Below are positions 1-64,000 of a DNA stretch of 64,000 bases, in pieces. Source of the stretch: Limnohabitans sp. (GTDB lineage Bacteria; Pseudomonadota; Gammaproteobacteria; Burkholderiales; Burkholderiaceae_C). The stretch lies in contig NZ_JAOASQ010000046.1 in NCBI RefSeq assembly GCF_030158565.1, forward strand, positions 62,001 to 126,000. Reading direction: 5' to 3'. The notes under the pieces were generated by a model, which saw only the letters and a program-made list of their open reading frames with translations, ran no database searches and was not told where the DNA came from. The stretch's first letter is position 1, and each line of letters begins with the position of its first letter. A program made the translations under genes and the position numbers.

Positions 1-228
1 GTCTTGCGCGTGACCCAGCCGCGTGAGCCTTGCGGCAAATTCAATGCGGTCATGGGCTACAAGCAAGCGGCCAAAGACATGGTGCAAAGCGGGCGTTGCG
101 GCTTTTATCTGGCGGTGGATGTGGGCGGTACCTTGCGGGCCGGCGAGTCCTTCACGGTGGAGCAGGGCCCGCAAGCGGTGTCGATCGCACAGGCCTTGGG
201 CCACAAAGCCTGGAAGCATTTGCGCTGA
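1..228 (+). CDS. MOSC domain protein, C-terminal fragment
   Basis: This is the last 75 residues of a protein whose start lies before the window; the frame is open from base 1. The text GRCGFYLAVDVGG followed by AGESFTVEQGP looks like the end of a MOSC domain of the YiiM type, where the sugar-like beta barrel closes and a short helical tail follows. MOSC proteins handle molybdopterin-linked sulfur or reduce N-hydroxylated compounds. The family call is by recognition of the tail only, so the exact subfamily is open. Confidence 0.6.
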   Translation, partial: VLRVTQPREPCGKFNAVMGYKQAAKDMVQSGRCGFYLAVDVGGTLRAGESFTVEQGPQAVSIAQALGHKAWKHLR

Positions 229-346
229 CTGTGGCCCTTTTGCGCGGTCCATCTGTGCGTAAAAGTCAAAAGCCAACTCACTTTGTACGCAGATTTACGC
301 AGTGTGCCTGGAGACATCGGCAGACTACAATGGAAAAACCAATATC

Positions 347-365
347 ACCAGATGAAATGTCTGGT
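347..365. promoter_or_regulatory. Inverted repeat in the maeB leader
   Basis: Arms ACCAGA and TCTGGT flank a 7-base spacer, 22 bases before the maeB start codon. A weak -10-like TACAAT lies just upstream at about 325-330. The dyad could be an operator or a leader hairpin for maeB. The regulator is unknown. Confidence 0.3.
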
Positions 366-387
366 CGATGACACGATGGAGATCACC

Positions 388-2691
388 ATGAGCAACAAGC
401 TCCAAGCTGAAGAAAAACGCGCCCAATTGCGCAAAGCCGCCCTCGAATACCACGAGTTCCCCACCCCCGGCAAAATCGCCATCGCCCCCACCAAGCAGCT
501 GGTCAACCAGCACGATTTGGCGCTGGCCTATTCGCCCGGCGTGGCCGCCCCTTGCGAAGAAATCGTCAAAGACCCGGCCAATGCTTTCAAGTACACCAGC
601 CGTGGCAACCTTGTGGGCGTGGTGACCAACGGCACGGCCGTGCTGGGCCTGGGCGACATTGGCCCACTGGCCAGCAAACCGGTCATGGAGGGCAAGGGCG
701 TCCTGTTCAAGAAGTTTTCGGGCATCGACGTGTTCGACATCGAGATCAACGAGAAAGACCCCGACAAGCTGGTCGAGATCATCGCCTCGCTGGAGCCCAC
801 CTTCGGCGGCATCAACCTCGAAGACATCAAGGCGCCCGACTGCTTCTACATCGAGCGCAAGCTGCGCGAGCGCATGAAGATCCCGGTCTTCCACGACGAC
901 CAGCATGGCACCGCCATCGTGGTGGGCGCGGCCATCCTGAACGGCTTGAAAGTCGTGGGCAAAGACCCCAAAAAGATCAAACTGGTCACCTCGGGCGCGG
1001 GCGCTGCTGCGCTGGCTTGTTTGGGTCTTCTGGTCAAGCTGGGCATCCCGCGCGAAAACATCTGGGTGACCGACTTGGCCGGTGTGGTTTACGAAGGCCG
1101 CACCGAGCTGATGGACGAAGACAAGATCCAGTTCGTGCAAAAAACCGAGCACCGCACACTTCGTGAAGTGATTGCCGGTGCCGACGTGTTCCTCGGCCTG
1201 TCGGCTGGTGGCGTGCTCAAGCAAGACATGGTCCAGTCCATGGCGGCCAAGCCCTTGATTTTTGCGTTGGCCAACCCCAACCCCGAAATCCTGCCGGAAG
1301 ACGTCAAAGCCGTGCGCGACGACGCCATCATGGCCACCGGCCGCACCGATTACCCCAACCAGGTCAACAACGTTTTGTGTTTCCCCTACATCTTCCGGGG
1401 CGCACTGGATGCGGGAGCATCGACCATCACGTTGGAGATGGAAATTGCCGCCGTGCACGCCATTGCCGAGCTGGCGCAGGCCGAGCAAAGCGAAGTGGTG
1501 GCGGCGGCCTATGCGGGCGAGCCATTGGCTTTTGGGCCGGAATACCTGATTCCCAAACCCTTTGATCCGCGTCTGATGATGAAGATCGCTCCGGCCGTGG
1601 CCCAAGCCGCCGCCGACAGCGGCGTGGCGCTGCGCCCGATTGCCGATCTGGACGCGTACCGTGAACGTTTGCAAGGCTTCGTCTATGCCTCGGGCACGAT
1701 GATGAAGCCGATTTTCACGGCCGCCAAGCGCGCCTTGAAGAAACGCATCGCCTACAGCGAAGGCGAAGAAGAACGCGTGTTGCGCGCCGCCCAGATCGTG
1801 GTGGACGAAGGCATTGCCCGCCCCACCCTGATTGGCCGTCCGGCCGTGATCGCCGAGCGCATCGAGAAGTTTGGCTTGCGCCTGAAGGAAGAGCTGGACT
1901 ACGACGTGGTCAACGTCGAGATGGACCACCGCTACCGGGATTTCTGGCAGACCTACCACCGCATGACCGAGCGCAAGGGCATCACCCAGCAGATCGCCAA
2001 GATCGAGATGCGCCGCCGTTTGTCGCTCATTGGTGCCATGTTGCTGCACAAAGGCGACGTGGACGGCATGATTTGCGGCACCTGGGGCACCAACCCCATG
2101 CACCTGAACTACATCGACCAGGTGGTGGGCAAACGCAAGGGCGTGAACACCTTCGCCTGCATGAACGGTTTGATGCTGCCGGGCCGCCAGGTGTTCATGC
2201 TGGACACCCACGTGAACTATGACCCCACGGCTCAAGAGCTGGCGGAGATCACCGTGATGGCCGCCGAGGAAATGCGCCGTTTTGGCCTCAAGCCCAAAGC
2301 CGCTTTGCTGTCGCACTCCAACTTTGGTTCGTCCAACCAGCCCAGCGCGGTCAAGATGCGCCAGGTGCTGGAGCTGCTGCGCATCAACGCGCCATGGCTG
2401 GAAGTCGATGGCGAGATGCACGGCGATGTGGCGCTGGACGCGGCAGCGCGTCATGCCATCATGCCCAACAGCACGCTGGCAGGCGATGCCAATTTGCTGG
2501 TTTTGCCCAACATCGATGCGGCCAACATCGCTTACAATCTGCTCAAGACAGCCGCAGGCGGCAACATTGCCGTGGGTCCGGTCTTGCTGGGTGCTTCCAA
2601 GCCCGTGCACATCCTGACGCCCAGCACCACGGTGCGCCGCATTGTCAACATGACGGCGCTGACCGTGGCAGACGCCAATGCGGCCCGTTAA
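388..2691 (+). CDS. maeB: NADP-dependent malic enzyme with PTA-like domain
   Basis: The 767-residue protein decarboxylates malate oxidatively to pyruvate, giving NADPH and linking the TCA cycle to gluconeogenic or lipid metabolism in the cytosol. The N-terminal malic domain shows YSPGVAAPC at 48-56 and FHDDQHGTA at 168-176. The NAD(P)-binding domain shows [11 protein letters not shown] at 200-210. From about residue 420 a phosphotransacetylase-like domain follows, usually regulatory rather than catalytic in this family. The length is typical of MaeB. The frame is open from 283, but ATG 388 is chosen because GGAG lies 6 bases before it and the protein then begins like other MaeB proteins. Confidence 0.95.
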
Positions 2692-2756
2692 GGGTTAAAC
2701 AGAGAGCAAGCACCAACTTCCAAGGTCTAAACCCTTGGAGGCATTGCTTATTAAAG

Positions 2757-2777
2757 ATGCAAGTGCTTGCATTTTTG
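2757..2777 (+). terminator. Putative terminator after maeB
   Basis: Arms ATGCAA and TTGCAT with a 4-base loop are followed by five T residues. It lies 66 bases after the maeB stop and before the RNase gene. The stem is short, so read-through is possible. Confidence 0.45.
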
Positions 2778-2844
2778 TGACAATTGCATCACACTAGCGC
2801 CTTCGAGTTTTCGGGTTAACCCGGAGCTCTTGAAAGGTGTTTTC

Positions 2845-3258
2845 ATGAAGGTAGCGTTCAAAAACCACGACCAGCGAAGCTGGTTCTCAGTGATGGTCGG
2901 GGTGATTTTGATGGCCTGCACTATTTTGGTGCAAGCCAAAACCGTTGCCGACGCGCCAAGTTCGTCCACTGTGCTGGTGGCCGATCTGCCGCGTGAAGGT
3001 CAAGCCACTTACCAACTCATCCGACAGGGTGGTCCTTTTCCTTACGAAAAGGACGGGGTTGTATTTGGCAACCGTGAACGTCAGTTGCCGCGACAAGAAC
3101 GCGGTTACTACCGTGAATACACCGTCAAGACCCCCGGTTCGCGTGATCGCGGCGCCCGACGCATCGTGTGTGGTGGACAGGAAGCTCGCAACCCGAGAGC
3201 CTGTTACTACACCCAGGACCATTACGCGAGTTTTCGTGAAATTGTCGATAAGAACTGA
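2845..3258 (+). CDS. Secreted barnase/RNase T1-family ribonuclease
   Basis: The 137-residue protein is a guanyl-specific ribonuclease of the N1/T1 (barnase) family. A basic start and hydrophobic core at residues 13-30, ending near AKT, form a signal peptide, so the enzyme should leave the cytoplasm. The catalytic set is visible: Glu91 in YYREYTV, Arg residues at 102-106 in RGARRIV, and His126 in YYTQDHYASF. Cys109 and Cys120 could form a disulfide. ATG 2845 has AAAGG 7 bases upstream; the longer frame from 2767 adds a non-signal-like leader. The next gene is a barstar, the cognate inhibitor family, so the pair probably protects the cell from its own enzyme. Confidence 0.88.
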   Translation: MKVAFKNHDQRSWFSVMVGVILMACTILVQAKTVADAPSSSTVLVADLPREGQATYQLIRQGGPFPYEKDGVVFGNRERQLPRQERGYYREYTVKTPGSRDRGARRIVCGGQEARNPRACYYTQDHYASFREIVDKN

Positions 3259-3288
3259 TTTTTAACAGAAAGAACCACGGAGATGGAC

Positions 3289-3708
3289 ATGCCGATTCGC
3301 CAGGACCAAGAGGCGCCCTTGAAGGGCGTGCGGTCCAACATCGTGCAGTCGATCCGCGCTTACCGCGTGAGCGACTTGCAAGAGGCCGCCCAAGGCTTGG
3401 GCCACCACTTTTTGTATGCCAACCTGGCCGAAGCCCAGAGCAAACAAGACGTGCTGGACCTGATTGGCGCGCAATTCACACTGCCTTCGCACTTCGGCAA
3501 GAACTTTGATGCCCTGTACGACTGCATGACCGACCCCCTGCACAAGTCGGGTCCACAGCCCGGCTTCATTGTGGTGCTGGAATCGATCCCCGCCAATGTG
3601 AAGTTTGACAAGGAAGCCCGCGAGCAATTGCTGGACATCTTCCGCGACACAGCCGATTACTGGGGAGACCGGAAGATACCCTTCCGATGCTTCTATTCTT
3701 TTCTGTAG
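3289..3708 (+). CDS. Barstar-family ribonuclease inhibitor
   Basis: This 139-residue cytosolic protein matches barstar, which plugs the barnase active site. The motif FGKNFDALYDCM at 69-80 carries the two acidic residues (Asp74 and Asp78) that correspond to the barstar pair contacting barnase. It follows the RNase gene by 30 bases on the same strand, as expected for an enzyme and immunity pair. ATG codons occur at 3283 and 3289; GGAG at 3279-3282 sits 6 bases before the second, which is preferred. An N-terminal extension of about 25 residues precedes the barstar fold. The gene end overlaps another open frame by 22 bases. Confidence 0.88.
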   Translation: MPIRQDQEAPLKGVRSNIVQSIRAYRVSDLQEAAQGLGHHFLYANLAEAQSKQDVLDLIGAQFTLPSHFGKNFDALYDCMTDPLHKSGPQPGFIVVLESIPANVKFDKEAREQLLDIFRDTADYWGDRKIPFRCFYSFL

Positions 3709-3890
3709 CCCGTTCTGCGCAAAACAGCCAAGCAGGACGGGCGATTGAGGCACAAACCGAAGAAGCCGAAGTGGCCGAATCGATCGAAGAAGGCGAAAAA
3801 ATGCCCACCGACAAACTGGTCGACGTGTCGCCTTTGGCGCTGCGCATGAGCAGCCCATTCAACGCAGGTTACTGGCTCGCAGCCGCCTGA
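3687..3890 (+). CDS. Small acidic ORF overlapping the barstar end
   Basis: A 67-codon frame begins at ATG 3687 inside the last codons of the barstar gene, in a different frame. It has a hydrophobic start, then a stretch rich in Glu and Ala (QTEEAEVAESIEEGEK), then a neutral tail. It fills the space up to the convergent terminator at 3926. I do not recognise it. It may be a coupled small protein, or the C-terminus that a frameshift would add to barstar. Confidence 0.3.
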   Translation: MLLFFSVARSAQNSQAGRAIEAQTEEAEVAESIEEGEKMPTDKLVDVSPLALRMSSPFNAGYWLAAA

Positions 3891-3925
3891 TCTGTGCGTT
3901 GGGCCACTGCGGTGGCCACCATGAT

Positions 3926-3955
3926 AAAAGCCAGTCCACGGACTGGCTTTTTCTT
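3926..3955. terminator. Bidirectional terminator, barstar/rsmA
   Basis: Arms GCCAGTCC and GGACTGGC are flanked by AAAA on the left and TTTTT on the right. The hairpin sits between convergent genes and can end transcription from both sides. Confidence 0.75.
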
Positions 3956-3968
3956 TGGGCGCGCGGGT

Positions 3969-4751
3969 TCAGACCGCTTGTGCCAGCGCCACGAACTCGG
4001 CGACGGGCACCTCTTCGGCGCGGCGCTGCAAATCGAAGGTGCCCGCGAAGCCTTTTTCATCGAGCCATTTGCCCAAAGTATTGCGCAAGATTTTGCGGCG
4101 CTGGCTGAAAGCCACCTGCACCAAAGTCTCTAGGGTCTTGACGTTCACCACCGGTGGCTGGGCCAGCGGCACCATGCGCACCACGGCACTGTCCACGCGT
4201 GGGGGTGGGTCAAAGCTTTCGGGCGGTACAAACAGCACATTGGCCATGTCGTAGCGCCACTGCAGCATGACCGACAGGCGGCTGTAGTCCGATGTGGCAG
4301 GCTGGGCCACCATGCGGTCAATCACTTCTTTTTGCAGCATGAAGTGCTGGTCCTCGATCACCGCCACATGCTCCAGCAAGTGGAACAGGATGGGTGTGGA
4401 GATGTTGTAGGGCAGATTGCCCACGACACGGATCTTGGACGCTTTCACCGCAGCGGTCTGCGCGGCCAGCATGGTTTGCGCCAGTTCGGTGAAGTTGACT
4501 TTGAGAACGTCCGACTCGACCACGGTGAGCTGCTCGTGCAAGCGCAGCCGCACGGCCAGATCGCGGTCCAGTTCGACCACGGTCAGGTGACCCAGACGCT
4601 CAACCAAGGGTTGTGTCAGTGCCGCCAGGCCAGGGCCGATCTCGACCATGGGTTGGCCTGCTTGCGGGCCAATGGCATCCACGATGGCATCGATGATGCC
4701 GCCGTCGGTCAAAAAGTGCTGACCGAAACGTTTGCGGGCAATGTGCTTCAT
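3969..4751 (-). CDS. rsmA: 16S rRNA dimethyladenosine transferase RsmA/KsgA
   Basis: This 260-residue enzyme dimethylates two adjacent adenines (A1518 and A1519 in E. coli numbering) near the 3' end of 16S rRNA, using S-adenosylmethionine, late in small-subunit assembly. The start RKRFGQHFL is the family N-terminus. [11 protein letters not shown] at 36-46 is the SAM-binding loop, and NLPYNIS at 112-118 is the catalytic NLPY motif. The ATG overlaps the surA stop in an ATGA, so it is coupled to surA. Gene order lptD-surA-rsmA is the common proteobacterial one, here without pdxA. Confidence 0.97.
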
Positions 4752-6070
4752 TGGGGTGGCTCGCGCATCTCGACATAGGCGCGGCTGCGCACATCATCGA
4801 CCCAGCTGGTATAGGCTTCTTCGAGCTTCTTCTCACGCAAGGCATTGCGCGCGATGGTGCGTTGGTCCTGTTCAGAAACGGGCGCATTGCGGCGGTCCGT
4901 CACTTCAATCAGGTGAACGCCAAAGCGCGAGACCAGGGGCTCGCCCACTTGGCCGGGGCGCAAGCCGTTCATGACTTGCTCGAATTCGGGCACAAACATG
5001 CCGGGGTTGGTCCAGCCCAGGTCGCCGCCTTGTGCTGCGCTGCCGTCTTGCGAGAGCTGACGCGCCACCGTGGCGAAATCGGCTTTGCCAGACACGATGC
5101 TTTGGCGAATTTCTTTCAACCGCGCAATCACCTGCGCCTGGGGCATCTGCGCTGTTGGGCGCAACAAAATGTGGCGGGCGCGGGTTTGTGTGACCATCAG
5201 CGTGGCCTGGCCTTGCTTGCGCTCGATCACCTTCAGGATGTGAAAGCCCGCGCCCGAACGGATGACCGCGCTGGTGCCGCCGACCCGGAGGTTGCGCGTG
5301 GCGTTCAAAAACAGCTCGGGATAACGATCGGCAGGCCGCAAGCCCATGGCGCCGCCGTTGGCGCCCTTGTCTATGGTTTGCGAAAAGTTCTTGGCCAGCT
5401 CGGCAAAATTTTCACCGCTGCGGGCGCGCCGGGCCACGTCCTCGGCGCGGTCTTGCAAGGCCTTGATCTGGACTTCGGTGCTGGTTTCCGGCACGGCGAT
5501 CAAGATCATGCCCAGATTCAATTCGGTGGGGGCCTGCCCACCTTGTGCCTGGATTTGTTCTTGCAAATATTGCTCAATGTCGCGATCACTCACACGCACA
5601 CGGCCTTCGACTTCTCGCTCGCGCACACGGGTGAGCATCAACTGGTCGCGCAATTGGTCCCGAAAGGCTTTGACGGTCAGGCCTTCCTTGGCCAGGTTTT
5701 TGCGAAACTCATCGCGTGTCACCTGGCTGTTGGCGACCACGTTCAATTCTGCCTGGTCAATGGCCTCATCCTCGATCTTGATGCCGTTGTCACGCGCTTG
5801 CTGAAGTTGGGCTTTTTCGTTGATCAGTTGTTCCAGTGCTTGGCGTGTCAATTCGGCAGGCGACACGTTACGGCCTGCAGCCGCGCCTGCCATGCGCTTG
5901 CGCAAGGCTTGCACTTCCTGGTTGGTGATGGGCTCTGAGTTGACCACCGCCACAATGAAGTCGGCTTGGCGCGGGATGCTGGTTTGAGCCCAGGCCCCCG
6001 AGCTGCCGAGCAAACTCGCCAGGCCCAAGGCCATGCCTGCACAACGCAGACGGAAAAAAAGATCATTCAT
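4748..6070 (-). CDS. surA: Periplasmic chaperone and peptidyl-prolyl isomerase SurA
   Basis: SurA escorts outer-membrane beta-barrel proteins, including LptD, through the periplasm. The 440-residue protein begins with a signal peptide ending near GAWAQT (cleavage about residue 28). An N-terminal SurA chaperone domain follows, then two parvulin domains, one beginning near [10 protein letters not shown] and one near [11 protein letters not shown] 6070 is chosen because it precedes the signal peptide directly; the upstream extension of 30 codons overlaps lptD. Its start overlaps the end of lptD by 8 bases, so the genes are co-transcribed and probably coupled. Confidence 0.95.
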
Positions 6071-8561
6071 AAGACTGGAATCGGCTCGGTTGTTCGGTGT
6101 GGTCACGCAGGAATTGGTAGTTGGTGATGTTGTTGCGCAGGCTTTGCAGGGGGCTGGCACCGACCCTGGCCAAGCCCGAAAATTCCAACTGGAACATCAA
6201 TTGTGTGCTGGCCGTGCTCACGGTGCTTTGCAGACGCTGCAAGACGACGCGCCCCAACCAGCAACCGGCATCGTATTCGAACCCGATGATGGTGTCCACG
6301 AGACGTTTCTCGGTCAAGCTGAAGTTCATGCGGCCCACGCTGTACCAGCGGTCTGGTCCCAGGCCTTGTCCGCGTGTGCGACTCCAGGCAGATTCTGCCT
6401 CGCGGTCACCGCCGCCCCACAAATCGTTGATCGGCCATTGCCAACCCATGTCCACTTGTTCACTCACACCTTGGTTGAGCCGGTAGGCGACGTTGAACAC
6501 ACGGTAAGGAGAGGGGTTGTAGCGGCTTTGCAAGGTCGTGCGAGAGACCGCGTTGGTTTGGGCGTTGATTTGTACGGCCGAATCGATGGTCCAGCGCTCA
6601 TCCCAACGCACGCCTGCACCCAGCAGCATGTCGCTCAGACCGGTAGAGATGGTCGATTGACCTGGCAAGACGACTTCCTGACTGGCAAATCGGATGCGTT
6701 GTGCCATGCCCAATTTGAGCATTTCAGCGCCTGAAGTGGCATTGAACAGGCGCGTGGTCACACCCAAGGTGAGTGAATTGTTGTCGACCAGGCGGTCCTG
6801 ACCTACATAGGGGTTCTCGCTGTAAATGGTCGACAGGTTGAAATCGGCAGCACCGCTGTCATAAAGCGGCAGCAGACTTTGGTCCCGGTAGGGTGTGCGC
6901 GCATAAAAAGCCCGTGGCTCCAGCGTTTGCAAAATGTCTTTGCCAAACCACTTGGTTTCACGCTCGAACACCAGGCCTGAATCCAAACTGAACGTAGGCA
7001 AGACGCGGTTGAAAGCACTTTCCCCGGTGCTCAGTGCGTTATCCAGTTGGTAGCGTGTGGCGTGCAATTGCAGCTTGGGGGTGACAAACCCCCAAGGCCG
7101 GACCCATGGTCGACTGACTTGCGCTTGTACATAACTGCGCTCGCCATTGCGCAAACTGGTCAAGGTTGACGCGCTCACATTCGGAATGCGCGTGTAATCG
7201 GCCTCAAAGCGGGTGGTGTCGCCCACCACCGACCAGTCCAGGCCTTCGGCATTCCATTGGCCGTAGCGCATGGTGATCTGCGGTGCGCGGTCATAAGGCG
7301 GCGTGATCGCCGCCGTGTCGATTTGCAAGGTTTGCCAGCGCTGCACCTGTGCCGTCATGCTGAAGTTGCCCCGTCCCCAGGACAGTGCGCCGGTCGAGGG
7401 CAGCAAACGCTGTGTCAGGGCCAGCCCAGAGCGGGGGAAATCACGCCAGAAATTGTCATCGCTCACCCGGTTGAGCGTCAGGCCGATCCCGACACGGCCA
7501 ACGGCATCGAGCCCGGTGTCCAGGCTGCCGCTGTGTTGCGTGGTCAGGCCCCAGCGTGACTGCTGGCGCAGACTGTCGTTGGGCATGGCGATCAAGCGAG
7601 CCTGGCCTTTGTAGTCTTGCTCCATGTAGCGGAACTCGCTGTCCAACGAAACGCCGCGTTTGCTCATCAAGTTGGTGGTGATGGTGGCGTCACGGTTGGG
7701 GGCGATGTCCAGGTAGTAAGGCACTGACATGCTCAAACCGCTGACCGAGTCCACGCCGATGAGGGAGGGCAGCAAGCCCGATTTACGTTCGTCGGTCATC
7801 GCAAAACTGACGGACGATGCGCTCATGAGGGGGACACCCTTGAAGCGCAGCTGAACATCTTCAGCCTGGACGGTGGACTCTTCCGTGTCCATGGTCATGT
7901 GCGCAGCTTTGACGAACCATTCAGGCAACCACTCCGGCCCCGGTGTACGTCTGCAAGTGGTGTAGCGCGCCTGGTGAATGATCTGACGCTTGTCATCGAT
8001 GAACTCGACTTGCGCCGCATCGCCGTAGCCGCCGCTGCGGTAGAGCTCAAAAGTGGGCTTTTCAAAGGTCCCCTGAAAGCTGTCGACTTGCAGCTGCAAG
8101 CGGGGGCCTTCGAACAAGCTGCCATCGCGGCTCAGCCGCACATGGCCCGTGGCGTTGACGATGTCGCGGCTTTGGTCGTAGGTGATGTGGTCGGCCTTGA
8201 TCGCCAAACCAGGGCGGCGCACCGTGGCCTGGCCGTCAATGACCAAGTCCATGTCGGGGCGGGCCGTGATTTGTTCGCCATCCACAAAGATGGCCCCCTC
8301 GCTGCGCTGACGCTCGGAAATTTTTTCTTCCAGCACCGGGCTGCTGCGCAGCGTCAAGCCAGTGCCCTGTGCTTGCGCCAGGCTGCTGATCGCCCACAGC
8401 ACAGCGATGACCACGCCGCGCAGGGCGGGCGTGGCAACAGGCGCCAGTGGCAAAGAGGGCAAAACAGGGAAGGTGGACACAACTCGAGGTGGGCAAAGTG
8501 GGCAGGGCCTGCGGCACGCCCAAGGGCAAGAGCGCTGGCTTTGTAGAATGGGATTATCCAT
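6063..8561 (-). CDS. lptD: LPS-assembly outer-membrane protein LptD
   Basis: LptD is the outer-membrane barrel that, with LptE, inserts lipopolysaccharide into the outer leaflet. The 832-codon frame has a hydrophobic signal core (RGVVIAVLWAISSLAQA) at about 48-64. An LptA-like periplasmic beta-jellyroll follows (EGAIFVDGEQITAR onward), then the long C-terminal barrel. The first ATG (8561) leaves an unusually long leader before the signal core. GTG 8480 would give a normal signal peptide of about 36 residues, so the true start is uncertain. The 8561 ATG overlaps the ATG of the divergent kinase gene within one CATG. Confidence 0.93.
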   Translation of the reverse strand: MDNPILQSQRSCPWACRRPCPLCPPRVVSTFPVLPSLPLAPVATPALRGVVIAVLWAISSLAQAQGTGLTLRSSPVLEEKISERQRSEGAIFVDGEQITARPDMDLVIDGQATVRRPGLAIKADHITYDQSRDIVNATGHVRLSRDGSLFEGPRLQLQVDSFQGTFEKPTFELYRSGGYGDAAQVEFIDDKRQIIHQARYTTCRRTPGPEWLPEWFVKAAHMTMDTEESTVQAEDVQLRFKGVPLMSASSVSFAMTDERKSGLLPSLIGVDSVSGLSMSVPYYLDIAPNRDATITTNLMSKRGVSLDSEFRYMEQDYKGQARLIAMPNDSLRQQSRWGLTTQHSGSLDTGLDAVGRVGIGLTLNRVSDDNFWRDFPRSGLALTQRLLPSTGALSWGRGNFSMTAQVQRWQTLQIDTAAITPPYDRAPQITMRYGQWNAEGLDWSVVGDTTRFEADYTRIPNVSASTLTSLRNGERSYVQAQVSRPWVRPWGFVTPKLQLHATRYQLDNALSTGESAFNRVLPTFSLDSGLVFERETKWFGKDILQTLEPRAFYARTPYRDQSLLPLYDSGAADFNLSTIYSENPYVGQDRLVDNNSLTLGVTTRLFNATSGAEMLKLGMAQRIRFASQEVVLPGQSTISTGLSDMLLGAGVRWDERWTIDSAVQINAQTNAVSRTTLQSRYNPSPYRVFNVAYRLNQGVSEQVDMGWQWPINDLWGGGDREAESAWSRTRGQGLGPDRWYSVGRMNFSLTEKRLVDTIIGFEYDAGCWLGRVVLQRLQSTVSTASTQLMFQLEFSGLARVGASPLQSLRNNITNYQFLRDHTEQPSRFQSYE

Positions 8562-9654
8562 GAGCCACCCTACTTCCTCCCCCGCCGTGACTTCTGAAGT
8601 CAGCTGGGCCGATCCGGCCCGTCAAGCCCTGTTCAACAGCTGGATGGTCAGCATCGCACCTGCCCAAGGGCTTTTGCCTGCAACGGTGCGCATCGCCTCG
8701 GCCGATGCCAGCTTTCGCCGCTATCTGCGCGTTGACACACTGAGCGGTGACAGCCGCATCGTGATGGACGCGCCACCCGACAAAGAAAATTCGCAACCGT
8801 TTGTAAAGATTGCGGCTTTGATGAAGGACGCGGGGCTGCGGGCGCCCGAAGTGCTGGACTGGCACGAGGCCCATGGCTTCATGTTGTTGAACGATCTGGG
8901 CAGCGCCACCATGATGTCGGCCATTGACGCCGAACGCCCCCAGGCCAACCACGGCCTGTACATGCAGGCAGTGGACGCGCTGATCCAGTGGCAATTGGCT
9001 TCGCGCCCTGGCGTGTTGCCGCCTTATGACCAAGCCTTGCTGAACCGCGAACTGAGCTTGTTCCCCGATTGGTACCTGGCCCAGCACAAAGGCGTGCAGT
9101 TGCAAGGTCAGGACAAAGAAACCATGGACAAGGCCTTTGCCTTGATCGTGCAGCGCAACCTGGCCGCGCCCAGCGTGTATGTGCACCGCGACTTCATGCC
9201 GCGCAATTTGATGATGCCCCACCAGAGTGAGCAACTCGGTGTGCTGGACTTTCAGGACGCGGTGTATGGCCCCGTCACCTACGACATCGCCAGCCTCATG
9301 CGCGACGCCTTCCTGAGCTGGGACGAAGACTTTGTGCTCGACATCACCATCCGTTACTGGGAAAAGGCCCGCAAGGCCGGGCTGATGGACTTTGAGGACT
9401 GGCACAGCGATTTTGGTGCCTTCTACCGCGCTGTCGAGTGGATGGGTTTGCAGCGTCACCTCAAAGTGGCGGGCATCTTTGCCCGCCTCACCTTGCGCGA
9501 CGGCAAGCCCAAGTACTTGGCCGATGCACCGCGCTTCATCCACTACATCCGCAAGGCCTGCGACCGTTACCGCGAACTGGGCCCCCTGCTCAAGGTGATC
9601 GACGAGATCGAGGGCACCACGCCCCAGGTCGGTTTTGCCTACGGTCGGATGTGA
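8560..9654 (+). CDS. amgK: AmgK-like sugar kinase (aminoglycoside phosphotransferase fold)
   Basis: The 364-residue protein belongs to the aminoglycoside-phosphotransferase-fold kinases found divergent from lptD. The studied member, AmgK, phosphorylates the anomeric position of N-acetylmuramic acid and N-acetylglucosamine in cell-wall recycling. The Brenner motif HRDFMPRN at 209-216 and the metal-binding Asp230 in LDFQDA are present. In many relatives the next gene is murU, the nucleotidyltransferase acting on the kinase product; here rsmE follows instead. ATG 8560 is used; an in-frame ATG at 8548 is also possible. The recycling role is inferred from the family and from the lptD neighbour. 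Confidence 0.75.
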   Translation: MSHPTSSPAVTSEVSWADPARQALFNSWMVSIAPAQGLLPATVRIASADASFRRYLRVDTLSGDSRIVMDAPPDKENSQPFVKIAALMKDAGLRAPEVLDWHEAHGFMLLNDLGSATMMSAIDAERPQANHGLYMQAVDALIQWQLASRPGVLPPYDQALLNRELSLFPDWYLAQHKGVQLQGQDKETMDKAFALIVQRNLAAPSVYVHRDFMPRNLMMPHQSEQLGVLDFQDAVYGPVTYDIASLMRDAFLSWDEDFVLDITIRYWEKARKAGLMDFEDWHSDFGAFYRAVEWMGLQRHLKVAGIFARLTLRDGKPKYLADAPRFIHYIRKACDRYRELGPLLKVIDEIEGTTPQVGFAYGRM

Positions 9655-9661
9655 GACCCTG

Positions 9662-10363
9662 ATGCCCCGTTTTTACTGCCCTGCCCCCCTGCAAACTGGC
9701 CTGGCGCTGAGCTTGCCGCCGGGCGCTGCCCGCCATGTGCAGGTGCTGCGCATGCAGCCGGGCGACGTGATCACCTTGTTCAATGGCGAGGGCGGTGAAT
9801 TCGACGCCACGGTGACCCGCATGGGCCGCAGCGATGTCGAGGTTGAAGTGGGCGTGCACCATCCGATTGAGCGCGAAGCCAGCCGTGCACTCCATTTGCT
9901 GGCTGGCATCACCGCCAACGAGCGCATGGATTGGCTGGTCGAAAAAGCCACGGAGCTGGGGGTTGCCAGCATCACGCCCTTGATGGCTGAACGCAGCGTG
10001 CTCAAACTCAAGGGCGAACGTGCGGATAAGAAACTGGCCCACTGGCAAGGTGTGGCCGTGGCAGCCGCCGAGCAATGTGGTCGCAATCGGGTGCCCGTGA
10101 TCCATGCGGCCGTGACCTTGAGTGACTGGCTCAAAAAAGCACCGCTGGGGCAGCGGTGGGTCTTGTCTTTGTCCGAAGGCACGCAGCCTTTGTCGCAGAT
10201 GCCGACGGACGGACCCGTGACGGTGCTCAGTGGCCCTGAAGGCGGCTTGAGTCCCGCCGAAGAGGCCAGTGCATTGGCTGGCGGCTTTGCGCCGGTCACA
10301 TTGGGTGCTCGCGTATTGCGCGCAGAAACAGCCCCCCTGGCTGTTTTGGCTGTTTGCGCTTGA
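9662..10363 (+). CDS. rsmE: 16S rRNA m3U1498 methyltransferase RsmE
   Basis: This 233-residue SPOUT-fold enzyme methylates N3 of U1498 in 16S rRNA with SAM. The N-terminal PUA-like part begins MPRFYC and includes RHVQVLRMQPGD. The C-terminal knot carries VLSGPEGGLSPAEE and TLGARVLRAETA, the SAM-binding elements typical of RsmE. ATG 9662 gives the standard MPRFY start and lies 7 bases after the kinase stop, so the two genes are likely co-transcribed. Confidence 0.95.
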   Translation: MPRFYCPAPLQTGLALSLPPGAARHVQVLRMQPGDVITLFNGEGGEFDATVTRMGRSDVEVEVGVHHPIEREASRALHLLAGITANERMDWLVEKATELGVASITPLMAERSVLKLKGERADKKLAHWQGVAVAAAEQCGRNRVPVIHAAVTLSDWLKKAPLGQRWVLSLSEGTQPLSQMPTDGPVTVLSGPEGGLSPAEEASALAGGFAPVTLGARVLRAETAPLAVLAVCA

Positions 10364-10428
10364 GTTGAGCGGCTGCTTGGGATCTTGGTGACAGTCTTTT
10401 ATAAGCGGTTGACGATACACTCGTCCCC

Positions 10429-11607
10429 ATGAACGCCAACCTCATCCTCCTGACCCTCTGCCAGGGCCTGTTCTTCACGAACAACGTCACCTTCATCGCC
10501 ATCAATGGCTTGGTGGGTTTGTCCATGGCCCCCTTGGGCTGGATGGCCACCCTGCCGGTCATGGGTTATGTGGTGGGCGGTGCCTTGTCCACAGGCCTGG
10601 TGGCCAAGACCCAGTCGCGCTTTGGGCGGCGCATCTCCTTCCAGCTGGGTTTGTTGGTGGCCATCTTGTCTGCCTTGTTGGCCGCTTATGCGGCCTGGAG
10701 CCACAATTTCTGGTTGCTGGTCTGTGCCACGGTGATCGCCGGTTACTACAGCGCCAACGGCCAGCTGTACCGCTTTGCTGCAGCTGAACTGTCGGTGGAG
10801 AGCTTCCGCGAAAAAGCTGTCTCTCTGGTCATGGCCGGTGGTTTGATTGGTGCCATCGTCGGCCCCAATTTGGCGTCGCGCACCAAGGACATCGTTGCAA
10901 CGCCATTCATGGGGGCGTACTTGGCGTTGGCCGCTGTGGCCGTCTTGGGGCTGGTGGTGATCAGCTTCATCCGCTTTCCTGCCTTGCCGCCCAAAAAAGC
11001 CGGTGACGCGGTGGGGCGCCCTTTGTCCGTCATCATGCGCCAGCCGATCTTCATCGTTGCGGCATCCACAGCGGCATTGAGCTATGGCGTGATGAACCTG
11101 CTCATGGCCGCCACGCCTTTGGCCATGCAAGTGTGCGGTTTCGGTTTCAGCGATGCCGCATGGGTGCTGGAGTGGCATGTGATCGGCATGTTCGCGCCGG
11201 GGTTTTTCACGGGACACTTGATCAAGCGATTCGGCACCTTGACCATCATGGGGGTGGGCGTGTTGCTCAATTTTGTCTGCATCGCGGTGGCCTTATCGGG
11301 CGTGGAGTTGCACCAATTCCTGATCGCCTTGTTCTTGCTGGGTCTGGGCTGGAACTTCCTGTTCACCGGCAGCACCACCTTGGCCATGCGGGCTTGGCGC
11401 CCTGAAGAAAAAGACCGCGCTCAGGCGGCCATCAATTTCTGCGTCTTCGCCACCATGGCGGTCACCTCGTTTGCTTCGGGAGCATTGGTCACCACCGGTG
11501 GCTGGACCTGGTTGAACGTGGGCTCATTGGTGCCTGTGGCTTTGGCCGGACTGGCCTTGGCTTGGCTCGGCCTCAAGCAGCGAAGCGATCGTCCAGCCAG
11601 CGCTTGA
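10429..11607 (+). CDS. Major facilitator superfamily transporter
   Basis: The 392-residue protein has about 12 hydrophobic segments and the MFS layout. The loop between segments 2 and 3 reads KTQSRFGRR, a version of the GXXXDRXGRR signature. The segment around GGLIGAIVGPNLAS fits the usual helix 5 glycine-rich motif. No substrate can be read from the sequence. It stands alone on the plus strand, and its 3' end overlaps the 3' end of the convergent hydrolase gene by 35 bases. Confidence 0.85.
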   Translation: MNANLILLTLCQGLFFTNNVTFIAINGLVGLSMAPLGWMATLPVMGYVVGGALSTGLVAKTQSRFGRRISFQLGLLVAILSALLAAYAAWSHNFWLLVCATVIAGYYSANGQLYRFAAAELSVESFREKAVSLVMAGGLIGAIVGPNLASRTKDIVATPFMGAYLALAAVAVLGLVVISFIRFPALPPKKAGDAVGRPLSVIMRQPIFIVAASTAALSYGVMNLLMAATPLAMQVCGFGFSDAAWVLEWHVIGMFAPGFFTGHLIKRFGTLTIMGVGVLLNFVCIAVALSGVELHQFLIALFLLGLGWNFLFTGSTTLAMRAWRPEEKDRAQAAINFCVFATMAVTSFASGALVTTGGWTWLNVGSLVPVALAGLALAWLGLKQRSDRPASA

Positions 11608-12415
11608 GCACCTTGAACACCAGCTGGCGCTGGGTGTCGTTGAAGATCTCGTGGTACATCGGCGCAAAGCAGTGTGAGTGCACCACCGATGCCGGCGCCT
11701 TGGCGGCAAAGGCCGCGTTGGCATCCGGGTGCACCAGACGGTCTTGCCCGGCATAGATCAACAAGCTGGGCACTTTCCACTCGGCGGCCAAAGCCACGGT
11801 TTTGGGGCCTTCTTTGTAGATCCAGGCCCCCAGCCGGGTCGAGATGCGGTCATGCACCAGCGGGTCGAGCGTGTAGCGCTGCACCGTTTGTGCATCGCGT
11901 GCGATCAGCTTGGGGTTCAGCCCATTGCCCACGCACAGGTCGGGCCAGTATTTGGGCAAGGTGGCCAGCAACAGTTTCTGGAACAGATTGGCCCAGGTGC
12001 CCAAGGCGGGCGAGGACATGACGACCGCGTCCACATAGCGCAGCTGTTCGGCCACGGCGCGGGCCACCACCAGACCGCCCATGCTGTGGCCCAGCAAAAT
12101 CAAGGGCGCATCGTGGGCGCCATGGCGATCGCGGGTGTCGTCGATGACGGTGGCCAGGTCTTGCAAGAGGCCATCGTCGGTGTGCAGCGTGCCGCGCACG
12201 CCGTCAGAATGGCCGTGGCCTTGGTGGTCGTAACCGCGCACAGCAAAGCCCCATTGCCGCAAATGTTCGGCCACATGCTCGTAGCGCCCCGTGTGTTCAC
12301 CCAAACCGTGCACCAGCAGCACCGTGCCCCGGATCGGGCTTGGCGGCAGGGGCCAGTCGTACACGGCCAGTTGACCGGCTTGACCCTGCAAGGTGCTGCG
12401 TTTGACGTTTTTCAT
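11573..12415 (-). CDS. Alpha/beta hydrolase, monoacylglycerol-lipase-like
   Basis: This 280-residue cytosolic hydrolase of the serine aminopeptidase S33/Hydrolase_4 type resembles monoacylglycerol lipases and lysophospholipases. The oxyanion strand VLLVHGLGEHTGRY is near the start, and the nucleophile elbow is LLGHSMGGLV. An Asp in the YAGQDRLVHP turn and a His in CFAPMYHEIFN complete the triad. Its ATG overlaps the stop of the M20 peptidase gene in an ATGA, so it is the second gene of a two-gene unit. The physiological substrate is not evident. Confidence 0.85.
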   Translation of the reverse strand: MKNVKRSTLQGQAGQLAVYDWPLPPSPIRGTVLLVHGLGEHTGRYEHVAEHLRQWGFAVRGYDHQGHGHSDGVRGTLHTDDGLLQDLATVIDDTRDRHGAHDAPLILLGHSMGGLVVARAVAEQLRYVDAVVMSSPALGTWANLFQKLLLATLPKYWPDLCVGNGLNPKLIARDAQTVQRYTLDPLVHDRISTRLGAWIYKEGPKTVALAAEWKVPSLLIYAGQDRLVHPDANAAFAAKAPASVVHSHCFAPMYHEIFNDTQRQLVFKVLKRWLDDRFAA

Positions 12416-13893
12416 GGCATGCGGGCGATGACTTCGGCCACGGCAGCGGTGAGCTTCTTGGCATAGGGCACGTGCAAAAACTCATTCGGCCCGTGTGCGT
12501 TGCTCTTGGGGCCCAGCACGCCACAGACCATCATCTGCGCTTTGGGAAAACCTGCGCTGAGCATGTTCATCAGCGGGATCGTGCCGCCTTGCCCGATGTA
12601 GCCGACCGAGGCGCCAAAGTGCGCCTGGCTGGCGTGGTTGAGCGCGTGCTCGAACCAGGGCTGCGTGTCGGGCGCGTTCCAGCCGGTGGCGCCGCTGCCG
12701 CTTTCAAAGGTCACTTGTGCTTGGTAGGGCGCGTTGTCTTCCAGCAAGGTCTTGAGTTCTTGCACGGCCGTGGCCGCATCGATCAGCGGCGGCAGGCGCA
12801 GGCTGAGCTTGAAGGCGGTGTAGGGCCGCAGCACATTGCCCGCGTCTTTGAGCGCCGGGAAGCCGTCTGCACCCGTCACGCTCAAAGTGGGTGCCCAGGT
12901 GCGGTTGAGCAGGGCCTGCACTGGGTCGGTGGTGGTGGGCAGTGCAAAGCTGGTGGAGCCACCGCAGTCGTAGTGCGCCCACGGGAAGCGTTTGTACAAC
13001 TCATCACCCAAAATCGCTGCCGTGGCCTGCGCTTGCGCCATGCGCTCGGCAGGCACTTCGCAGTGAAAGCTCTGGGGCAACAAGCGGCCGGTGGCGCTGT
13101 CTTCGAGCCGGTCGAGCACCTGGCGCATGATGCGAAAGCTCGACGGCACCACGCCCGAGGCATCGCCCGAGTGGATGCCTTCGGTCAGGATTTGCACCTT
13201 GAGCGTGCCGCTGGCCATGCCGCGCAAACTGGTGGTGAGCCACAGCTGGTCGTAGTTGCCCGCGCCGCTGTCCAGACAAATCACCAAGCCCACATCGCCC
13301 AGGCGCGTGCGCAGCGTATCCACATAAGGCAGCAGGTCATAAGAGCCCGATTCTTCGCAAGTTTCGATCAGGCCGACGATGCGCGGGTGTGGCGTCTTTT
13401 GGCTTTTGAGCGCTTGCAGCGCGGTGATGCTGGCGTACACCGCGTAACCGTCGTCTGCGCCGCCCCGGCCATAGAGCTTGCCGTCTTCGTAGGTGGGCGT
13501 CCAAGGCCCCAGATCGTTGCGCCAGCCGGTGAATTCAGGCTGCTTGTCCAGGTGGCCGTACATCAGCACGGTCTGACCCGAACCCTCGCTGGCCGGGCGT
13601 GTGGCGGCCACTTCAAAAAACAGCACCGGCGTGCGACCGGGCAAGCGGATGACTTCCAGCGTCAGGCCTTCGACCTTTTGCGCCAGCACCCAGTCGGCGG
13701 CTTGGCGCACCACGGTGTCGATGTGGCCATGCGCGGCCCAGTCGGCATCAAAAGCAGGCGACTTGGCCGGCACTTCGATGTATTTTTTGAGCTCGGGCAA
13801 GATCGATCCGTCCCACGCGTGGGTCACTTCGCGCAAGGCTTGTGCGCTGTCCAGTTGGCCAGCGGGCATTTCTCGGTGCAAGGGGGCGTTCAT
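12412..13893 (-). CDS. M20 family metallopeptidase
   Basis: The 493-residue protein is an M20 di-zinc peptidase or amidohydrolase. Metal ligands lie in YGHLDKQPE, GRGGADDGYAVYA and ETCEESGSYD; a dimerisation domain follows in the middle. Members of this subgroup act as dipeptidases or carboxypeptidases; the substrate cannot be told here. ATG 13893 (MNAPLHREM) is preferred to the upstream ATG at 13956, which adds a Cys/His-rich leader unlike the family. It is coupled to the downstream lipase-like gene. Confidence 0.88.
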   Translation of the reverse strand: MNAPLHREMPAGQLDSAQALREVTHAWDGSILPELKKYIEVPAKSPAFDADWAAHGHIDTVVRQAADWVLAQKVEGLTLEVIRLPGRTPVLFFEVAATRPASEGSGQTVLMYGHLDKQPEFTGWRNDLGPWTPTYEDGKLYGRGGADDGYAVYASITALQALKSQKTPHPRIVGLIETCEESGSYDLLPYVDTLRTRLGDVGLVICLDSGAGNYDQLWLTTSLRGMASGTLKVQILTEGIHSGDASGVVPSSFRIMRQVLDRLEDSATGRLLPQSFHCEVPAERMAQAQATAAILGDELYKRFPWAHYDCGGSTSFALPTTTDPVQALLNRTWAPTLSVTGADGFPALKDAGNVLRPYTAFKLSLRLPPLIDAATAVQELKTLLEDNAPYQAQVTFESGSGATGWNAPDTQPWFEHALNHASQAHFGASVGYIGQGGTIPLMNMLSAGFPKAQMMVCGVLGPKSNAHGPNEFLHVPYAKKLTAAVAEVIARMP

Positions 13894-14086
13894 GTTGGCA
13901 GCTTGTGGAGTGGGGTGTAAACAAACACTGTAGTGCTTTTGCACATGATTGGCCATTTAAAGGCTTCACCGGCGTGACGCGAACGCGGCACCGTTCTTGC
14001 CGAGTGGCGGCACAATGGCCTCGTTGGGTTGGTGGCCAGGCGCAAGTGGTGCGACAAGCCGATCATATTTTTCTGGGGGAAGTCAC

Positions 14087-14779
14087 GTGAGTTTGCTGCC
14101 ATCCGACAAGGAAAACCAGGCTTGCTTTTCGGCAGTGCCTGCCCGCTTGGGCTGCATTGTGTTGGCTGCGGGTGCAGGCCAGCGCATGGGGCATCGGCCG
14201 AAATGCCTTTTACAACTGAACGGGGTGAGCCTGCTGGAGCGCCAGTTGCAAGCGATGTCGGAAGTCGGTGGGGCCCCATTGGTGGTGGTTTTGGGTCACC
14301 ATGCGGCACGCATTCAGCAAGAAGAGGCCTTGACGCGGTGGGCCGTCCGCACAACCGTCAATGCCCATCCCGATGACGGGCATGTCAGCTCTTTGCGAAC
14401 GGGCTTGCAGGCTTTGCCTTGGCCCCTGGACGCCGTTCTGGTGGCCTTGGCCGATCAGCCCTTGATCAGCGCACAAGATGTGCGCGATCTCTTGCACGCT
14501 TACGCCCACCGACCCGAGGGCACGCACATGGTGCAGCCCTCGTTGCAAGGCCTGCCGGGCAACCCGGTCATTTTTTCGGGGGCTGTTGCTCGGGAAATTT
14601 TGGCCCACGGTCCTCAAATCGGTGTTCGCCAGTGGCAGGCCATGCAGCCACAGGCGGTGTACAGGTGGGAAACACCCAATGACCATTACCGAACAGATGT
14701 GGACAATGAAGACGACCGTCGTTCAGTGCAAGCCTCGACCGGGCAATCTTTGCGCTGGCCGATGGATTTGGACGTATGA
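14087..14779 (+). CDS. MocA-like molybdenum cofactor nucleotidyltransferase
   Basis: The 230-residue protein belongs to the MobA-like NTP transferases, closest to MocA/CoxC-type enzymes that attach CMP to molybdopterin for xanthine-dehydrogenase-type enzymes. The nucleotide loop is VLAAGAGQRMG at 25-35, followed by the Lys of RPKCLLQL. LADQPLIS is the metal-binding motif, and GLPGNPVIF fits the family. GTG 14087 is chosen because a GGGGGA Shine-Dalgarno lies about 7 bases before it. No molybdoenzyme gene is next to it, so the target is unknown. Confidence 0.8.
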   Translation: MSLLPSDKENQACFSAVPARLGCIVLAAGAGQRMGHRPKCLLQLNGVSLLERQLQAMSEVGGAPLVVVLGHHAARIQQEEALTRWAVRTTVNAHPDDGHVSSLRTGLQALPWPLDAVLVALADQPLISAQDVRDLLHAYAHRPEGTHMVQPSLQGLPGNPVIFSGAVAREILAHGPQIGVRQWQAMQPQAVYRWETPNDHYRTDVDNEDDRRSVQASTGQSLRWPMDLDV

Positions 14780-14845
14780 AGTCTGTGGCAGTAAGCGCAA
14801 GCGCAAAGTGCTTTGACAAGAAGGTCAACCATGAACAGCATCGAC

Positions 14846-14875
14846 CTTGATGCCCCCTTGGCACGGGGCATCAAG
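14846..14875. terminator. Hairpin between convergent genes
   Basis: An 11-base perfect stem (CTTGATGCCCC with GGGGCATCAAG) encloses an 8-base loop. It lies between the mocA-like gene and the convergent permease gene, whose stop codon is inside the right arm. There is no T tract on either side, so it is terminator-like rather than a clear intrinsic terminator. Confidence 0.4.
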
Positions 14876-15617
14876 CCCGAAGGACGTCCACGATCAGCTT
14901 GATGGAAATCGCCAGCAAGCCCCATTGCACCCATTTGAAAAACCAGTCGTCAGCGATTTTCCGTGTGAGGTAAGCACCCGCCACGGTACCCGCCAAGGCA
15001 AACGGGATCAGCACCAGTGCACCCGCCAGTTCCGCAGACCCATAAGGCTGCAGCTGGTGGTAAGGCCCCAGTTTGGCCAGGTTGATGACGGCAAAAAACA
15101 AGGTCGATGTGCCGGCAAACACCAGCTTGGGCAGTTTTTGGGGCAAGAGGTAAACCTGAAACGGTGGCCCACCCGCATGCGAAATGAAGCTGGTAAAGCC
15201 CGACAAACTGCCCCAAAAAATCCCCTTTTTCCAACTGGCCGGGTGCGGCGATTGCAGGGTGTTGCGCTTGCGCCATGCGTTCAAGACAAAACCCACGCCC
15301 ATCAGGCCGATCATCATTTTCACGACCGTGTCTGACACCACCGATGCGGTGAGCCAGCCCACCAAGACACCGCCCACGCCTGCCGGAACTAGGATTTTCA
15401 GGTTGATGATGCTGAAATTTTTGCGGTACAACCACAGCCCCACCATGTCAGAGATGATGTAAATCGGCAGCAGCATCACGACCGCTTTGACCGGTGACAT
15501 GAACAGCGAAAGTATGGGCACGGACAGCATGCCCACGGTGGGCAATCCCCCTTTGGACAAACCCACCATGGCCGCAGCCAGCCCCGCCCAGATCAGGTAA
15601 TGAAGTTCACCCATCAC
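14871..15617 (-). CDS. TauE/SafE family membrane permease
   Basis: This 248-residue protein has about eight hydrophobic segments and the TauE/SafE layout, a family that exports sulfite, sulfoacetate or other small organic anions. The start segment IWAGLAAAMVGLSKGGLPTVG is typical. It begins 19 bases after otnI on the same strand, so it is probably the last gene of the sugar-acid operon and may move a carboxylate. The first codon is GTG 15617, with an ATG at 15614; either could be used. Confidence 0.85.
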   Translation of the reverse strand: MMGELHYLIWAGLAAAMVGLSKGGLPTVGMLSVPILSLFMSPVKAVVMLLPIYIISDMVGLWLYRKNFSIINLKILVPAGVGGVLVGWLTASVVSDTVVKMMIGLMGVGFVLNAWRKRNTLQSPHPASWKKGIFWGSLSGFTSFISHAGGPPFQVYLLPQKLPKLVFAGTSTLFFAVINLAKLGPYHQLQPYGSAELAGALVLIPFALAGTVAGAYLTRKIADDWFFKWVQWGLLAISIKLIVDVLRA

Positions 15618-15636
15618 AGATCACAAGGTCCTGGAT

Positions 15637-16470
15637 TCATAAATAAGGACGTGTCCAGCTCAGGCCGCGTGATGTTCCGCCCGCCGAGGCATCGGCCGGG
15701 TTGTATTCGCAGCCGATCCAGCCGTCCCAGCCACAGGCGGCAGACACCTCGTCGATGGTCTTGAAAATGTGCGCCCAGTTCACCTCGCCTGTGCCCGGCT
15801 CGTGGCGGTGTGGCACTTCGGCGATCTGGAAGTGACCCACTCGGCCCGTGGGCAGGTATTGCGCAATCTTGGTGCTCAGGTCGCCTTCGACGATTTGGCA
15901 GTGGAACAGGTCCATCTGCACCTTCACGTTGGGGGCGCCCACGGCCTGCACGATGCGGTGCGCGTGGTCTTGGCGGTTGAGGTGAAAGCCCGGCACGCTG
16001 CGCGTGTTGATCGGCTCGATCAGTACATCGCGCCCAGCCTTGGCTGCCTCAAGAGCGGCCCATTGCAAGTTGCTGACCAAAGTGGCATCGGCCGCATCGG
16101 CACTCGCATCTTCGGCACGCAAGCCGACCATGGCGTGGATGCGTGGGCAGTTGAGCGCCTCGGCATAGACCAGCGCTTGCGCAAAGCCGGTGCGGAACTC
16201 CGCCTCGCGCCCGGGCACGCTGGCCGTGCCACGGCTGCCCGATTCCCAGGCCTTGGCAAAGCCGTCTGTCTCTGCGCCGCCAGAAGGTGTGTTGAACAGC
16301 ACCTGCTGCAAACCGTTGCCCTTCAACCGTGCCGCCAGCTCTTGCGCGGGAAAAGCATACGGGAACAAATACTCCACCGCCTTGAAACCGTCTTTGGCCG
16401 CTGCTTCAAAGCGGTCCAGAAACGGCAGGTCGGGGTACATCATCGAGAGGTTGGCGGCAAAACGGGGCAT
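15637..16470 (-). CDS. otnI: 2-oxo-tetronate isomerase OtnI
   Basis: The 277-residue TIM-barrel protein is of the hydroxypyruvate-isomerase-like family. OtnI interconverts 2-oxo- and 3-oxo-tetronate, so that D-threonate/D-erythronate-derived acids can enter the OtnK-OtnC route. MPRFAANLSMMY at the start, VQMDLFHCQIVEGD and GCEYNP are the family strands with metal ligands. ATG 16470 is chosen because it gives the conserved MPRF start. It lies with ltnD, otnK and otnC, the known set for four-carbon acid sugars. A 249-base repeat-bearing gap separates it from otnC. Confidence 0.88.
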   Translation of the reverse strand: MPRFAANLSMMYPDLPFLDRFEAAAKDGFKAVEYLFPYAFPAQELAARLKGNGLQQVLFNTPSGGAETDGFAKAWESGSRGTASVPGREAEFRTGFAQALVYAEALNCPRIHAMVGLRAEDASADAADATLVSNLQWAALEAAKAGRDVLIEPINTRSVPGFHLNRQDHAHRIVQAVGAPNVKVQMDLFHCQIVEGDLSTKIAQYLPTGRVGHFQIAEVPHRHEPGTGEVNWAHIFKTIDEVSAACGWDGWIGCEYNPADASAGGTSRGLSWTRPYL

Positions 16471-16502
16471 GGGTTTTCTTTCAGCAAAAGGGGATTTCAG
16501 TG

Positions 16503-16680
16503 GTGACACATGTCACCCCAGACGATTGGTGAGCGGTGCCCCCGAATGCACCGAATGTCACCCCGGACTTGATCCGGGGTCCATGTGCACCAGCCAACGC
16601 TGGATCCCGGCTCGGAGGCCGGGATGACAAGTGGGGGCAGGCGGGGGATGACAAATGGGGGGCAGGCCGGGATGACAAGC
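16503..16680. repeat. REP-like palindromic repeats between otnC and otnI
   Basis: Short palindromic units are packed here. One is TGTCACCCCGGACTTGATCC continuing to GGGGTCCATG (16556-16585). Another is a GGATCCCGG-type hairpin ending CCGGGATGACAA (16601-16630). Partial copies of GGGATGACAA repeat twice more. A 25-base stretch of the first unit occurs unchanged at 24776-24800. This is a dispersed intergenic repeat family inside an operon, where it may trim or stabilise the mRNA. Confidence 0.75.
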
Positions 16681-16719
16681 GATGCGCAGGTGGACTGCGC
16701 TGGGCCATGTGCAAAGGCA

Positions 16720-17385
16720 TCACCACCTCGCGCCAAAGGCCTGGCGCAACTCGTCCAGATCGCTGGCGTTCAGCGGGGGGGTGTGGGGTTGCAGCAGCAG
16801 GAGTCGTGCGGTTTCTTCCAGCTCTTCGAGCGTGGCCATGGCCGCGGCTGGCGTGTCGTGCCACACATTGGGCCCTAGGCGCGGCAGCATCACGGCGCGG
16901 ATCGGCGTGCCTTGCGCGGCGTTGCTGCGGATCAGCGCGGCCACTTCCTTGGCCGCGTCCGCGCTGCCCGGCCGGTGGTAACGCACCAAGGGCACATGGC
17001 CCACCTTCATCACAAAGTAAGGCGTGATCGGTGGCAACAATTCAGGCCCGTGGGCATTCAGGCTGAGCGCCACGCAGTGCGTGCTGTGGGTGTGGATCAC
17101 GCAGCGGGTGTTGGCGTTGCTCTCGCAGGCAGCGGCGTAAATCTGGCGGTGCAAGGCGATGGTTTTGCTGCCCTTGTCGCCGCTGATTTGCTCACCTTGC
17201 AGGTCGAGTTTGGCCAGGCGCGCCGGGTCCAGAAAGCCCAAACACGCGTCGGTGGGGGTGATCAAAAAACCGTCGTCCAGCCGCACGCTGATGTTGCCTG
17301 CGGTGGCGTGCACATAGCCGCGCTCGAACAGGCTGCGGCCCACACGGCAGATCTCTTCGCGGGCTTGGGATTCGGTGATGCTCAT
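16720..17385 (-). CDS. otnC: 3-oxo-tetronate 4-phosphate decarboxylase OtnC
   Basis: The 221-residue class II aldolase/adducin-fold enzyme decarboxylates 3-oxo-tetronate 4-phosphate to dihydroxyacetone phosphate and CO2. ATAGNISVR carries the phosphate-binding residues, and HTHSTHCVAL has the zinc-binding histidines. ATG 17385 is used because the residues before it in the longer frame are not conserved, and it overlaps the otnK stop as ATGA. It is the third step enzyme of the ltnD-otnK-otnC path. Confidence 0.9.
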   Translation of the reverse strand: MSITESQAREEICRVGRSLFERGYVHATAGNISVRLDDGFLITPTDACLGFLDPARLAKLDLQGEQISGDKGSKTIALHRQIYAAACESNANTRCVIHTHSTHCVALSLNAHGPELLPPITPYFVMKVGHVPLVRYHRPGSADAAKEVAALIRSNAAQGTPIRAVMLPRLGPNVWHDTPAAAMATLEELEETARLLLLQPHTPPLNASDLDELRQAFGARW

Positions 17386-18650
17386 GCCAGCACTGTAAAG
17401 GCTTTGGTGAAAAAGTCTTCGGTCCCAAAGTTGCCCGACTTGAGCGTGATGTGCACACCGCCGCTGCTGGAAGGCGCGTGGCACCACGGCACGCCCGGGT
17501 CGATCTGCGGGCCGATCTGCAGCTGCGCGATGCCCAGCGCCTGCACGCAAGCGCCTGAGGTCTCGCCCCCGGCCACCACCAGCTGCTGCACGCCCAAGTC
17601 CACCAGACCACGGGCCACAGAGGCCAGCGCATGCTCGACCAAAGCACCCGCCTCGGCCACGCCCAGCTGCGCTTGCACGGCTTTGACGGCATCCGGCTCG
17701 GCGGTTGAATACACCAGCACCGGGCCGCCCTTGAGCAGCGGCGCGGCCCAAGCCAGCACCTGCTGCACCACGGCATCGGTTTGCCCATGCATCAGGCTGG
17801 CAGGATTGATCGCCAGCGCGGGCCGTCCGGTGGCTTTGAAGTGCGCCACCTGCGCGTTGGTGGCCAGCGAGCAGCTGCCCGACACCACCGCTTGCAAACC
17901 ACGGGCTGCAGGCAACTGGCTCGCTTGCAGCGAAGGCTTGAGCCCGAAGTTGGCCGACAGGCCAATGGCCACGCCCGAGCCTGCGGTGAGCAGCGGCAGG
18001 TCTTTCAAAGCCGAACCCATGCGGTGCAGGTCTTCGTTGCTGGTCGCGTCCATCACCGCCACGCCCACGCCTTCGGTGCGCAGAGCGGCGATGCGCTCGC
18101 GGATGGCTGCCTCGCCAAGGGCTACGGTTTTGTAATCGATCAAGCCCACCTTGCGCTGGGTTTGCGCCTGCATCACACGCACCAAGTTCGCGTCTGTCAT
18201 GGGCGTCAGCGGGTGGTTCTGCATGCCGCTTTCGTTCAACAGCACATTGCCCGCAAACAGGTAGCCTTTGAACACGGTGCGGCCGTTGTCCGGAAAAGCC
18301 GGGGTCGCGATGGTGAAGTCTGTGCCCAACGCGTCCATCAGCGCCTCGGTCACCGGGCCGATGTTGCCCTCGGGCGTGCTGTCAAAGGTGGAGCAGTATT
18401 TGAAATAGATTTGCTGCGCCCCTTGGGCTTGCAGCCACTTCAAGGCTTCCAGCGATTGCGCGATGGCATCGGTGGCGGCAATGGTGCGCGACTTGAGCGC
18501 CACCACCACCGCATCCACATCAGCGGCCAGGGGCGCTGAGGGCACGCCAATGGTTTGCACCACACGCATGCCCGAGCGCACCAGGTTGTTGGCCAGATCC
18601 GTGGCGCCTGTGAAGTCGTCGGCAATGCAACCGAGTTTCAGCTTGCTCAT
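17382..18650 (-). CDS. otnK: 3-oxo-tetronate kinase OtnK
   Basis: This 422-residue kinase of the four-carbon acid sugar kinase (DUF1537) family phosphorylates O4 of 3-oxo-tetronate with ATP. The sugar-binding N-terminal domain starts KLGCIADDFTGATD. The nucleotide-binding C-terminal domain has VVAGGETSGACVQALG. Its start overlaps the ltnD stop by 4 bases, and its stop overlaps otnC, so the three genes are tightly coupled. A second member of the same family (oiaK) lies 10 kb away. Confidence 0.92.
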   Translation of the reverse strand: MSKLKLGCIADDFTGATDLANNLVRSGMRVVQTIGVPSAPLAADVDAVVVALKSRTIAATDAIAQSLEALKWLQAQGAQQIYFKYCSTFDSTPEGNIGPVTEALMDALGTDFTIATPAFPDNGRTVFKGYLFAGNVLLNESGMQNHPLTPMTDANLVRVMQAQTQRKVGLIDYKTVALGEAAIRERIAALRTEGVGVAVMDATSNEDLHRMGSALKDLPLLTAGSGVAIGLSANFGLKPSLQASQLPAARGLQAVVSGSCSLATNAQVAHFKATGRPALAINPASLMHGQTDAVVQQVLAWAAPLLKGGPVLVYSTAEPDAVKAVQAQLGVAEAGALVEHALASVARGLVDLGVQQLVVAGGETSGACVQALGIAQLQIGPQIDPGVPWCHAPSSSGGVHITLKSGNFGTEDFFTKAFTVLA

Positions 18651-19546
18651 GCTTTGCCCTTCGGCAATTCAATGCCCGGGAAAATTTTGATCACCGCGCT
18701 GTCGTCTTCCTTGGCAAAGCCTGCGGTGCTGGCCTGCATGAACATCTGGTGTGCAGTGCTGGACAGCGGCAGCGGGAACTTGCTGGCACGCGCCATGTCG
18801 AGCACGATGCCCAAATCCTTCACAAAAATGTCCACGGCTGAGAGCGGCGTGTAGTCGGCCGCCAGCACATGGGCCATGCGGTTTTCAAACATCCAGCTGT
18901 TGCCCGCGCTGTTCGTGATCACTTCATAAAGCGCCTCTGCGTCCACGCCCTCGCGCAGTCCCAGCGCCATGGCTTCGGCCGCAGCGGCAATGTGCACGCC
19001 CGCCAGCAGCTGGTTGATGATCTTGACCTTGCTGCCTGCACCCGCGCTGTTGCCCAGCTTGTAAACCTTGGCGGCCATGGCGTTCAAAAACGGCTCGGCC
19101 AGGGCATAGGCCTCGGGCTTGCCTGCCGTCATCATGGTCATCTGGCCGGATGCGGCTTTGGCCGCACCGCCCGAGATGGGCGCATCCACGTAGCGCAGGC
19201 CCATGGCCTCCAGGCGCGACTCCAAAGCCACCGACCAGTTCGGGTCGACGGTGGAGCACATCACGAAGACGCTGCCGGGCTTCATGCTGGCGGCGCATCC
19301 TGGGGTGGTGTCATCGCCAAACAGCACGGCTTCGGTCTGTGCGGCATTCACCACCACCGACACGATCACGTCGCACGCCGCGCCCAAAGAGGCCAAGGTG
19401 TCGTGCGCTGTGCCGCCGTCTTGGGCAAAGGCCGCCGCCACTTCGCGGCGCACGTCAAACACCTGCACGCTGTGCCCCGCACGGCGCAGCGATGACGCCA
19501 TGCCCGAGCCCATGGCCCCCAAACCAATCAATCCCACTGTCGTCAT
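18647..19546 (-). CDS. ltnD: L-threonate dehydrogenase LtnD
   Basis: The 299-residue protein is a 3-hydroxyisobutyrate-dehydrogenase-family oxidoreductase that oxidises L-threonate at C2 with NAD to 2-oxo-tetronate. The Rossmann loop is GLIGLGAMGSGMA at the N-terminus; the substrate loop reads SGGAAKA. The catalytic Lys is in GSKVKIINQLLAG. The substrate assignment rests on its place at the head of the otnK-otnC-otnI genes; D-erythronate or glycerate-like acids are alternatives. Confidence 0.88.
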   Translation of the reverse strand: MTTVGLIGLGAMGSGMASSLRRAGHSVQVFDVRREVAAAFAQDGGTAHDTLASLGAACDVIVSVVVNAAQTEAVLFGDDTTPGCAASMKPGSVFVMCSTVDPNWSVALESRLEAMGLRYVDAPISGGAAKAASGQMTMMTAGKPEAYALAEPFLNAMAAKVYKLGNSAGAGSKVKIINQLLAGVHIAAAAEAMALGLREGVDAEALYEVITNSAGNSWMFENRMAHVLAADYTPLSAVDIFVKDLGIVLDMARASKFPLPLSSTAHQMFMQASTAGFAKEDDSAVIKIFPGIELPKGKA

Positions 19547-19600
19547 GTCATTTCTCCAGGGTGCAGCGGTGCAGCGCCAAGTCTGCGTGGGCTGCGGTTG

Positions 19601-20569
19601 TCAATCCAATGCGATCTTGGCGTAAGCCGCCACGGTTTTCCATTGCGCGGTGTCGGCTTGCATGAAGCTGGCCATGCCTTGGGCGTTTACCCATGTGGGT
19701 TCAGCGCCCGCTTTTTGAATGGCGGCTTTCACTTCGGCCTGTTGCGCGACGCGCTCCAATGCCTGTTCAATCTTTTGCTGCACCGCTGCAGGCAGACCTG
19801 CGGGTGCGGCCAAGCCAAACCATGCAAAGACCTGGTAGCCCTTGAGGCCCGCCTCTTGCATGGTGGGCACATTGGGCAAGGCGTTGCTGCGTTGCGGCGT
19901 CGTCACGGCCAAAGCCTTGAGCTTGCCGCCATTGATCAGGCCCAGCGCCGAAGGCAGGTTGTCAAACATCAGGCTCACCTCGTCGGCCATTACCGCCGTC
20001 AGGCCTGCGGCCGCACCCCGGTAGGGGATGTGTGTCACAAACAAACCCGCTTGGCTTTTGTACAGTTCGGCGCTCAGGTGCAAAGACGTGCCTTGTCCGT
20101 TGGACGCGTAATTGAGCTGACCGGGCTTTGCCTTGATGCGGGCGCTCAGGTCGGCGACCGACTGGATGCCCGAAGCCGGATTGACCACCAGCACATTGGG
20201 CACGCGCCCCAGCAAGCCCAGCGGCACGATGCTTTCGGGCTTGTAGGGCAGCTTGGTGTAAAGCGCAGGGTTGATGGTCAAAGGCGGCGAGGCCATCAAC
20301 AAGGTGTAGCCATCGGGCGTCGCCCGTGCCGCCTCTGTCGCGCCCAGATTGCCACCTGCGCCGGGCTTGTTGTCGATCACGATGGCTTGGCCCAGCTCTT
20401 GTCCGAGCTTGGGCGCTACCAAACGCGCCATGTTGTCGATCAGGCCGCCGGGCGGAAAGGGCACCACCAGCTTGATGGGCCGTGCAGGCCAAGTTTGGGC
20501 GGACGCGGTGCTCGCCACAAAGGGCAAGCAGGTCAATGCGGCAAGGGTAAGCACAAGTCGGCGTTGCAT
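19601..20569 (-). CDS. Bug-type tripartite tricarboxylate transporter binding protein
   Basis: This 322-residue periplasmic solute-binding protein belongs to the Bug family, which is greatly expanded in Burkholderiales. The signal peptide ends near ASAQTWP. The typical strand PIKLVVPFPPGG follows, and IDNKPGAGGNLGA and ATPDGYTLLMAS are the family's ligand-loop motifs. No TctA/TctB membrane genes are adjacent, as is usual for Bug proteins. Its position as first gene of the threonate operon suggests it binds that sugar acid. Confidence 0.88.
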   Translation of the reverse strand: MQRRLVLTLAALTCLPFVASTASAQTWPARPIKLVVPFPPGGLIDNMARLVAPKLGQELGQAIVIDNKPGAGGNLGATEAARATPDGYTLLMASPPLTINPALYTKLPYKPESIVPLGLLGRVPNVLVVNPASGIQSVADLSARIKAKPGQLNYASNGQGTSLHLSAELYKSQAGLFVTHIPYRGAAAGLTAVMADEVSLMFDNLPSALGLINGGKLKALAVTTPQRSNALPNVPTMQEAGLKGYQVFAWFGLAAPAGLPAAVQQKIEQALERVAQQAEVKAAIQKAGAEPTWVNAQGMASFMQADTAQWKTVAAYAKIALD

Positions 20570-20596
20570 GGGGTCTCCAGATGGATATTTATCAGG

Positions 20597-20607
20597 TCAT
20601 CATACAA
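20597..20607. promoter_or_regulatory. Near-match to the FadR-type GntR operator
   Basis: Read on the minus strand the site is TTGTATGATGA, one base from the FadR-subfamily consensus TNGTNNNACNA. It lies 28 bases before the binding-protein gene, in the promoter region of the threonate operon. Better copies occur at 34144 and 45800. Confidence 0.3.
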
Positions 20608-20683
20608 ATTATCGCCTCAAGAAGCCATAGGGAGAACGCTCAGGTGACGCAAGTGCTGAAGCGGGTTGACGCCTTACAGCTAG

Positions 20684-20878
20684 GTCAAAGCGACCGCCCG
20701 AAGCAATCGACTGGTGACAGTCATCGGTGGTGACAGATCCGGGCCATCTTGCGGCGCGGGCAGCTTTCACGGCTATCTTGGACGACGTTCACAAGTGGCC
20801 GATGCACTGGTCCGATGGGTGAAGGACGGTGAGGTGGTGCAAGAGGTCAAAGGTCCGTTGGACTGCTGCACAGACTAA
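20684..20878 (+). other. Unidentified ORF remnant in a 324-base gap
   Basis: The gap 20570-20893 has no convincing gene. A frame open from 20684 to a TAA at 20876 reads like protein, with segments VTVIGGDRSGPSCGAG and VADALVRWVKDGEVVQEV. It has no ATG, only GTG 20714, and no clear ribosome-binding site. It may be the decayed end of a lost gene. I recognise no family. Confidence 0.25.
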
Positions 20879-20893
20879 AACCCCGCCTCGTGG

Positions 20894-21091
20894 TTAAAAA
20901 TCGCGTTGCTTCGCCAAGCTGACACCCGACCACATCAGCAATCCAACCAGTGCGGAGGCTCTGGCACAAGAGATCAGCACAGGTGATTCAACGATGGGCC
21001 AAAACACAAGACCCTGCAGGAACATCAAGGCACCGGCAGAACGGAAAGCGTCAATCACCTGAGTCCAGTTGACCGCGTATTTGGTTTTCAT
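20894..21091 (-). CDS. Small SOS-box membrane protein, 65 residues
   Basis: The frame from ATG 21091 encodes 65 residues: a polar start (MKTKYAVNWTQ) and two hydrophobic segments at about 20-33 and 38-57, separated by a Pro/Glu turn. It ends in the basic tail AKQRDF. This predicts a small inner-membrane hairpin. A LexA-like box (21127-21146) overlaps a good -10 hexamer TATACT (21128 down to 21123) about 30 bases upstream, so expression on DNA damage is likely. SOS-induced small membrane proteins elsewhere include TisB-type toxins and SidA-type division inhibitors; no homology to these is claimed. No family is recognised. Confidence 0.6.
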   Translation of the reverse strand: MKTKYAVNWTQVIDAFRSAGALMFLQGLVFWPIVESPVLISCARASALVGLLMWSGVSLAKQRDF

Positions 21092-21126
21092 AGTCACGCC
21101 CTGAAATGTGGATGGGGGTGTTAGTA

Positions 21127-21146
21127 TACTGGTGTTTTGTACAGTA
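21127..21146. promoter_or_regulatory. LexA-like SOS box
   Basis: The sequence is TACTG, ten bases (gtgttttgta), then CAGTA. The outer arms equal the E. coli SOS box arms exactly; the inner CTGT-N8-ACAG core has one change (CTGG). It overlaps the -10 hexamer of the minus-strand membrane-protein gene and sits 12 bases before a plus-strand 23-codon frame. Both directions could be controlled by it. Confidence 0.6.
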
Positions 21147-21158
21147 TTTGGTGGCACG

Positions 21159-21230
21159 ATGCCCAAGTCGATCAAGCATTTGCATGCCGCGGTTATGCCC
21201 GCAAATGAGCTACATAAGGTTACGTTTTAA
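21159..21230 (+). CDS. 23-codon ORF next to the SOS box
   Basis: ATG 21159 opens a 23-residue frame (MPKSIKHLHAAV then MPANELHKVTF) ending at TAA 21228. GGTGG lies 4-5 bases before the ATG, and the SOS box is just upstream. It could be a small peptide, or the front end of an SOS gene lost by deletion, or chance. No family is recognised. Confidence 0.2.
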   Translation: MPKSIKHLHAAVMPANELHKVTF

Positions 21231-21308
21231 AAAGCAAGCGTCAACTTATGAATTCGTCGCCACGTTGAATCCATGTGGCACTGTTGCCTCGCATTCGAAG
21301 GAAAAAAC

Positions 21309-21755
21309 ATGTTCAAAAATACCCTGATCGCTGCTGCTCTGATGGCTGCTTCCCTGGCTACTTTCGCGCAAACCGCTGTTGCACCCGCCGCAGCCACTGC
21401 CACGCAATCCGTGACACAGACCGCCGTCCAAGGCGCCAAGCAAGCTGCAACGCAAGCGGCCACACAAGCTGTGCAAGGCGCCATGCCCGCAGCGTTGAAG
21501 CCAGCCGTTGCCGCACCAGCACCTGCTGCGGCCCCTGCCGCTGCACCTGCAGCGCCAGCCGCTTTTGCACCCGCACCCGCCAAAGCGCCTGCTGCAGCGG
21601 CTTTGCCAGCTGTCAAGAAGTCCGGCAGCAACATTTGCCACGACGAAACCAGCGCTGGCTACAAGTCCACGAAAAACTTCAAACCATTCGCCAGCATGGA
21701 CGAGTGCATCAAGTCCGGTGGCCGCGCACCCAAGGCCGCCAAAGCCAAAAAATAA
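21309..21755 (+). CDS. Secreted Ala/Pro-rich protein with C-terminal Cys motif
   Basis: The 148-residue protein has a signal peptide (FKNTLIAAALMAASLATFA, cleavage about residue 20). A long low-complexity region of Ala, Thr, Gln and Pro follows. A compact end reads ICHDETSAGYKSTKNF then FASMDECIKSGGR. Cys110 and Cys133 are the only cysteines and could pair. I recall similar Cys-His/GY/F/C-GGR tails in uncharacterised proteobacterial proteins; no function is known to me. ATG 21309 has a good AAGGA before it. A strong terminator follows. Confidence 0.7.
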   Translation: MFKNTLIAAALMAASLATFAQTAVAPAAATATQSVTQTAVQGAKQAATQAATQAVQGAMPAALKPAVAAPAPAAAPAAAPAAPAAFAPAPAKAPAAAALPAVKKSGSNICHDETSAGYKSTKNFKPFASMDECIKSGGRAPKAAKAKK

Positions 21756-21773
21756 AGCCTGACCGGTAAGTCA

Positions 21774-21808
21774 AACGCCCCATCAGCCCAGCGCTGGTGG
21801 GGCGTTTT
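21774..21808 (+). terminator. Intrinsic terminator
   Basis: The stem AACGCCCCA with TGGGGCGTT encloses a loop holding its own small AGCGCT dyad, and four T residues follow. It ends the Ala/Pro-rich secreted protein gene. Confidence 0.75.
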
Positions 21809-21909
21809 GCATGGCGCTGGTCGTCAGCACTTGCGACCAGAATCGGAAGTCCTTTGCTTGGGGCACATGGCCGCTGTCGCCCACGCGTGCTGGCGCCTTC
21901 AGCGGCGCA

Positions 21910-22227
21910 TCAGGGCTTCGGGCCCCTGGGCGCAGACAACATCAGCTTGTTGTTTTGTTCGCGGATCAGGGGGCGGATTTTGGCGGCAAAGGCCATGAAC
22001 TCGGGGTCGCTGAACACACCGGCCCAAAAGGCGCGGCGGTCGGCGTCGTCGTCGAATTTCCAGATGTGGATCAGCTCGTTGAGGGCGCCGATGTCGCCTG
22101 TGAAATAGCCCACCAGTTTTTGCGGGTGCTTGGCCAGTGCTGGCCAGCCTTCATGGGTGTAGAGGGCGGTCAGCTCGCCCATCTTGCCGACGATGGCCGA
22201 GTAGGTGCGCAGTTCATAAATGGCCAT
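21910..22227 (-). CDS. NIPSNAP family protein
   Basis: This 105-residue protein is a NIPSNAP/dimeric alpha-beta-barrel domain: it begins IYELRTYSAIVGKMGEL, then has ALNELIHIWKFDDDADRRAFW. Such small bacterial members are cytosolic and of unknown reaction, often near dehydrogenase or CoA-ligase genes. Here it stands alone on the minus strand, between a terminator and a divergent lipoprotein gene. Confidence 0.85.
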   Translation of the reverse strand: MAIYELRTYSAIVGKMGELTALYTHEGWPALAKHPQKLVGYFTGDIGALNELIHIWKFDDDADRRAFWAGVFSDPEFMAFAAKIRPLIREQNNKLMLSAPRGPKP

Positions 22228-22355
22228 AGGGGCTTTCTACAAGAGTGGGTCAAAGCCTCTGTTTGTAGACAAGTTCTCGTGAAATGCGGCTTGGGACAAA
22301 CCCTTTCCGACCCCTTTGGGCACGGGTGTTGCCCTCGGCCAGCGCAGGGCAGCCA

Positions 22356-22383
22356 TTGACCTTGATTCAATGCCGGGTATGAA
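22356..22383 (+). promoter_or_regulatory. Candidate promoter of the lipoprotein gene
   Basis: TTGACC and TATGAA are separated by 16 bases, a fair sigma-70 match, about 115 bases before the lipoprotein start codon. The long leader makes this tentative. Confidence 0.3.
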
Positions 22384-22499
22384 AGCGCATCGGTTCCCCG
22401 TGGATGGGGTCTACAACTTCTAACAAAATGGCTGAATACAAACGGGATATTGTTATTAAGATGCGCGGCCTTTGTGGCGTTTTATTCAGGAAGAACAGC

Positions 22500-22937
22500 A
22501 TGCATGTGTCCCGGCTCCTTGCCACTATCGCCTTGATTTTGACCCTGGTGGGCTGCGCCACACGCCCCAGCAACTTGGCTGGCGTTGAAGTTCAAGCTGT
22601 GAGAGAGACCGTGATTTGCGATGAGACCGATGGCACGGCGGGCTTTCTCGGCGGTGCCGTGGGGCAAGCGGCAGGCAAGTCCATCGACAAAGACACGGGC
22701 GGTATCGTGGGCAGCTTGTTGGGCTATTACGTCGGCATGAAAATCGGCTGTGAAACTTCCAAGCGCCCAGGTCAGATCCTCATGGTGCGTGACAGCAGTG
22801 GGCAAGTGTCAGAGCTCACGAACGATGCGCGCAAGAATGGTTTTTTCAAAGTGGGTGACCGTGTGAGCTATGAAGCTGAAAGCCGCTGGTCTGATTTGGC
22901 ATCCAACAAGCCCTGGATCAAAAAAGCCCAGCCCTGA
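22500..22937 (+). CDS. Glycine-zipper lipoprotein
   Basis: The 145-residue protein has a lipoprotein signal peptide with lipobox LVGC (Cys19). After it comes a glycine-zipper segment (FLGGAVGQAAG and GGIVGSLLGYYVG), as in the 17-kDa-antigen/SlyB-like outer-membrane lipoproteins. The C-terminal part (VGDRVSYEAESRW) resembles the small barrel that often follows. It probably sits in the outer membrane with the zipper in the bilayer. ATG 22500 has AGGAAG before it; earlier ATGs in the frame lack both a ribosome site and signal-peptide spacing. Confidence 0.8.
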   Translation: MHVSRLLATIALILTLVGCATRPSNLAGVEVQAVRETVICDETDGTAGFLGGAVGQAAGKSIDKDTGGIVGSLLGYYVGMKIGCETSKRPGQILMVRDSSGQVSELTNDARKNGFFKVGDRVSYEAESRWSDLASNKPWIKKAQP

Positions 22938-23002
22938 CGTGCCCGAGGGTGGGCGCTCGAAGAACACGATCACAATGGGGGCCGTGATCTGTTTTTCTCA
23001 CC

Positions 23003-23413
23003 ATGTCTGACTTTGAAATCCCGCTCATCCAGGCGCACGCGCTGAAGGCGTTGGCCGACAAGCAATCGGTGCGTTCATGCACCTGCAGCATGGGCGCATG
23101 CACGGGCTGGGAAAGTGTGCCTGGCGAGCGCTGGCCTGCCGCGCAGGTCTCGCGTGTCGGCAGCTTGCGTGCGTTCGACAGCTTTGGCCCCGAGCCGACG
23201 TACGAAGAGTTTCATCCCCACAAAACGCGTTACGACTCGCCCGATGCGCCGATCGCACCGGCGTTCTTTCCCTACAACCGTTGCGATGTCTTCACATGCA
23301 GCCAGTGCGACCGCGTGTTGCTCAAGTACACCGAGTACGGGGGCTATTACATCGATGACCGCGTTCGCGCCGTGCAAGCCGACTTGGTGACCGACGCACA
23401 GCCCGAGGCCTGA
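23003..23413 (+). CDS. Conserved Cys-rich protein of unknown function
   Basis: This 136-residue soluble protein has two cysteine groups: CTCSMGAC at 26-33, and CDVFTCSQCDR at 94-104. The second contains a CXXC zinc-ribbon-like pair and is followed by an aromatic stretch (KYTEYGGYYIDDR). Metal binding is likely. I do not recognise a named family. It stands alone between the glycine-zipper gene and the convergent stress-protein gene, 19 bases from the latter's end. Confidence 0.65.
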   Translation: MSDFEIPLIQAHALKALADKQSVRSCTCSMGACTGWESVPGERWPAAQVSRVGSLRAFDSFGPEPTYEEFHPHKTRYDSPDAPIAPAFFPYNRCDVFTCSQCDRVLLKYTEYGGYYIDDRVRAVQADLVTDAQPEA

Positions 23414-23432
23414 AGCCAGACCTCAGCGCAGC

Positions 23433-23876
23433 TCAATCAAAGCCCCGGATCATCAGCACCGGCACCGGTGACAGCCGCATGATTTGTTCGGAGCCGCTGC
23501 CCAGCAGCACGCGCCCGATGCCGCGCCGCCCGTGCGTGCCGATCACGATCAGGTCGGCACCCCAATCGCCTGCGGCATCGGCCACCGAGTCGCCCAAGCG
23601 CTGCGCCACGCGGTTAATCAGCACATGGTCTGCGGCCACGCCCATGGCTTTGGCGGTGGCGGTGCCGGTTTGCAAAATGCGGTTGCCGTTTTCACGGGCG
23701 ATTTGCATCAGTTCGCCCGAGTATTCGTGGCTGCCCAGAAAAGACAACTCATCGATGCAATGCACCAGCCGGACCTGACCCTTGCCTTCGTGGGCCAGGC
23801 GCAAGGCGTAGTCCAGGGCTTTGTCGGAGGTTTTGCTGCCATCGATCGGCACCAGGATTTTTTTGAACAAGGACAT
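23433..23876 (-). CDS. Universal stress protein (UspA family)
   Basis: The 147-residue single-domain Usp begins MSLFKKILVPIDGSKTSDKA. The nucleotide-binding signature GTHGRRGIGRVLLGSGSE shows the G-X2-G-X9-G-S pattern of ATP-binding members. Usp proteins bind ATP and help survival in stasis or stress. ATG 23876 is preferred to 23942, because the family starts at SLFKKILVP and the extra residues are not conserved. Confidence 0.9.
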   Translation of the reverse strand: MSLFKKILVPIDGSKTSDKALDYALRLAHEGKGQVRLVHCIDELSFLGSHEYSGELMQIARENGNRILQTGTATAKAMGVAADHVLINRVAQRLGDSVADAAGDWGADLIVIGTHGRRGIGRVLLGSGSEQIMRLSPVPVLMIRGFD

Positions 23877-24042
23877 GACCGTCTCCACTTGGGCATGCGG
23901 GACCCGTTGCATTTGGGCGAGCATTTCAGGTCGCATGCACAACTCCCGGCTTGGGTTGATGAAAGGTGAAGAAGCATCCTAGGTCGGCCACGGTGAACAG
24001 GCCATTGATCAGACGGTGTGGATCGGATAGATACCCAAAACA

Positions 24043-24076
24043 AAGCCCCCCGCAACGCATGCGTTGCGGGGGGCTT
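24043..24076. terminator. 34-base perfect palindrome, terminator of the yceI operon
   Basis: The arms AAGCCCCCCGCAACGCA and TGCGTTGCGGGGGGCTT make a perfect 34-base palindrome with no spacer. On the minus strand it is followed by TTTGTTTTGGG, so it reads as an intrinsic terminator about 45 bases after the last YceI gene. On the plus strand there is no T tract. Confidence 0.7.
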
Positions 24077-24121
24077 GGGGGTTCATGACCCGTCGTGACG
24101 GATCAAGAAGGGGTCAGCGCA

Positions 24122-24700
24122 TCAGGGTGCCACGGCTTCGATGGCGATGTCGATGCGCACTTCGTCACCCACGTAAGGGGCGTATTTGCCTGCATTGAAC
24201 TCGGTGCGCTTGATGGTGGTGAAAGCGTTGGCACCGAGTGCTGGCTTTTTCATCATGGGGTGGGGCATGGCCTGGAAGCTGGTGACTGTCAGGGTCACGG
24301 GCTTGGTCACGCCTTTGATGGTCAGGTTGCCTTCGATGGCCTTGGGCTTGTCGCCTTCAAACACCACTTTGGTGGACTTGAAGGTGGCCTTGGGGAATTT
24401 GGCTGTATGAAGGAAGTCTTCGCCCTGGATGTGACCGTTGAAGTCCACCGAGCCGGTGTTGACCGAGGTCATGTCGATTTCGATGTCCACCGAGCCGGTT
24501 TTGGCTTCGGCGTCAAACACCACTTTGCCGCTGGTTTTGCTGAAGCTGCTCAGCTGGGTCGAGTAGCCGAAGTGCGAGTACGAAAAACGCGGGAAGGTGT
24601 GCGAGCTGTCCACGTTGTAGGTCACGGGTGCGGCCAAGGCCGAGCCAGCGGCCAGGGATGCAAAGGCCAACGCGGCGCTGAGTTTTTTCAAAGATGTCAT
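24122..24700 (-). CDS. YceI family periplasmic protein, copy 1
   Basis: The 192-residue protein has a signal peptide ending near GSALAAP, followed by the YceI lipocalin-like barrel. It begins VTYNVDSSHTFPRFSYSHFG and has the conserved GNLTIKGVTKPVTL strand. YceI proteins bind isoprenoid or quinone-like lipids in the periplasm, and often sit beside cytochrome b561 genes, as here. ATG 24700 is chosen at the signal peptide, with GGAGCT before it. A 149-base gap with REP-like repeats separates it from copy 2; it is the last gene of the operon. Confidence 0.92.
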   Translation of the reverse strand: MTSLKKLSAALAFASLAAGSALAAPVTYNVDSSHTFPRFSYSHFGYSTQLSSFSKTSGKVVFDAEAKTGSVDIEIDMTSVNTGSVDFNGHIQGEDFLHTAKFPKATFKSTKVVFEGDKPKAIEGNLTIKGVTKPVTLTVTSFQAMPHPMMKKPALGANAFTTIKRTEFNAGKYAPYVGDEVRIDIAIEAVAP

Positions 24701-24738
24701 GGGAAAGCTCCTGTTAGAAAAGTGAGGGGAAAAGGGGA

Positions 24739-24836
24739 TGGATACCCGCGTGCGCGGGTATGACAACTTTCCTTTGTCACCCCGGACTTGATCCGGGGTC
24801 TACTGTTTGTCAACCCCGACGCGATCGGGGGTCCAT
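24739..24836. repeat. REP-like repeats between the two yceI genes
   Basis: Three short palindromic units stand in tandem. The first is GATACCCGCG/CGCGGGTATGACAA. The second contains GTCACCCCGGACTTGATCC continuing to GGGGTC, and the third is CCCCGACGCGATCGGGG. The middle unit is identical over 25 bases to the repeat at 16557-16581, and the flanking TGACAA ends match too. Confidence 0.7.
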
Positions 24837-24849
24837 GTCTTGGGCAAGT

Positions 24850-25413
24850 TCATTTGCCTTGTGACGCGGTGAGGGAAAAGTTGACCTGGATGTCGTTGGC
24901 CACCACATCGAACTTGGCCCACATGCCTTCGCCGATGTTGAAGTCGCCACGCTTGAGCGTGAAGCCGCCGGTCAGCACGCCGTCTTTGCCTTGCGCGGTG
25001 TGCTTCATCGGGAACTTCACGTCGCGGGTCTGGCCCTTGATGCTCAGCGTGCCGCTGACTTCATACTGGTTGGGTGCCGTCTGTTTGAATTGTTTGGCCA
25101 CGAATGTGGCCTTGGGAAATGCGGCGGCGTTGAACCAGGACTTGGTCACGACTTCGTCATCGGCTTCGCTCGATCCGGCGTCCACGCTGGCCAGCTCGAC
25201 TTCGAAGCTGGCTTTGGCGGCATCGGCTTTGGCCGGGTCAAAGTTCACCTGCGCGGCAAACTTCTTGAAGCGACCGTCGATGGCCACGCCCATTTGTTTG
25301 TAGCTGAAGGTGACGCTGCTTTTGGTGGGCACGATGGCCTGGTAGGGCGCAGCGTGTGATTGCAAGGCCAAGGCGGTGAGGGCCAGCGCCAGGGTTTTGT
25401 TCAGAAGGTTCAT
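24850..25413 (-). CDS. YceI family periplasmic protein, copy 2
   Basis: The 187-residue protein has a signal peptide ending near LQSHAAP and a YceI domain: AIVPTKSSVTFSYKQMGV, GTLSIKGQTRDVKFP, and the closing MWAKFDVVANDIQVNF. It diverges strongly from copy 1, so the pair is not a recent duplication. Its ATG (25413) is 7 bases from the end of the cytochrome b561 gene, so they are co-transcribed. The likely role is lipid or quinone binding alongside the b561 electron carrier. Confidence 0.92.
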   Translation of the reverse strand: MNLLNKTLALALTALALQSHAAPYQAIVPTKSSVTFSYKQMGVAIDGRFKKFAAQVNFDPAKADAAKASFEVELASVDAGSSEADDEVVTKSWFNAAAFPKATFVAKQFKQTAPNQYEVSGTLSIKGQTRDVKFPMKHTAQGKDGVLTGGFTLKRGDFNIGEGMWAKFDVVANDIQVNFSLTASQGK

Positions 25414-25420
25414 GGGGTTC

Positions 25421-25963
25421 TCAGGGTTTGGATGTGCCAGGCAGCATGCGGCGCAGCGTGTCGTCTTTGTGCACAAAGTGGTGCATGAAAGCCGCCAGCG
25501 CGTGCACCACGATCAGCAAGAGGAAGGCGATGTTCAACGCTTCGTGCAGTTCGGTCAGCGAGCGACCCAGCGCTTTGTCTTTGCCGATCAGGTCCGGGAT
25601 GGGCAGCACGCCGAACCAGACCGTTTGAAAGCCCTTGGCCGAGCTCATGAGCCAGCCGGTCAATGGGATGACGACCATGAAGACATAGAGCATCCAGTGT
25701 CCGGCGATGGCGGCCAGTTTGACCGCGCCATACATGCCTGCCGACATGGGCGGTGGTCGGTGCGTGATGCGCCAAGCCAGGCGCAGCCAGACCAGCACAA
25801 AGACGGTGACGCCCGCCCATTTGTGCCAGGAGTACAGCTGCAGTTTGTCGGGCGACAGGGGCAAGCCGCTCATGTAAAACCCCAGGCCCAGCAGGCCGAA
25901 GATCATCAGGGCCATGAGCCAGTGCAGGCTTTTGGCAGTGCGGGTGTAGTGCGCGGTGCTCAT
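25421..25963 (-). CDS. Cytochrome b561 family membrane protein
   Basis: This 180-residue protein has four hydrophobic helices with the b561 heme histidines: YTRTAKSLHWLMAL in helix 1, YSWHKWAGV in helix 2, AGHWMLYVFMV in helix 3 and HEALNIAFLLLIVVHALAAFMHH in helix 4 (the two outer pairs bind hemes). It moves electrons between the quinone pool and a periplasmic partner or superoxide. Its neighbours are a YceI gene downstream and a dioxygenase gene upstream, within 33 bases. Confidence 0.92.
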   Translation of the reverse strand: MSTAHYTRTAKSLHWLMALMIFGLLGLGFYMSGLPLSPDKLQLYSWHKWAGVTVFVLVWLRLAWRITHRPPPMSAGMYGAVKLAAIAGHWMLYVFMVVIPLTGWLMSSAKGFQTVWFGVLPIPDLIGKDKALGRSLTELHEALNIAFLLLIVVHALAAFMHHFVHKDDTLRRMLPGTSKP

Positions 25964-25996
25964 GGGGTGTTCCTGTCGGGTCTTCTTGTGCGGTGT

Positions 25997-26782
25997 TCAG
26001 TGGAAGGTGTAGCCATCCATGGCGATCACATGGTCACTGATACCCCGGAAAAACGCTTCAGGCTGTGCGTCAGCGCCCGCAGCGCCTAAGGCGGTGAACA
26101 AAGGCAGCAGGTGCTCGTCGGTCGGGTGGGCGCGCTGGCCTGCCGCCTGCTGGCGGTAGGCCAGCAAGCCGGGCACGTCGCGTGCCGTCATGTGGGTGTG
26201 AACCCAGTCGGCAAAGGCCTGCACATAGGCAGGGGTGGCACCGCCTTGCATGCGCACCACCATGAAGTCGCGCAGGTTGTGCGTGATGTTGCCCGAGCCC
26301 ACCACCAGGATGCCCTGCTGTGCCAAACCGGCCAGCGCCTGGCCCACGCGGTAAGCGTGCTCCGGGCCCAGGTGGCTTTGCACCGACAGCGGCACCACGG
26401 GCACATCGGCGTCGGGGAACATTTGTCGCAGTGGAATCCATGCGCCGTGGTCCAGGCCGCGCTCGGCGTCTTGCGCCACGGGCAAACCGGCGTTTTGCAG
26501 GGCGCTGACCACTTGGGCGGCCACTTCGGGACAGCCCGTGGCGGGGTATTGCATCTCGTACAGACGCGGGGCAAAGCCGCCAAAGTCGTGGATGGTTTCA
26601 GGTCGGGTGGCCAAGCCCACCGTGGGCACGGCGGTTTCCCAGTGCGGGCTGACCACCACGATGGCACGGGGCGTGCCCAAGCGCGCCGCCAGCTGCGTCA
26701 TGGCCGCGCCCGCCGCACCGGGGTGCAGGGCAAACATGGGGGAGCCGTGGGGCACAAACAGGACAGAGCGTGGGGCAGACAT
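25997..26782 (-). CDS. DODA-type extradiol dioxygenase (YgiD-like)
   Basis: The 261-residue protein belongs to the LigB-type class III extradiol dioxygenases of the DODA group. E. coli YgiD and plant DODA open the ring of L-DOPA. The metal ligands fit VPHGSPMFAL near the N-terminus, SPHWE, and the second-shell His in GSGNITHNL. ATG 26782 is used because the family begins with the VLFVPHGSP strand just after it. It is the first gene of an operon with b561 and two yceI genes. The upstream 21-base repeat at 26902 may be its operator. Confidence 0.85.
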   Translation of the reverse strand: MSAPRSVLFVPHGSPMFALHPGAAGAAMTQLAARLGTPRAIVVVSPHWETAVPTVGLATRPETIHDFGGFAPRLYEMQYPATGCPEVAAQVVSALQNAGLPVAQDAERGLDHGAWIPLRQMFPDADVPVVPLSVQSHLGPEHAYRVGQALAGLAQQGILVVGSGNITHNLRDFMVVRMQGGATPAYVQAFADWVHTHMTARDVPGLLAYRQQAAGQRAHPTDEHLLPLFTALGAAGADAQPEAFFRGISDHVIAMDGYTFH

Positions 26783-26901
26783 GGTGTTGGAGTCCGACAA
26801 GGTTTGGAAGGGGCAGCGCCAAAAACAGGAGGTGGCACTGCGGGATGGGTTGAACTTTAGGCGCTTCAAACCCATAGAAAAAGTAGTGAATGATCAAATA
26901 T

Positions 26902-26922
26902 TTGTTGCATTAATTGCAACAA
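26902..26922. promoter_or_regulatory. 21-base inverted repeat, LysR-type operator candidate
   Basis: TTGTTGC, seven bases (attaatt), then GCAACAA; with the flanking A and T the arms reach 8 bases. It has the T-N11-A core of LysR operators. It lies 120 bases before the dioxygenase ATG. The same arms with the same spacing occur at the start of the LysR gene at 38595. Confidence 0.5.
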
Positions 26923-27012
26923 TTGGGCGATCGTATGTCGGTCAAACTGGCGCGGGTCCCGTTTGTGCCTGTTGGCTCGCTGTGAATGAGGGGGGCAGCC
27001 AGCTCGGGGGCG

Positions 27013-27717
27013 TCAAAGCCCGGCTTGGCGGTACAGATCGCTTGCCCGAGTGAGGTGATCGGACATGGCCTTGGCCGCTTCCTCGGCATTGCCTTGGGCA
27101 ATGGCATCGATGATGCGCTGGTGCTCGGCCAGCGTGAGCGATTCGGCGCCGGGTGCGCGGACGATGGTGTGGTAATACTCACTGGCCCAGCCAAACAGGG
27201 CTTCGACGATGGCTGGAAATATTGGATTGCCGCTGATGCGGGCGATCTCGCGGTGAAATTCCATGTCGCGCTTGAGGAACTGGTCGAGTGTGCTGAGCGA
27301 AGCCTGATGTGCAGCCAGCCGGTCTCGCAAACGCTGCACGTCATCAGGTGTCGCTTTTTCTGCCGCTTGTCGCACCATGCCAACTTCCAGAAACAGCCGC
27401 GCATCCTTGAGGTGTTCCAGCGTCTCCGGCTGCATGCGCAGCAGATGGCGGGCACCCTCGGCGATTTGTTCAATCAACAAATGGGCAGTAGGCACCGTCA
27501 CCCTGGCACGCTCGCCGTGCGAGATTTCGACAATCCCCGAGCGAGCGAGCTCCTGCAAGGCTTCGCGCACGGCCACACGGCCCACGCCGTAAAACTCCAT
27601 GAGCTCACGTTCCGAAGGAAATTGATGACCCGGCGCAATTTCGCCGGAGGTGATCCTCGCCATCAGGCGATCAAGCACTTCCTGATAGAGCTTGCGCCGC
27701 TGTATCTGCTCTGCCAC
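27013..27717 (-). CDS. FadR/NanR-type GntR transcription regulator
   Basis: The 234-residue repressor has a winged helix at 1-75 (FPSERELMEFYGVGRVAVREALQEL) and an FCD ligand domain after it. The wing text EISHGERARVTVP is close to NanR. It begins 11 bases after oiaK and so is the last gene of the apionate operon. It most likely senses apionate or an oxo-isoapionate and represses the operon. The site at 34144, which fits the FadR-subfamily operator, lies before the first gene apnO. Confidence 0.88.
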   Translation of the reverse strand: MAEQIQRRKLYQEVLDRLMARITSGEIAPGHQFPSERELMEFYGVGRVAVREALQELARSGIVEISHGERARVTVPTAHLLIEQIAEGARHLLRMQPETLEHLKDARLFLEVGMVRQAAEKATPDDVQRLRDRLAAHQASLSTLDQFLKRDMEFHREIARISGNPIFPAIVEALFGWASEYYHTIVRAPGAESLTLAEHQRIIDAIAQGNAEEAAKAMSDHLTRASDLYRQAGL

Positions 27718-27728
27718 TTCATGATTCC

Positions 27729-29099
27729 TTAACCGACACGTCCCGCACGCACATCACCATAAAAAGAAGGGGCACCGAGTTGCCCACCCTTGAGTGCCAT
27801 TTCCAGACCATCGCGACGAGGATTATCAGACCAAACCCTACACAGAGGCACGCCAGGGGCCATACCGGCGGACACCGTCAACGCCTGAACACCCAGATGG
27901 CTGGCCACCGCACCGGAACTGTCGCCTCCGGCCACCACGATGCGGCGCAGCGCCGTCTGATCCAGCAGGCGACGCATGATTTCGGCCAGCGCCATGCCAA
28001 TGCGCTCGCTCGCCTGGGCTTTGTCGCAAGCGGCCCGCTGGACCATTGCGTCAAAGCCTTGGACAGCCGGGTCGTCCGGGCCTCGCGCCGAGTAAATCAG
28101 GGGCGACACACCATGGGCCACGGCATCGGTGGCCAGCGTCACCAGGCGCGTGATCTCCATTTCAGCCTGCAGCGGGTCGAGACATTGCGCCACATCGAGC
28201 CGCACGGTCAGAAAGCCGTGCTGTTCGGCCCAATCAATTTGGGCTGCACTCATGGGCGAACAACTGCCACTGACCACACCGATGCAGCTCTGTGCCTGGG
28301 CTTGTGGCAAGGCAGGCTGTGGCGCCAGCCATCCGCAGCTGCGCCAATATTCGGCCAAGGCGTACTGCAAGCCGGAAGACGAGGCACTGAACACCCCTTG
28401 TCCTCGCTGCTGCCAAACCAGCCGCCCAGCCTCGCGTTGGGACAGGACATCGGCCACGTCAAGCATCACCACCGGCTGGTCAGGGCCTTGCAGGCTTTGC
28501 CAGATTTCATCGGCCTGGCCTTGGGTCATTTGCGCCAGATTGACCAGTCCGATGCGGCGTGGTGTCTGCTGCGCTAGGTGCACTCGCAGATCGCTTTCGT
28601 GCATGGGCGTGACAGGATGGCGCGACATGGTTGGGTGGCGGTCAATGCGCCAGACCTCGCCTTGGGCGGCGGCAAACAAATGGCCGAAAACCTGGTAGCG
28701 CTGCAGGCGTGGTGCACCCACCACGATCGGAGACCAGCGCGCCTTTGTGGATTGCATCCCCAGGTCAATGGCTTGACCGATGGAGCCCACTTCGGGGGAT
28801 GAATCAAAGGTGGAGCACACCTTGTATTGCACGATGGGCGCACCCAAAGCCGACAGGCGTGCGAACACCTCTGGCAGGGCTGCACGCATCCAGGCCGGGC
28901 TTTTGCCGCGCGATTGACCGGCCACGCCGACACAGCGCACACCGGGAAAGCGCGCCAAGTCTTCCGGTCGTGGTGGCTGCAAAAAAAGCACTGTGGGCAC
29001 GCCAGCAGCTGTGAAGGCCTCCAATACATCGGTGGAGCCCGTGAAATCGTCGCCGTAATAGGTTAGCCAAAGCCCCTCGGCAGGTAAATGGTCGTGCAT
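27729..29099 (-). CDS. oiaK: 3-oxo-isoapionate kinase OiaK
   Basis: This 456-residue enzyme is of the four-carbon acid sugar kinase (DUF1537) family. The N-terminal domain shows LTYYGDDFTGSTDVLEAF and YKVCSTFDSSPEVGSIG; the C-terminal nucleotide domain shows VVAGGDSSGAVASHLG. In the published D-apionate route OiaK makes 3-oxo-isoapionate 4-phosphate for OiaX, and the two genes are adjacent here. ATG 29099 is chosen (MHDHLPAEGLWLTYYG); the upstream frame runs into oiaX. The substrate is inferred from the neighbours. Confidence 0.85.
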   Translation of the reverse strand: MHDHLPAEGLWLTYYGDDFTGSTDVLEAFTAAGVPTVLFLQPPRPEDLARFPGVRCVGVAGQSRGKSPAWMRAALPEVFARLSALGAPIVQYKVCSTFDSSPEVGSIGQAIDLGMQSTKARWSPIVVGAPRLQRYQVFGHLFAAAQGEVWRIDRHPTMSRHPVTPMHESDLRVHLAQQTPRRIGLVNLAQMTQGQADEIWQSLQGPDQPVVMLDVADVLSQREAGRLVWQQRGQGVFSASSSGLQYALAEYWRSCGWLAPQPALPQAQAQSCIGVVSGSCSPMSAAQIDWAEQHGFLTVRLDVAQCLDPLQAEMEITRLVTLATDAVAHGVSPLIYSARGPDDPAVQGFDAMVQRAACDKAQASERIGMALAEIMRRLLDQTALRRIVVAGGDSSGAVASHLGVQALTVSAGMAPGVPLCRVWSDNPRRDGLEMALKGGQLGAPSFYGDVRAGRVG

Positions 29100-29115
29100 G
29101 GATTGTGTCTGACGT

Positions 29116-30360
29116 TCACCAAAAGCTGAGCGCGCTTTGCAGAGCAGGGCGCGTGGCAGCATACGTGCGCAAATCTACCCCGGCCTGTGCGGCCTCCCAG
29201 GCTTCGCGCAGAGCCGATACCCCTGCCGATACCCCTTGCGGGTGACCGAAGATGCCACCACCGGCTGTGCAGATCAAGTCTGCGTTGCCCAGCGCCTTGA
29301 ATGTGTCGTGCGCTTGTAGACCAGTCTGTGCCGAGCTGAACACCGGCACGGCCAACATGGGCTGGTCCTTGAACAGAGGCTGGATCACCGAGCGTGCCGC
29401 ATCAATCACCGTTTCGTCGCTGTCACTGAACTTGTTGCGCAAACCATTGACGTGCAGATGGTCGACCCCGGCCAGCCGCCAAAAGGTTTGCCAGGCTGCG
29501 AAATCCCAACCCAGCGCAGGGCTGCGGCTGAGGAAACCCCAACCCGCACGGTGCGCGTGGATGGGCAAGGCGCTGTGCCTGCGCAATGCGGTCATGCCCA
29601 CCAAACCCACCGAATTGAGACAGGCCATCACGCAGGTACCACCATGGCGCAAGACCCAATCATGGCGGCGCTTCATCTGGTCGAGCTCGCCAGTGATGTT
29701 GAATGCCACCATCACTTGGCGACCTGTACGTTGCGCAGCCTCGTTCACCACACGCATGACGGCTGTCACGCGCTCTTCGAAAGGACAGTGCGGCCCATCG
29801 GCCTGCAATTCATCGTCCTTGATGAAGTCGATACCACCGTCAACCAGCATCTTCACTTGTTCGGCCGTCTCCTGCGGGTTCAGCCCCACGCTGGGTTTGA
29901 TGATGGTGCCGATCAGTGGCCCCTGTTGTACGCCGCTCAAACGCCGTGTGCCTGCCATGCCAAAAGCAGGACCGGGGTAGGCCCGGGCGAACGCCTCGGG
30001 CAATCGCAGCTCCAGCAGGCGCAAACCCGAGACCTGCCGCAGCTCAAAGAGGTTGCCCGCCACGGTGGCCATCAAGGTGGGCAGACACGGCCCCAGGTTC
30101 TCCAGTGGCCAGGACAGCGTGAGCAGACAGCGTGTGTAACGCTTGGATGCCATCCCGCCGGGCAGACTGGGGGCGTCGGCCACATCCAGGATTTCCAGCG
30201 CCTCTACCCGTGCGCCCGATCTTTCCTTGAGCTGCGGGGTTTCGGCAGCCAGCTTCAGGAAAGTGCCACTCGACTGCTCCCCCGCGATGGTTTCAGCTGC
30301 CCGCATCGGGTCGTCACCAGTTTCCAGCCAGTACTTGGCCACAATTCTTTGCGTCATCAT
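29116..30360 (-). CDS. oiaX: RuBisCO-like 3-oxo-isoapionate-4-phosphate decarboxylase OiaX
   Basis: The 414-residue protein is a RuBisCO-large-subunit homologue that does not fix CO2. GTIIKPSVGL (Lys155) and FIKDDE (180-184, the carbamylated-lysine and metal site) are intact, as are HAHRAGWG and the phosphate loop TAGGGIFGHP. In the D-apionate pathway OiaX decarboxylates 3-oxo-isoapionate 4-phosphate to an erythrulose phosphate. The flanking oiaK, TRAP genes and apnO support this rather than a methionine-salvage role. Two ATGs (30360 and 30357) are possible, with AAGGGA 5 bases before the first. Confidence 0.9.
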   Translation of the reverse strand: MMTQRIVAKYWLETGDDPMRAAETIAGEQSSGTFLKLAAETPQLKERSGARVEALEILDVADAPSLPGGMASKRYTRCLLTLSWPLENLGPCLPTLMATVAGNLFELRQVSGLRLLELRLPEAFARAYPGPAFGMAGTRRLSGVQQGPLIGTIIKPSVGLNPQETAEQVKMLVDGGIDFIKDDELQADGPHCPFEERVTAVMRVVNEAAQRTGRQVMVAFNITGELDQMKRRHDWVLRHGGTCVMACLNSVGLVGMTALRRHSALPIHAHRAGWGFLSRSPALGWDFAAWQTFWRLAGVDHLHVNGLRNKFSDSDETVIDAARSVIQPLFKDQPMLAVPVFSSAQTGLQAHDTFKALGNADLICTAGGGIFGHPQGVSAGVSALREAWEAAQAGVDLRTYAATRPALQSALSFW

Positions 30361-30367
30361 CGGTCCC

Positions 30368-31660
30368 TTATTTGAAGCCCATCACATGTGGCAGCCAGTT
30401 CGACAGCGCAGGCACAAAAGTCAGCAGCACCAACACCACGCCGTGCGCCCACAGGAAGGGCTTGAGTTCGCGTGTCAGCTCCGTCAGCGGCACTTTGGAC
30501 ACGTTGGAGGTCACAAACAGCAAGCCGCCCACGGGCGGCGTGATCATGCCCAGCGTGAGGTTGTAGATCACCACCATCGCAAAGTGGATCGGGTCGATGC
30601 CCAGTTTGGCCGCCACGGGGGCCAGAATGGGCACCAGCACCATCACGCCCGGCAGCGGTTCGATGAAGATGCCGAAGATCAACAAGAAGACGTTGATGAC
30701 GATCAGGAAGGTCCAGGCATTGAGCTGCATGCTGGAGATCCAGGCGGCCACCGTTTGGGGCATGCCTTCGATCGTCAAAATCCAGGCAAACGACGCTGAC
30801 GTGCCAATGATCAGCAGCACCGAAGCCGTGAGCAGGGCCGAGCGCGACAGGATGTCGGGTACGGCCTTCCACTCGAGCGTTCGGTAAATGAACTTGCCGC
30901 AGATGAGCGCGTAGAACACCGCCACCACCGACGCTTCGGTGGGCGTGAACCAGCCCGCTCGCATGCCGCCCAAAATCAGCACGGGCAGCAAGATGGCGGG
31001 CAGCGCTTTCCAGGTGGTGCGCAGAATTTCCGGGCCGCTGGGCATCTGGCCGTCGCCTTTGTAGTTGCGTTGCTTGGAAATGTAGAAATTCACCAAGCAC
31101 ATGGCAGCGGCGATCAGCACGCCCGGGATCAAGCCTGCAATGAACAGCGCACCGACCGAGACGTTGTCGTCGGCCAAGGCATAAATGATCATGATGATCG
31201 AGGGCGGAATGATCGGGCCCACGATGGCGGTGGACGCCGTGAGCGCTGCGGCATAGGGTCGGCCATAACCGGCCTTGTCCATCATGCGGATCAGCATGGA
31301 GCCGGGGCCTGCCGCGTCGGCCAGGGCCGAACCGGAGATGCCCGAGAAGAAGGTGAGCGACACCACGTTGGTGTAACCCAGGCCACCGCGCTTGTGGCCC
31401 ACGAACTGTCCCGCAAACTTGAGCAGCACCTCGGTCAAGGAGCCGCCGCTCATCAGCTCGGCCGCCAAAATGAAGAAGGGCACCGCCATGAGCGGGAAGC
31501 TGTCCACACCCGTGAAGGTTTCTTTCAGCAAGGCCAGCATGGGGTAGGCATCGGAGATGACCAAAGCCGTGACGGTGGACAGGCCCAGGGCAAACGCCAC
31601 GGGCACGCCGATGGCCAGGTAGATGCAGGCAGAAATCAGGAGGATCAGGCTGGCGCTCAT
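30368..31660 (-). CDS. dctM: TRAP transporter large permease (DctM)
   Basis: This 430-residue integral membrane protein has about 12 helices and forms the ion-coupled transport channel of a TRAP system. FSGISGSALADAAGPGSML and PPSIIMIIYALAD are conserved DctM motifs. Its ATG overlaps the dctQ stop by 4 bases, and oiaX starts 7 bases after its stop. With dctP and dctQ it should import a sugar acid, probably apionate. Confidence 0.93.
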   Translation of the reverse strand: MSASLILLISACIYLAIGVPVAFALGLSTVTALVISDAYPMLALLKETFTGVDSFPLMAVPFFILAAELMSGGSLTEVLLKFAGQFVGHKRGGLGYTNVVSLTFFSGISGSALADAAGPGSMLIRMMDKAGYGRPYAAALTASTAIVGPIIPPSIIMIIYALADDNVSVGALFIAGLIPGVLIAAAMCLVNFYISKQRNYKGDGQMPSGPEILRTTWKALPAILLPVLILGGMRAGWFTPTEASVVAVFYALICGKFIYRTLEWKAVPDILSRSALLTASVLLIIGTSASFAWILTIEGMPQTVAAWISSMQLNAWTFLIVINVFLLIFGIFIEPLPGVMVLVPILAPVAAKLGIDPIHFAMVVIYNLTLGMITPPVGGLLFVTSNVSKVPLTELTRELKPFLWAHGVVLVLLTFVPALSNWLPHVMGFK

Positions 31661-32169
31661 AGGGATGCACTCGCGGTGGCGTCAAAGTGGGCATCGCTGG
31701 CAAATTCGCGGCGTGCAATGTAGCTGCGCACGATCAGCAGCCAGTGGATCAAGGTCATGGCCATGCCCAATGGCAGGGCCAGGTAAATCCAGGCAAACGA
31801 AATCTGGGTCGCAGGGGTGCTTTGGTATTGCGTGCGGTCCATGTACTGCAGGCCAAACCAGATCGCAAAAATACAAAATCCGGTGATCAGCAAAGCAATC
31901 AGCACCCGCAGGATCTGAGCCCCTCGGGTCGGCAGGCTGTCTTGCAGGTTGTCGATGGCGATGTGCCCGCCGTAACGCAGGACGGGGCCGCAGCCGATGA
32001 AGGTCAGCCAGAGCATCAAGTGACGGGCCACTTCCTCGGCCCATTCAATGGATTGGCTGGTGGTGTAGCGCAGCATTACGTTGGTGAAGATGATCACCGA
32101 CATGGCGGCCAGGATCAGGATCAAGGCCCATCGGTTGAAGGCGAGAAAGTAGTCTTCGAATCTTTTCAT
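31657..32169 (-). CDS. dctQ: TRAP transporter small permease (DctQ)
   Basis: The 170-residue protein has four hydrophobic segments and the DctQ pattern: FTNVMLRY near helix 1, SIEWAEEVARHLMLWL, then GHIAIDNL. It bridges the binding protein and DctM. ATG 32169 (MKRFEDYFLAFNRW) is preferred over 32217, which adds a Cys-rich leader unlike the family. A 74-base gap separates it from dctP. Confidence 0.9.
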   Translation of the reverse strand: MKRFEDYFLAFNRWALILILAAMSVIIFTNVMLRYTTSQSIEWAEEVARHLMLWLTFIGCGPVLRYGGHIAIDNLQDSLPTRGAQILRVLIALLITGFCIFAIWFGLQYMDRTQYQSTPATQISFAWIYLALPLGMAMTLIHWLLIVRSYIARREFASDAHFDATASASL

Positions 32170-32243
32170 GGCGCATCCTGCATTTTGTAAGAACGGCCTG
32201 TGCGGACAGGTCTGCACAGGCCGTTGCTCAAGGGAAATAGGCT

Positions 32244-33212
32244 TTACTTGAAGTCCTGGATCTTGCGGATGTTGTCAGCCCCGAACTCCTTGGTGTAGGA
32301 CGCCATGGCCGGGGCCAGCGCCGTGCGGAAAGCTGCGCCATCGACCTTGCGCACCACGCTCATGCCTTCTTTTTCGAGCTGGGCAATGCCGTTGTCTTCG
32401 TCTTCATTGACTTTCTTGCGCTGGGCCGCTGCGGCTTTCTTGGCGGCTTCATAAAAAACTTTCTTATCGGCTTCGCTGAGCTTGTTCATCAGGCGCGGCG
32501 AGGTCAGGTAAAGAGCGGGTGAGTACACATGGCCTGTGAGCGACAGGTGCTTTTGTACTTGCGAGAACTTGGAAGCCAGGATCACGGGGATGGGATTTTC
32601 CTGTCCATCCACGGCACCTTGCTGCAATGCGCCAAACACTTCAGGGAAGGACATGGGGGTAGGCTGAATGCCGAAGGCTTTGTAGCCTTCCATGTGCACT
32701 TTGTTCTCCATGGTGCGCATCTTCAGACCGGCCGCGTCAGTGGGCTTGACGATGGCGCGTTTGCTGTTGGTCATGTGGCGGAAACCGTTTTCTGTCCAGG
32801 CCAATGCCACCAGACCTTTGGATGGGAATTTGGTCAGCAAATCCTGTCCTGCTGCGCTGTCAAGGTATCGGCGAGCGTGGTCATAGTCGCGGAACAGGAA
32901 GGGAATATCCACAATCTTGACTTCGGGCACGAAGTTGCCCACCGGACCGGTGGAAGTGTTGACGATATCGAGCGTGCCCAGTTGTACGGCTTCGATCATT
33001 TCTCGCTCGCCGCCCAAGGAGCCTGCCGGGAATTGCTGGCACTTGTAACGGCCCTGTGTGCCTTTTTCGATCTCGTCGCACAGCACCGTGGAGCCCACGC
33101 CGTAATGCGAAGTGGCCGCTGGTGTGTATCCAATTTTTATGGTGGTTTGCGCTTGTGCGCCTATGCCTATGGCCACCCCAATTGCGGTCGCTGCTAATCG
33201 CCATGTTTTCAT
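32244..33212 (-). CDS. dctP: TRAP transporter substrate-binding protein (DctP)
   Basis: This 322-residue periplasmic binding protein has a signal peptide ending near AQAQTT. LKMRTMENKVHMEG carries the conserved Arg that grips the substrate carboxylate in TRAP binding proteins. FGALQQGAVDGQENP is the usual DctP signature. It sits between apnO and dctQ in the apionate operon, so apionate (or isoapionate) is the likely ligand. The inference is from context only. Confidence 0.93.
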   Translation of the reverse strand: MKTWRLAATAIGVAIGIGAQAQTTIKIGYTPAATSHYGVGSTVLCDEIEKGTQGRYKCQQFPAGSLGGEREMIEAVQLGTLDIVNTSTGPVGNFVPEVKIVDIPFLFRDYDHARRYLDSAAGQDLLTKFPSKGLVALAWTENGFRHMTNSKRAIVKPTDAAGLKMRTMENKVHMEGYKAFGIQPTPMSFPEVFGALQQGAVDGQENPIPVILASKFSQVQKHLSLTGHVYSPALYLTSPRLMNKLSEADKKVFYEAAKKAAAAQRKKVNEDEDNGIAQLEKEGMSVVRKVDGAAFRTALAPAMASYTKEFGADNIRKIQDFK

Positions 33213-33260
33213 TGATGTCTCCTGTAGGTTGTGGTGAGAAAGATTGGCGGAATGAAGGTC

Positions 33261-34088
33261 TCAGGTGATGCGCTGGATGCTGTCGGCGATCTCCTGGCGA
33301 TCAAAGATTTTTTTCCAGTCGTCGCGCATCAGACGCGGTTTGCCAAAGGTGATGGCCTTGTTACAGGCGTCCGAGAATTGACCTGGAATCTGCTTGAAGA
33401 TGACGGCCGACAAAATGGTCATGTGACCCAGAAGAAAATCGCGCGCGGCATCGGCAGGTACGCCGCGGGCCACCACCTCATCCATGGCTTCGCGCATGAC
33501 GTCCAGCAAGGTGGCACAGACGGTCTCCGACAAGCCGGGCTCGAGCAGCGCCATTTGCTCCACCGTAACGCGGTACGAGCGTTCGATGGGTTGGTAAATC
33601 AGTTTGGCAATCGACTCACCCAGGACATAAGCTTCTTCAGGGCCTTGCATGAGCGCGTTGACGATCGATTGAGGCGCACGCAGACCTCCAAAGTAATCAG
33701 GCGAGCCTTCCACATGCACTTGTGGGTTGAAGATGTTGGGATGGCAAGGGTGGGTAACGAAGTAGACCAAATCGTCTCGCTGGGGCAGATGACCGGCGAA
33801 AGGCGCTGCAGCATCAAGCGTGATGACCATGGTGCCTGAGGCCAGCTTGGGCGAAATGTCAGCGGCAATGCGCCCGATCAGCGTATCCGGTACGGCCAGG
33901 ATCACGGCATCCACACCTTGGAGCGCGTCGTCGATGCTGCAGCAGTGGATGCCCAACTCGTTCAGCAGGCGCTCTTGTCCAGCCTGGCTGACTTCGACAT
34001 GGCGCACCTCGAACGGCGAGCCTTGGAGGTTTTTGGCGAGGCGGGCACCCATTTTGCCGCCGGCTCCCAACAATGCGATGGAGGTCAT
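33261..34088 (-). CDS. apnO: D-apionate oxidoisomerase ApnO
   Basis: The 275-residue NAD(P)-binding protein begins TSIALLGAGGKMGARLAKN, the Rossmann loop. It continues with VDAVILAVPD and a long helical C-terminal domain of the phosphogluconate-dehydrogenase-like type. In the known pathway ApnO oxidises and rearranges D-apionate to 3-oxo-isoapionate, feeding OiaK and OiaX. It is the first gene of a leftward operon with dctPQM, oiaX and oiaK, which supports the assignment. ATG 34088 has AGGAAA before it. The upstream region carries a FadR-type operator at 34144. Confidence 0.83.
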   Translation of the reverse strand: MTSIALLGAGGKMGARLAKNLQGSPFEVRHVEVSQAGQERLLNELGIHCCSIDDALQGVDAVILAVPDTLIGRIAADISPKLASGTMVITLDAAAPFAGHLPQRDDLVYFVTHPCHPNIFNPQVHVEGSPDYFGGLRAPQSIVNALMQGPEEAYVLGESIAKLIYQPIERSYRVTVEQMALLEPGLSETVCATLLDVMREAMDEVVARGVPADAARDFLLGHMTILSAVIFKQIPGQFSDACNKAITFGKPRLMRDDWKKIFDRQEIADSIQRIT

Positions 34089-34143
34089 GTGTTTTCCTGA
34101 TGGTGAAATGAGCCGGCGAAAACCGACTTGAATGATGGCATGA

Positions 34144-34154
34144 TGGTATGACAA
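34144..34154. promoter_or_regulatory. FadR-type GntR operator before apnO
   Basis: TGGTATGACAA fits TNGTNNNACNA, the FadR-subfamily consensus, on both strands. It lies 56 bases before the apnO ATG, in the 145-base gap that must hold the operon promoter. The NanR-like regulator encoded at the operon end is the natural candidate to bind it. The motif TTGTCATAC (minus strand) recurs at 45800. Confidence 0.5.
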
Positions 34155-34233
34155 GTTAACCAGGCAAGAAAATAGAGACTTACCCGAACCTGTGCAGGAT
34201 GCAGCGGCTGGGAAGTCCCGTGTTCAGGGCTAG

Positions 34234-35316
34234 TTAACGCAATTGACGCAAAACCGCTTCGGTGAATTCAGAGCAGCGCGCCTTGCCGCCTTGGTCGGCC
34301 GGAACCACGTGGCCTTGTGCCAGCACGTCTTCGACCGCTGACTCGATGCGTTTGGCATCACTGAGCAAAGCGTCATCGGCATGGCGCTCGCCCAGCCAGC
34401 GCAGCATGAGCGCGGCCGACAGCATGGTGGCCACCGGGCTGGCCGCGTCTTGCCCCGCAATGTCAGGGGCCGAGCCGTGCGCCCCCTGAAACAGGCCATG
34501 GTGTTCACCCAGCTCGGCCGAAGAAGCCACGCCCAGACCACCCACGGTACCTGCGCCCAAATCGGAGATGATGTCGCCGAACATGTTTTCGGCCACGATC
34601 ACGTCGTAAAAATCGGGCTTCTTGATCATGTGCACCGTGATGGCGTCGGCATAGGCATAGTCGATGGCCACATCAGCGTAGGCCTGCGCGACTTCCGTGC
34701 ACACGGCTCGGAAAAACGCGTAGCTGTTGAGGATGTTGGCCTTGTCACACACGGTCACGCGGCGTTGTCCATCACGCGGCGCACCCTGGCGTTGACGGGA
34801 CAGGTCAAACGCAAAACGAGCCACACGCTCGACACCCTTGCGGGTCACGACCAAGGTGTCGGTGGCCAACTCGTCACGCAAGCGCACACCACCGCCCCGA
34901 CTGGCGTACAGGCCTTCGGTGTTCTCGCGCACGATCACATAATCGATCTGGCCAGGTTGCCAGTCCTTCAAAGGACACTGCACACCCCGCAACAAACGAA
35001 TGGGGCGCACATTGGCAAACAGGTCGAGCTTGAAGCGCAGACGCAGATGCAGGTCATTGCCCACTTCCGTGCCGTCGGGGTAAGTCACGCCAGGGAGTCC
35101 CGCCGCGCCATGCAGTATGGCGTGTGCGCTGCGGCAAGCTTGCAGCGTGTCATCGGGCAGCACTTGCCCAGTGCGCTGGTAATGCTGGGCACCTCCATCA
35201 CAGGGGATGAAGTTGAGCCGGTCACTGCCACAGGCTTCGCGCAGCACAGCCATCGCCGCTTGACAGACTTCGGGGCCAATGCCATCGCCATCGATGGTGA
35301 CGATGTTGTAGCTCAT
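34234..35316 (-). CDS. Isocitrate/isopropylmalate dehydrogenase-family enzyme
   Basis: This 360-residue beta-decarboxylating dehydrogenase shows the family motifs: DGDGIGPEV near the start, FANVRPIR, DYVIVRENTEGLYAS, KANIL, and ENMFGDIISDLGAG. The closing GAHGSAPDIAG motif is also present. Members act on 3-isopropylmalate, isocitrate, tartrate or D-malate. Its position behind a 3-hydroxyacid dehydrogenase and an aldehyde dehydrogenase favours a tartrate- or malate-like sugar-acid intermediate, not leucine synthesis. The ATG overlaps the stop of the upstream gene. The substrate is unassigned. Confidence 0.85.
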   Translation of the reverse strand: MSYNIVTIDGDGIGPEVCQAAMAVLREACGSDRLNFIPCDGGAQHYQRTGQVLPDDTLQACRSAHAILHGAAGLPGVTYPDGTEVGNDLHLRLRFKLDLFANVRPIRLLRGVQCPLKDWQPGQIDYVIVRENTEGLYASRGGGVRLRDELATDTLVVTRKGVERVARFAFDLSRQRQGAPRDGQRRVTVCDKANILNSYAFFRAVCTEVAQAYADVAIDYAYADAITVHMIKKPDFYDVIVAENMFGDIISDLGAGTVGGLGVASSAELGEHHGLFQGAHGSAPDIAGQDAASPVATMLSAALMLRWLGERHADDALLSDAKRIESAVEDVLAQGHVVPADQGGKARCSEFTEAVLRQLR

Positions 35317-36209
35317 GCTTTGGCCTTGAGCGCACCCTTGGCCAACTGCCCCACCAGCTCGGGCAGCAGGGTTTGCGGGTCGACCGCCTGGCAGGCCACG
35401 GCCAGCGTGGCTTGCATGGCTTGGGCTGCGGCATCGTGCGAACCGGTCTCGTGCGCCATGTCGGCGTAATAGCCCAGGTCTTTCAGGGCGTTGCCCATCG
35501 AAAAACGCAGGCCAGACGTTTCACCGCGCAGCAAATAAGGCTTGAGGCGTTCCAGCGCTGCACCCCAACCGCCACCCTTTTCGAGCACCTCGACAAACAC
35601 CGCATCGTCGATGCCCGAGCGGCGTGCGCAGGCAGCCGCTTCTGCCAGCAACGTGACCGAGCCGAGCGAGACAAAGTTGTGCAACAGTTTCATGCTGTGG
35701 CCCGCGCTCACTGCGCCCGCATGCACGATGTTTTCGGCGAAGGTAGACAACAAGGGTCGCACTTCTTCGAGCAGCGCCGCATCGCCACCGATCAACAGGT
35801 TCAGGCGGCCCTGCATCGCTTCGTTGGGCGTGCGGGTCATGGCCGCATCCATGAAACGCACACCGCGCTGCGCCAACGTGGCCGCCACCTGCTGGGTGGA
35901 CGCCGGGATGCTGGTCGAGCAGTCGATCACCGTCATGCCTTGGCGCAGGCCAGCCAAGAGGCCGGTGTCGCCCGCCAAAATGGCCTCGACTTGGGCCGAG
36001 CCATTGACGCACAGGATCACCACGTCGCTGGCCTGCGCCACGGCTTGCGCGGTCGGCGCAGTCTTGGCACCTGCGGCGATCAAGTCACCCAGGGGCTGGT
36101 TGCCGGGGTGTTCCATGGCGGTCAGGGCAAAGCCCTTTTTGACGATGTTGGTGGCGATGCCCAGGCCCATCAGGCCCAGGCCGATCATGCCGATGCGGGG
36201 GTTTTGCAT
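35313..36209 (-). CDS. 3-hydroxyisobutyrate-dehydrogenase-family oxidoreductase
   Basis: The 298-residue NAD(P)-dependent beta-hydroxyacid dehydrogenase has the Rossmann loop MIGLGLMGLGIA, the loop STSIPASTQQVAA and the catalytic Lys in AGHSMKLLHNF. The second domain is all-helical. It differs from ltnD in this window (STSIP rather than STVDP, and no SGGAAKA loop), so another four- or five-carbon hydroxyacid is likely. It lies 18 bases after the aldehyde dehydrogenase gene and overlaps the next gene. Confidence 0.85.
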   Translation of the reverse strand: MQNPRIGMIGLGLMGLGIATNIVKKGFALTAMEHPGNQPLGDLIAAGAKTAPTAQAVAQASDVVILCVNGSAQVEAILAGDTGLLAGLRQGMTVIDCSTSIPASTQQVAATLAQRGVRFMDAAMTRTPNEAMQGRLNLLIGGDAALLEEVRPLLSTFAENIVHAGAVSAGHSMKLLHNFVSLGSVTLLAEAAACARRSGIDDAVFVEVLEKGGGWGAALERLKPYLLRGETSGLRFSMGNALKDLGYYADMAHETGSHDAAAQAMQATLAVACQAVDPQTLLPELVGQLAKGALKAKA

Positions 36210-36227
36210 GTTAGGCTCCAGCGGCGT

Positions 36228-37661
36228 TCAGCCGTGCTTGATGGTGACGGTTTTGAGCGTGGTGAAGCTGTAGAGCGCTTCAAAGCCTTTTTCGCGGCCG
36301 TGGCCGCTGGCCTTGACGCCGCCAAACGGCAACTCGATGCCGCCACCTGCACCGTAGTTGTTCACAAACACCTGGCCGCTGCGCAGACGCCGGGCCATGC
36401 GCAGCTGGCGGCCGCCGTCCTGCGTCCACAGCGCTGCGGCCAGACCGTATTCGGTGCCGTTGGCCAGCTCGATGGCGTGGTCCTCATCGTCAAAGGGGCT
36501 GATCGCCAGCACAGGGCCGAAGATTTCTTCTTGTGCAATGCGGTGGCCAATCGGCACGTCGCGGATCAGCGTGGGCACTTGGTAGAAGCCACCTTTTGGC
36601 GCCTCGGGCACCAGTTGGCCCTGCGCAGCGATCGGCAGGCCATCGGTTTTGGCCAGTTCGACAAAGCTGCGCACGCGCTGCATTTGCGACTCGCGGATCA
36701 GTGGGCCACAGTTCAGGTCCATGTGGGCCGGGCCGGTGCGGGTGGCGGCAAAAGACTTGGCCAAGCGCTCCACCACCGCTTCGTACACCGGGCGGTGCAC
36801 CAGCGCGCGGCTACCGGCCGAGCAGGTCTGGCCCGCGTTTTGCACGATGGCGTTGGTCACCACCGTGGTCATGGCGTCCATGTCGGCGTCGCCAAAAATG
36901 ATCTGCGGCGACTTGCCGCCCAGCTCCAGCGTCACCGGTGCATGGTGCTCGGCCGCGGCCTGCACCACCAACTGACCCACACGGGGCGAGCCGGTGAAAG
37001 ACACATGGTCCACGCCCTGGTGGCGCACCAGCAGGTCACCCGCTTCGTGGCCATAACCGGTCACGATATTGAGCGCCCCCGCCGGAAAGCCGACCTCGGC
37101 GGCCATCTCGGCCACACGCAGGATCGACAAGCAAGCATCTTCAGCGGGCTTGACCACGCAGGCATTGCCCACCGCCAGCGAAGCGGCCACGCTGCGGCCA
37201 AAAATTTGCAGCGGGTAATTCCAGGGGATGACGTGCCCGGTCACGCCAAACGGTTCGCGCAAGGTGAACACGGTGTGCCCGTTGTAAAAAGGAATGGTCT
37301 CACCCATGAGCTTGTCGGCCGCACCGGCATAAAACTCAAAGTAACGCGCCACCGCCGTGACGTCACCACGCGCCAGCGTGGTGGGCTTGCCGCAGTCACG
37401 CGACTCGATGGCGGCCAACTCGTCGATGTGCGCCAGCATGTGCTGCGACAGGCGGTGCAGCAAGCGGCCGCGTTCGGTGGCGGTCAGGCGGCCCCAGTCG
37501 CCGTCGAAGGCTTCGCGCGCGGCGTGCACGGCACGGTCAATGTCGGTGGCGTTGCCTCGGGCAATGGCGTCGTACTGTTCGCCCGTAGACGGGTCGATCA
37601 CCGGGATGTCCTGCCCCGATGCGGGCGCGATGTGCTGGTTGGCGATGTAGTGCCGTTTCAT
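36228..37661 (-). CDS. Aldehyde dehydrogenase family protein
   Basis: This 477-residue NAD(P)-dependent aldehyde dehydrogenase has the general-base Glu in VTLELGGKSPQIIFG and the catalytic Cys in NAGQTCSAGSRALV. ITGYGHEAGD-type and FTGSPRVG loops bind cofactor. It resembles betaine- or hydroxyaldehyde-type dehydrogenases, but the substrate is not clear. It is the first gene of a three-gene unit with two hydroxyacid dehydrogenases, divergent from a GntR regulator that probably controls it. Together they look like a route oxidising a sugar aldehyde to a decarboxylated product. Confidence 0.88.
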   Translation of the reverse strand: MKRHYIANQHIAPASGQDIPVIDPSTGEQYDAIARGNATDIDRAVHAAREAFDGDWGRLTATERGRLLHRLSQHMLAHIDELAAIESRDCGKPTTLARGDVTAVARYFEFYAGAADKLMGETIPFYNGHTVFTLREPFGVTGHVIPWNYPLQIFGRSVAASLAVGNACVVKPAEDACLSILRVAEMAAEVGFPAGALNIVTGYGHEAGDLLVRHQGVDHVSFTGSPRVGQLVVQAAAEHHAPVTLELGGKSPQIIFGDADMDAMTTVVTNAIVQNAGQTCSAGSRALVHRPVYEAVVERLAKSFAATRTGPAHMDLNCGPLIRESQMQRVRSFVELAKTDGLPIAAQGQLVPEAPKGGFYQVPTLIRDVPIGHRIAQEEIFGPVLAISPFDDEDHAIELANGTEYGLAAALWTQDGGRQLRMARRLRSGQVFVNNYGAGGGIELPFGGVKASGHGREKGFEALYSFTTLKTVTIKHG

Positions 37662-37789
37662 GGGGTATGGCCTGAAAAGTTGTTAACTCAGTTTACAGGA
37701 TGATTCGACAAAAATTCGACGCGCTCAGCAAGGACTTACCCACGTCTGCCGATTTGTAAAATAGATTGATCTCTTCAACAGGCCATTTC

Positions 37790-38536
37790 ATGACCACACC
37801 CGAGCGTGAATCTGCCCCGTCCAATGCCTTGGCCCGGTTGCAGCCCGTCAAGCACGAACGTTTTGCCGAGCGGGTGTACGAAAGCCTCTTCCACGCCATC
37901 CTGACTGGCAAACTGGCACCGACTACACGCCTGCCTCCCGAGCAACAACTGGCCACATTTTTCCAGGTCTCGCGACCAGTGGTGCGCCAGGCACTGGACC
38001 GGCTGCGCAGCGACCAACTGATCGAATCGGTCCGCGGTTCGGGCACCTTTGTGCGGCCCGACTGGCAGCAGGTCTCGACCCGCCCTCCTCAGGAACCCGA
38101 CATCAGCCACTGGCTCCACGGGCAGGAATTGCGTCTGGTGCTGGAGCCTGAATGCGCCCACTGGGCAGCTTTGCGGCGCAATCAGGCTGATTTGCAAAAC
38201 ATGGCGGCCGCTCTGGATGGTTTTGAACAAGCGGCGGCCAAAGGCGATGTGGCCCACCATTTCGATTTCCAGTTTCACGAAGCCATTGCCCGCGCCAGCG
38301 CCAACCCGCGCATGCTCCAAGTCATCCAGACTTTGCAGTACGACGTCAGCCATGCCGTCAACATGACCCGGCACTTGGTCCGGCTCAAGCCCTGGCAACG
38401 TACCCATGACGTGCTGGATGAACACCGCGATATTTACCGCAGCATTGAGCGACAAGATGCCGAAAGTGCCCGTCGGGCCATGCGCAGCCACATTGAAAAG
38501 GCTCGCATCCGGATGCTGGAGCCCTCACCGAATTGA
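37790..38536 (+). CDS. FadR-type GntR transcription regulator
   Basis: The 248-residue protein has an N-terminal winged helix (LPPEQQLATFFQVSRPVVRQALDRL, then ESVRGSGTFV) and an FCD ligand-binding domain. That domain includes HFDFQFHEAIARAS, with metal-binding residues typical of the family. It is divergent from the aldehyde dehydrogenase operon, 128 bases apart, and probably represses it. ATG 37790 is chosen over 37766 because it starts the usual leader. A NanR-like relative lies at 27013. Confidence 0.88.
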   Translation: MTTPERESAPSNALARLQPVKHERFAERVYESLFHAILTGKLAPTTRLPPEQQLATFFQVSRPVVRQALDRLRSDQLIESVRGSGTFVRPDWQQVSTRPPQEPDISHWLHGQELRLVLEPECAHWAALRRNQADLQNMAAALDGFEQAAAKGDVAHHFDFQFHEAIARASANPRMLQVIQTLQYDVSHAVNMTRHLVRLKPWQRTHDVLDEHRDIYRSIERQDAESARRAMRSHIEKARIRMLEPSPN

Positions 38537-38574
38537 GGCATTGCGGATCATGCGCGCCATAAAACTGGCTTGAG

Positions 38575-38595
38575 TTGTTGCAGAATCAGCAACAA
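38575..38595. promoter_or_regulatory. 21-base inverted repeat at the LysR gene start
   Basis: TTGTTGC, seven bases (agaatca), then GCAACAA, ending on the first base of the LysR start codon. It is a T-N11-A type LysR operator and probably mediates self-repression. The arms and spacing are identical to the repeat at 26902-26922. Confidence 0.55.
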
Positions 38596-39482
38596 TGGAC
38601 AAGCTCGATGCAATGCAAATTTTTGTGCGCGTGGCTGAAGCGGGCACATTCACCGCCGTGGCCGATCAGATGCAGGTGGCCCGCTCGGTGGTCACGCGGC
38701 AGATCGCCGCACTGGAAAAGCACCTGCGCGTCAAGCTCATCACCCGCAGCACGCGCAGCCTGACCTTGACTGCCGCCGGTGCCGCTTATCTGGAAAAGTG
38801 CCGAGTCATCCTGAACATGGTGGACGCGGCCGAAGCCAGCCTGGACGAAGAAAAAGCCGTGCCGCGTGGCCGCATCCGGCTAGGGCTGCCGCTGAGCTTT
38901 GGCTTGCAGCGGCTCATGCCCGCCTTGCTTGACTTCGCCAAGGCGCAGCCGCACATCGAGCTGATGATGGATTTTTCAGACCAGCGCTCCAACCTGATTG
39001 AAGAAGGCATCGACTTGTCGATCCGCATCACCGCCGATTTGCAGCCGGGCGACATCGTGCGGCACCTGGGCGAATGCCACTTGCTCACGCTGGCCTCGCC
39101 CGGTTATTTGTCAGAGCATGGCCAGCCGCTGCACCCCGAGCAATTGCGGCACCATGAATGCCTGATTTATTCCATGACCATGAACGCGGCCACTTGGGCT
39201 TATGCCGACGCGGGGCAGGTCAGCGCTTTTGCGGTGCGCGGCCGCATCCGGTCCAACAACGGCGTGGCGCTCACGCAAGCGGCCGCACAGGGTCTGGGCA
39301 TCACGCGCCAGCCGGACTTCATCGCCGAGCCCTTTTTGGCGCGGGGCGAGGTGGTCGAGCTTTTGCAGGACTTTGCGCCACCGGCCTTGGGCATTTACGC
39401 GGTGCTGCCCAGCAACCGCTACATCCCGCATCGGGTGAATGTGTTGATCGAGCACCTGGCCAAAGCCTTGCGATCGGCTTGA
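38595..39482 (+). CDS. LysR family transcription regulator
   Basis: The 295-residue LysR protein begins with the helix-turn-helix (MQIFVRVAEAGTFTAVADQM, then ARSVVTRQIAALEKHL). A periplasmic-binding-like effector domain follows from about residue 90. This subgroup often controls aromatic or quinone-responsive genes. An inverted repeat overlaps its own start codon, and its twin stands before the dioxygenase-b561-YceI operon, suggesting that operon as target. The semialdehyde dehydrogenase gene 86 bases downstream is a second possible target. Confidence 0.9.
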   Translation: MDKLDAMQIFVRVAEAGTFTAVADQMQVARSVVTRQIAALEKHLRVKLITRSTRSLTLTAAGAAYLEKCRVILNMVDAAEASLDEEKAVPRGRIRLGLPLSFGLQRLMPALLDFAKAQPHIELMMDFSDQRSNLIEEGIDLSIRITADLQPGDIVRHLGECHLLTLASPGYLSEHGQPLHPEQLRHHECLIYSMTMNAATWAYADAGQVSAFAVRGRIRSNNGVALTQAAAQGLGITRQPDFIAEPFLARGEVVELLQDFAPPALGIYAVLPSNRYIPHRVNVLIEHLAKALRSA

Positions 39483-39568
39483 GCGTGTCCCGTGCTTGAC
39501 GCAGGCCTGAGCCATTTCGGCCACAATGCGCCCACTGCCGATTCAGGCGTTCACAGGACGACAAACCC

Positions 39569-41005
39569 ATGACTTACCCCAACACCCAGCTCTTCATCAA
39601 CGGCCAATGGTGCGATGCCGAAAGCGGCCGCACCCTGCCCGTGTTCAACCCCGCCACCGGCACCGAGATTGGCCGATTGGCCCATGCCGGTGTGGCCGAT
39701 CTGGAGCGTGCGGCGCAAGCGGCGCAAAAGGGCTTTGAGATCTGGCGTGATGTGCCCGCCAACGAGCGCAGCGCCATCATGCGCAAGGCCGCCGCCCTGA
39801 TGCGCGAACGCGCCCCCCAAATTGCCCAGCTGCTCACGCAAGAGCAAGGCAAGCCGCTGGCCGAAGCCAAGATCGAAGCCATGTCGGCCGCCGACATCAT
39901 CGAGTGGTTTGCCGAAGAAGGCCGCCGCGTGTATGGCCGCATCGTGCCGCCGCGCAACATCAACGTGCAGCAAAACGTGCTCAAGCAGCCCGTGGGGCCG
40001 GTGGCCGCCTTCACGCCCTGGAACTTCCCGATCAACCAGGCCGTGCGCAAGATGTCGGCCGCTTTGGCCACCGGTTGCTCCATCATCGTCAAGGCCCCTG
40101 AAGAAACCCCGGCATCGCCCGCCGAGCTGATCCGCGCTTTCCACGACGCGGGCGTGCCTGCGGGTGTGATCGGTCTGGTGTTCGGCACCCCGTCCGAAAT
40201 CTCGAACTACCTGATCGCCCACCCGGTCATCCGCAAGATGACTTTCACCGGCTCCACCCCGGTGGGCAAGCAACTGGCCGCGCTGGCCGGTCAGCACATG
40301 AAGCGCGTGACCATGGAGCTGGGTGGTCACGCCCCGGTGATCGTGGCCGAAGACGGTGACATCGCTTTGGCGGTGAAAGCCGCAGGCGCTGCCAAGTTCC
40401 GCAATGCCGGTCAGGTGTGCATTTCGCCCACACGCTTTTTGGTGCACCACAAGATCGCCGACGAATTTGCCCAAGTGTTCGCCGCGCATGCGGGTTCTTT
40501 GAAGGTGGGTGACGGCCTGGCCGAAGGCACGAACATGGGCCCCTTGGCCAACGACCGGCGCCTGACGGCCATGCAGGCGATCACGAAAGACGCGCTGGCC
40601 AAAGGCGCCAAACTGCTCACCGGGGGCGAGCGCATTGGTTCCGAAGGCAACTTCTTTGCGCCCACGGTCTTGTCGCATGTGCCGCTGGACGCCGATGTGG
40701 TGAACAACGAGCCCTTCGGCCCGATTGCCGCGATCCGCACGTTCGAGAAGATCGAAGACGCGATCGCCGAAGCCAACCGCTTGCCTTTCGGCTTGTCGGG
40801 TTATGCCTTCACCAACTCGCTCAAGACCTCGCACCTGCTGAGCCAGCGCCTCGAAGTGGGCATGCTTTGGGTCAACCAGCCTGCAGCCCCTTGGCCCGAG
40901 TTGCCTTTCGGCGGCATCAAGGATTCGGGTTACGGCTCCGAAGGCGGCCCCGAAGCGCTGGACGCTTACCTCAACACCAAGACGGTCTCGATCTTCAACG
41001 CTTAA
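39569..41005 (+). CDS. NAD-dependent succinate-semialdehyde dehydrogenase family protein
   Basis: This 478-residue aldehyde dehydrogenase is of the GabD/SSADH group: [19 protein letters not shown] near the end and [16 protein letters not shown] fit that group. The catalytic Cys is in [12 protein letters not shown]. It oxidises a semialdehyde to a dicarboxylate, such as succinate semialdehyde to succinate in GABA or aromatic breakdown. No aminotransferase is nearby. It is transcribed alone after the LysR gene. The precise substrate is not proven by sequence. Confidence 0.85.
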
Positions 41006-41019
41006 GACCGCTTCGATCC

Positions 41020-41090
41020 GTAGGTCGGTGGCTTTAGCCCCGACATCGGGCGCGTGCTGAGTCAGCGTCGGAGTTGAAGCTCCGACCTAC
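41020..41090. repeat. Inverted repeat element between convergent genes
   Basis: GTAGGTCGG at 41020-41028 and CCGACCTAC at 41082-41090 form long-range arms. Each half holds its own smaller dyad (GGCTTTAGCC, and GGAGTTGAAGCTCC). This is a REP-type intergenic element; lying between convergent genes it may also stop transcription. Confidence 0.6.
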
Positions 41091-41100
41091 CCTAAGGACT

Positions 41101-43011
41101 TCAAGTCCCGATCACGCCGCCGTCGATTTTGCGGATCACCACGTTCGCAGAGCGGGGTCGGCCATCGGGCTGGTAGTCCGGCCAGCTCGAATACTTTTGC
41201 GGCAGCTTGGGGTCGCTGCGGTCGGTGGGTGTTTCACCCGGGTGCTGCACGCTGATGAACAGGTTGCGCCCATCGGGCGTGAAGCTCACGCCGGTGATCT
41301 CGCAGTTGGTCGGCCCGGTCAAGAAGCGGCGGATTTCGCCCGTGGTTGTGTCGCAGGCCAGCATTTGGTTGTTGCCGATGCGGGCGAACTCACCCTTGTA
41401 CATCTGGGTGGCGTGGGCATCGGTCTGGATCCACAGCAAGCCATTGGGGCTGAAGCCCAAACCGTCCGGGCAGCCAAAGATGTCGCCCTTCACATTGCCC
41501 TTGGCCTCGGCCCGTTCGTTGGCCGGGTCACCGGCCAGCACCAGGTGGTTCCATTCAAACGTCAGGCCGTCAAAGTCACCCGCTTCGCGCCAGCGGATGA
41601 TCTGGCCCATGGTGTTGTTGGCCCTCGGGTTGGCGGCGTCCACGCCGGGCTTGCCCGGGGTGCCGCGCTGGCTGTTGTTGGTCAGCGTGCAATAGACCCA
41701 GCGCGAAGCCTTGTCGATGGCCAGCCATTCGGGGCGGTCCATCTTGGTGGCCCCCAGCAAGTCGCTGGCCTGCCGGGCCTTGATGAGCACCTCGCCCTGG
41801 TCGGCAAAACCGTTGGCTGCGGTGAGTGGGCCCTGGCCGTGCACCAGGGGCAACCACTGGCCTAGGCCATTGGCATCGAAGCGGGCCACGTGCAGCGTGC
41901 CTTCGTCCAGCAGGTGGCGGTTGGCTTTGGCCCCGCCGGGCTGCATGCGGCCAGTGCTGACGAATTTGTAGATGTATTCAAAGCGGGCGTCTTCGCCCGA
42001 ATAGACCACGGCACGTTGGTCTTGCGTGAGCGCCACCCAGGCGCCTTCGTGTGCGGCGCGGCCCAGCGCCGTGCGCTTGACGGGCGTGCTGGTCGGGTCC
42101 ATCGGATCGACTTCGACCACCCAGCCATAGCGGTTGGGCTCGTTGGGGTTTTTCGTGGCGTCAAAGCGTTCGTCAAAACGCTCCCACGCGTAAAAGCTTT
42201 TCTCGTTCATGCCCCAGCGTTTGTGGTGGGCGCTGATGTCTTTGCCGCCGCCGAAATAGAACATCCAGTTTTCTTCGCCCGACAAATAAGTGCCCCAAGG
42301 CGTAGCGCTGCTGGCGCAGTTGTTGAGAGTGCCCAGCGTGGTGCGGCCTTGCGGGTCGGTGGCGGTGCGCAGCAAGGGGTGGCCTGCGGCGGGGCCCGAC
42401 ATGTCAAAAGGCGTGGTCATGGTGAAGCGGCGTGCATAGGCCGAGGGGCGCACCATCTCCCAAGCTTGGCCATTGAACTTGACCTCATAGACCGACAGGC
42501 CGTGGGCGTTTTGCGACTTCTTGACCTTGGCCGCGTTCATGGGCTCAAAGCCATCGGGGTGCAGCAAGCCGTCGTCGGTGTACTCGTGGTTGAGCGCGAT
42601 CAGGCCGTGGGTGGACGAACCGTTGAGCGGGAAAAAGGCCAGGCCGTCGTGGTGCATGCCCAGTTGCACGGCCTGGTCGGCGGCGCTGTTGCTGCCGTCG
42701 GTGCGAAATGCGGGCATGTTGCCCGCCATGCCCACGGGCTCGCCCCAGCGTGCGATCACCTGGGCCACATAGCCGGGGGGCACCACCAGCGCATCGGTCT
42801 GACCCGGTGGGATGGCGGTAAAGCCCAACCGCGCTTTGTCTGTGGCCAGGTTGGCACAGCCCGACAAAGGGTGCAGCACACCCAGCAAGCTGGCCAGGCC
42901 CGCGCCGCGCAGCACCGTGCGCCGGTCCATGGGCAGGTGGGCAATCAAGTCATGGATCGAGGGGTTGCTCGATCGGTTGCTGTCTTCCATCGTCGAAAAG
43001 TCTTTGGGCAT
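41101..43011 (-). CDS. PhoX-family phosphatase (DUF839)
   Basis: This 636-residue protein is a PhoX-type alkaline phosphatase-like beta-propeller exported folded by the Tat system. The twin-arginine signal reads DRRTVLRGAGLASLLG near residues 30-45. Strands such as NHEYTDDGLL, YLSGEENWMFYFG, GRAAHEGAW and DEGTLHVARF resemble the calcium-iron PhoX core. The first codon is taken as ATG 43011; the frame could begin with TTG 43032. No pho-box-like sites were noticed upstream. PhoX members hydrolyse phosphomonoesters in the periplasm; the exact substrate is not known. Confidence 0.85.
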   Translation of the reverse strand: MPKDFSTMEDSNRSSNPSIHDLIAHLPMDRRTVLRGAGLASLLGVLHPLSGCANLATDKARLGFTAIPPGQTDALVVPPGYVAQVIARWGEPVGMAGNMPAFRTDGSNSAADQAVQLGMHHDGLAFFPLNGSSTHGLIALNHEYTDDGLLHPDGFEPMNAAKVKKSQNAHGLSVYEVKFNGQAWEMVRPSAYARRFTMTTPFDMSGPAAGHPLLRTATDPQGRTTLGTLNNCASSATPWGTYLSGEENWMFYFGGGKDISAHHKRWGMNEKSFYAWERFDERFDATKNPNEPNRYGWVVEVDPMDPTSTPVKRTALGRAAHEGAWVALTQDQRAVVYSGEDARFEYIYKFVSTGRMQPGGAKANRHLLDEGTLHVARFDANGLGQWLPLVHGQGPLTAANGFADQGEVLIKARQASDLLGATKMDRPEWLAIDKASRWVYCTLTNNSQRGTPGKPGVDAANPRANNTMGQIIRWREAGDFDGLTFEWNHLVLAGDPANERAEAKGNVKGDIFGCPDGLGFSPNGLLWIQTDAHATQMYKGEFARIGNNQMLACDTTTGEIRRFLTGPTNCEITGVSFTPDGRNLFISVQHPGETPTDRSDPKLPQKYSSWPDYQPDGRPRSANVVIRKIDGGVIGT

Positions 43012-43194
43012 CGGTGTTTTCCAGAAATTCAAGCCAGTGCTAGGTTGATCCGGCCTGTAGTGGCACGAAAGATAACCCGGCGCGATGACAAGGGTGTGAA
43101 AGCCAGGTGCTTGACAGCTTGGTGTGCGTCAGATCAAGGAAACGGTCGCATGGCCTCTGTAGGATGTGAGCATTGACTTTGCCGAGCAGACTTC

Positions 43195-43623
43195 ATGAAA
43201 AACACACTTTCCTTGTTGGCTTTTTCAGTCAACTTGTTGTTCACCGCTTCTGCGTCATGGGCGCAGACTTCCATCGCCTTGGGGCGCGCTGATTTTCGCG
43301 ACAACTGCGCCAGTTGCCATGGCCTGACGGGTAAAGGCGATGGTCCGATGCGCTCTGCCTTGGTCAAGCCGCCCGCTGATTTGACGACGATCGCGAAGCG
43401 CAATGGCGGTGCGTTTCCGCAAGAGCAGATCGGTGAAGTCATCGATGGGCGCGTTCTGGGCGATGCTGGCCCGCACGGTTCGCGAGAAATGCCGGTGTGG
43501 GGTCAGGTGTTCAAAAAGCGCGCCATGACCCGGCCGGGTGACTCCGCGCGCACCGCAGAGTGGTCTGCGCAGGACCGCATCCTCTCGCTGCTCAAGTACC
43601 TCGAAGACATCCAGGTCAAGTGA
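43195..43623 (+). CDS. Periplasmic c-type cytochrome
   Basis: The 142-residue monoheme cytochrome c has a signal peptide ending near SASWAQ and the heme motif CASCH at 38-42. Its probable axial Met is in REMPVWG. It should carry electrons in the periplasm. Upstream, at about 43123-43137, GTGCGTCAGATCAA resembles half of an FNR/Dnr site, a hint of oxygen control. It faces the lipocalin gene with 12 bases between their ends. No partner dehydrogenase is adjacent. Confidence 0.88.
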   Translation: MKNTLSLLAFSVNLLFTASASWAQTSIALGRADFRDNCASCHGLTGKGDGPMRSALVKPPADLTTIAKRNGGAFPQEQIGEVIDGRVLGDAGPHGSREMPVWGQVFKKRAMTRPGDSARTAEWSAQDRILSLLKYLEDIQVK

Positions 43624-43635
43624 GCTGGGCAGGCT

Positions 43636-44181
43636 TCACGGGGGGCTGAGCTGGATGCGCTGCAGGTCAAAGCCGTTGGCCGCCAGTTTGCCCAGCAAGC
43701 CCTGGTAGGTCGCTGCGGGCAACTCGGGTGTGCGCGACAGGATCCACAAATACTCGCGGCTGGGTTCGCTGACCACCACCCATTGGTATTGCGGGTCCAG
43801 GTCGATGATCCAGTAATTGCCCCAGACCATGGGGATGAACGACAGCCATGCGGGTGCAAAGCGCACTTGCAGGCGGGGTGAGTTGGCTCGGCCAATTTGA
43901 CGCGCCATGCCCAGGGCTTCGCTCCACTCACCGTTGGCGGTTTTGCAGCGGTTGAGCACCTGCACCTGGCCATCGGCCTGCAGGCTGTACTGGGCACTGG
44001 TGCTGCTGGCGCATTTTTTTTGAAACCAGTTGGGGTACTTGGCGATTTCGTACCAAGTGCCCATGTAGCGCGGCACGTCCACGGAAGCCACCGTGTCCAA
44101 GGGCGCAGGCGTTTGGGCCGAAGCCGTCAGGGCACACAGGCCCAGACACAGCCCGGCCAGCCATGTGCTGGGGCGCCTCAC
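43636..44181 (-). CDS. Blc-type lipocalin
   Basis: This 181-residue protein has a signal peptide (TWLAGLCLGLCALTASAQ) and a lipocalin barrel. The first motif is MGTWYEIAKYPNWFQ at 40-54; NYWIIDLDPQYQWVVVSEPSREYLWIL is the second and third (GXW, then TDY-like) region, shown here in parts. Bacterial Blc binds lysophospholipids. There is no lipobox Cys directly after the signal core; Cys12 and Cys15 lie inside it. GTG 44181 overlaps the SDR stop as GTGA, which argues for it over the ATG at 44220. Confidence 0.85.
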   Translation of the reverse strand: MRRPSTWLAGLCLGLCALTASAQTPAPLDTVASVDVPRYMGTWYEIAKYPNWFQKKCASSTSAQYSLQADGQVQVLNRCKTANGEWSEALGMARQIGRANSPRLQVRFAPAWLSFIPMVWGNYWIIDLDPQYQWVVVSEPSREYLWILSRTPELPAATYQGLLGKLAANGFDLQRIQLSPP

Positions 44182-44972
44182 ACCACGATCGGGTTGAGTG
44201 CCCCGTCCATGCTCATGCAAATGCCGGTGATGTAGCTGGCCTTGGCGGAGGCCAAAAAGACGACCGCATTGGCGATCTCTTCGGGCTCGGCCATGCGGCC
44301 CAGGGGGATGCGCGAGACGGCTTGGGCCATCGCTTGCTCGGTGCTGATGCCTTGGTTGCGTGCATCGGCCACCAGGCCTTCTTGCAGGCGGTCGGTGCGC
44401 GTCAGGCCTGGGTTGATCGCGTTGACGCGGATGCCCTGCGGCCCATAAGCGGCAGCCAGCCCTGCACTGGCCAGCATCAGGGCCGCATTGGCCGCGCCGC
44501 CGGGCAGGTGGATGGGGCTGGCCACTTTGCCGCCGTTGCCCACCACGTTGACCACGGCACCTTGGCCACGAGCGGCCATGCGCTGGATGCTGGGGTTGAT
44601 CATGTGGATGTAGGTGAAGTACTTGGCCTGCATCGCGTCTTGCCAGGCCTCGGGCGTCAGCTCGGGTGCGGGCGTGCGTTTGGCGGCCCCGGCCGAATTG
44701 ACCAGCACATCGACCGGACCGAAGGCGGCCTCGGCCGAGTCGAGCGCCGCCAGGGCCGCTTGCGGGTCGCGCAAATCGGCGGCCACGGTGTGGATGCGCT
44801 CGGCTGGAAATTGCGTTTGCAAGCTTTGGCGGGCCTTGTCCAGGTTGGCGGTATCACGCGAGACGAGTGACACCTTCGCACCCTCTTGCAAGAAGGCCTG
44901 CGCACAGGCCAGGCCAATGCCTTTGCTGCCGCCAGTGATCAGAACGTGTTGGTTTTGAAGTTGCAAATCCAT
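44178..44972 (-). CDS. Atypical short-chain dehydrogenase without YxxxK
   Basis: The 264-residue SDR has the cofactor loop TGGSKGIGLA and the NSAG motif, and ends with the usual INPGLTRT and MAEPEEIANAV regions. At the active site, where YxxSK normally stands, the text is LPGGAANAALML: Tyr is Gly and Lys is Asn. The usual catalytic Ser is replaced too (VVGNGGKV). The protein may therefore not reduce carbonyls by the standard mechanism. It follows the GntR gene by 40 bases and overlaps the lipocalin gene. It faces a divergent FAD monooxygenase cluster. Confidence 0.85.
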   Translation of the reverse strand: MDLQLQNQHVLITGGSKGIGLACAQAFLQEGAKVSLVSRDTANLDKARQSLQTQFPAERIHTVAADLRDPQAALAALDSAEAAFGPVDVLVNSAGAAKRTPAPELTPEAWQDAMQAKYFTYIHMINPSIQRMAARGQGAVVNVVGNGGKVASPIHLPGGAANAALMLASAGLAAAYGPQGIRVNAINPGLTRTDRLQEGLVADARNQGISTEQAMAQAVSRIPLGRMAEPEEIANAVVFLASAKASYITGICMSMDGALNPIVV

Positions 44973-45012
44973 GAAGGTGCCTTGTGAAGCAGGAGAAAGA
45001 AAAGAGAGGGTT

Positions 45013-45795
45013 TCAGCTGTTGTGGCGTTTGACGCCTTTGACCAGAGGCTGAGCCAGGCGCTCGCCCTCTTGTTGCCAGAACACCGGGTCGGCGCATCGA
45101 ATGCGCACGATCGCATTGCCCATGTGGGTGGCGGCGGCTTGGCGTGCCAGCTGCGCATCGCCCGCCTGGACAGCTTCGAGGATGGCCTGATGTTCGCTCT
45201 GCACTTGCTTGGCAAAGTCAACCCGCCGTGCCTCGTTGGCCCGCGTGACCTGAGTCACGCCGCGCAAGAATTGGCCGAGATACTCCAGCGTTTGAATCAG
45301 GAAAGGGTTGCGCGCCGCGTCGGCAATGGCGCGGTGGAATTTCATGTCTTCGTCCACACCGTTGTGGCCGGCTTGCACGGCTGCATCCAGCGCCTTGACG
45401 GCTTGTGTGATCGCGCGGATGTCGGCAGCATTGCGCCGCTGTGCGGCCAGGCCGGCCACTTCGGCCTCCAGCGCCCGGCGCACTTCGACCATCTGGATCA
45501 CCGCTTCTTCAGAGGCGGCCAACTGGGCTTCAAAGTTCAAAGGGGCAAACGGCAGCTGGTTGTTCACAAACACGCCGCTGCCTTGACGCGAGTCCACCAG
45601 GCCCAGCGACTTCAGGCGGGAGACCGCCTCGCGCACCACGGTGCGACTGACCTGAAATTGCTCGACCAGGCGTGCCTCGGTCGGCAGCTTGTCGCCGGGC
45701 TGCAGGCGGCCTTGCTTGATCTCGGCGGCCAATTGCTCGGCCACCTGATCGGACAGACGCGCACCGCTGGAGACGGGGGTGAAGTGCTGAGTCAT
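45013..45795 (-). CDS. FadR-type GntR transcription regulator
   Basis: This 260-residue regulator has the winged helix LPTEARLVEQFQVSRTVVREAV with DSRQGSGVFV, and an FCD domain with DEDMKFHRAIADAARN carrying metal-binding residues. It sits between the atypical SDR gene downstream and a divergent monooxygenase operon. ATG 45795 is chosen over an earlier start at 45810. A perfect FadR-type site lies 5 bases before the ATG (45800-45810), fitting self-repression, and a second dyad lies at 45909. Confidence 0.88.
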   Translation of the reverse strand: MTQHFTPVSSGARLSDQVAEQLAAEIKQGRLQPGDKLPTEARLVEQFQVSRTVVREAVSRLKSLGLVDSRQGSGVFVNNQLPFAPLNFEAQLAASEEAVIQMVEVRRALEAEVAGLAAQRRNAADIRAITQAVKALDAAVQAGHNGVDEDMKFHRAIADAARNPFLIQTLEYLGQFLRGVTQVTRANEARRVDFAKQVQSEHQAILEAVQAGDAQLARQAAATHMGNAIVRIRCADPVFWQQEGERLAQPLVKGVKRHNS

Positions 45796-45799
45796 GGGG

Positions 45800-45810
45800 T
45801 TGTCATACAA
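45800..45810. promoter_or_regulatory. FadR-type GntR operator before the gntR gene
   Basis: TTGTCATACAA matches TNGTNNNACNA exactly and is nearly palindromic. It lies immediately upstream of the GntR start, so binding would block translation initiation or early transcription of the regulator. It shares TTGTCATAC with the site at 34144 (minus strand). Confidence 0.55.
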
Positions 45811-45908
45811 AGAAACAAGTCAAAGGATAGCCGCAGTGGTTTTTCTTTGCTGAAAGCCTGGTGACAGCGCTGAAATCAGGGCATTGACCTCTGTTTTTAA
45901 AATTACGG

Positions 45909-45930
45909 ATAGGTAAACTGATTTATCTAT
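45909..45930. promoter_or_regulatory. AT-rich inverted repeat before the monooxygenase gene
   Basis: ATAGGTAAA, four bases (ctga), then TTTATCTAT, with one mismatch between the arms. It lies 58 bases before the monooxygenase ATG and is flanked by two copies of AAATTACGG. It is a possible regulator site or promoter region for the plus-strand operon. Confidence 0.4.
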
Positions 45931-45987
45931 AGTAAATTACGGGTGTCGCACCGAGGGGGTGCTTTTTCACATGGCCGGAGACCACGC

Positions 45988-47655
45988 ATGGGTGCTTACG
46001 TCAACCCGATTTATCCGTACAAAGCGTCCACCGAATGGATGACGACGCCACCGCAGCGCAAGCCTTTGATCGTCATTGGCGCGGGCCCGGTCGGTTTGGC
46101 TGCGGCCATCGATGCCCGTTTGCAGGGGCTGGAGGTGGTGGTCTTTGACGACGACAAGACCGTCTCGGTCGGCTCCCGTGCGGTGTGCTACGCCAAGCGT
46201 TCGCTCGAAATTTTGGACCGCCTGGGCATTGCCGACGAGGCTTGCGGCTTGGGCGTGAGCTGGAACATCGGCCGCACTTTTTTGGAAGAAGACGAGGTCT
46301 ACCAGTTCAACCTGGTGCCCGATGCGGGCCACAAGCGCCCCGGCATGATCAACCTGCAGCAGTACCACGTCGAGGAAATGCTGATTGCCCGCGCACTGGA
46401 GTTGGGTGCCGACATCCGCTGGCAGCACAAGGTCACTGCCGTCACCCGCCACGATGAAGGCCACGACGACCACGCCACCTTGACCGTCGAGACACCAGAC
46501 GGCGCATTCGACATCGAGGCCGACTGGCTGGTCGTGGCTGACGGCGCACGCAGCCCGATCCGCCGCCACTTGGGTTTGGACATCGAGGGCCGTGTGTTCC
46601 AGGACCGCTTCTTGATTGCTGACGTGATCATGAAGGCCGATTACCCCGCCGAGCGCTGGTTCTGGTTCGACCCGCCCTTCCACCCCAACCAGAGCGTGCT
46701 GCTGCACAAGCAGAGCAACAACGTCTGGCGCATCGACTTTCAGCTCGGCTGGGACGCCGACCCCGAAGAAGAAAAGAAGCCCGAAAAAGTCATCCCGCGT
46801 CTGCAGGCCATGCTGGGCGACGAGCGCCCGTTTGAGCTGGAGTGGGTCAGCATCTACACCTTCCAGTGCCGCCGCATGACCGACTTCCGCCACGGCCGCG
46901 TGCTGTTTGTGGGCGATGCGGCGCACCAGGTCTCGCCCTTTGGCGCACGCGGCGCCAACTCGGGCTTCCAGGATGTGGACGATTTGATGTGGAAGCTGGC
47001 GCTGGTCATGAAGGGCCAGGCGGGTGACAGGCTGCTCGACACCTACGCGCACGACCGCCAATTTGCGGCCGACGAGAACATCATGAACTCGACGCGCTCG
47101 ACCGACTTCATCACGCCCAAGAGCCGCACCAGCAAGACCTTCCGCAACGAGGTGCTGGCGCTGGCCAAGCACCATCCCTTTGCACGCAAGCTGGTGAACT
47201 CGGGTCGTTTGTCGGTGCCGTCCTTTCTGACCCATTCGGTGCTCAACACGCCCGATGCCGATGTGTTTGCGGGCCAGATGGTGCCCGGCGCACCGATGGA
47301 CGATGCGCCCGTGCAAGTGAACGGACAAGACGCCTGGCTGCTCGATCAGGTGGGCAAGGGTTTCCAGTGCCTGCTGTTTGTCGATGCCGCACCCAGTGCT
47401 GACACTTTGGCCACGCTGCAAGCCTTGAAACAAGGCGCTGTGCAGGTGCACACCTTGATCGTGTCACCCACAGCGCTGACTGTGCCTGGCCTTGCCGTTC
47501 TGGTCGATGTGCAAGGCTGGGTGGCCAAGCGCTACGACGCACAAACCGGTACGGCGTATTTGCTGCGCCCTGATCAGCATGTGCTGGCCCGCTGGCGCCA
47601 GTTCAACCCAGCGGCCGTGCAAGCCGCTGTGGCCCGCGCCATTTGCAAAGCCTGA
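45988..47655 (+). CDS. FAD-dependent aromatic hydroxylase (PheA/TfdB/MhpA family)
   Basis: The 555-residue flavoprotein monooxygenase has the dinucleotide loop VIGAGPVGLAAA at 29-40, the DG motif VVADGARSPIRRHL, and the GD motif VLFVGDAAHQVSPFG. The last is followed by ARGANSGFQDVDDL. This group hydroxylates phenols or hydroxyaromatic acids using NAD(P)H and O2. A thioredoxin-like C-terminal part (about 440-555) is typical of the phenol-hydroxylase type. ATG 45988 has GGAG 8 bases before it. It leads an operon with a DUF2783 gene and a VOC gene. The substrate is not identified. Confidence 0.88.
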   Translation: MGAYVNPIYPYKASTEWMTTPPQRKPLIVIGAGPVGLAAAIDARLQGLEVVVFDDDKTVSVGSRAVCYAKRSLEILDRLGIADEACGLGVSWNIGRTFLEEDEVYQFNLVPDAGHKRPGMINLQQYHVEEMLIARALELGADIRWQHKVTAVTRHDEGHDDHATLTVETPDGAFDIEADWLVVADGARSPIRRHLGLDIEGRVFQDRFLIADVIMKADYPAERWFWFDPPFHPNQSVLLHKQSNNVWRIDFQLGWDADPEEEKKPEKVIPRLQAMLGDERPFELEWVSIYTFQCRRMTDFRHGRVLFVGDAAHQVSPFGARGANSGFQDVDDLMWKLALVMKGQAGDRLLDTYAHDRQFAADENIMNSTRSTDFITPKSRTSKTFRNEVLALAKHHPFARKLVNSGRLSVPSFLTHSVLNTPDADVFAGQMVPGAPMDDAPVQVNGQDAWLLDQVGKGFQCLLFVDAAPSADTLATLQALKQGAVQVHTLIVSPTALTVPGLAVLVDVQGWVAKRYDAQTGTAYLLRPDQHVLARWRQFNPAAVQAAVARAICKA

Positions 47656-47666
47656 GGAAGATGGAC

Positions 47667-47900
47667 ATGAGCACGACTGCACTGAAAACCGACCCCCACT
47701 TTCACGAGGCGGGCCGCCGCTTCTTCCGTGATTTTTCGCCGGGTGACGAGTTTTACGAACACCTGATTGAAGCCCACAATGGCTTGAGCGATGAACAAAG
47801 TGAAGCGCTCAATGCGCGTTTGATCCTGTTGTTGGCCAATCACATTGGCGATTTGAAAGTTTTGCGCGAGGCTTTGCAACAAGCCCGCGTGGCTGGCTGA
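47667..47900 (+). CDS. DUF2783 protein
   Basis: The 77-residue cytosolic protein matches the small DUF2783 family, usually encoded next to FAD hydroxylases. The middle YEHLIEAHNGLSDEQSEALN and the end LLLANHIGDLKVLREALQQAR are mostly helical. Its function is unknown. ATG 47667 is preferred to 47661 because GAGGAAG lies 6 bases before it. It begins 11 bases after the monooxygenase stop, so it may be a partner or chaperone of that enzyme. Confidence 0.85.
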   Translation: MSTTALKTDPHFHEAGRRFFRDFSPGDEFYEHLIEAHNGLSDEQSEALNARLILLLANHIGDLKVLREALQQARVAG

Positions 47901-47922
47901 AACCCTGCGCAAGGAGACCCCC

Positions 47923-48459
47923 ATGAAAATCAACCGCATTCACCACGTGGCTTACCGCTGCAAAGACGCCAAGACCACGGTCGACTGGTATGTCAAAAAC
48001 CTGAACATGGACTTTGTGCTGGCGATCGCCGAAGACCTGGTGCCGTCGACCAAGGCGCCCGATCCGTACATGCACGTTTTTCTGGATGCCGGTGGCGGCA
48101 ACGTGTTGGCATTTTTTGAACTGCCCAATTCCCCCGATATGGGCCGCGACACCAACACACCCGAGTGGGTGCAGCACATCGCCTTCCAGGTCGACAGCCT
48201 GCAGGCGCTTGAAGAAGCCAAGGCGCAACTGCAAGCCAATGGCGTGGAGGTGCTGGGCCCGACCAACCACACCATCTTCAAGAGCATTTACTTTTTTGAC
48301 CCCAATGGCCACCGCCTGGAGTTGGCGGCCGATGTGGGCACGCCCGAGATGTACCAAAAGCTCGACGCTTGCAAATGGGACATGCTGGAAGAATGGGCAA
48401 AAACCAAACGCGCGCCCAAACACGCGGCCTGGATGCACGATCAGGAATTCACGGCTTGA
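47923..48459 (+). CDS. VOC family metalloenzyme (glyoxalase/dioxygenase fold)
   Basis: This 178-residue protein has one vicinal-oxygen-chelate module. Likely metal ligands are the His in INRIHHVAY at 7-8, the His in WVQHIAFQV, and the Glu in HRLELAAD. VOC enzymes include glyoxalases, extradiol dioxygenases and epimerases. Coming after the hydroxylase, it could cleave or rearrange the hydroxylated product. It is 22 bases after DUF2783 and ends the operon. The reaction is not known. Confidence 0.8.
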   Translation: MKINRIHHVAYRCKDAKTTVDWYVKNLNMDFVLAIAEDLVPSTKAPDPYMHVFLDAGGGNVLAFFELPNSPDMGRDTNTPEWVQHIAFQVDSLQALEEAKAQLQANGVEVLGPTNHTIFKSIYFFDPNGHRLELAADVGTPEMYQKLDACKWDMLEEWAKTKRAPKHAAWMHDQEFTA

Positions 48460-48494
48460 GTTGGGTGGCGGGTGCGGCTTGCGCCCGCTGCATT

Positions 48495-49079
48495 TCAGCT
48501 GCGCTGCAATTTGAAGACCGCCGTGCCCGCCATCAGGTTGGGCAAGACGCGCACTTCCTGGCCATGTTGCAGGCCGAATGAATCGAGCACTTGCAGCTGG
48601 TTCTTGCGGGCCAGATCGGCAAAGTCGGCGTAGGTGCCCACGCGGATGTTGGGCGTGTCGTACCACTGGTAGGGCAGCCGCTTGGTGACGGGCATGCGGC
48701 CGCGCAACACGCTCAGGCGGTTGAACCAGTGCCCGAAGTTGGGGAAGGCCACGATGCCGATCTTGCCTACGCGGGCGGTTTCGCGCAGCATGACTTCGGC
48801 GTTGCGCAGGTGTTGCAAGGTGTCGATCTGCAGCACCACGTCAAACGACTGGTCGGCGAAGACTTTCAGGCCTTGGTCCAGATTGAGCTGCAGCACGTTC
48901 ACGCCGCGCTGGGCACAGGCCAGCACATTGGCGTCGTCCAGCTCCACACCGTAGCCGGTGCAGCCGTTGTGCTTTTGCAGGTGGGCCAGCAAGGCGCCGT
49001 CGCCACAGCCCAGGTCGAGCACGCGTGCGCCACGCGGCACCAGGCGGGCAATGGCTTGCATGATCAAGGGGTCGCTCAT
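48495..49079 (-). CDS. metW: Methionine biosynthesis protein MetW
   Basis: The 194-residue SAM-binding methyltransferase-fold protein has motif [17 protein letters not shown] near the N-terminus. It belongs to the MetW family, which partners with MetX and is required for or enhances homoserine acylation in many bacteria. The ATG overlaps the metX stop as ATGA, so it is coupled to metX. Both depend on the leader riboswitch at 50287. Confidence 0.93.
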
Positions 49080-50236
49080 GCGGCACCTCCGATGGCAGGT
49101 GTGAGGCTTTGGGCGATCTGCTCGAAGTAGGCGCGCACCAAGTTCATGTAGCGTTCATCGTCCAGCAAGAAGGCGTCGTGCCCGTGCGGCGCGTCGATCT
49201 CGGCGTAGCTCACATCACGGCGGTTGTCGATCAGGCCCTTGACCATTTCGCGGCTGCGTGCCGGCGAGAAGCGCCAGTCGGTGGTGAAGCTCACCAGCAA
49301 AAATTTGCAAACTGCGCGCTCCAGCGCCTTGGACAGGTCGCCGCCAAAAGCGCGGGCCGGGTCGAAGTAGTCGAGTGCCCGGGTGATCAGCAAATAGGTG
49401 TTGGCGTCAAAGTACTCGCTGAACTTGTCGCCCTGGTAGCGCAGGTAGCTTTCGATCTGAAACTCTACTTCTTGTGTGGAGTATTTGTAGCCCGTTTCGC
49501 TGTTGACGGCGTTGCGCAATTCGCGGCCGAACTTCTCGTTCATCACGTCATCGCTCAGGTACGTGATGTGGCCGATCATGCGGGCGATGCGCAGGCCGCG
49601 CTTGGGCACCACGCCGTGCGCGTAAAAGTGGCCGTTGTGGAAGTCCGGGTCGGTCACGATGGCGCGGCGCGCCACTTCGTTGAAGGCGATGTTCTCTGCG
49701 TTCAGGTTGGGGGCGCTGGCCACCACCACCGCGTGCTTCATGCGCTCGGGGTATTGCAGCGTCCAGCTCAGGGCCTGCATGCCGCCCAGGCTCCCGCCCA
49801 TGACCGCAGCCAGTTGTTCAATGCCCAACGCGTCCAGCAGCCGGGCTTGGGCATTGACCCAGTCTTCCACGGTGACGACCGGGAAGTCGGCGCCGTACAC
49901 ACGGCCCGTGTCGGGGTTCACGTGCATGGGGCCCGTGGAGCCAAAGCAAGAGCCCAGGTTGTTCACGCCAATGACAAAAAAGCGGTCGGTGTCCAGTGGC
50001 TTGCCCGAGCCGATCATGTTGTCCCACCAGCCGGTGTTGTTGGGTTGGTCGGCATAGACGCCGGCCACATGGTGCGAGGCGTTGAGCGCGTGGCAGATCA
50101 GCACCGCGTTGGACTTGTCGGCATTGAGCGTGCCGTAGGTTTCGTAACTGAGCGAATAGCCACGGATGGACGCACCGCTTTGCAAGGGCAAAGCGGCTTC
50201 AAAGCTCATCGACTGTGGTGTGGCAATCAAGCGCAT
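49076..50236 (-). CDS. metX: Homoserine O-acyltransferase MetX
   Basis: This 386-residue alpha/beta hydrolase-fold enzyme acylates homoserine (acetyl- or succinyl-CoA), opening methionine synthesis. The nucleophile elbow is [12 protein letters not shown] (Ser149). The catalytic Asp is in DWRFSPARS and the His in [24 protein letters not shown] is the family signature. Whether it uses acetyl- or succinyl-CoA cannot be settled by eye. It lies directly behind a SAM-II-type riboswitch and a terminator, so its transcription should fall when SAM is plentiful. Confidence 0.95.
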
Positions 50237-50246
50237 GGCGAAAATG

Positions 50247-50284
50247 AAAAAACCCGATAACGCTGAAGAAGCGATACCGGGTTG
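50247..50284 (-). terminator. Riboswitch-linked terminator before metX
   Basis: On the minus strand AACCCGGTATCGCT and AGCGTTATCGGGTT pair with one or two mismatches around a TCTTC loop. The right arm leads into six T residues. The end lies about 11 bases before the metX ATG. It is placed to act as the off-switch stem of the riboswitch. Confidence 0.8.
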
Positions 50285-50286
50285 GG

Positions 50287-50358
50287 CTCGACCTCTTTAG
50301 CTGCATTTTGGAATCCTCAGGATTCCTGCGCCCGCAAGCTGGAGCAAATCGGCGCCCT
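50287..50358 (-). promoter_or_regulatory. SAM-II (SAM-alpha) riboswitch before metX
   Basis: Read on the minus strand, GCGCCGATTTGCTCC and CTTGCGGGCGC form the outer stem and J1 region. A 7-base-pair hairpin follows (GGAATCC-TGA-GGATTCC), then AAATGCAGCTAAAGAGG. These match from memory the conserved SAM-II parts (GCGC, GAUUU, UUGC-GCGC and AAAUGUAGCUAAA) in the right order and spacing, apart from the inserted hairpin. A -10-like TATACT (50367-50362) is just upstream. SAM binding should favour the terminator or block metX. Confidence 0.8.
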
Positions 50359-50369
50359 GCAAGTATAAA

Positions 50370-50933
50370 TCAGCCCCAGCCGAGCAGTGCGGCTGTGCCC
50401 AGCACGGCAAAAATGACCGCCGACACGATGTGCACCAGGCGCAGCGGCACCCGTTTGGTGATGGCATCGCCCAGCCAAACCACTGGCGCGTTGGCCAGCA
50501 TCATGCCCAGCGTGGTCCCGGCCACCACCGTGAACCAGGCCTGGTACTGCGCGGCCAGCATCACGGTGGCGATCTGTGTTTTGTCGCCCATCTCGGCCAG
50601 AAAGAAGGCCACCACGGTGGTCAGGAAGACGCCCATGCGCTGCGCGTCGTTGCCCTCTTCGTCGTCGAGCTTGTCGGGGATCAGCATCCACACGGCCATG
50701 GCGATGAACGAGCCGCCCAGCACCCAACGCAGCACATCGGGGCCCAGCACGGTGGTGACCCAGCTGCCCACGGCACCGGCCAGCCCATGGTTGGCCAGCG
50801 TGGCCACCAGAATGCCCAGCACGATGGGCCAGGGCTTGCGAAAACGGGCCGCCAGCACCAGTGACAGCAGCTGGGTTTTGTCACCCATTTCGGCCAAGGC
50901 CACGATGCCGGTAGAGACGAGGAAGGCTTCCAT
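50370..50933 (-). CDS. TMEM165/GDT1 family cation exporter
   Basis: The 187-residue membrane protein has six hydrophobic segments in two repeats, each with the family signature EMGDKTQ (residues 15-21 and 114-120). Bacterial members export manganese; eukaryotic ones move Mn, Ca and H across the Golgi. The acidic loop DKLDDEEGND separates the repeats. I looked for a yybP-ykoY manganese riboswitch in its leader and did not see one. It is upstream of metX, but metX has its own promoter and leader. Confidence 0.9.
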   Translation of the reverse strand: MEAFLVSTGIVALAEMGDKTQLLSLVLAARFRKPWPIVLGILVATLANHGLAGAVGSWVTTVLGPDVLRWVLGGSFIAMAVWMLIPDKLDDEEGNDAQRMGVFLTTVVAFFLAEMGDKTQIATVMLAAQYQAWFTVVAGTTLGMMLANAPVVWLGDAITKRVPLRLVHIVSAVIFAVLGTAALLGWG

Positions 50934-51161
50934 GTGATTTTCAGGCGCAGGTCATGGCCTGTGCGTCAGCGGTAAAAACCCGATCTTACGAGACGCAGAG
51001 GCCGCTGTTGTGAGCGGGGCGATCGGTGGCGTGTGCACTAAAGGTGGCCTCAAAATGCGCGTTTGCATCAAATTGGGCATGGTTTGTGCTTGCAAATGGT
51101 GCGAAACGCCAGAGATGGCTTTTTCCGCACCAAGTTAAATCAAAAATCAAAGAGGACAGTG

Positions 51162-52364
51162 ATGGATGCACTGAAACAGGGCGCAGACGCGCTCTTCATT
51201 TTGCTCGGCGGGATCATGGTCTTGGCCATGCATGCCGGTTTTGCCTTTCTGGAGCTGGGCACAGTTCGCAAAAAGAACCAAGTCAATGCACTGGTGAAGA
51301 TCCTGGTGGATTTCTCGGTCTCTACCGTGGTTTATTTTGTGGTCGGCTACGGCGTGGCGTATGGCACCAGCTTCTTTGTGGGCGCTGAGGTGCTCGCAGC
51401 CAAGAATGGTTACGAGTTGGTCAAGTTCTTTTTCCTGCTGACCTTTGCTGCGGCCATTCCCGCCATCATTTCCGGTGGCATTGCCGAGCGGGCCAAGTTC
51501 TGGCCCCAACTGATTGCCACGGCCGTGATCGTCGGCTTCGTCTATCCCTTCTTCGAGGGCATTGCCTGGAACCAGCATTTTGGCGTGCAAGCCTGGATCA
51601 AAGCCTTCACCGGTGACGAGTTCCACGACTTCGCAGGGTCGGTGGTCGTTCATGCCATGGGCGGCTGGATCGCTTTGCCTGCAGTGATTTTGCTTGGCGC
51701 GCGCTACAACCGTTACCGCAAAGACGGTCAGGTGTCGGCGCATCCACCATCGAGCATCCCCTTCTTGGCGCTGGGTGCCTGGATTTTGATCGTGGGCTGG
51801 TTCGGTTTCAACGTGATGAGTGCACAGACCCTGGACAAGATTTCGGGCTTGGTGGCCGTCAATTCCTTGATGGCCATGGTCGGGGGCACTTTGACCGCTT
51901 TGCTGTTGGGAAAAAACGACCCTGGCTTTGTGCACAACGGCCCTTTGGCAGGCTTGGTCGCTGTTTGCGCGGGCTCTGACTTGATGCACCCATTTGGTGC
52001 ATTGGCTGTGGGCGCTGTGGCCGGTGCTCTGTTTGTGATCATGTTCACATTGACCCAAAACAAATGGAAGGTTGACGACGTTTTGGGTGTCTGGCCGCTG
52101 CACGGCCTGTGTGGCGCCTGGGGTGGCATTGCTGCGGGCATTTTTGGTCTGCAGAGCTTTGGCGGTCTGGGTGGCGTGAATTTCACGGCCCAATTGATCG
52201 GCACGGTGATGGGTGTTGCCTGGGCCCTGTTGTGTGGCTTTGTGGTTTATGGCCTGCTGAAAGTCACTTTGGGCCTGAAACTCAGTCCTGAAGAAGAGTA
52301 CGAAGGCGCTGACCTGACAGTGCACAAAATCAGTGCCACACCCGACCGCGAGGTGAGCTGGTAA
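51162..52364 (+). CDS. amt: Ammonium transporter (Amt)
   Basis: This 400-residue channel has about 11 transmembrane segments. The Amt signature is visible: DFAGSVVVHAMGG in the middle and the twin-His regions around this and PLHGLCGAWGG. It conducts ammonium into the cell. No glnK gene is next to it, though amt is often paired with one. ATG 51162 has GAGGA before it; the upstream frame lacks a signal-like start. At 51076-51089 GG and GC lie 10 bases apart in GGCATGGTTTGTGC, a weak sigma-54 match that would fit nitrogen control, but it is unproven. Confidence 0.9.
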   Translation: MDALKQGADALFILLGGIMVLAMHAGFAFLELGTVRKKNQVNALVKILVDFSVSTVVYFVVGYGVAYGTSFFVGAEVLAAKNGYELVKFFFLLTFAAAIPAIISGGIAERAKFWPQLIATAVIVGFVYPFFEGIAWNQHFGVQAWIKAFTGDEFHDFAGSVVVHAMGGWIALPAVILLGARYNRYRKDGQVSAHPPSSIPFLALGAWILIVGWFGFNVMSAQTLDKISGLVAVNSLMAMVGGTLTALLLGKNDPGFVHNGPLAGLVAVCAGSDLMHPFGALAVGAVAGALFVIMFTLTQNKWKVDDVLGVWPLHGLCGAWGGIAAGIFGLQSFGGLGGVNFTAQLIGTVMGVAWALLCGFVVYGLLKVTLGLKLSPEEEYEGADLTVHKISATPDREVSW

Positions 52365-52443
52365 ATCCAGCGCACTGTGTTGGAAAGCCAACCATGGCGC
52401 GCTTTGCGGGGATACCCCTTGCATCTTTTTTTGTTTTATGGCG

Positions 52444-52481
52444 CATAATGGACGAGCGTTGCTGTAGAAAAACAGCAACGC
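52444..52481 (+). promoter_or_regulatory. Promoter -10 and 5' leader hairpin of the RRM gene
   Basis: CATAAT (52444-52449) is a -10-like hexamer. Seven bases later, where the transcript should begin, stands a perfect 10-base-pair hairpin: GCGTTGCTGT, loop agaaaa, ACAGCAACGC (52456-52481). It has no T tract, so it is not a terminator. The coding region begins 112 bases later, leaving a long leader that may stabilise the mRNA or sense temperature. Confidence 0.5.
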
Positions 52482-52593
52482 ATTGTTTGCGGTGACCAGA
52501 TCAGTTTCGCCTTCCTTCCGATGTTTCAAGGTTTGTTGAATGCGCTTTCAGAGCTCCATCGCTTTTATCTCTGTGTTTTGAGGAGTCCCTTTC

Positions 52594-53145
52594 ATGGGCA
52601 ACAAACTTTACGTCGGCAACCTGCCTTACTCGGTTCGTGACGGCGATCTGGAACAAGCTTTCGGCGAGTTCGGTGTTGTGACCAGCGCCAAAGTCATGAT
52701 GGAACGTGACACTGGCCGCTCCAAAGGCTTCGGCTTTGTGGAAATGGGCAGCGATGACGAAGCGCAAGCTGCGATCAATGGCATGAACGGTCAGCCTTTG
52801 GGTGGCCGCAATGTGGTGGTCAACGAAGCCCGCCCAATGGAAGCACGTCCTCCCCGCACCGGTGGTTTCGGTGGCGGTGGCGGCTTTGGCGGCGGTCGTC
52901 GTGAAGGCGGCGGCGGTTACGGCGGTGGTCGTGAAGGCGGCGGCGGTGGCTACGGTGGCGGTCGTGAAGGCGGCGGCGGTGGCTACGGCGGCGGTCGCGA
53001 AGGCGGCGGCGGTTACGGCGGTGGCCGTGAAGGTGGCGGCGGCGGTTTCCGCAGCCCCTACGGTGCTGGCCCACGTGGCGGTAACGGCGGCGGCAATGGT
53101 GGCGGTCGTCGCGAAGGCGGCGGCGGCTACGGCGGCGGTTACTGA
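52594..53145 (+). CDS. Glycine-rich RNA-binding protein (RRM)
   Basis: The 183-residue protein has one RNA-recognition motif at 1-80 with RNP2 LYVGNL at 5-10 and RNP1 KGFGFVEM at 44-51. A glycine-rich tail follows, with repeats of GGYGGGREGGGG and arginines that may aid RNA binding. It resembles bacterial/cyanobacterial Rbp and plant GRP proteins, which act as RNA chaperones, often in cold. The DNA of the tail is a near-tandem GGCGGY repeat, prone to slippage. A hairpin leader precedes it, and a terminator follows. Confidence 0.88.
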   Translation: MGNKLYVGNLPYSVRDGDLEQAFGEFGVVTSAKVMMERDTGRSKGFGFVEMGSDDEAQAAINGMNGQPLGGRNVVVNEARPMEARPPRTGGFGGGGGFGGGRREGGGGYGGGREGGGGGYGGGREGGGGGYGGGREGGGGYGGGREGGGGGFRSPYGAGPRGGNGGGNGGGRREGGGGYGGGY

Positions 53146-53187
53146 TTCACGCCCGCGGCTGAGAACACTCAGCTGCTGAATCTTGAC

Positions 53188-53218
53188 AAGGCCCTGCACT
53201 GCAGGGCTTTGTTGTTTC
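53188..53218 (+). terminator. Terminator after the RRM gene
   Basis: AAGGCCCTGCA and TGCAGGGCTTT pair around a one-base centre, followed by GTTGTTT. It lies 42 bases after the RRM stop and faces the minus-strand SDR gene. Confidence 0.65.
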
Positions 53219-53253
53219 TGGGCCCGATGCATGCCCAGACACTCGTGCCAGTC

Positions 53254-54039
53254 TCAGTTGTCTGAGTGCCTGTGTTTTCGGGGCTGGCCCTTGAGCACGC
53301 GATCAAACACCGCATTGGGCAAAAGGCGCAGCAACTTGGCCACCACACCCATGGGCCGAGGGATGACTTGGTAGCTCGTGCCGCGTGCAATGCAGCGCAA
53401 AGCCTGTCTGGCGAAGTCTTGGGCGGTCATCAAAAAAGGCATGGGGTAGCGGTTGCGCGCGGTCAACGGTGTCGCCACATAACCCGGTGCGATGGTGGTG
53501 ACTTGAACGCCGCTGGCGCGCAACTCGCCGCGCAAACTCTCGCAATAACTGATCACAGCGGCTTTGCTGGCGCAGTAAGCCGCATGACCGGGCAAACCGC
53601 GAATGCCCGCCACGCTGGCGATACCGACCAAGGTGCCCGAGCCGCGCGCTTGCATACCGCGAATGAAGGGGTGAAAGGTGGCTGCCATGCCCAGCACATT
53701 GGTGTCCATCACCTGGCGCATCACGGCCAGATCTTCGCGCTCGGCGGTGTCCACACCTTGGCTGATGCCTGCATTGGCGATCACCACATCGGGCACACCC
53801 ATTTGCGCCATGCATTGCTCGGCCGCCAAAATGATGCTGTCCGGATTTTGTACATCGGCGCCATAGACGTTGATGCTATCCGGGCTCAAGCGCAGTTGCG
53901 CAGACATGTCTGTGGCCCAAGTTTCCAGGGCACCGAGTCGCCTGGCCACCAGCGCCACGCGCCAGCCTTGCTGCAAATAAGCGGTGGCCATCGCTTGGCC
54001 GATGCCACTGGACCCTCCAGTGATGAAGACCAGTTTCAT
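53254..54039 (-). CDS. Short-chain dehydrogenase/reductase
   Basis: This 261-residue SDR has the cofactor loop ITGGSSGIGQAM, NAGISQG, and the catalytic YCASK in HAAYCASKAAV after SVAGIRG. It is thus a standard oxidoreductase, unlike the SDR at 44178. The C-terminus (KGQPRKHRHSDN) is basic. Its ATG is 8 bases from the lptC end, so it belongs to that transcript, where lptA and lptB would be expected. The substrate is unknown. Confidence 0.88.
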   Translation of the reverse strand: MKLVFITGGSSGIGQAMATAYLQQGWRVALVARRLGALETWATDMSAQLRLSPDSINVYGADVQNPDSIILAAEQCMAQMGVPDVVIANAGISQGVDTAEREDLAVMRQVMDTNVLGMAATFHPFIRGMQARGSGTLVGIASVAGIRGLPGHAAYCASKAAVISYCESLRGELRASGVQVTTIAPGYVATPLTARNRYPMPFLMTAQDFARQALRCIARGTSYQVIPRPMGVVAKLLRLLPNAVFDRVLKGQPRKHRHSDN

Positions 54040-54047
54040 GTGTGCTT

Positions 54048-54650
54048 TCAGGGTTTGGGCGCCAGCACGCCGCGCACGCGGCCTTCCAGCAGATAAATGC
54101 CGCTCCTGCTGTCGAAGTTCAGCGTGAGTGCGGTGAAGACGTCTTTGTCGCGGGTGATTTCTACCGGATCAGATGACAGCAGTCGATCTTGTTTGGCCAG
54201 CGCCACCAAGCGCTCGCCACGCAATTCGGTGCGTGGTGATTGGGCGTCGGCCAAGCGAATGGCTTGTGCATTGCCCACCAAAGTCACGCGCTCACCATCG
54301 CCCGTGGCGATGCCCGCTTGGGCTTTGGCGTGGACTTTCACACCTGTTTCGCTCTCGGAGTAGACGCGTACATGGTCGATGTGCATTTCGTCCACATTGG
54401 GAAAGTGACGGCCTTTGTCACCCAGCACCTCGCGTGTCATGCGACCCGTGGTGTCAAAGGATTTGACCGAGAAGTTTTCCAGTCGGTAGTCCGGCTCTTG
54501 ACGCGCGGGCTTGTTTTCATCGGCATAGACCATGGCCGGCATGCTGCGCACCAGCCACCAGCTGCCCAGCGCCAAAAATCCCATCAAGATCAGAGGCAGG
54601 TACAAGGACAGCCGATCCAGCATTCGGCGAAACAGGCCGATTGCCCTCAT
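54048..54650 (-). CDS. lptC: LPS export protein LptC
   Basis: The 200-residue protein has one N-terminal transmembrane helix (LSLYLPLILMGFLALGSWWLV) and a periplasmic beta-jellyroll, the LptC layout. It passes lipopolysaccharide from LptBFG to LptA. MVYADENKPARQEPDYRLENFSVKSFD is shown here only in part: PDYRLENFSVKSF is a conserved early strand. The ATG overlaps kdsC by 4 bases. lptA and lptB do not follow in this window. Confidence 0.88.
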   Translation of the reverse strand: MRAIGLFRRMLDRLSLYLPLILMGFLALGSWWLVRSMPAMVYADENKPARQEPDYRLENFSVKSFDTTGRMTREVLGDKGRHFPNVDEMHIDHVRVYSESETGVKVHAKAQAGIATGDGERVTLVGNAQAIRLADAQSPRTELRGERLVALAKQDRLLSSDPVEITRDKDVFTALTLNFDSRSGIYLLEGRVRGVLAPKP

Positions 54651-55225
54651 GCCGAGGCGCCCTTGTGCGCGTTCACGCCCACCTGCGCGAGCAAGTTCGC
54701 GTAATGGCCACCGGCCACCAGCAGCAGGTCACACAAGGCACGGGCTGCGCCTTCGCCACCCCGTTCTGTGGTGATGTGGTGGGCAATGGCCTTGGCTTGT
54801 GCGTGACCGTTGGCGGGCGAGCAAGCAAAAGCCACGCGTTGCATGACGGGCAGGTCGGGCCAGTCATCGCCCATGGCGGCGGCTTGTGACCAGCTCAGGC
54901 CCAAGTCTTTCAAGAAGTCTTCGGCGGCAGGGCGTTTGTCTTCGGTGCCAAAGCGGGCGTGGGTGATGCCCAGGGCTTTGAGGCGCAGGCGCAGCGGCGC
55001 CGAGTCGCGACCGGTGATGACCACTGGCGTGATGCCCGCTTGCTGCAAGAGCTTGAGGCCTTGGCCATCCAGGGTGCTGAAGCGTTTGAGCGTTTCGCCA
55101 GATTCTGAAAAGTACAGACCGCCGTCGGTCAGCACGCCATCGACGTCGAAGAAAACCACACGGATGCCCTGCGCCTGCAGCAACAATTCGGGTGCGTAGT
55201 TCAGGGCTGGGATCAAGGCCTGCAT
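54647..55225 (-). CDS. kdsC: KDO-8-phosphate phosphatase KdsC
   Basis: This 192-residue HAD phosphatase of the C0 type removes phosphate from 3-deoxy-D-manno-octulosonate 8-phosphate in KDO synthesis. The nucleophile motif is FFDVDGVLTDGGLYFS, with the Thr/Ser motif in VVITGRDS. MGDDWPDLPVM is the acidic motif III. It lies between kdsD and lptC, the normal order for LPS inner-core genes. Confidence 0.95.
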   Translation of the reverse strand: MQALIPALNYAPELLLQAQGIRVVFFDVDGVLTDGGLYFSESGETLKRFSTLDGQGLKLLQQAGITPVVITGRDSAPLRLRLKALGITHARFGTEDKRPAAEDFLKDLGLSWSQAAAMGDDWPDLPVMQRVAFACSPANGHAQAKAIAHHITTERGGEGAARALCDLLLVAGGHYANLLAQVGVNAHKGASA

Positions 55226-55226
55226 G

Positions 55227-56204
55227 TCAGATCACCTTCGCACGCATCAGGTCGTTGGTGTTGATGGCACCGCACAGGCGGCCTGCATCGTCCACCACCA
55301 GGATGCTGGTGATGCGGTGCAGCTCCATCATCTCGGCTGCTTCCACGGCCAGCGCTTCGGCGGCGATCGTGCGGGGCTGCGCGTGCATGACATCGCTGGC
55401 TTTGAGGCTGCGCAGGTCGTCTCCCTTTTCAATCAAGCGACGCAAGTCACCGTCGGTGAACACGCCCAGCACGCGGCCATCGGCATCGACCACCGATGAG
55501 GCGCCCAAGCCTTTGCGGCTCATCTCGCGCATCAGGTCCGAGAAACTGGCCTGCGGGCCCACGCGGGGCACTTCATCACCTTGGCGCATCACATCGCTCA
55601 CATGGGTCAGCAGCTTGCGGCCCAAGGAGCCGCCGGGGTGCGAGCGGGCAAAGTCTTCGGGCTTGAAGCCGCGTGCATCGAGCAGGGCCACGGCCAGGGC
55701 ATCGCCCATGGCCAGCTGCGCTGTGGTGCTGGCGGTGGGGGCCAGGTTCAGAGGGCAAGCTTCTTTTTCGACCGAGGTGTCCAGCACCACGTCGGCATGG
55801 CGTGCCAGTGACGAGCTCAGGCCACCGGTCATGGCGATCAAGGGCACGCCTTGGCGCTTGAGCACCGGCAAGATGGCGACCAGTTCGTCGCTCTCGCCAC
55901 TGTTGGAGATGCCCAGCACCAGATCCACCGCTTTGATCATGCCCAGGTCGCCGTGGCTCGCTTCGCCCGGGTGGACAAACATGGCGGGCGTGCCGGTGGA
56001 GGCGAGTGTGGCCGCGATCTTGCGGCCGATGTGTCCGCTCTTGCCCATGCCGGTGACCACCACGCGGCCCTGCACGCCGAGCATCATGTCCACGGCTTGA
56101 AGGAAGCGTTCATCGAGCCGGTCTTTGAGGGTCAGCAGCGCTGCGGCTTCGATCTCGAGGGTCTCGCGGGCGAGCTGAAGGGTTTGTGCATTGTGAGCGG
56201 GCAT
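55227..56204 (-). CDS. kdsD: D-arabinose 5-phosphate isomerase KdsD
   Basis: The 325-residue protein has an N-terminal SIS sugar-isomerase domain (VVTGMGKSGHIGRKIAATLAS, HPGEASHGDLGMI, SNSGESDE) and a C-terminal CBS pair (about 200-325). It makes arabinose 5-phosphate from ribulose 5-phosphate for KDO. The CBS pair may respond to nucleotides. It begins the kdsD-kdsC-lptC unit, with the kef-type gene divergent 119 bases away. Confidence 0.95.
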   Translation of the reverse strand: MPAHNAQTLQLARETLEIEAAALLTLKDRLDERFLQAVDMMLGVQGRVVVTGMGKSGHIGRKIAATLASTGTPAMFVHPGEASHGDLGMIKAVDLVLGISNSGESDELVAILPVLKRQGVPLIAMTGGLSSSLARHADVVLDTSVEKEACPLNLAPTASTTAQLAMGDALAVALLDARGFKPEDFARSHPGGSLGRKLLTHVSDVMRQGDEVPRVGPQASFSDLMREMSRKGLGASSVVDADGRVLGVFTDGDLRRLIEKGDDLRSLKASDVMHAQPRTIAAEALAVEAAEMMELHRITSILVVDDAGRLCGAINTNDLMRAKVI

Positions 56205-56323
56205 GGGGCCATTTTATCGGTCGACGTGGCGGGGCGTTGTCGCTGCGTTTCGCCGGGCTGAAAGACCTTGCGCGCCGAGCGCCGACACACGGATTTGTCA
56301 CGCGGGCTTGGTACCATCCAAGC

Positions 56324-58309
56324 ATGAGCGCTCTTGAATTGACACTGCTGTATTTGCTGGCCGCCGTTTTGGGCGTGGTGGCATGCCGCATGCTCAAGCT
56401 GCCGCCCATGTTGGGTTATCTGGCCGTGGGTGTGGTGATTGGTCCGAATGCGCTGGCATTGGCGCAAAACTCGGAAGGCGTGAAGCACTTGGCCGAGTTC
56501 GGCGTGGTGTTCCTGATGTTTGTCATTGGCCTGGAGTTCAACCTGCCCAAGCTGCGCTCGATGCGCAAACATGTGTTCGGGCTGGGTCTGCTGCAGGTGG
56601 TGTTGACCTTGGTGATCGTGACCTTGGCCTCCTTGTTCGTCGCAACCCTGGCGCCAACCCTTTGGAAAATGGAATGGCACACCGCGCTGGCCCTGTCCAG
56701 CGCCATGGCCATGAGCAGCACGGCCATTGTGGTCAAGTTGATCGCTGATCGGCTGGAGCTTGAATCCGAGCATGGCAAACGCGTGATGGGTGTTTTGCTC
56801 TTTCAAGATTTGGCGGTGGTGCCGCTGATTGTGATGATTCCCGCGCTGGGTGCACCGGCTGAAGAGATGTTCAGTGCTTTGATCGCGGCAGGCGCCAAGG
56901 CCGCGGTCCTGATCACCTTGCTGATGACGGGTGGCCAACGCGTGATGCGCTGGTGGCTCACCTTGGTGGCCAGGCGCAAAAGCGAAGAGCTGTTTGTGCT
57001 GAACCTTTTGCTGGTCACGCTGGGGCTGGCCTGGATCACAGAGCTGGCCGGTTTGAGCTTGGCGTTGGGTGCTTTCATTGCCGGCATGCTGATCTCCGAG
57101 ACCGAATACAAACACCAGGTGGAGTTGGACATCCGGCCGTTCCACGACGTGTTGTTGGGGCTTTTCTTCATCACCATTGGCATGCTGTTGGACTGGCACA
57201 TCGTGATCGAGCGTTGGCCCTTGGTGGCGGTGCTCACCGTTTTTCCGGTGCTCTTCAAGCTGGTGTTGGTGACCGCGTTGGCCAAGCTGACCGGGGCCAC
57301 GCAAGGGGTAGCCCTGCGCACAGGTTTGTATTTGGCGCAAGCCGGTGAGTTCGGTTTTGTGCTGCTCACCCTGGGCTCGCAGCACCAGTTGATTCCACCC
57401 GCCTTGCTCAATCCGGTGTTGGCCAGCATGGTGCTGTCGATGTTGGCCACGCCCTTCATCATCCTGCACAGCAACACCATCGTCATGAAGTTGGTGGCCA
57501 GCGAATGGCTCCAGCAGTCCTTGCAGATGACCACCATTGCCCGCAAGTCGATCAACACCAGCAAGCATGTGATCATCTGCGGCTATGGCCGCTGCGGCCA
57601 GAACTTGGCCCGCATGCTCGAAAAAGAAAACATCCCCTACATGGCGTTGGACCTGGACCCGGACCGTGTCCGCCAGGCGGCCGCTGCGGGCGACTCGGTG
57701 GTGTTTGGCGACGCAGGCCGATTGCAGTCGCTCATGGCCGCTGGTCTGGCCCGCGCCAGTGCGGTGGTGATCACCTATCTGGATGTGCCTGCCGCCATGA
57801 AGGTGTTGGACCACGCCCACAGCCATGCGCCGCAGGTGCCCGTGATCGTGCGCACGCAAGACGATCTGGACCTGGAAAAACTGCAGCTGGCCGGGGCCAC
57901 CGAAGTGGTGCCCGAAGCCCTGGAGGGCTCGCTCATGCTGGCCAGCCATGCGCTGGCACTGGTGGGTGTGCCCATGCGGCGCGTGATCCGTCTGGTTCAA
58001 GACCAGCGCGATGCCCGCTACAACCTTTTGCGCGGTTACTTTCACGGCGCCGATGACGACACGCTGGACGAAATCGACCACGAGCGCCTGACCACGGTGG
58101 GCTTGCCCATGGCTTCGCCCTGGCTGGGCAAGCAGGTGCAGGACCTGGCCTTCCATGCCATGGGCGTGCGGGTGGTGAGCTTGCGCAGGGCCAACGGCCA
58201 GACCGAAACCGTGACAGATGAGAGCGAATTGCAAAACGGCGACACCCTGGTCTTGTCAGGCAAATCGCAAACCTTGGCCGTGGCCGAAGAAAAATTATTA
58301 AGAGGCTGA
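56324..58309 (+). CDS. Kef-type potassium/proton antiporter with RCK domain
   Basis: This 661-residue CPA2 antiporter has about 12 transmembrane segments at 1-395. The segment [10 protein letters not shown] holds the conserved membrane Asp, and [12 protein letters not shown] is another family motif. A RCK/TrkA-N domain begins at [15 protein letters not shown], and a TrkA-C domain ends it. KefB/C release K+ under electrophile stress with a KefF/G partner; no such gene is adjacent. ATG 56324 is chosen at the first membrane helix. The apt gene follows by 4 bases. Confidence 0.92.
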
Positions 58310-58313
58310 AGCC

Positions 58314-58868
58314 ATGCACGATTTGAACGTCAACGATTATTTGAAAAGCCACATTCGCACCGTGCCCGACTGGCCAACGCCGGGTGTGCAGTTCCGCGAC
58401 ATCACGCCGCTCTTGCAAGACCCCCGTGTCTTTCGTGTGCTGATCGATGCCTTTGTGCACCGCTACATGGACCCGGCCTTGCGGCCCGATGTGGTGGCCG
58501 GACTGGATGCACGTGGCTTCATTCTGGGCTCGGTGGTGGCCTACGAGCTGGGCTTGGGTTTTGTGCCGATCCGCAAGAAGGGCAAGCTGCCCTTCACCAC
58601 GGTGGAAGAAACCTACGAACTCGAATACGGCAGCGCCACGGTGGAGCTGCACACCGATGCCGTCAAACCCGGCCAGCGTGTGTTGTTGATCGATGATTTG
58701 ATCGCCACCGGCGGCACCATGATGGCGGGCAAGAAGCTGCTGGAGAAATTGGGCGCGACGGTGCTCGAAGGCGCGGCCATCGTCGACTTGCCCGAGCTGG
58801 GCGGCTCTGAACGCATCCTGGCTTCGGGCCTGAAATTGTTCACCTTGGTGTCGTTCGCTGGGCATTGA
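58314..58868 (+). CDS. apt: Adenine phosphoribosyltransferase
   Basis: The 184-residue purine-salvage enzyme forms AMP from adenine and PRPP. The PRPP-binding motif is [14 protein letters not shown]. The flexible loop is [23 protein letters not shown], shown here in parts as RKKGKLP and ETYELEYGS, with the Tyr-Glu of the hood. The start [24 protein letters not shown], given in part as IRTVPDWP, is the APRT N-terminus. It is the last gene of a two-gene unit with the antiporter. Confidence 0.96.
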
Positions 58869-58953
58869 GCGCTGGCGCGGCTGTCGCGCAAGACGCTGAC
58901 AACTGGGTCAGCACGTTTTAAGCTGGTCTTTTCAGCTCTTTGCCCCTATTGCC

Positions 58954-59490
58954 ATGAACGCACCCCATACGCCCGCAGCGCTTGTCGACGACCGTGTCCC
59001 CTACGCCAAACCCCAACCCTGGGGCATGGCCCCCGACATGGTGGTGCACGACGTGCAAACCGAAGACGAACGCCTGTGGGCCCCGGTGGCCCCAGGCATT
59101 TGGTCACGCCCGCTGCACTTGAACGTGACGGGTGGTTTTTATGTGCACTTGCTCAAAGTCAAGCGCTCGGGCCTGCTGCAGCGCCACCGGCATTCCGGCA
59201 TGGTGCATGCCCATGTGTTGCGCGGTAAATGGTTGTACCTGGAGCACGATTGGGTGGCCGAAGAAGGCAGCTATGTGTTTGAGCCACCAGGTGAAACCCA
59301 TACCCTGGTGGTGCCCGACGATTGCCAGGACATGGTGACCATGTTCACGGTGCATGGCGCCTTGATGTACGTGGATACGCAAGGCAATGCCACGGGCTAT
59401 GACGATGTATTCACCCGTATCGAGAAGTACCGCGCCCACTTTGAGGCGGTGGGTTTGGGGGCGGATTACGTGAAGCAATTCATGCGTTGA
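58954..59490 (+). CDS. Cupin, 2,4'-dihydroxyacetophenone-dioxygenase-like
   Basis: This 178-residue cupin resembles the 2,4'-dihydroxyacetophenone dioxygenase family, which cleaves the aromatic ketone carbon-carbon bond with non-heme iron. Likely metal ligands are His78 and His80 in RHRHSGMVH, and His116 in PPGETHTL. The rest forms a single beta barrel. Other members are uncharacterised, so the reaction here is not assigned. It is alone, followed by a strong terminator. Confidence 0.75.
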   Translation: MNAPHTPAALVDDRVPYAKPQPWGMAPDMVVHDVQTEDERLWAPVAPGIWSRPLHLNVTGGFYVHLLKVKRSGLLQRHRHSGMVHAHVLRGKWLYLEHDWVAEEGSYVFEPPGETHTLVVPDDCQDMVTMFTVHGALMYVDTQGNATGYDDVFTRIEKYRAHFEAVGLGADYVKQFMR

Positions 59491-59507
59491 AGGTCTCCGT
59501 TGCCTAC

Positions 59508-59536
59508 AAAAAAACCGCTCCATAGAGCGGTTTTTT
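59508..59536. terminator. Bidirectional intrinsic terminator
   Basis: AAAAAAACCGCTC and GAGCGGTTTTTT around loop CATA. It separates the cupin gene from the convergent liv operon and works on both strands. Confidence 0.85.
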
Positions 59537-59566
59537 GTTGTTGAGCCGCAGCTCAGTGAAGCGGCA

Positions 59567-60526
59567 TCACAGCGGCTTCTTGATCCAGTTGGCAATCTCG
59601 CCAATGATGCCCCGACGGAACGCCAGCACGCAGACCACAAAGATCACGCCCTGAATGATGGTCACCCAGGCCCCGAATTGCGCCAGGTAGTTTTGCATGC
59701 TCACGATCACCGCTGCGCCCACCACGGGGCCAAACAAAGTGCCCAGGCCGCCCAGCAGGGTCATCAAGACCACCTCACCCGACATGGACCAATGCACGTC
59801 GGTCAGCGAGGCCAACTGGAACACCAGCGACTTGGTGGCCCCGGCGGTGCCGGCCAATGCGCCCGAGATCACAAAGGCAATCAGCTTGAACATGTCGGTG
59901 TCGTAACCCAGTGAAATGGCGCGGTCCTGGTTTTCGCGGATGGCCTTGAGGATTTGGCCAAAGGGCGAATAAATGATGCGCCAGATCAAGGCAAAACCTG
60001 CCAGAAAAATCGCCAGCACAAACATGTACATGGCCGAGTTGTCAGACAAGTCGAACACGCCAAACAGCTTGCCGCGTGGCACCGACTGGATGCCGTCTTC
60101 ACCGCCCGTGAAGGGCGTTTGCAGGTAAAAGAAGAACACCATTTGCGAAAACGCCAAGGTGATCATGGCAAAGTAAATGCCTTGTCGGCGAATGGCCAGC
60201 ATGCCGGTCACCAAGGCCAGCAGCCCTGAGCAAGCCGTGGCAAACACCACCGCCAATTCGGGGTTCCAGCCCCAGACTTTGGCGGCGTGGGCCGCGGCAT
60301 AACCTGCTGTGCCCAAAAACATGGCGTGGCCAAACGAGAGCAGGCCGCCAAAACCGATCAGCAGGTTGAAGGCGCATGCAAACAAGGCAAAGCACATGAC
60401 CTTCATCAGAAAGATGGGGTACACCCAGATCGGGGCAATGACCAGTACCAGCACCATGATGGCAAAGGCCACCCACTGGTGGGTGAACGACGGGGTCTTG
60501 CGTGAGGGGGTCGAGACAGTGGTCAT
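59567..60526 (-). CDS. livM: Branched-chain amino acid ABC permease LivM
   Basis: The 319-residue membrane protein has about ten hydrophobic segments and the LivM layout. GFGGLLSFGHAMFLGTAGY is the typical early helix region, shown here as LSFGHAMFLG. SPFGQILKAIRENQDRA is the coupling-helix text, shown as KAIRENQDRA. It pairs with LivH in the transport channel for leucine-type substrates. It starts 4 bases after livH. Confidence 0.93.
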   Translation of the reverse strand: MTTVSTPSRKTPSFTHQWVAFAIMVLVLVIAPIWVYPIFLMKVMCFALFACAFNLLIGFGGLLSFGHAMFLGTAGYAAAHAAKVWGWNPELAVVFATACSGLLALVTGMLAIRRQGIYFAMITLAFSQMVFFFYLQTPFTGGEDGIQSVPRGKLFGVFDLSDNSAMYMFVLAIFLAGFALIWRIIYSPFGQILKAIRENQDRAISLGYDTDMFKLIAFVISGALAGTAGATKSLVFQLASLTDVHWSMSGEVVLMTLLGGLGTLFGPVVGAAVIVSMQNYLAQFGAWVTIIQGVIFVVCVLAFRRGIIGEIANWIKKPL

Positions 60527-60530
60527 GGTC

Positions 60531-61415
60531 TTACTTCTGGGTGCCGAACAGCCCGGCAGGCTTGATCAAAAGAACGATGGTCATGATGATGAAAATCACC
60601 GTGCTGGAAGCTTCCGGGTAGAACACCTTGACCAGGCCTTCGATCAGGCCCAGGCCAAAACCGGTCAGGATGGCCCCCATGATGGAGCCCATGCCGCCAA
60701 TCACCACCACCGCAAACACCACGATGATGATGTCGGCGCCCATGGTCGGGTTGACCTGATAAATGGGCGCGGCCATCACGCCTGCAAAAGCGGCCAGGCC
60801 CACGCCGAAGCCATAGGTCAGGGTGATCATGCGTGGCACGTTGATGCCGAAGGCCTGCACCAGGCTGGGGTTTTCGGTGGCGGCGCGCAAATAGGCGCCG
60901 AGTTTGGTCCGCTCGATCACGTACCAGGTGGTCAAGCACACCACCAGCGAGGCCACGATGACCCAGGCGCGGTATTTGGGCAAAAACATGAAGCCGGTGT
61001 TGAAGGCTCCCTGGAACACTTCGGGCACCGGATAAGGCATGCCCGAAGATCCGAATTCGTGTCGGAACAAGCCCTGAATGATCAAGGCCAGACCGAAAGT
61101 GAGCAACAGGCCATACAAATGGTCCAGCTTGTACAGCTGTTTGAGCATGGTGCGCTCAATCAGCATGCCGGTGGCACCCACCAAAATGGGTGTCACGATG
61201 AGCGACACCCAGTAGTTGATGCCCAGCTTGGTGAGAGACAGATAAGCCACAAAGGCGCCCAGCATGTACTGAGCGCCGTGGGTGAAGTTGATGATGTTCA
61301 GCAAGCCGAAAATCACGGCCAGGCCCAGCGAGAGCAATGCGTAAAAAGAGCCGTTGATCAGCCCGATCAGCAATTGCCCGAACAGGGCTTGCGAGGGTAT
61401 GCCAAAGATTTCCAT
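60531..61415 (-). CDS. livH: Branched-chain amino acid ABC permease LivH
   Basis: This 294-residue permease begins MEIFGIPSQALFGQLLIG and has FLNIINFTHGA-like text (GLLNIINFTHGAQYMLGAF), the LivH signature. RAATENPSLVQAFGIN is the coupling-helix region. It has about eight membrane segments. It forms the second subunit of the channel with LivM. The binding-protein gene lies 33 bases upstream. Confidence 0.93.
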   Translation of the reverse strand: MEIFGIPSQALFGQLLIGLINGSFYALLSLGLAVIFGLLNIINFTHGAQYMLGAFVAYLSLTKLGINYWVSLIVTPILVGATGMLIERTMLKQLYKLDHLYGLLLTFGLALIIQGLFRHEFGSSGMPYPVPEVFQGAFNTGFMFLPKYRAWVIVASLVVCLTTWYVIERTKLGAYLRAATENPSLVQAFGINVPRMITLTYGFGVGLAAFAGVMAAPIYQVNPTMGADIIIVVFAVVVIGGMGSIMGAILTGFGLGLIEGLVKVFYPEASSTVIFIIMTIVLLIKPAGLFGTQK

Positions 61416-61448
61416 GATGATTCGACTTGCTTGAACAAAGGGGTGTGA

Positions 61449-62663
61449 TTACTTCTTGACCAGAGGGCACTCGCTCTCAGCCAAGGGGCGGAATGCCTCG
61501 TTGGCGGGGATCGTGGCCACCAGCTTGTAGTAGTCGTAAGGGCCTTTGGACTCGGCAGGCTTTTTGACTTCAAACAGGTAGGCGGGGTGGATCTTGCGGC
61601 CATCAGGGCGGACCGAGCCTTTGCCGAACAAGGGGTCGTCGGTCGGCAGCTCTTTCATCTTGGCGGCGACTTTGGTGCCGTCATCGGTCTTGGCGGCGTC
61701 CACGGCCTTCAGGTAGTGGATCACGCTGGAGTAAACACCGGCTTGCACCATCGAAGGCATCTTGCCGCCACGGTCAGCTGCGAAACGCTTGGAAAACGCA
61801 CGGGTCTGGTCGTTCAGGTCCCAGTAGAAGGTCTCGGTCAGCATCAGGCCTTGCGCGATGTTCAGGCCCAGCGAGTGCACGTCGGGCAGGAACACCAACA
61901 GACCTGCCAGGTTCTGGCCGCCCTTGGTGATGCCGAACTCAGCCGCTTGCTTGATGGAGTTGGTGGTGTCACCGCCTGCGTTGGCCAGGCCAATGATCTT
62001 GGCTTTGGAAGCTTGTGCCTGCAGCAAGAACGAAGAGAAGTCTTGGGTTGGGAAGGGTGTGCGCACCTTGCCGACCACCTTGCCGCCGTTCTTGGTCACC
62101 ACGGCTTCGGTGTCACGCTCCAGGGCGTGGCCGAAAGCGTAGTCAGCGGTCAGGAAGAACCAGGTGTTGCCACCGCTTTTGACAATGGCTTTGCCGGTGC
62201 CGTTGGCCAGCATCCAGGTGTCATAAGCCCAGTGGATGGTGTTGGCATTGCAAGCCTTGCCCGACAGGTCAGCAGTGGCCGAGCCGGAGTTGACGTGCAG
62301 CTTGCCCTTGTCGCTGGCAATTTTGGCCACGGCCAGACCCACTGACGACGTGGGCACGTCGGCAATCATGTCCACCTTGTCCGTGTCAAACCACTGGCGC
62401 GCCACGTTGGAGCCGACGTCGGGTTTGTTCTGGTGGTCAGCGCCCACCACCTCGACCTTGAGCTTGCTGCCCGTGGCCTTGATGTAGTCTTCCACGGCCA
62501 TTTTGGCGGCGGTGACCGAGCCGGGACCGGTGATGTCGGAGTACAGGCCCGACATGTCGTTGAGCACACCGATCTTGACGATGCCGTCAGAGATTTGGGC
62601 TTGTGCACCGCCAGCAAATGCGCAGGCGGCCAAGGCAGCGAGGGAAAGAAGTTTACGTTTCAT
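61449..62663 (-). CDS. Branched-chain amino acid-type ABC substrate-binding protein
   Basis: The 404-residue periplasmic protein has a signal peptide ending near GGAQAQ and the periplasmic-binding fold of the LivJ/AmiC type. It begins ISDGIVKIGVLNDMSGLYSD, given here as VKIGVLNDMSG. Ligands in this family range from leucine to amides, aromatic acids and urea. It lies between livF and livH in a five-gene set (livG-livF-binding protein-livH-livM). The ligand is not evident. Confidence 0.9.
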   Translation of the reverse strand: MKRKLLSLAALAACAFAGGAQAQISDGIVKIGVLNDMSGLYSDITGPGSVTAAKMAVEDYIKATGSKLKVEVVGADHQNKPDVGSNVARQWFDTDKVDMIADVPTSSVGLAVAKIASDKGKLHVNSGSATADLSGKACNANTIHWAYDTWMLANGTGKAIVKSGGNTWFFLTADYAFGHALERDTEAVVTKNGGKVVGKVRTPFPTQDFSSFLLQAQASKAKIIGLANAGGDTTNSIKQAAEFGITKGGQNLAGLLVFLPDVHSLGLNIAQGLMLTETFYWDLNDQTRAFSKRFAADRGGKMPSMVQAGVYSSVIHYLKAVDAAKTDDGTKVAAKMKELPTDDPLFGKGSVRPDGRKIHPAYLFEVKKPAESKGPYDYYKLVATIPANEAFRPLAESECPLVKK

Positions 62664-62687
62664 CGTGTTGTCTCCAGTTAGAAAAAA

Positions 62688-63398
62688 TCAGACGCCCAAG
62701 TACTCGTTCAACATGCCCATCTTGGAGGACAGCTCTTGCGAGCTGAAGGTTTCCACCATCTGACCATGTTCCATCACATAAAACCGGTCGGCCAAGGGCG
62801 CGGCAAACCGGAAGTTCTGCTCCACCATGATGATGGTGAAACCCTTGGCCTTGAGGGCCGTGATCATGCGGGCCAGGGCCTGCACGATGACGGGCGCCAG
62901 GCCTTCGGAAATCTCGTCCAGCAACAAAAAGCGCGCGCCAGTGCGCAAGATGCGACCCACAGCCAGCATTTGCTGCTCGCCGCCCGACAGGCGGGTACCC
63001 GGGCTGTTGCGGCGCTCTTTCAGGTTGGGAAACATGTCGTAAATTTCTTCGACCGACATGCCGTTGGGGGCAATCACGGGGGGCAGTAAGAGGTTTTCTT
63101 CGCAAGTCAGCGCCGAAAAAATACCGCGCTCCTCCGGGCAATAACCCAAGCCGAGTTTGGCGATCTGGTGCGGTGCCCAGTTCACGGTCTCTTGGCCCTT
63201 GATGGTGATGGAGCCGGTGCGGCGTCCCACCAGACCCAGGATGGATTTCACGGTGGTGGTGCGACCCGCGCCGTTGCGCCCCAGCAGCGTGACGACTTCG
63301 CCTTCGTTCACGGTGAGATCCACCCCGTGCAGGATGTGCGACTCGCCGTACCAGGCTTGCAGGTTGCTGATGCGCAGGAATTCTTTGGACTCAGCCAT
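62688..63398 (-). CDS. livF: Branched-chain amino acid ABC ATPase LivF, Arg in Walker A
   Basis: This 236-residue ATPase has Walker A LLGRNGAGRTTTVKS at about 38-52, signature LSGGEQQMLAVGR and Walker B FLLLDEISEGLAP. The usual Walker A Lys (GXGKST) is Arg46; the codon is CGC and the frame is otherwise clean. Arg can still coordinate phosphate but is rarer. The start overlaps the livG stop by 8 bases. I recall similar Arg forms among betaproteobacterial LivF proteins, so it may be a lineage trait rather than a defect. Confidence 0.92.
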   Translation of the reverse strand: MAESKEFLRISNLQAWYGESHILHGVDLTVNEGEVVTLLGRNGAGRTTTVKSILGLVGRRTGSITIKGQETVNWAPHQIAKLGLGYCPEERGIFSALTCEENLLLPPVIAPNGMSVEEIYDMFPNLKERRNSPGTRLSGGEQQMLAVGRILRTGARFLLLDEISEGLAPVIVQALARMITALKAKGFTIIMVEQNFRFAAPLADRFYVMEHGQMVETFSSQELSSKMGMLNEYLGV

Positions 63399-64000
63399 GG
63401 GCCCCCTCCAGCTGGTTGTCGGTGGTGCCCATATAGGCTTCCAGCACTTGGGGGTTTTGCGAAACCACGGCGTAAGGTCCTTCTGCGATCACTTGTCCAC
63501 GTTGCAAGACACTGATGGTGTCTGCAATTTTGGACACCACATTCATGTTGTGCTCCACCATCAAGATGGTGCGGTTGGCACCGACTTTTTTGATCAGCTG
63601 CGTCACACGGTCCACGTCTTCGTGGCCCATGCCCTGAGTGGGTTCATCCAGCAGCATCAATTCGGGGTCCATGGCCAGCGTGGTGGCGATCTCCAGTGCG
63701 CGCTTGCGGCCGTAAGGCAGCTCGACCGCCGTCAGGTCGGCCATGCTGCCTAAATCGACTTGGTCCAGCAGCGCCATGGCCTGGTCGTTGAGCTTGTTCA
63801 AGCTGCGCTCGGAGCGCCAAAAGTGCATCGAGGTGCCGGTGGCCCGCTGCAATCCGATGCGCACGTTTTCCATCACCGTGAGGTTGGGGAATGTGGCCGA
63901 AATCTGGAACGAACGCACGATGCCCCGACGCGCCACTTGTGAGGGTTTTTCGCCCGTGATGTCGTGGCCATTGAACAGGATCTGACCGCGTGTGGGGATC
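63391..64000 (-). CDS. livG: Branched-chain amino acid ABC ATPase LivG, partial
   Basis: The frame is open to the right window edge, so the first third, with Walker A, lies outside. Visible parts are FNGHDITGEKPSQVARRGIVRSFQ (seen in pieces as LFNGHDITG and RRGIVRSFQ), the YGRKRALEIAT signature region, and Walker B PELMLLDEPTQGM. It pairs with LivF to power the transporter. About 203 codons are in the window. Confidence 0.9.
   Translation of the reverse strand, partial: IPTRGQILFNGHDITGEKPSQVARRGIVRSFQISATFPNLTVMENVRIGLQRATGTSMHFWRSERSLNKLNDQAMALLDQVDLGSMADLTAVELPYGRKRALEIATTLAMDPELMLLDEPTQGMGHEDVDRVTQLIKKVGANRTILMVEHNMNVVSKIADTISVLQRGQVIAEGPYAVVSQNPQVLEAYMGTTDNQLEGAHG

Follow-up and report, generated by a model that had tools for sequence, protein, structure and literature searches.

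The locus and its predicted promoter

The window, by which we mean the whole 64-kb stretch of DNA analysed, comes from a 3.05 Mb draft genome near Limnohabitans sp. MMS-10A-192 (94% protein identity), and contains a LexA-type SOS box in front of a minus-strand gene for a small predicted membrane protein. The features at this place are:

20894..21091, minus strand: gene of 65 codons (ATG at 21091-21089) for a predicted small two-helix membrane protein, based on homologues, dN/dS and an AlphaFold2 model
21099..21104, minus strand: Shine-Dalgarno-like TCAGGG, read in the sequence
21123..21128, minus strand: -10 hexamer TATACT, overlapping the box by two bases
21127..21146, no strand assigned: LexA-type SOS box, CTGT-N8-CCAG on the minus strand, based on motif match and matrix score
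21159..21230, plus strand: 23-codon frame, singled out by the sequence-only reading and judged here not to be a gene
about 21309-21755, plus strand: gene for an alanine-rich protein with a signal-peptide-like start, with no Pfam family above cut-off

The box reads TACTGTACAAAACACCAGTA on the minus strand and TACTGGTGTTTTGTACAGTA on the plus strand, and the exact form TACTG-N10-CAGTA occurs once in the window, at 21127-21146, lying over the -10 of the 65-residue gene just as the sequence-only reading had described. It occupies the promoter spacer, and 35 bases separate it from the ATG at 21091. Across 12 homologues the -10 is TATACT in nine and TACACT or TAAACT in the remaining three, and most of them have TCAGG with additional purines in the Shine-Dalgarno region; inspection by eye found no good -35 for the window copy.

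By chance the exact 10-base pattern would be expected 0.03 times per 64 kb and about 1.5 times in the 3.05 Mb genome, where it is observed twice, and so the pattern alone is weak proof. A scoring matrix was built from six other SOS sites in this genome, without the tested box, and gives that box 18.53, the highest value for any LexA-like site in the window (the runner-up has 14.80); none of 60 mononucleotide-shuffled windows attained this score, their maximum being 18.47. The deciding evidence that the box is real, however, is that its position is conserved in relatives, as described below.

SOS sites of the same genome

In the account given by PMC3323433, CTGT-N8-ACAG is the LexA motif of most beta- and gamma-Proteobacteria. 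The small-gene box departs from this type by one mismatch (CTGT-N8-CCAG), as do the lexA and recA boxes of its own genome, and because the SOS boxes of this genome are of the same kind, the CTGG/CCAG arm can be considered normal here. The lexA gene, which has the Pfam domains LexA_DNA_bind and Peptidase_S24, is preceded by two boxes, AACTGGTTAAAAATACAGTC and CACTGGATGAAAAAACAGTT; recA is preceded by a CTGT-N8-CCAG box, and like boxes stand upstream of a Y-family polymerase gene and a radical SAM gene. A LexA of the matching kind is encoded, then, in the same genome as the small-gene box, with lexA and the small gene on different contigs. Behind another box lies a frame that we take to be cho-like, for which there were zero Pfam matches at E 1e-5. 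The six SOS sites score between 18.35 and 24.69, these being in-sample values. PMC3323433 also lists splB, a spore-photoproduct-lyase-like gene, as predicted to be LexA-regulated in Betaproteobacteria, and our guess is that the radical SAM gene is its counterpart.

A small protein family within Limnohabitans

A family profile built from 11 members places the gene in 12 of 90 genomes of the genus Limnohabitans, its own included (E 1.1e-27 or better), nine of which were recovered by a single-protein search alone (E 2.8e-9 or better). The proteins are 65-80 residues long, and M1, K2, W9, R17, G27, G50 and W54 are invariant in the 11 members. All 15 pairs among the copies in genomes G373, G375, G351, G377, G369 and G376 have dN/dS between 0.08 and 0.29; values rise to 0.83 in some distant pairs that are near saturation, and the window copy (G000) gives 0.79 against G313, a figure resting on only seven changes. 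Judged by these substitution ratios, the small protein is under purifying selection.

Beyond the genus, only chance-level matches were found in 399 genomes of the family (a few of which belong to the genus) and 300 of the order, under partial scoring. On these searches conservation is patchy and lies inside the genus: the sequence part of the comparison of relatives proposed by the sequence-only reading found both protein and box conserved, in 12 of 90 genomes and with the box at -54 or -55, but not across the Comamonadaceae at large. That reading had also recognised no family for the protein, which agrees with our searches, in that Pfam, NCBIfam, PHROGs and PADLOC gave no match above chance, PDB sequences gave none, and no relative was seen in phages or viral contigs. 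By this measure the family is one that the libraries searched do not contain. Two of the 11 members weakly touch the NCBIfam model SidA_fam (best E 0.0021; bit score 11.1 shown, against a cut-off of 60), but we reject this as a link to Caulobacter SidA, since the model describes a secretion-effector family that shares the name and the score is far under the cut-off. The protein was likewise considered as a SulA and rejected, PF03846 being absent from the Pfam matches of the protein and of the 11 members.

The AlphaFold2 model, which rests on 11 sequences, places helices at residues 9-30 and 37-62 (mean pLDDT 81.7, pTM 0.59), and hydropathy, computed for three members, peaks at about 18-34 and 38-64. 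Together these support, as a prediction, the two-helix membrane protein of 65 residues that had been proposed from the sequence, and we consider it quite probable that the product is a membrane hairpin. In all three members computed there is more positive charge before helix 1 than in the loop, which makes it a fair guess that both termini are inside; both ends would thus probably be cytoplasmic. Net charge is positive in two of these three. Comparison of folds returned many generic hairpins, the two-helix shape being common to many unrelated proteins.

Box and gene travel together

In all 12 intact homologues the best box within 150 bases lies at -54 or -55. Eleven of these boxes score 18.5-27.1, none below the weakest of the six own-genome SOS boxes, while the twelfth, near a contig end in G351, keeps the right arm, lacks the left and scores 11.9. 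A stricter test of the arms was passed by 10 of the 12; among 1009 unrelated frames from the same loci (at least 60 codons, taken in all six frames, so that many are surely not genes) it was passed by none at -54/-55 and by 18 anywhere within 150 bases. Copies of the gene occur in at least six different neighbourhoods, and box and gene therefore appear to form a unit that moves together. The neighbourhoods are:

G000 and G313: one group
G307: some of the G000/G313 genes, rearranged
G373 and G375: an AMP-binding enzyme and an SRAP gene
G351 and G377: another AMP-binding gene downstream, with a RelA/SpoT-like gene upstream in G377 (the G351 contig ended there)
G300, G304 and G312: a YchF GTPase beside the G312 copy, and an outer-membrane efflux gene in G304 and G312
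G369: separate
G376: separate

No neighbouring gene is conserved across these neighbourhoods in a way that hints at a partner. The matrix score and the conserved position in homologues strongly support the SOS role that the sequence-only reading had proposed for the box, and we are confident that the small gene would prove to be bound by LexA and induced under its control.

Several details of individual loci may be recorded here. In G351 (L009:1-190), close to the end of the contig, other sequence that contains an imperfect inverted repeat takes the place of the left arm, and the absence of the arm may be a true loss or an assembly fault. Contig 157 of G376 carries a degenerate second copy of the gene with internal stops (L143:6767-6940, minus strand; E 8.9e-9), which retains a LexA-like box at -55 with a score of 21.2. 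Given this degenerate copy and the missing arm in G351, the unit may be dispensable. In G300, G304 and G312 (L014, L024 and L118) a second LexA-like site is found at -71 besides that at -55. The SRAP gene (SOS response associated peptidase, PF02586; L134:8235-8918, minus strand) adjoins the G373 copy in convergent orientation, and a relative lies beside the G375 copy.

LexA boxes being palindromic, the box might instead serve the 23-codon frame or the secreted-protein gene at about 21309-21755, which starts some 160 bases away on the other strand, its position before the small gene then being incidental. The 23-codon frame does have its ATG at 21159, 12 bases past the box, as had been pointed out, but no role for it can be sustained: the 94%-identical relative (L064) lacks its stop, and of the 10 loci compared only one, that of the close relative G313, has similar DNA on the plus-strand side of the box. 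The secreted-protein gene was also found in one of the 12 homologue loci searched, again that of G313, and adjoins the small gene only there and in G000, whereas the box accompanies the small gene into other neighbourhoods. We consider service to a plus-strand gene very improbable. In G307 and G312 some open frames start within 40 bases of the box on its plus-strand side, in unrelated DNA.

A LexA-boxed small RNA candidate

In 44 of the 90 genus genomes there are matches to the promoter pattern CTGT-N8-ACAGTAYACT. All 30 places fetched (L072-L101), together with the own-genome locus L034, hold another element, the small RNA candidate, and not the small gene; six other matches lie, by their coordinates, upstream of the small gene and outside those 30 loci. 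The own-genome example is:

L034:1500-1600 (contig C6, near 65752-65851): small RNA candidate with its own -10 and terminator

In layout, the box is followed by some 75 bases with an almost unvarying GCAGTTGCCTGA core, a hairpin rich in G+C and a run of T. The RNAalifold consensus of 20 of the 31 sequences has two hairpins in addition to the operator palindrome, with changes on both sides in seven of 22 pairs, and at the three loci tested Rfam has no family above its gathering score. A covariance model finds the element in 51 of the 90 genus genomes, training rows matching by construction, and a weak first look at 150 family genomes returned only G000 and G087, both members of the genus. Two matches each were found in G189, G304 and G308. 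Across the box there are umuD-like frames at 15 of the 31 loci and cho-like frames at 11, with neither picked at five (names assigned by eye); in the one umuD-like frame tested, Pfam reports Peptidase_S24. The element may well be a small RNA under LexA control. Its pairing with the mRNA of the hairpin gene is inconsistent, two of five pairs falling below 0.04 and three not.

Comparison with known systems

Several small SOS proteins of other bacteria are the nearest known parallels to the one described here. As summarised in PMC4211646, SidA of Caulobacter crescentus is an SOS-induced division inhibitor of 29 residues that interacts with FtsW; like it, the Limnohabitans protein is small, predicted to lie in the inner membrane and predicted to be under LexA control, but it has 65-80 residues and two predicted helices, against 29 residues and a single membrane helix in that description. 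The accounts in PMC6851548 of SosA from Staphylococcus (77 residues, one membrane helix and a predicted outer C-terminal part) and of the SOS division inhibitor YneA from Bacillus (one membrane helix) place both genes beside lexA. These too are small membrane proteins under LexA control, as predicted for ours, which differs in being a predicted hairpin rather than a single helix and in its location on a contig other than that of lexA. TisB and DinQ of E. coli (29 and 27 residues), described in PMC8309996 as having one helix and antitoxin RNA partners, share small size, hydrophobicity and, on prediction, LexA control with the Limnohabitans protein, but are one-helix peptides of about 30 residues, as opposed to 65-80 residues with two predicted helices.

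A further parallel is offered by hypA and hypB, hypothetical genes for which PMC3323433 predicts regulation by LexA; they were described in Betaproteobacteria whose genomes have several chromosomes (Burkholderia, Ralstonia, Cupriavidus and Variovorax). They resemble the small gene, in a comparison by description only, as lineage-specific LexA-box genes of Betaproteobacteria, but a search of 300 order genomes with the small-gene profile gave no credible match beyond the genus. The small RNA candidate, for its part, may be set beside DinR of Klebsiella, a LexA-controlled RNA made after damage, which according to the account in PMC10907235 is cut from the end of the dinI mRNA and represses ftsZ; the candidate is likewise LexA-boxed, but has a box, promoter and terminator of its own.

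Proposed function and alternatives

We propose that the locus works as an SOS unit of a single gene. When bound at 21127-21146, LexA would cover the spacer and the -10 and hold the gene off; after DNA damage, RecA would trigger LexA cleavage, and a short mRNA with a leader of about 25-30 bases would then be made. Its product, an inner-membrane hairpin of 65-80 residues, would most likely act as an SOS brake that docks within the membrane, either onto the divisome or onto some other machine there, in the manner of Caulobacter SidA. The small protein is very probably a new part of the DNA-damage response. The explanation as a whole, including the docking brake, seems to us evenly poised between right and wrong, and its most specific element, that division or growth is slowed by protein contact, is offered tentatively, as something we doubt rather more than we believe.

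A brake on division or on a membrane machine is favoured by the several invariant residues, by strong selection and by the fact that SulA was not seen: PF03846 above cut-off is found in none of the 90 genus genomes, although the E. coli control was detected, and the sole sub-threshold match (G375, E 3.1e-4) contains stops. As the gene is present in only 12 of 90 genomes, it would not be a general division checkpoint of the genus, and this patchy presence, along with the second helix, distinguishes it from the SidA, SosA and YneA inhibitors. The main rival to the brake is that the protein perturbs the membrane as TisB and DinQ do, or forms a pore like a holin: it would insert, oligomerise and lower the membrane potential, so that growth slows and damaged cells are more likely to survive. 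TisB and DinQ are, in the description of PMC8309996, LexA-controlled membrane peptides. The Limnohabitans protein is itself small, hydrophobic, LexA-boxed and, in two of three members computed, net positive. Class II holins, moreover, resemble two-helix proteins of 65-80 residues and share the two predicted membrane helices. Yet tisB has a long regulated leader, for which the leader here, with its box at -55, is too short, and pairing with the SOS small RNA was inconsistent. As to a holin, neither Pfam nor PHROGs gives a match above chance, no phage or viral-contig relative is seen, and none of the ten neighbours scanned is a lysis gene. The invariant W9, R17 and W54 suggest a specific partner, which fits a perturber or pore poorly, and we think this alternative unlikely. 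To a similar degree we think it unlikely that the protein assists, under SOS control, an enzyme of the membrane or envelope, such as a protease, transporter or respiratory complex, tuning the envelope during repair and being neither toxin nor division inhibitor: conserved neighbours offer no partner across neighbourhoods, and the fold matches are generic.

The docking brake bears on a wider question. Limnohabitans is among the commonest freshwater genera, and, to our knowledge, the mechanism by which division stops after DNA damage in Betaproteobacteria without SulA is still open. It is conceivable, though on balance improbable, that Limnohabitans, having no detectable SulA, uses lineage-specific SOS parts, namely a two-helix membrane hairpin that arrests division or depolarises the membrane, along with a stand-alone LexA-controlled small RNA in over half of the genomes searched. 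If true, hairpin and small RNA would represent SOS outputs of a new kind in Betaproteobacteria, and the second would be unusual as a stand-alone RNA directly under LexA. The small gene provides a named candidate for the post-damage division stop, with a conserved operator that gives a clear prediction, and short lineage-specific SOS genes of this sort can be found through a LexA box that travels with a frame between neighbourhoods. The gene is present in a sequenced strain, Limnohabitans sp. MMS-10A-192 (L064).
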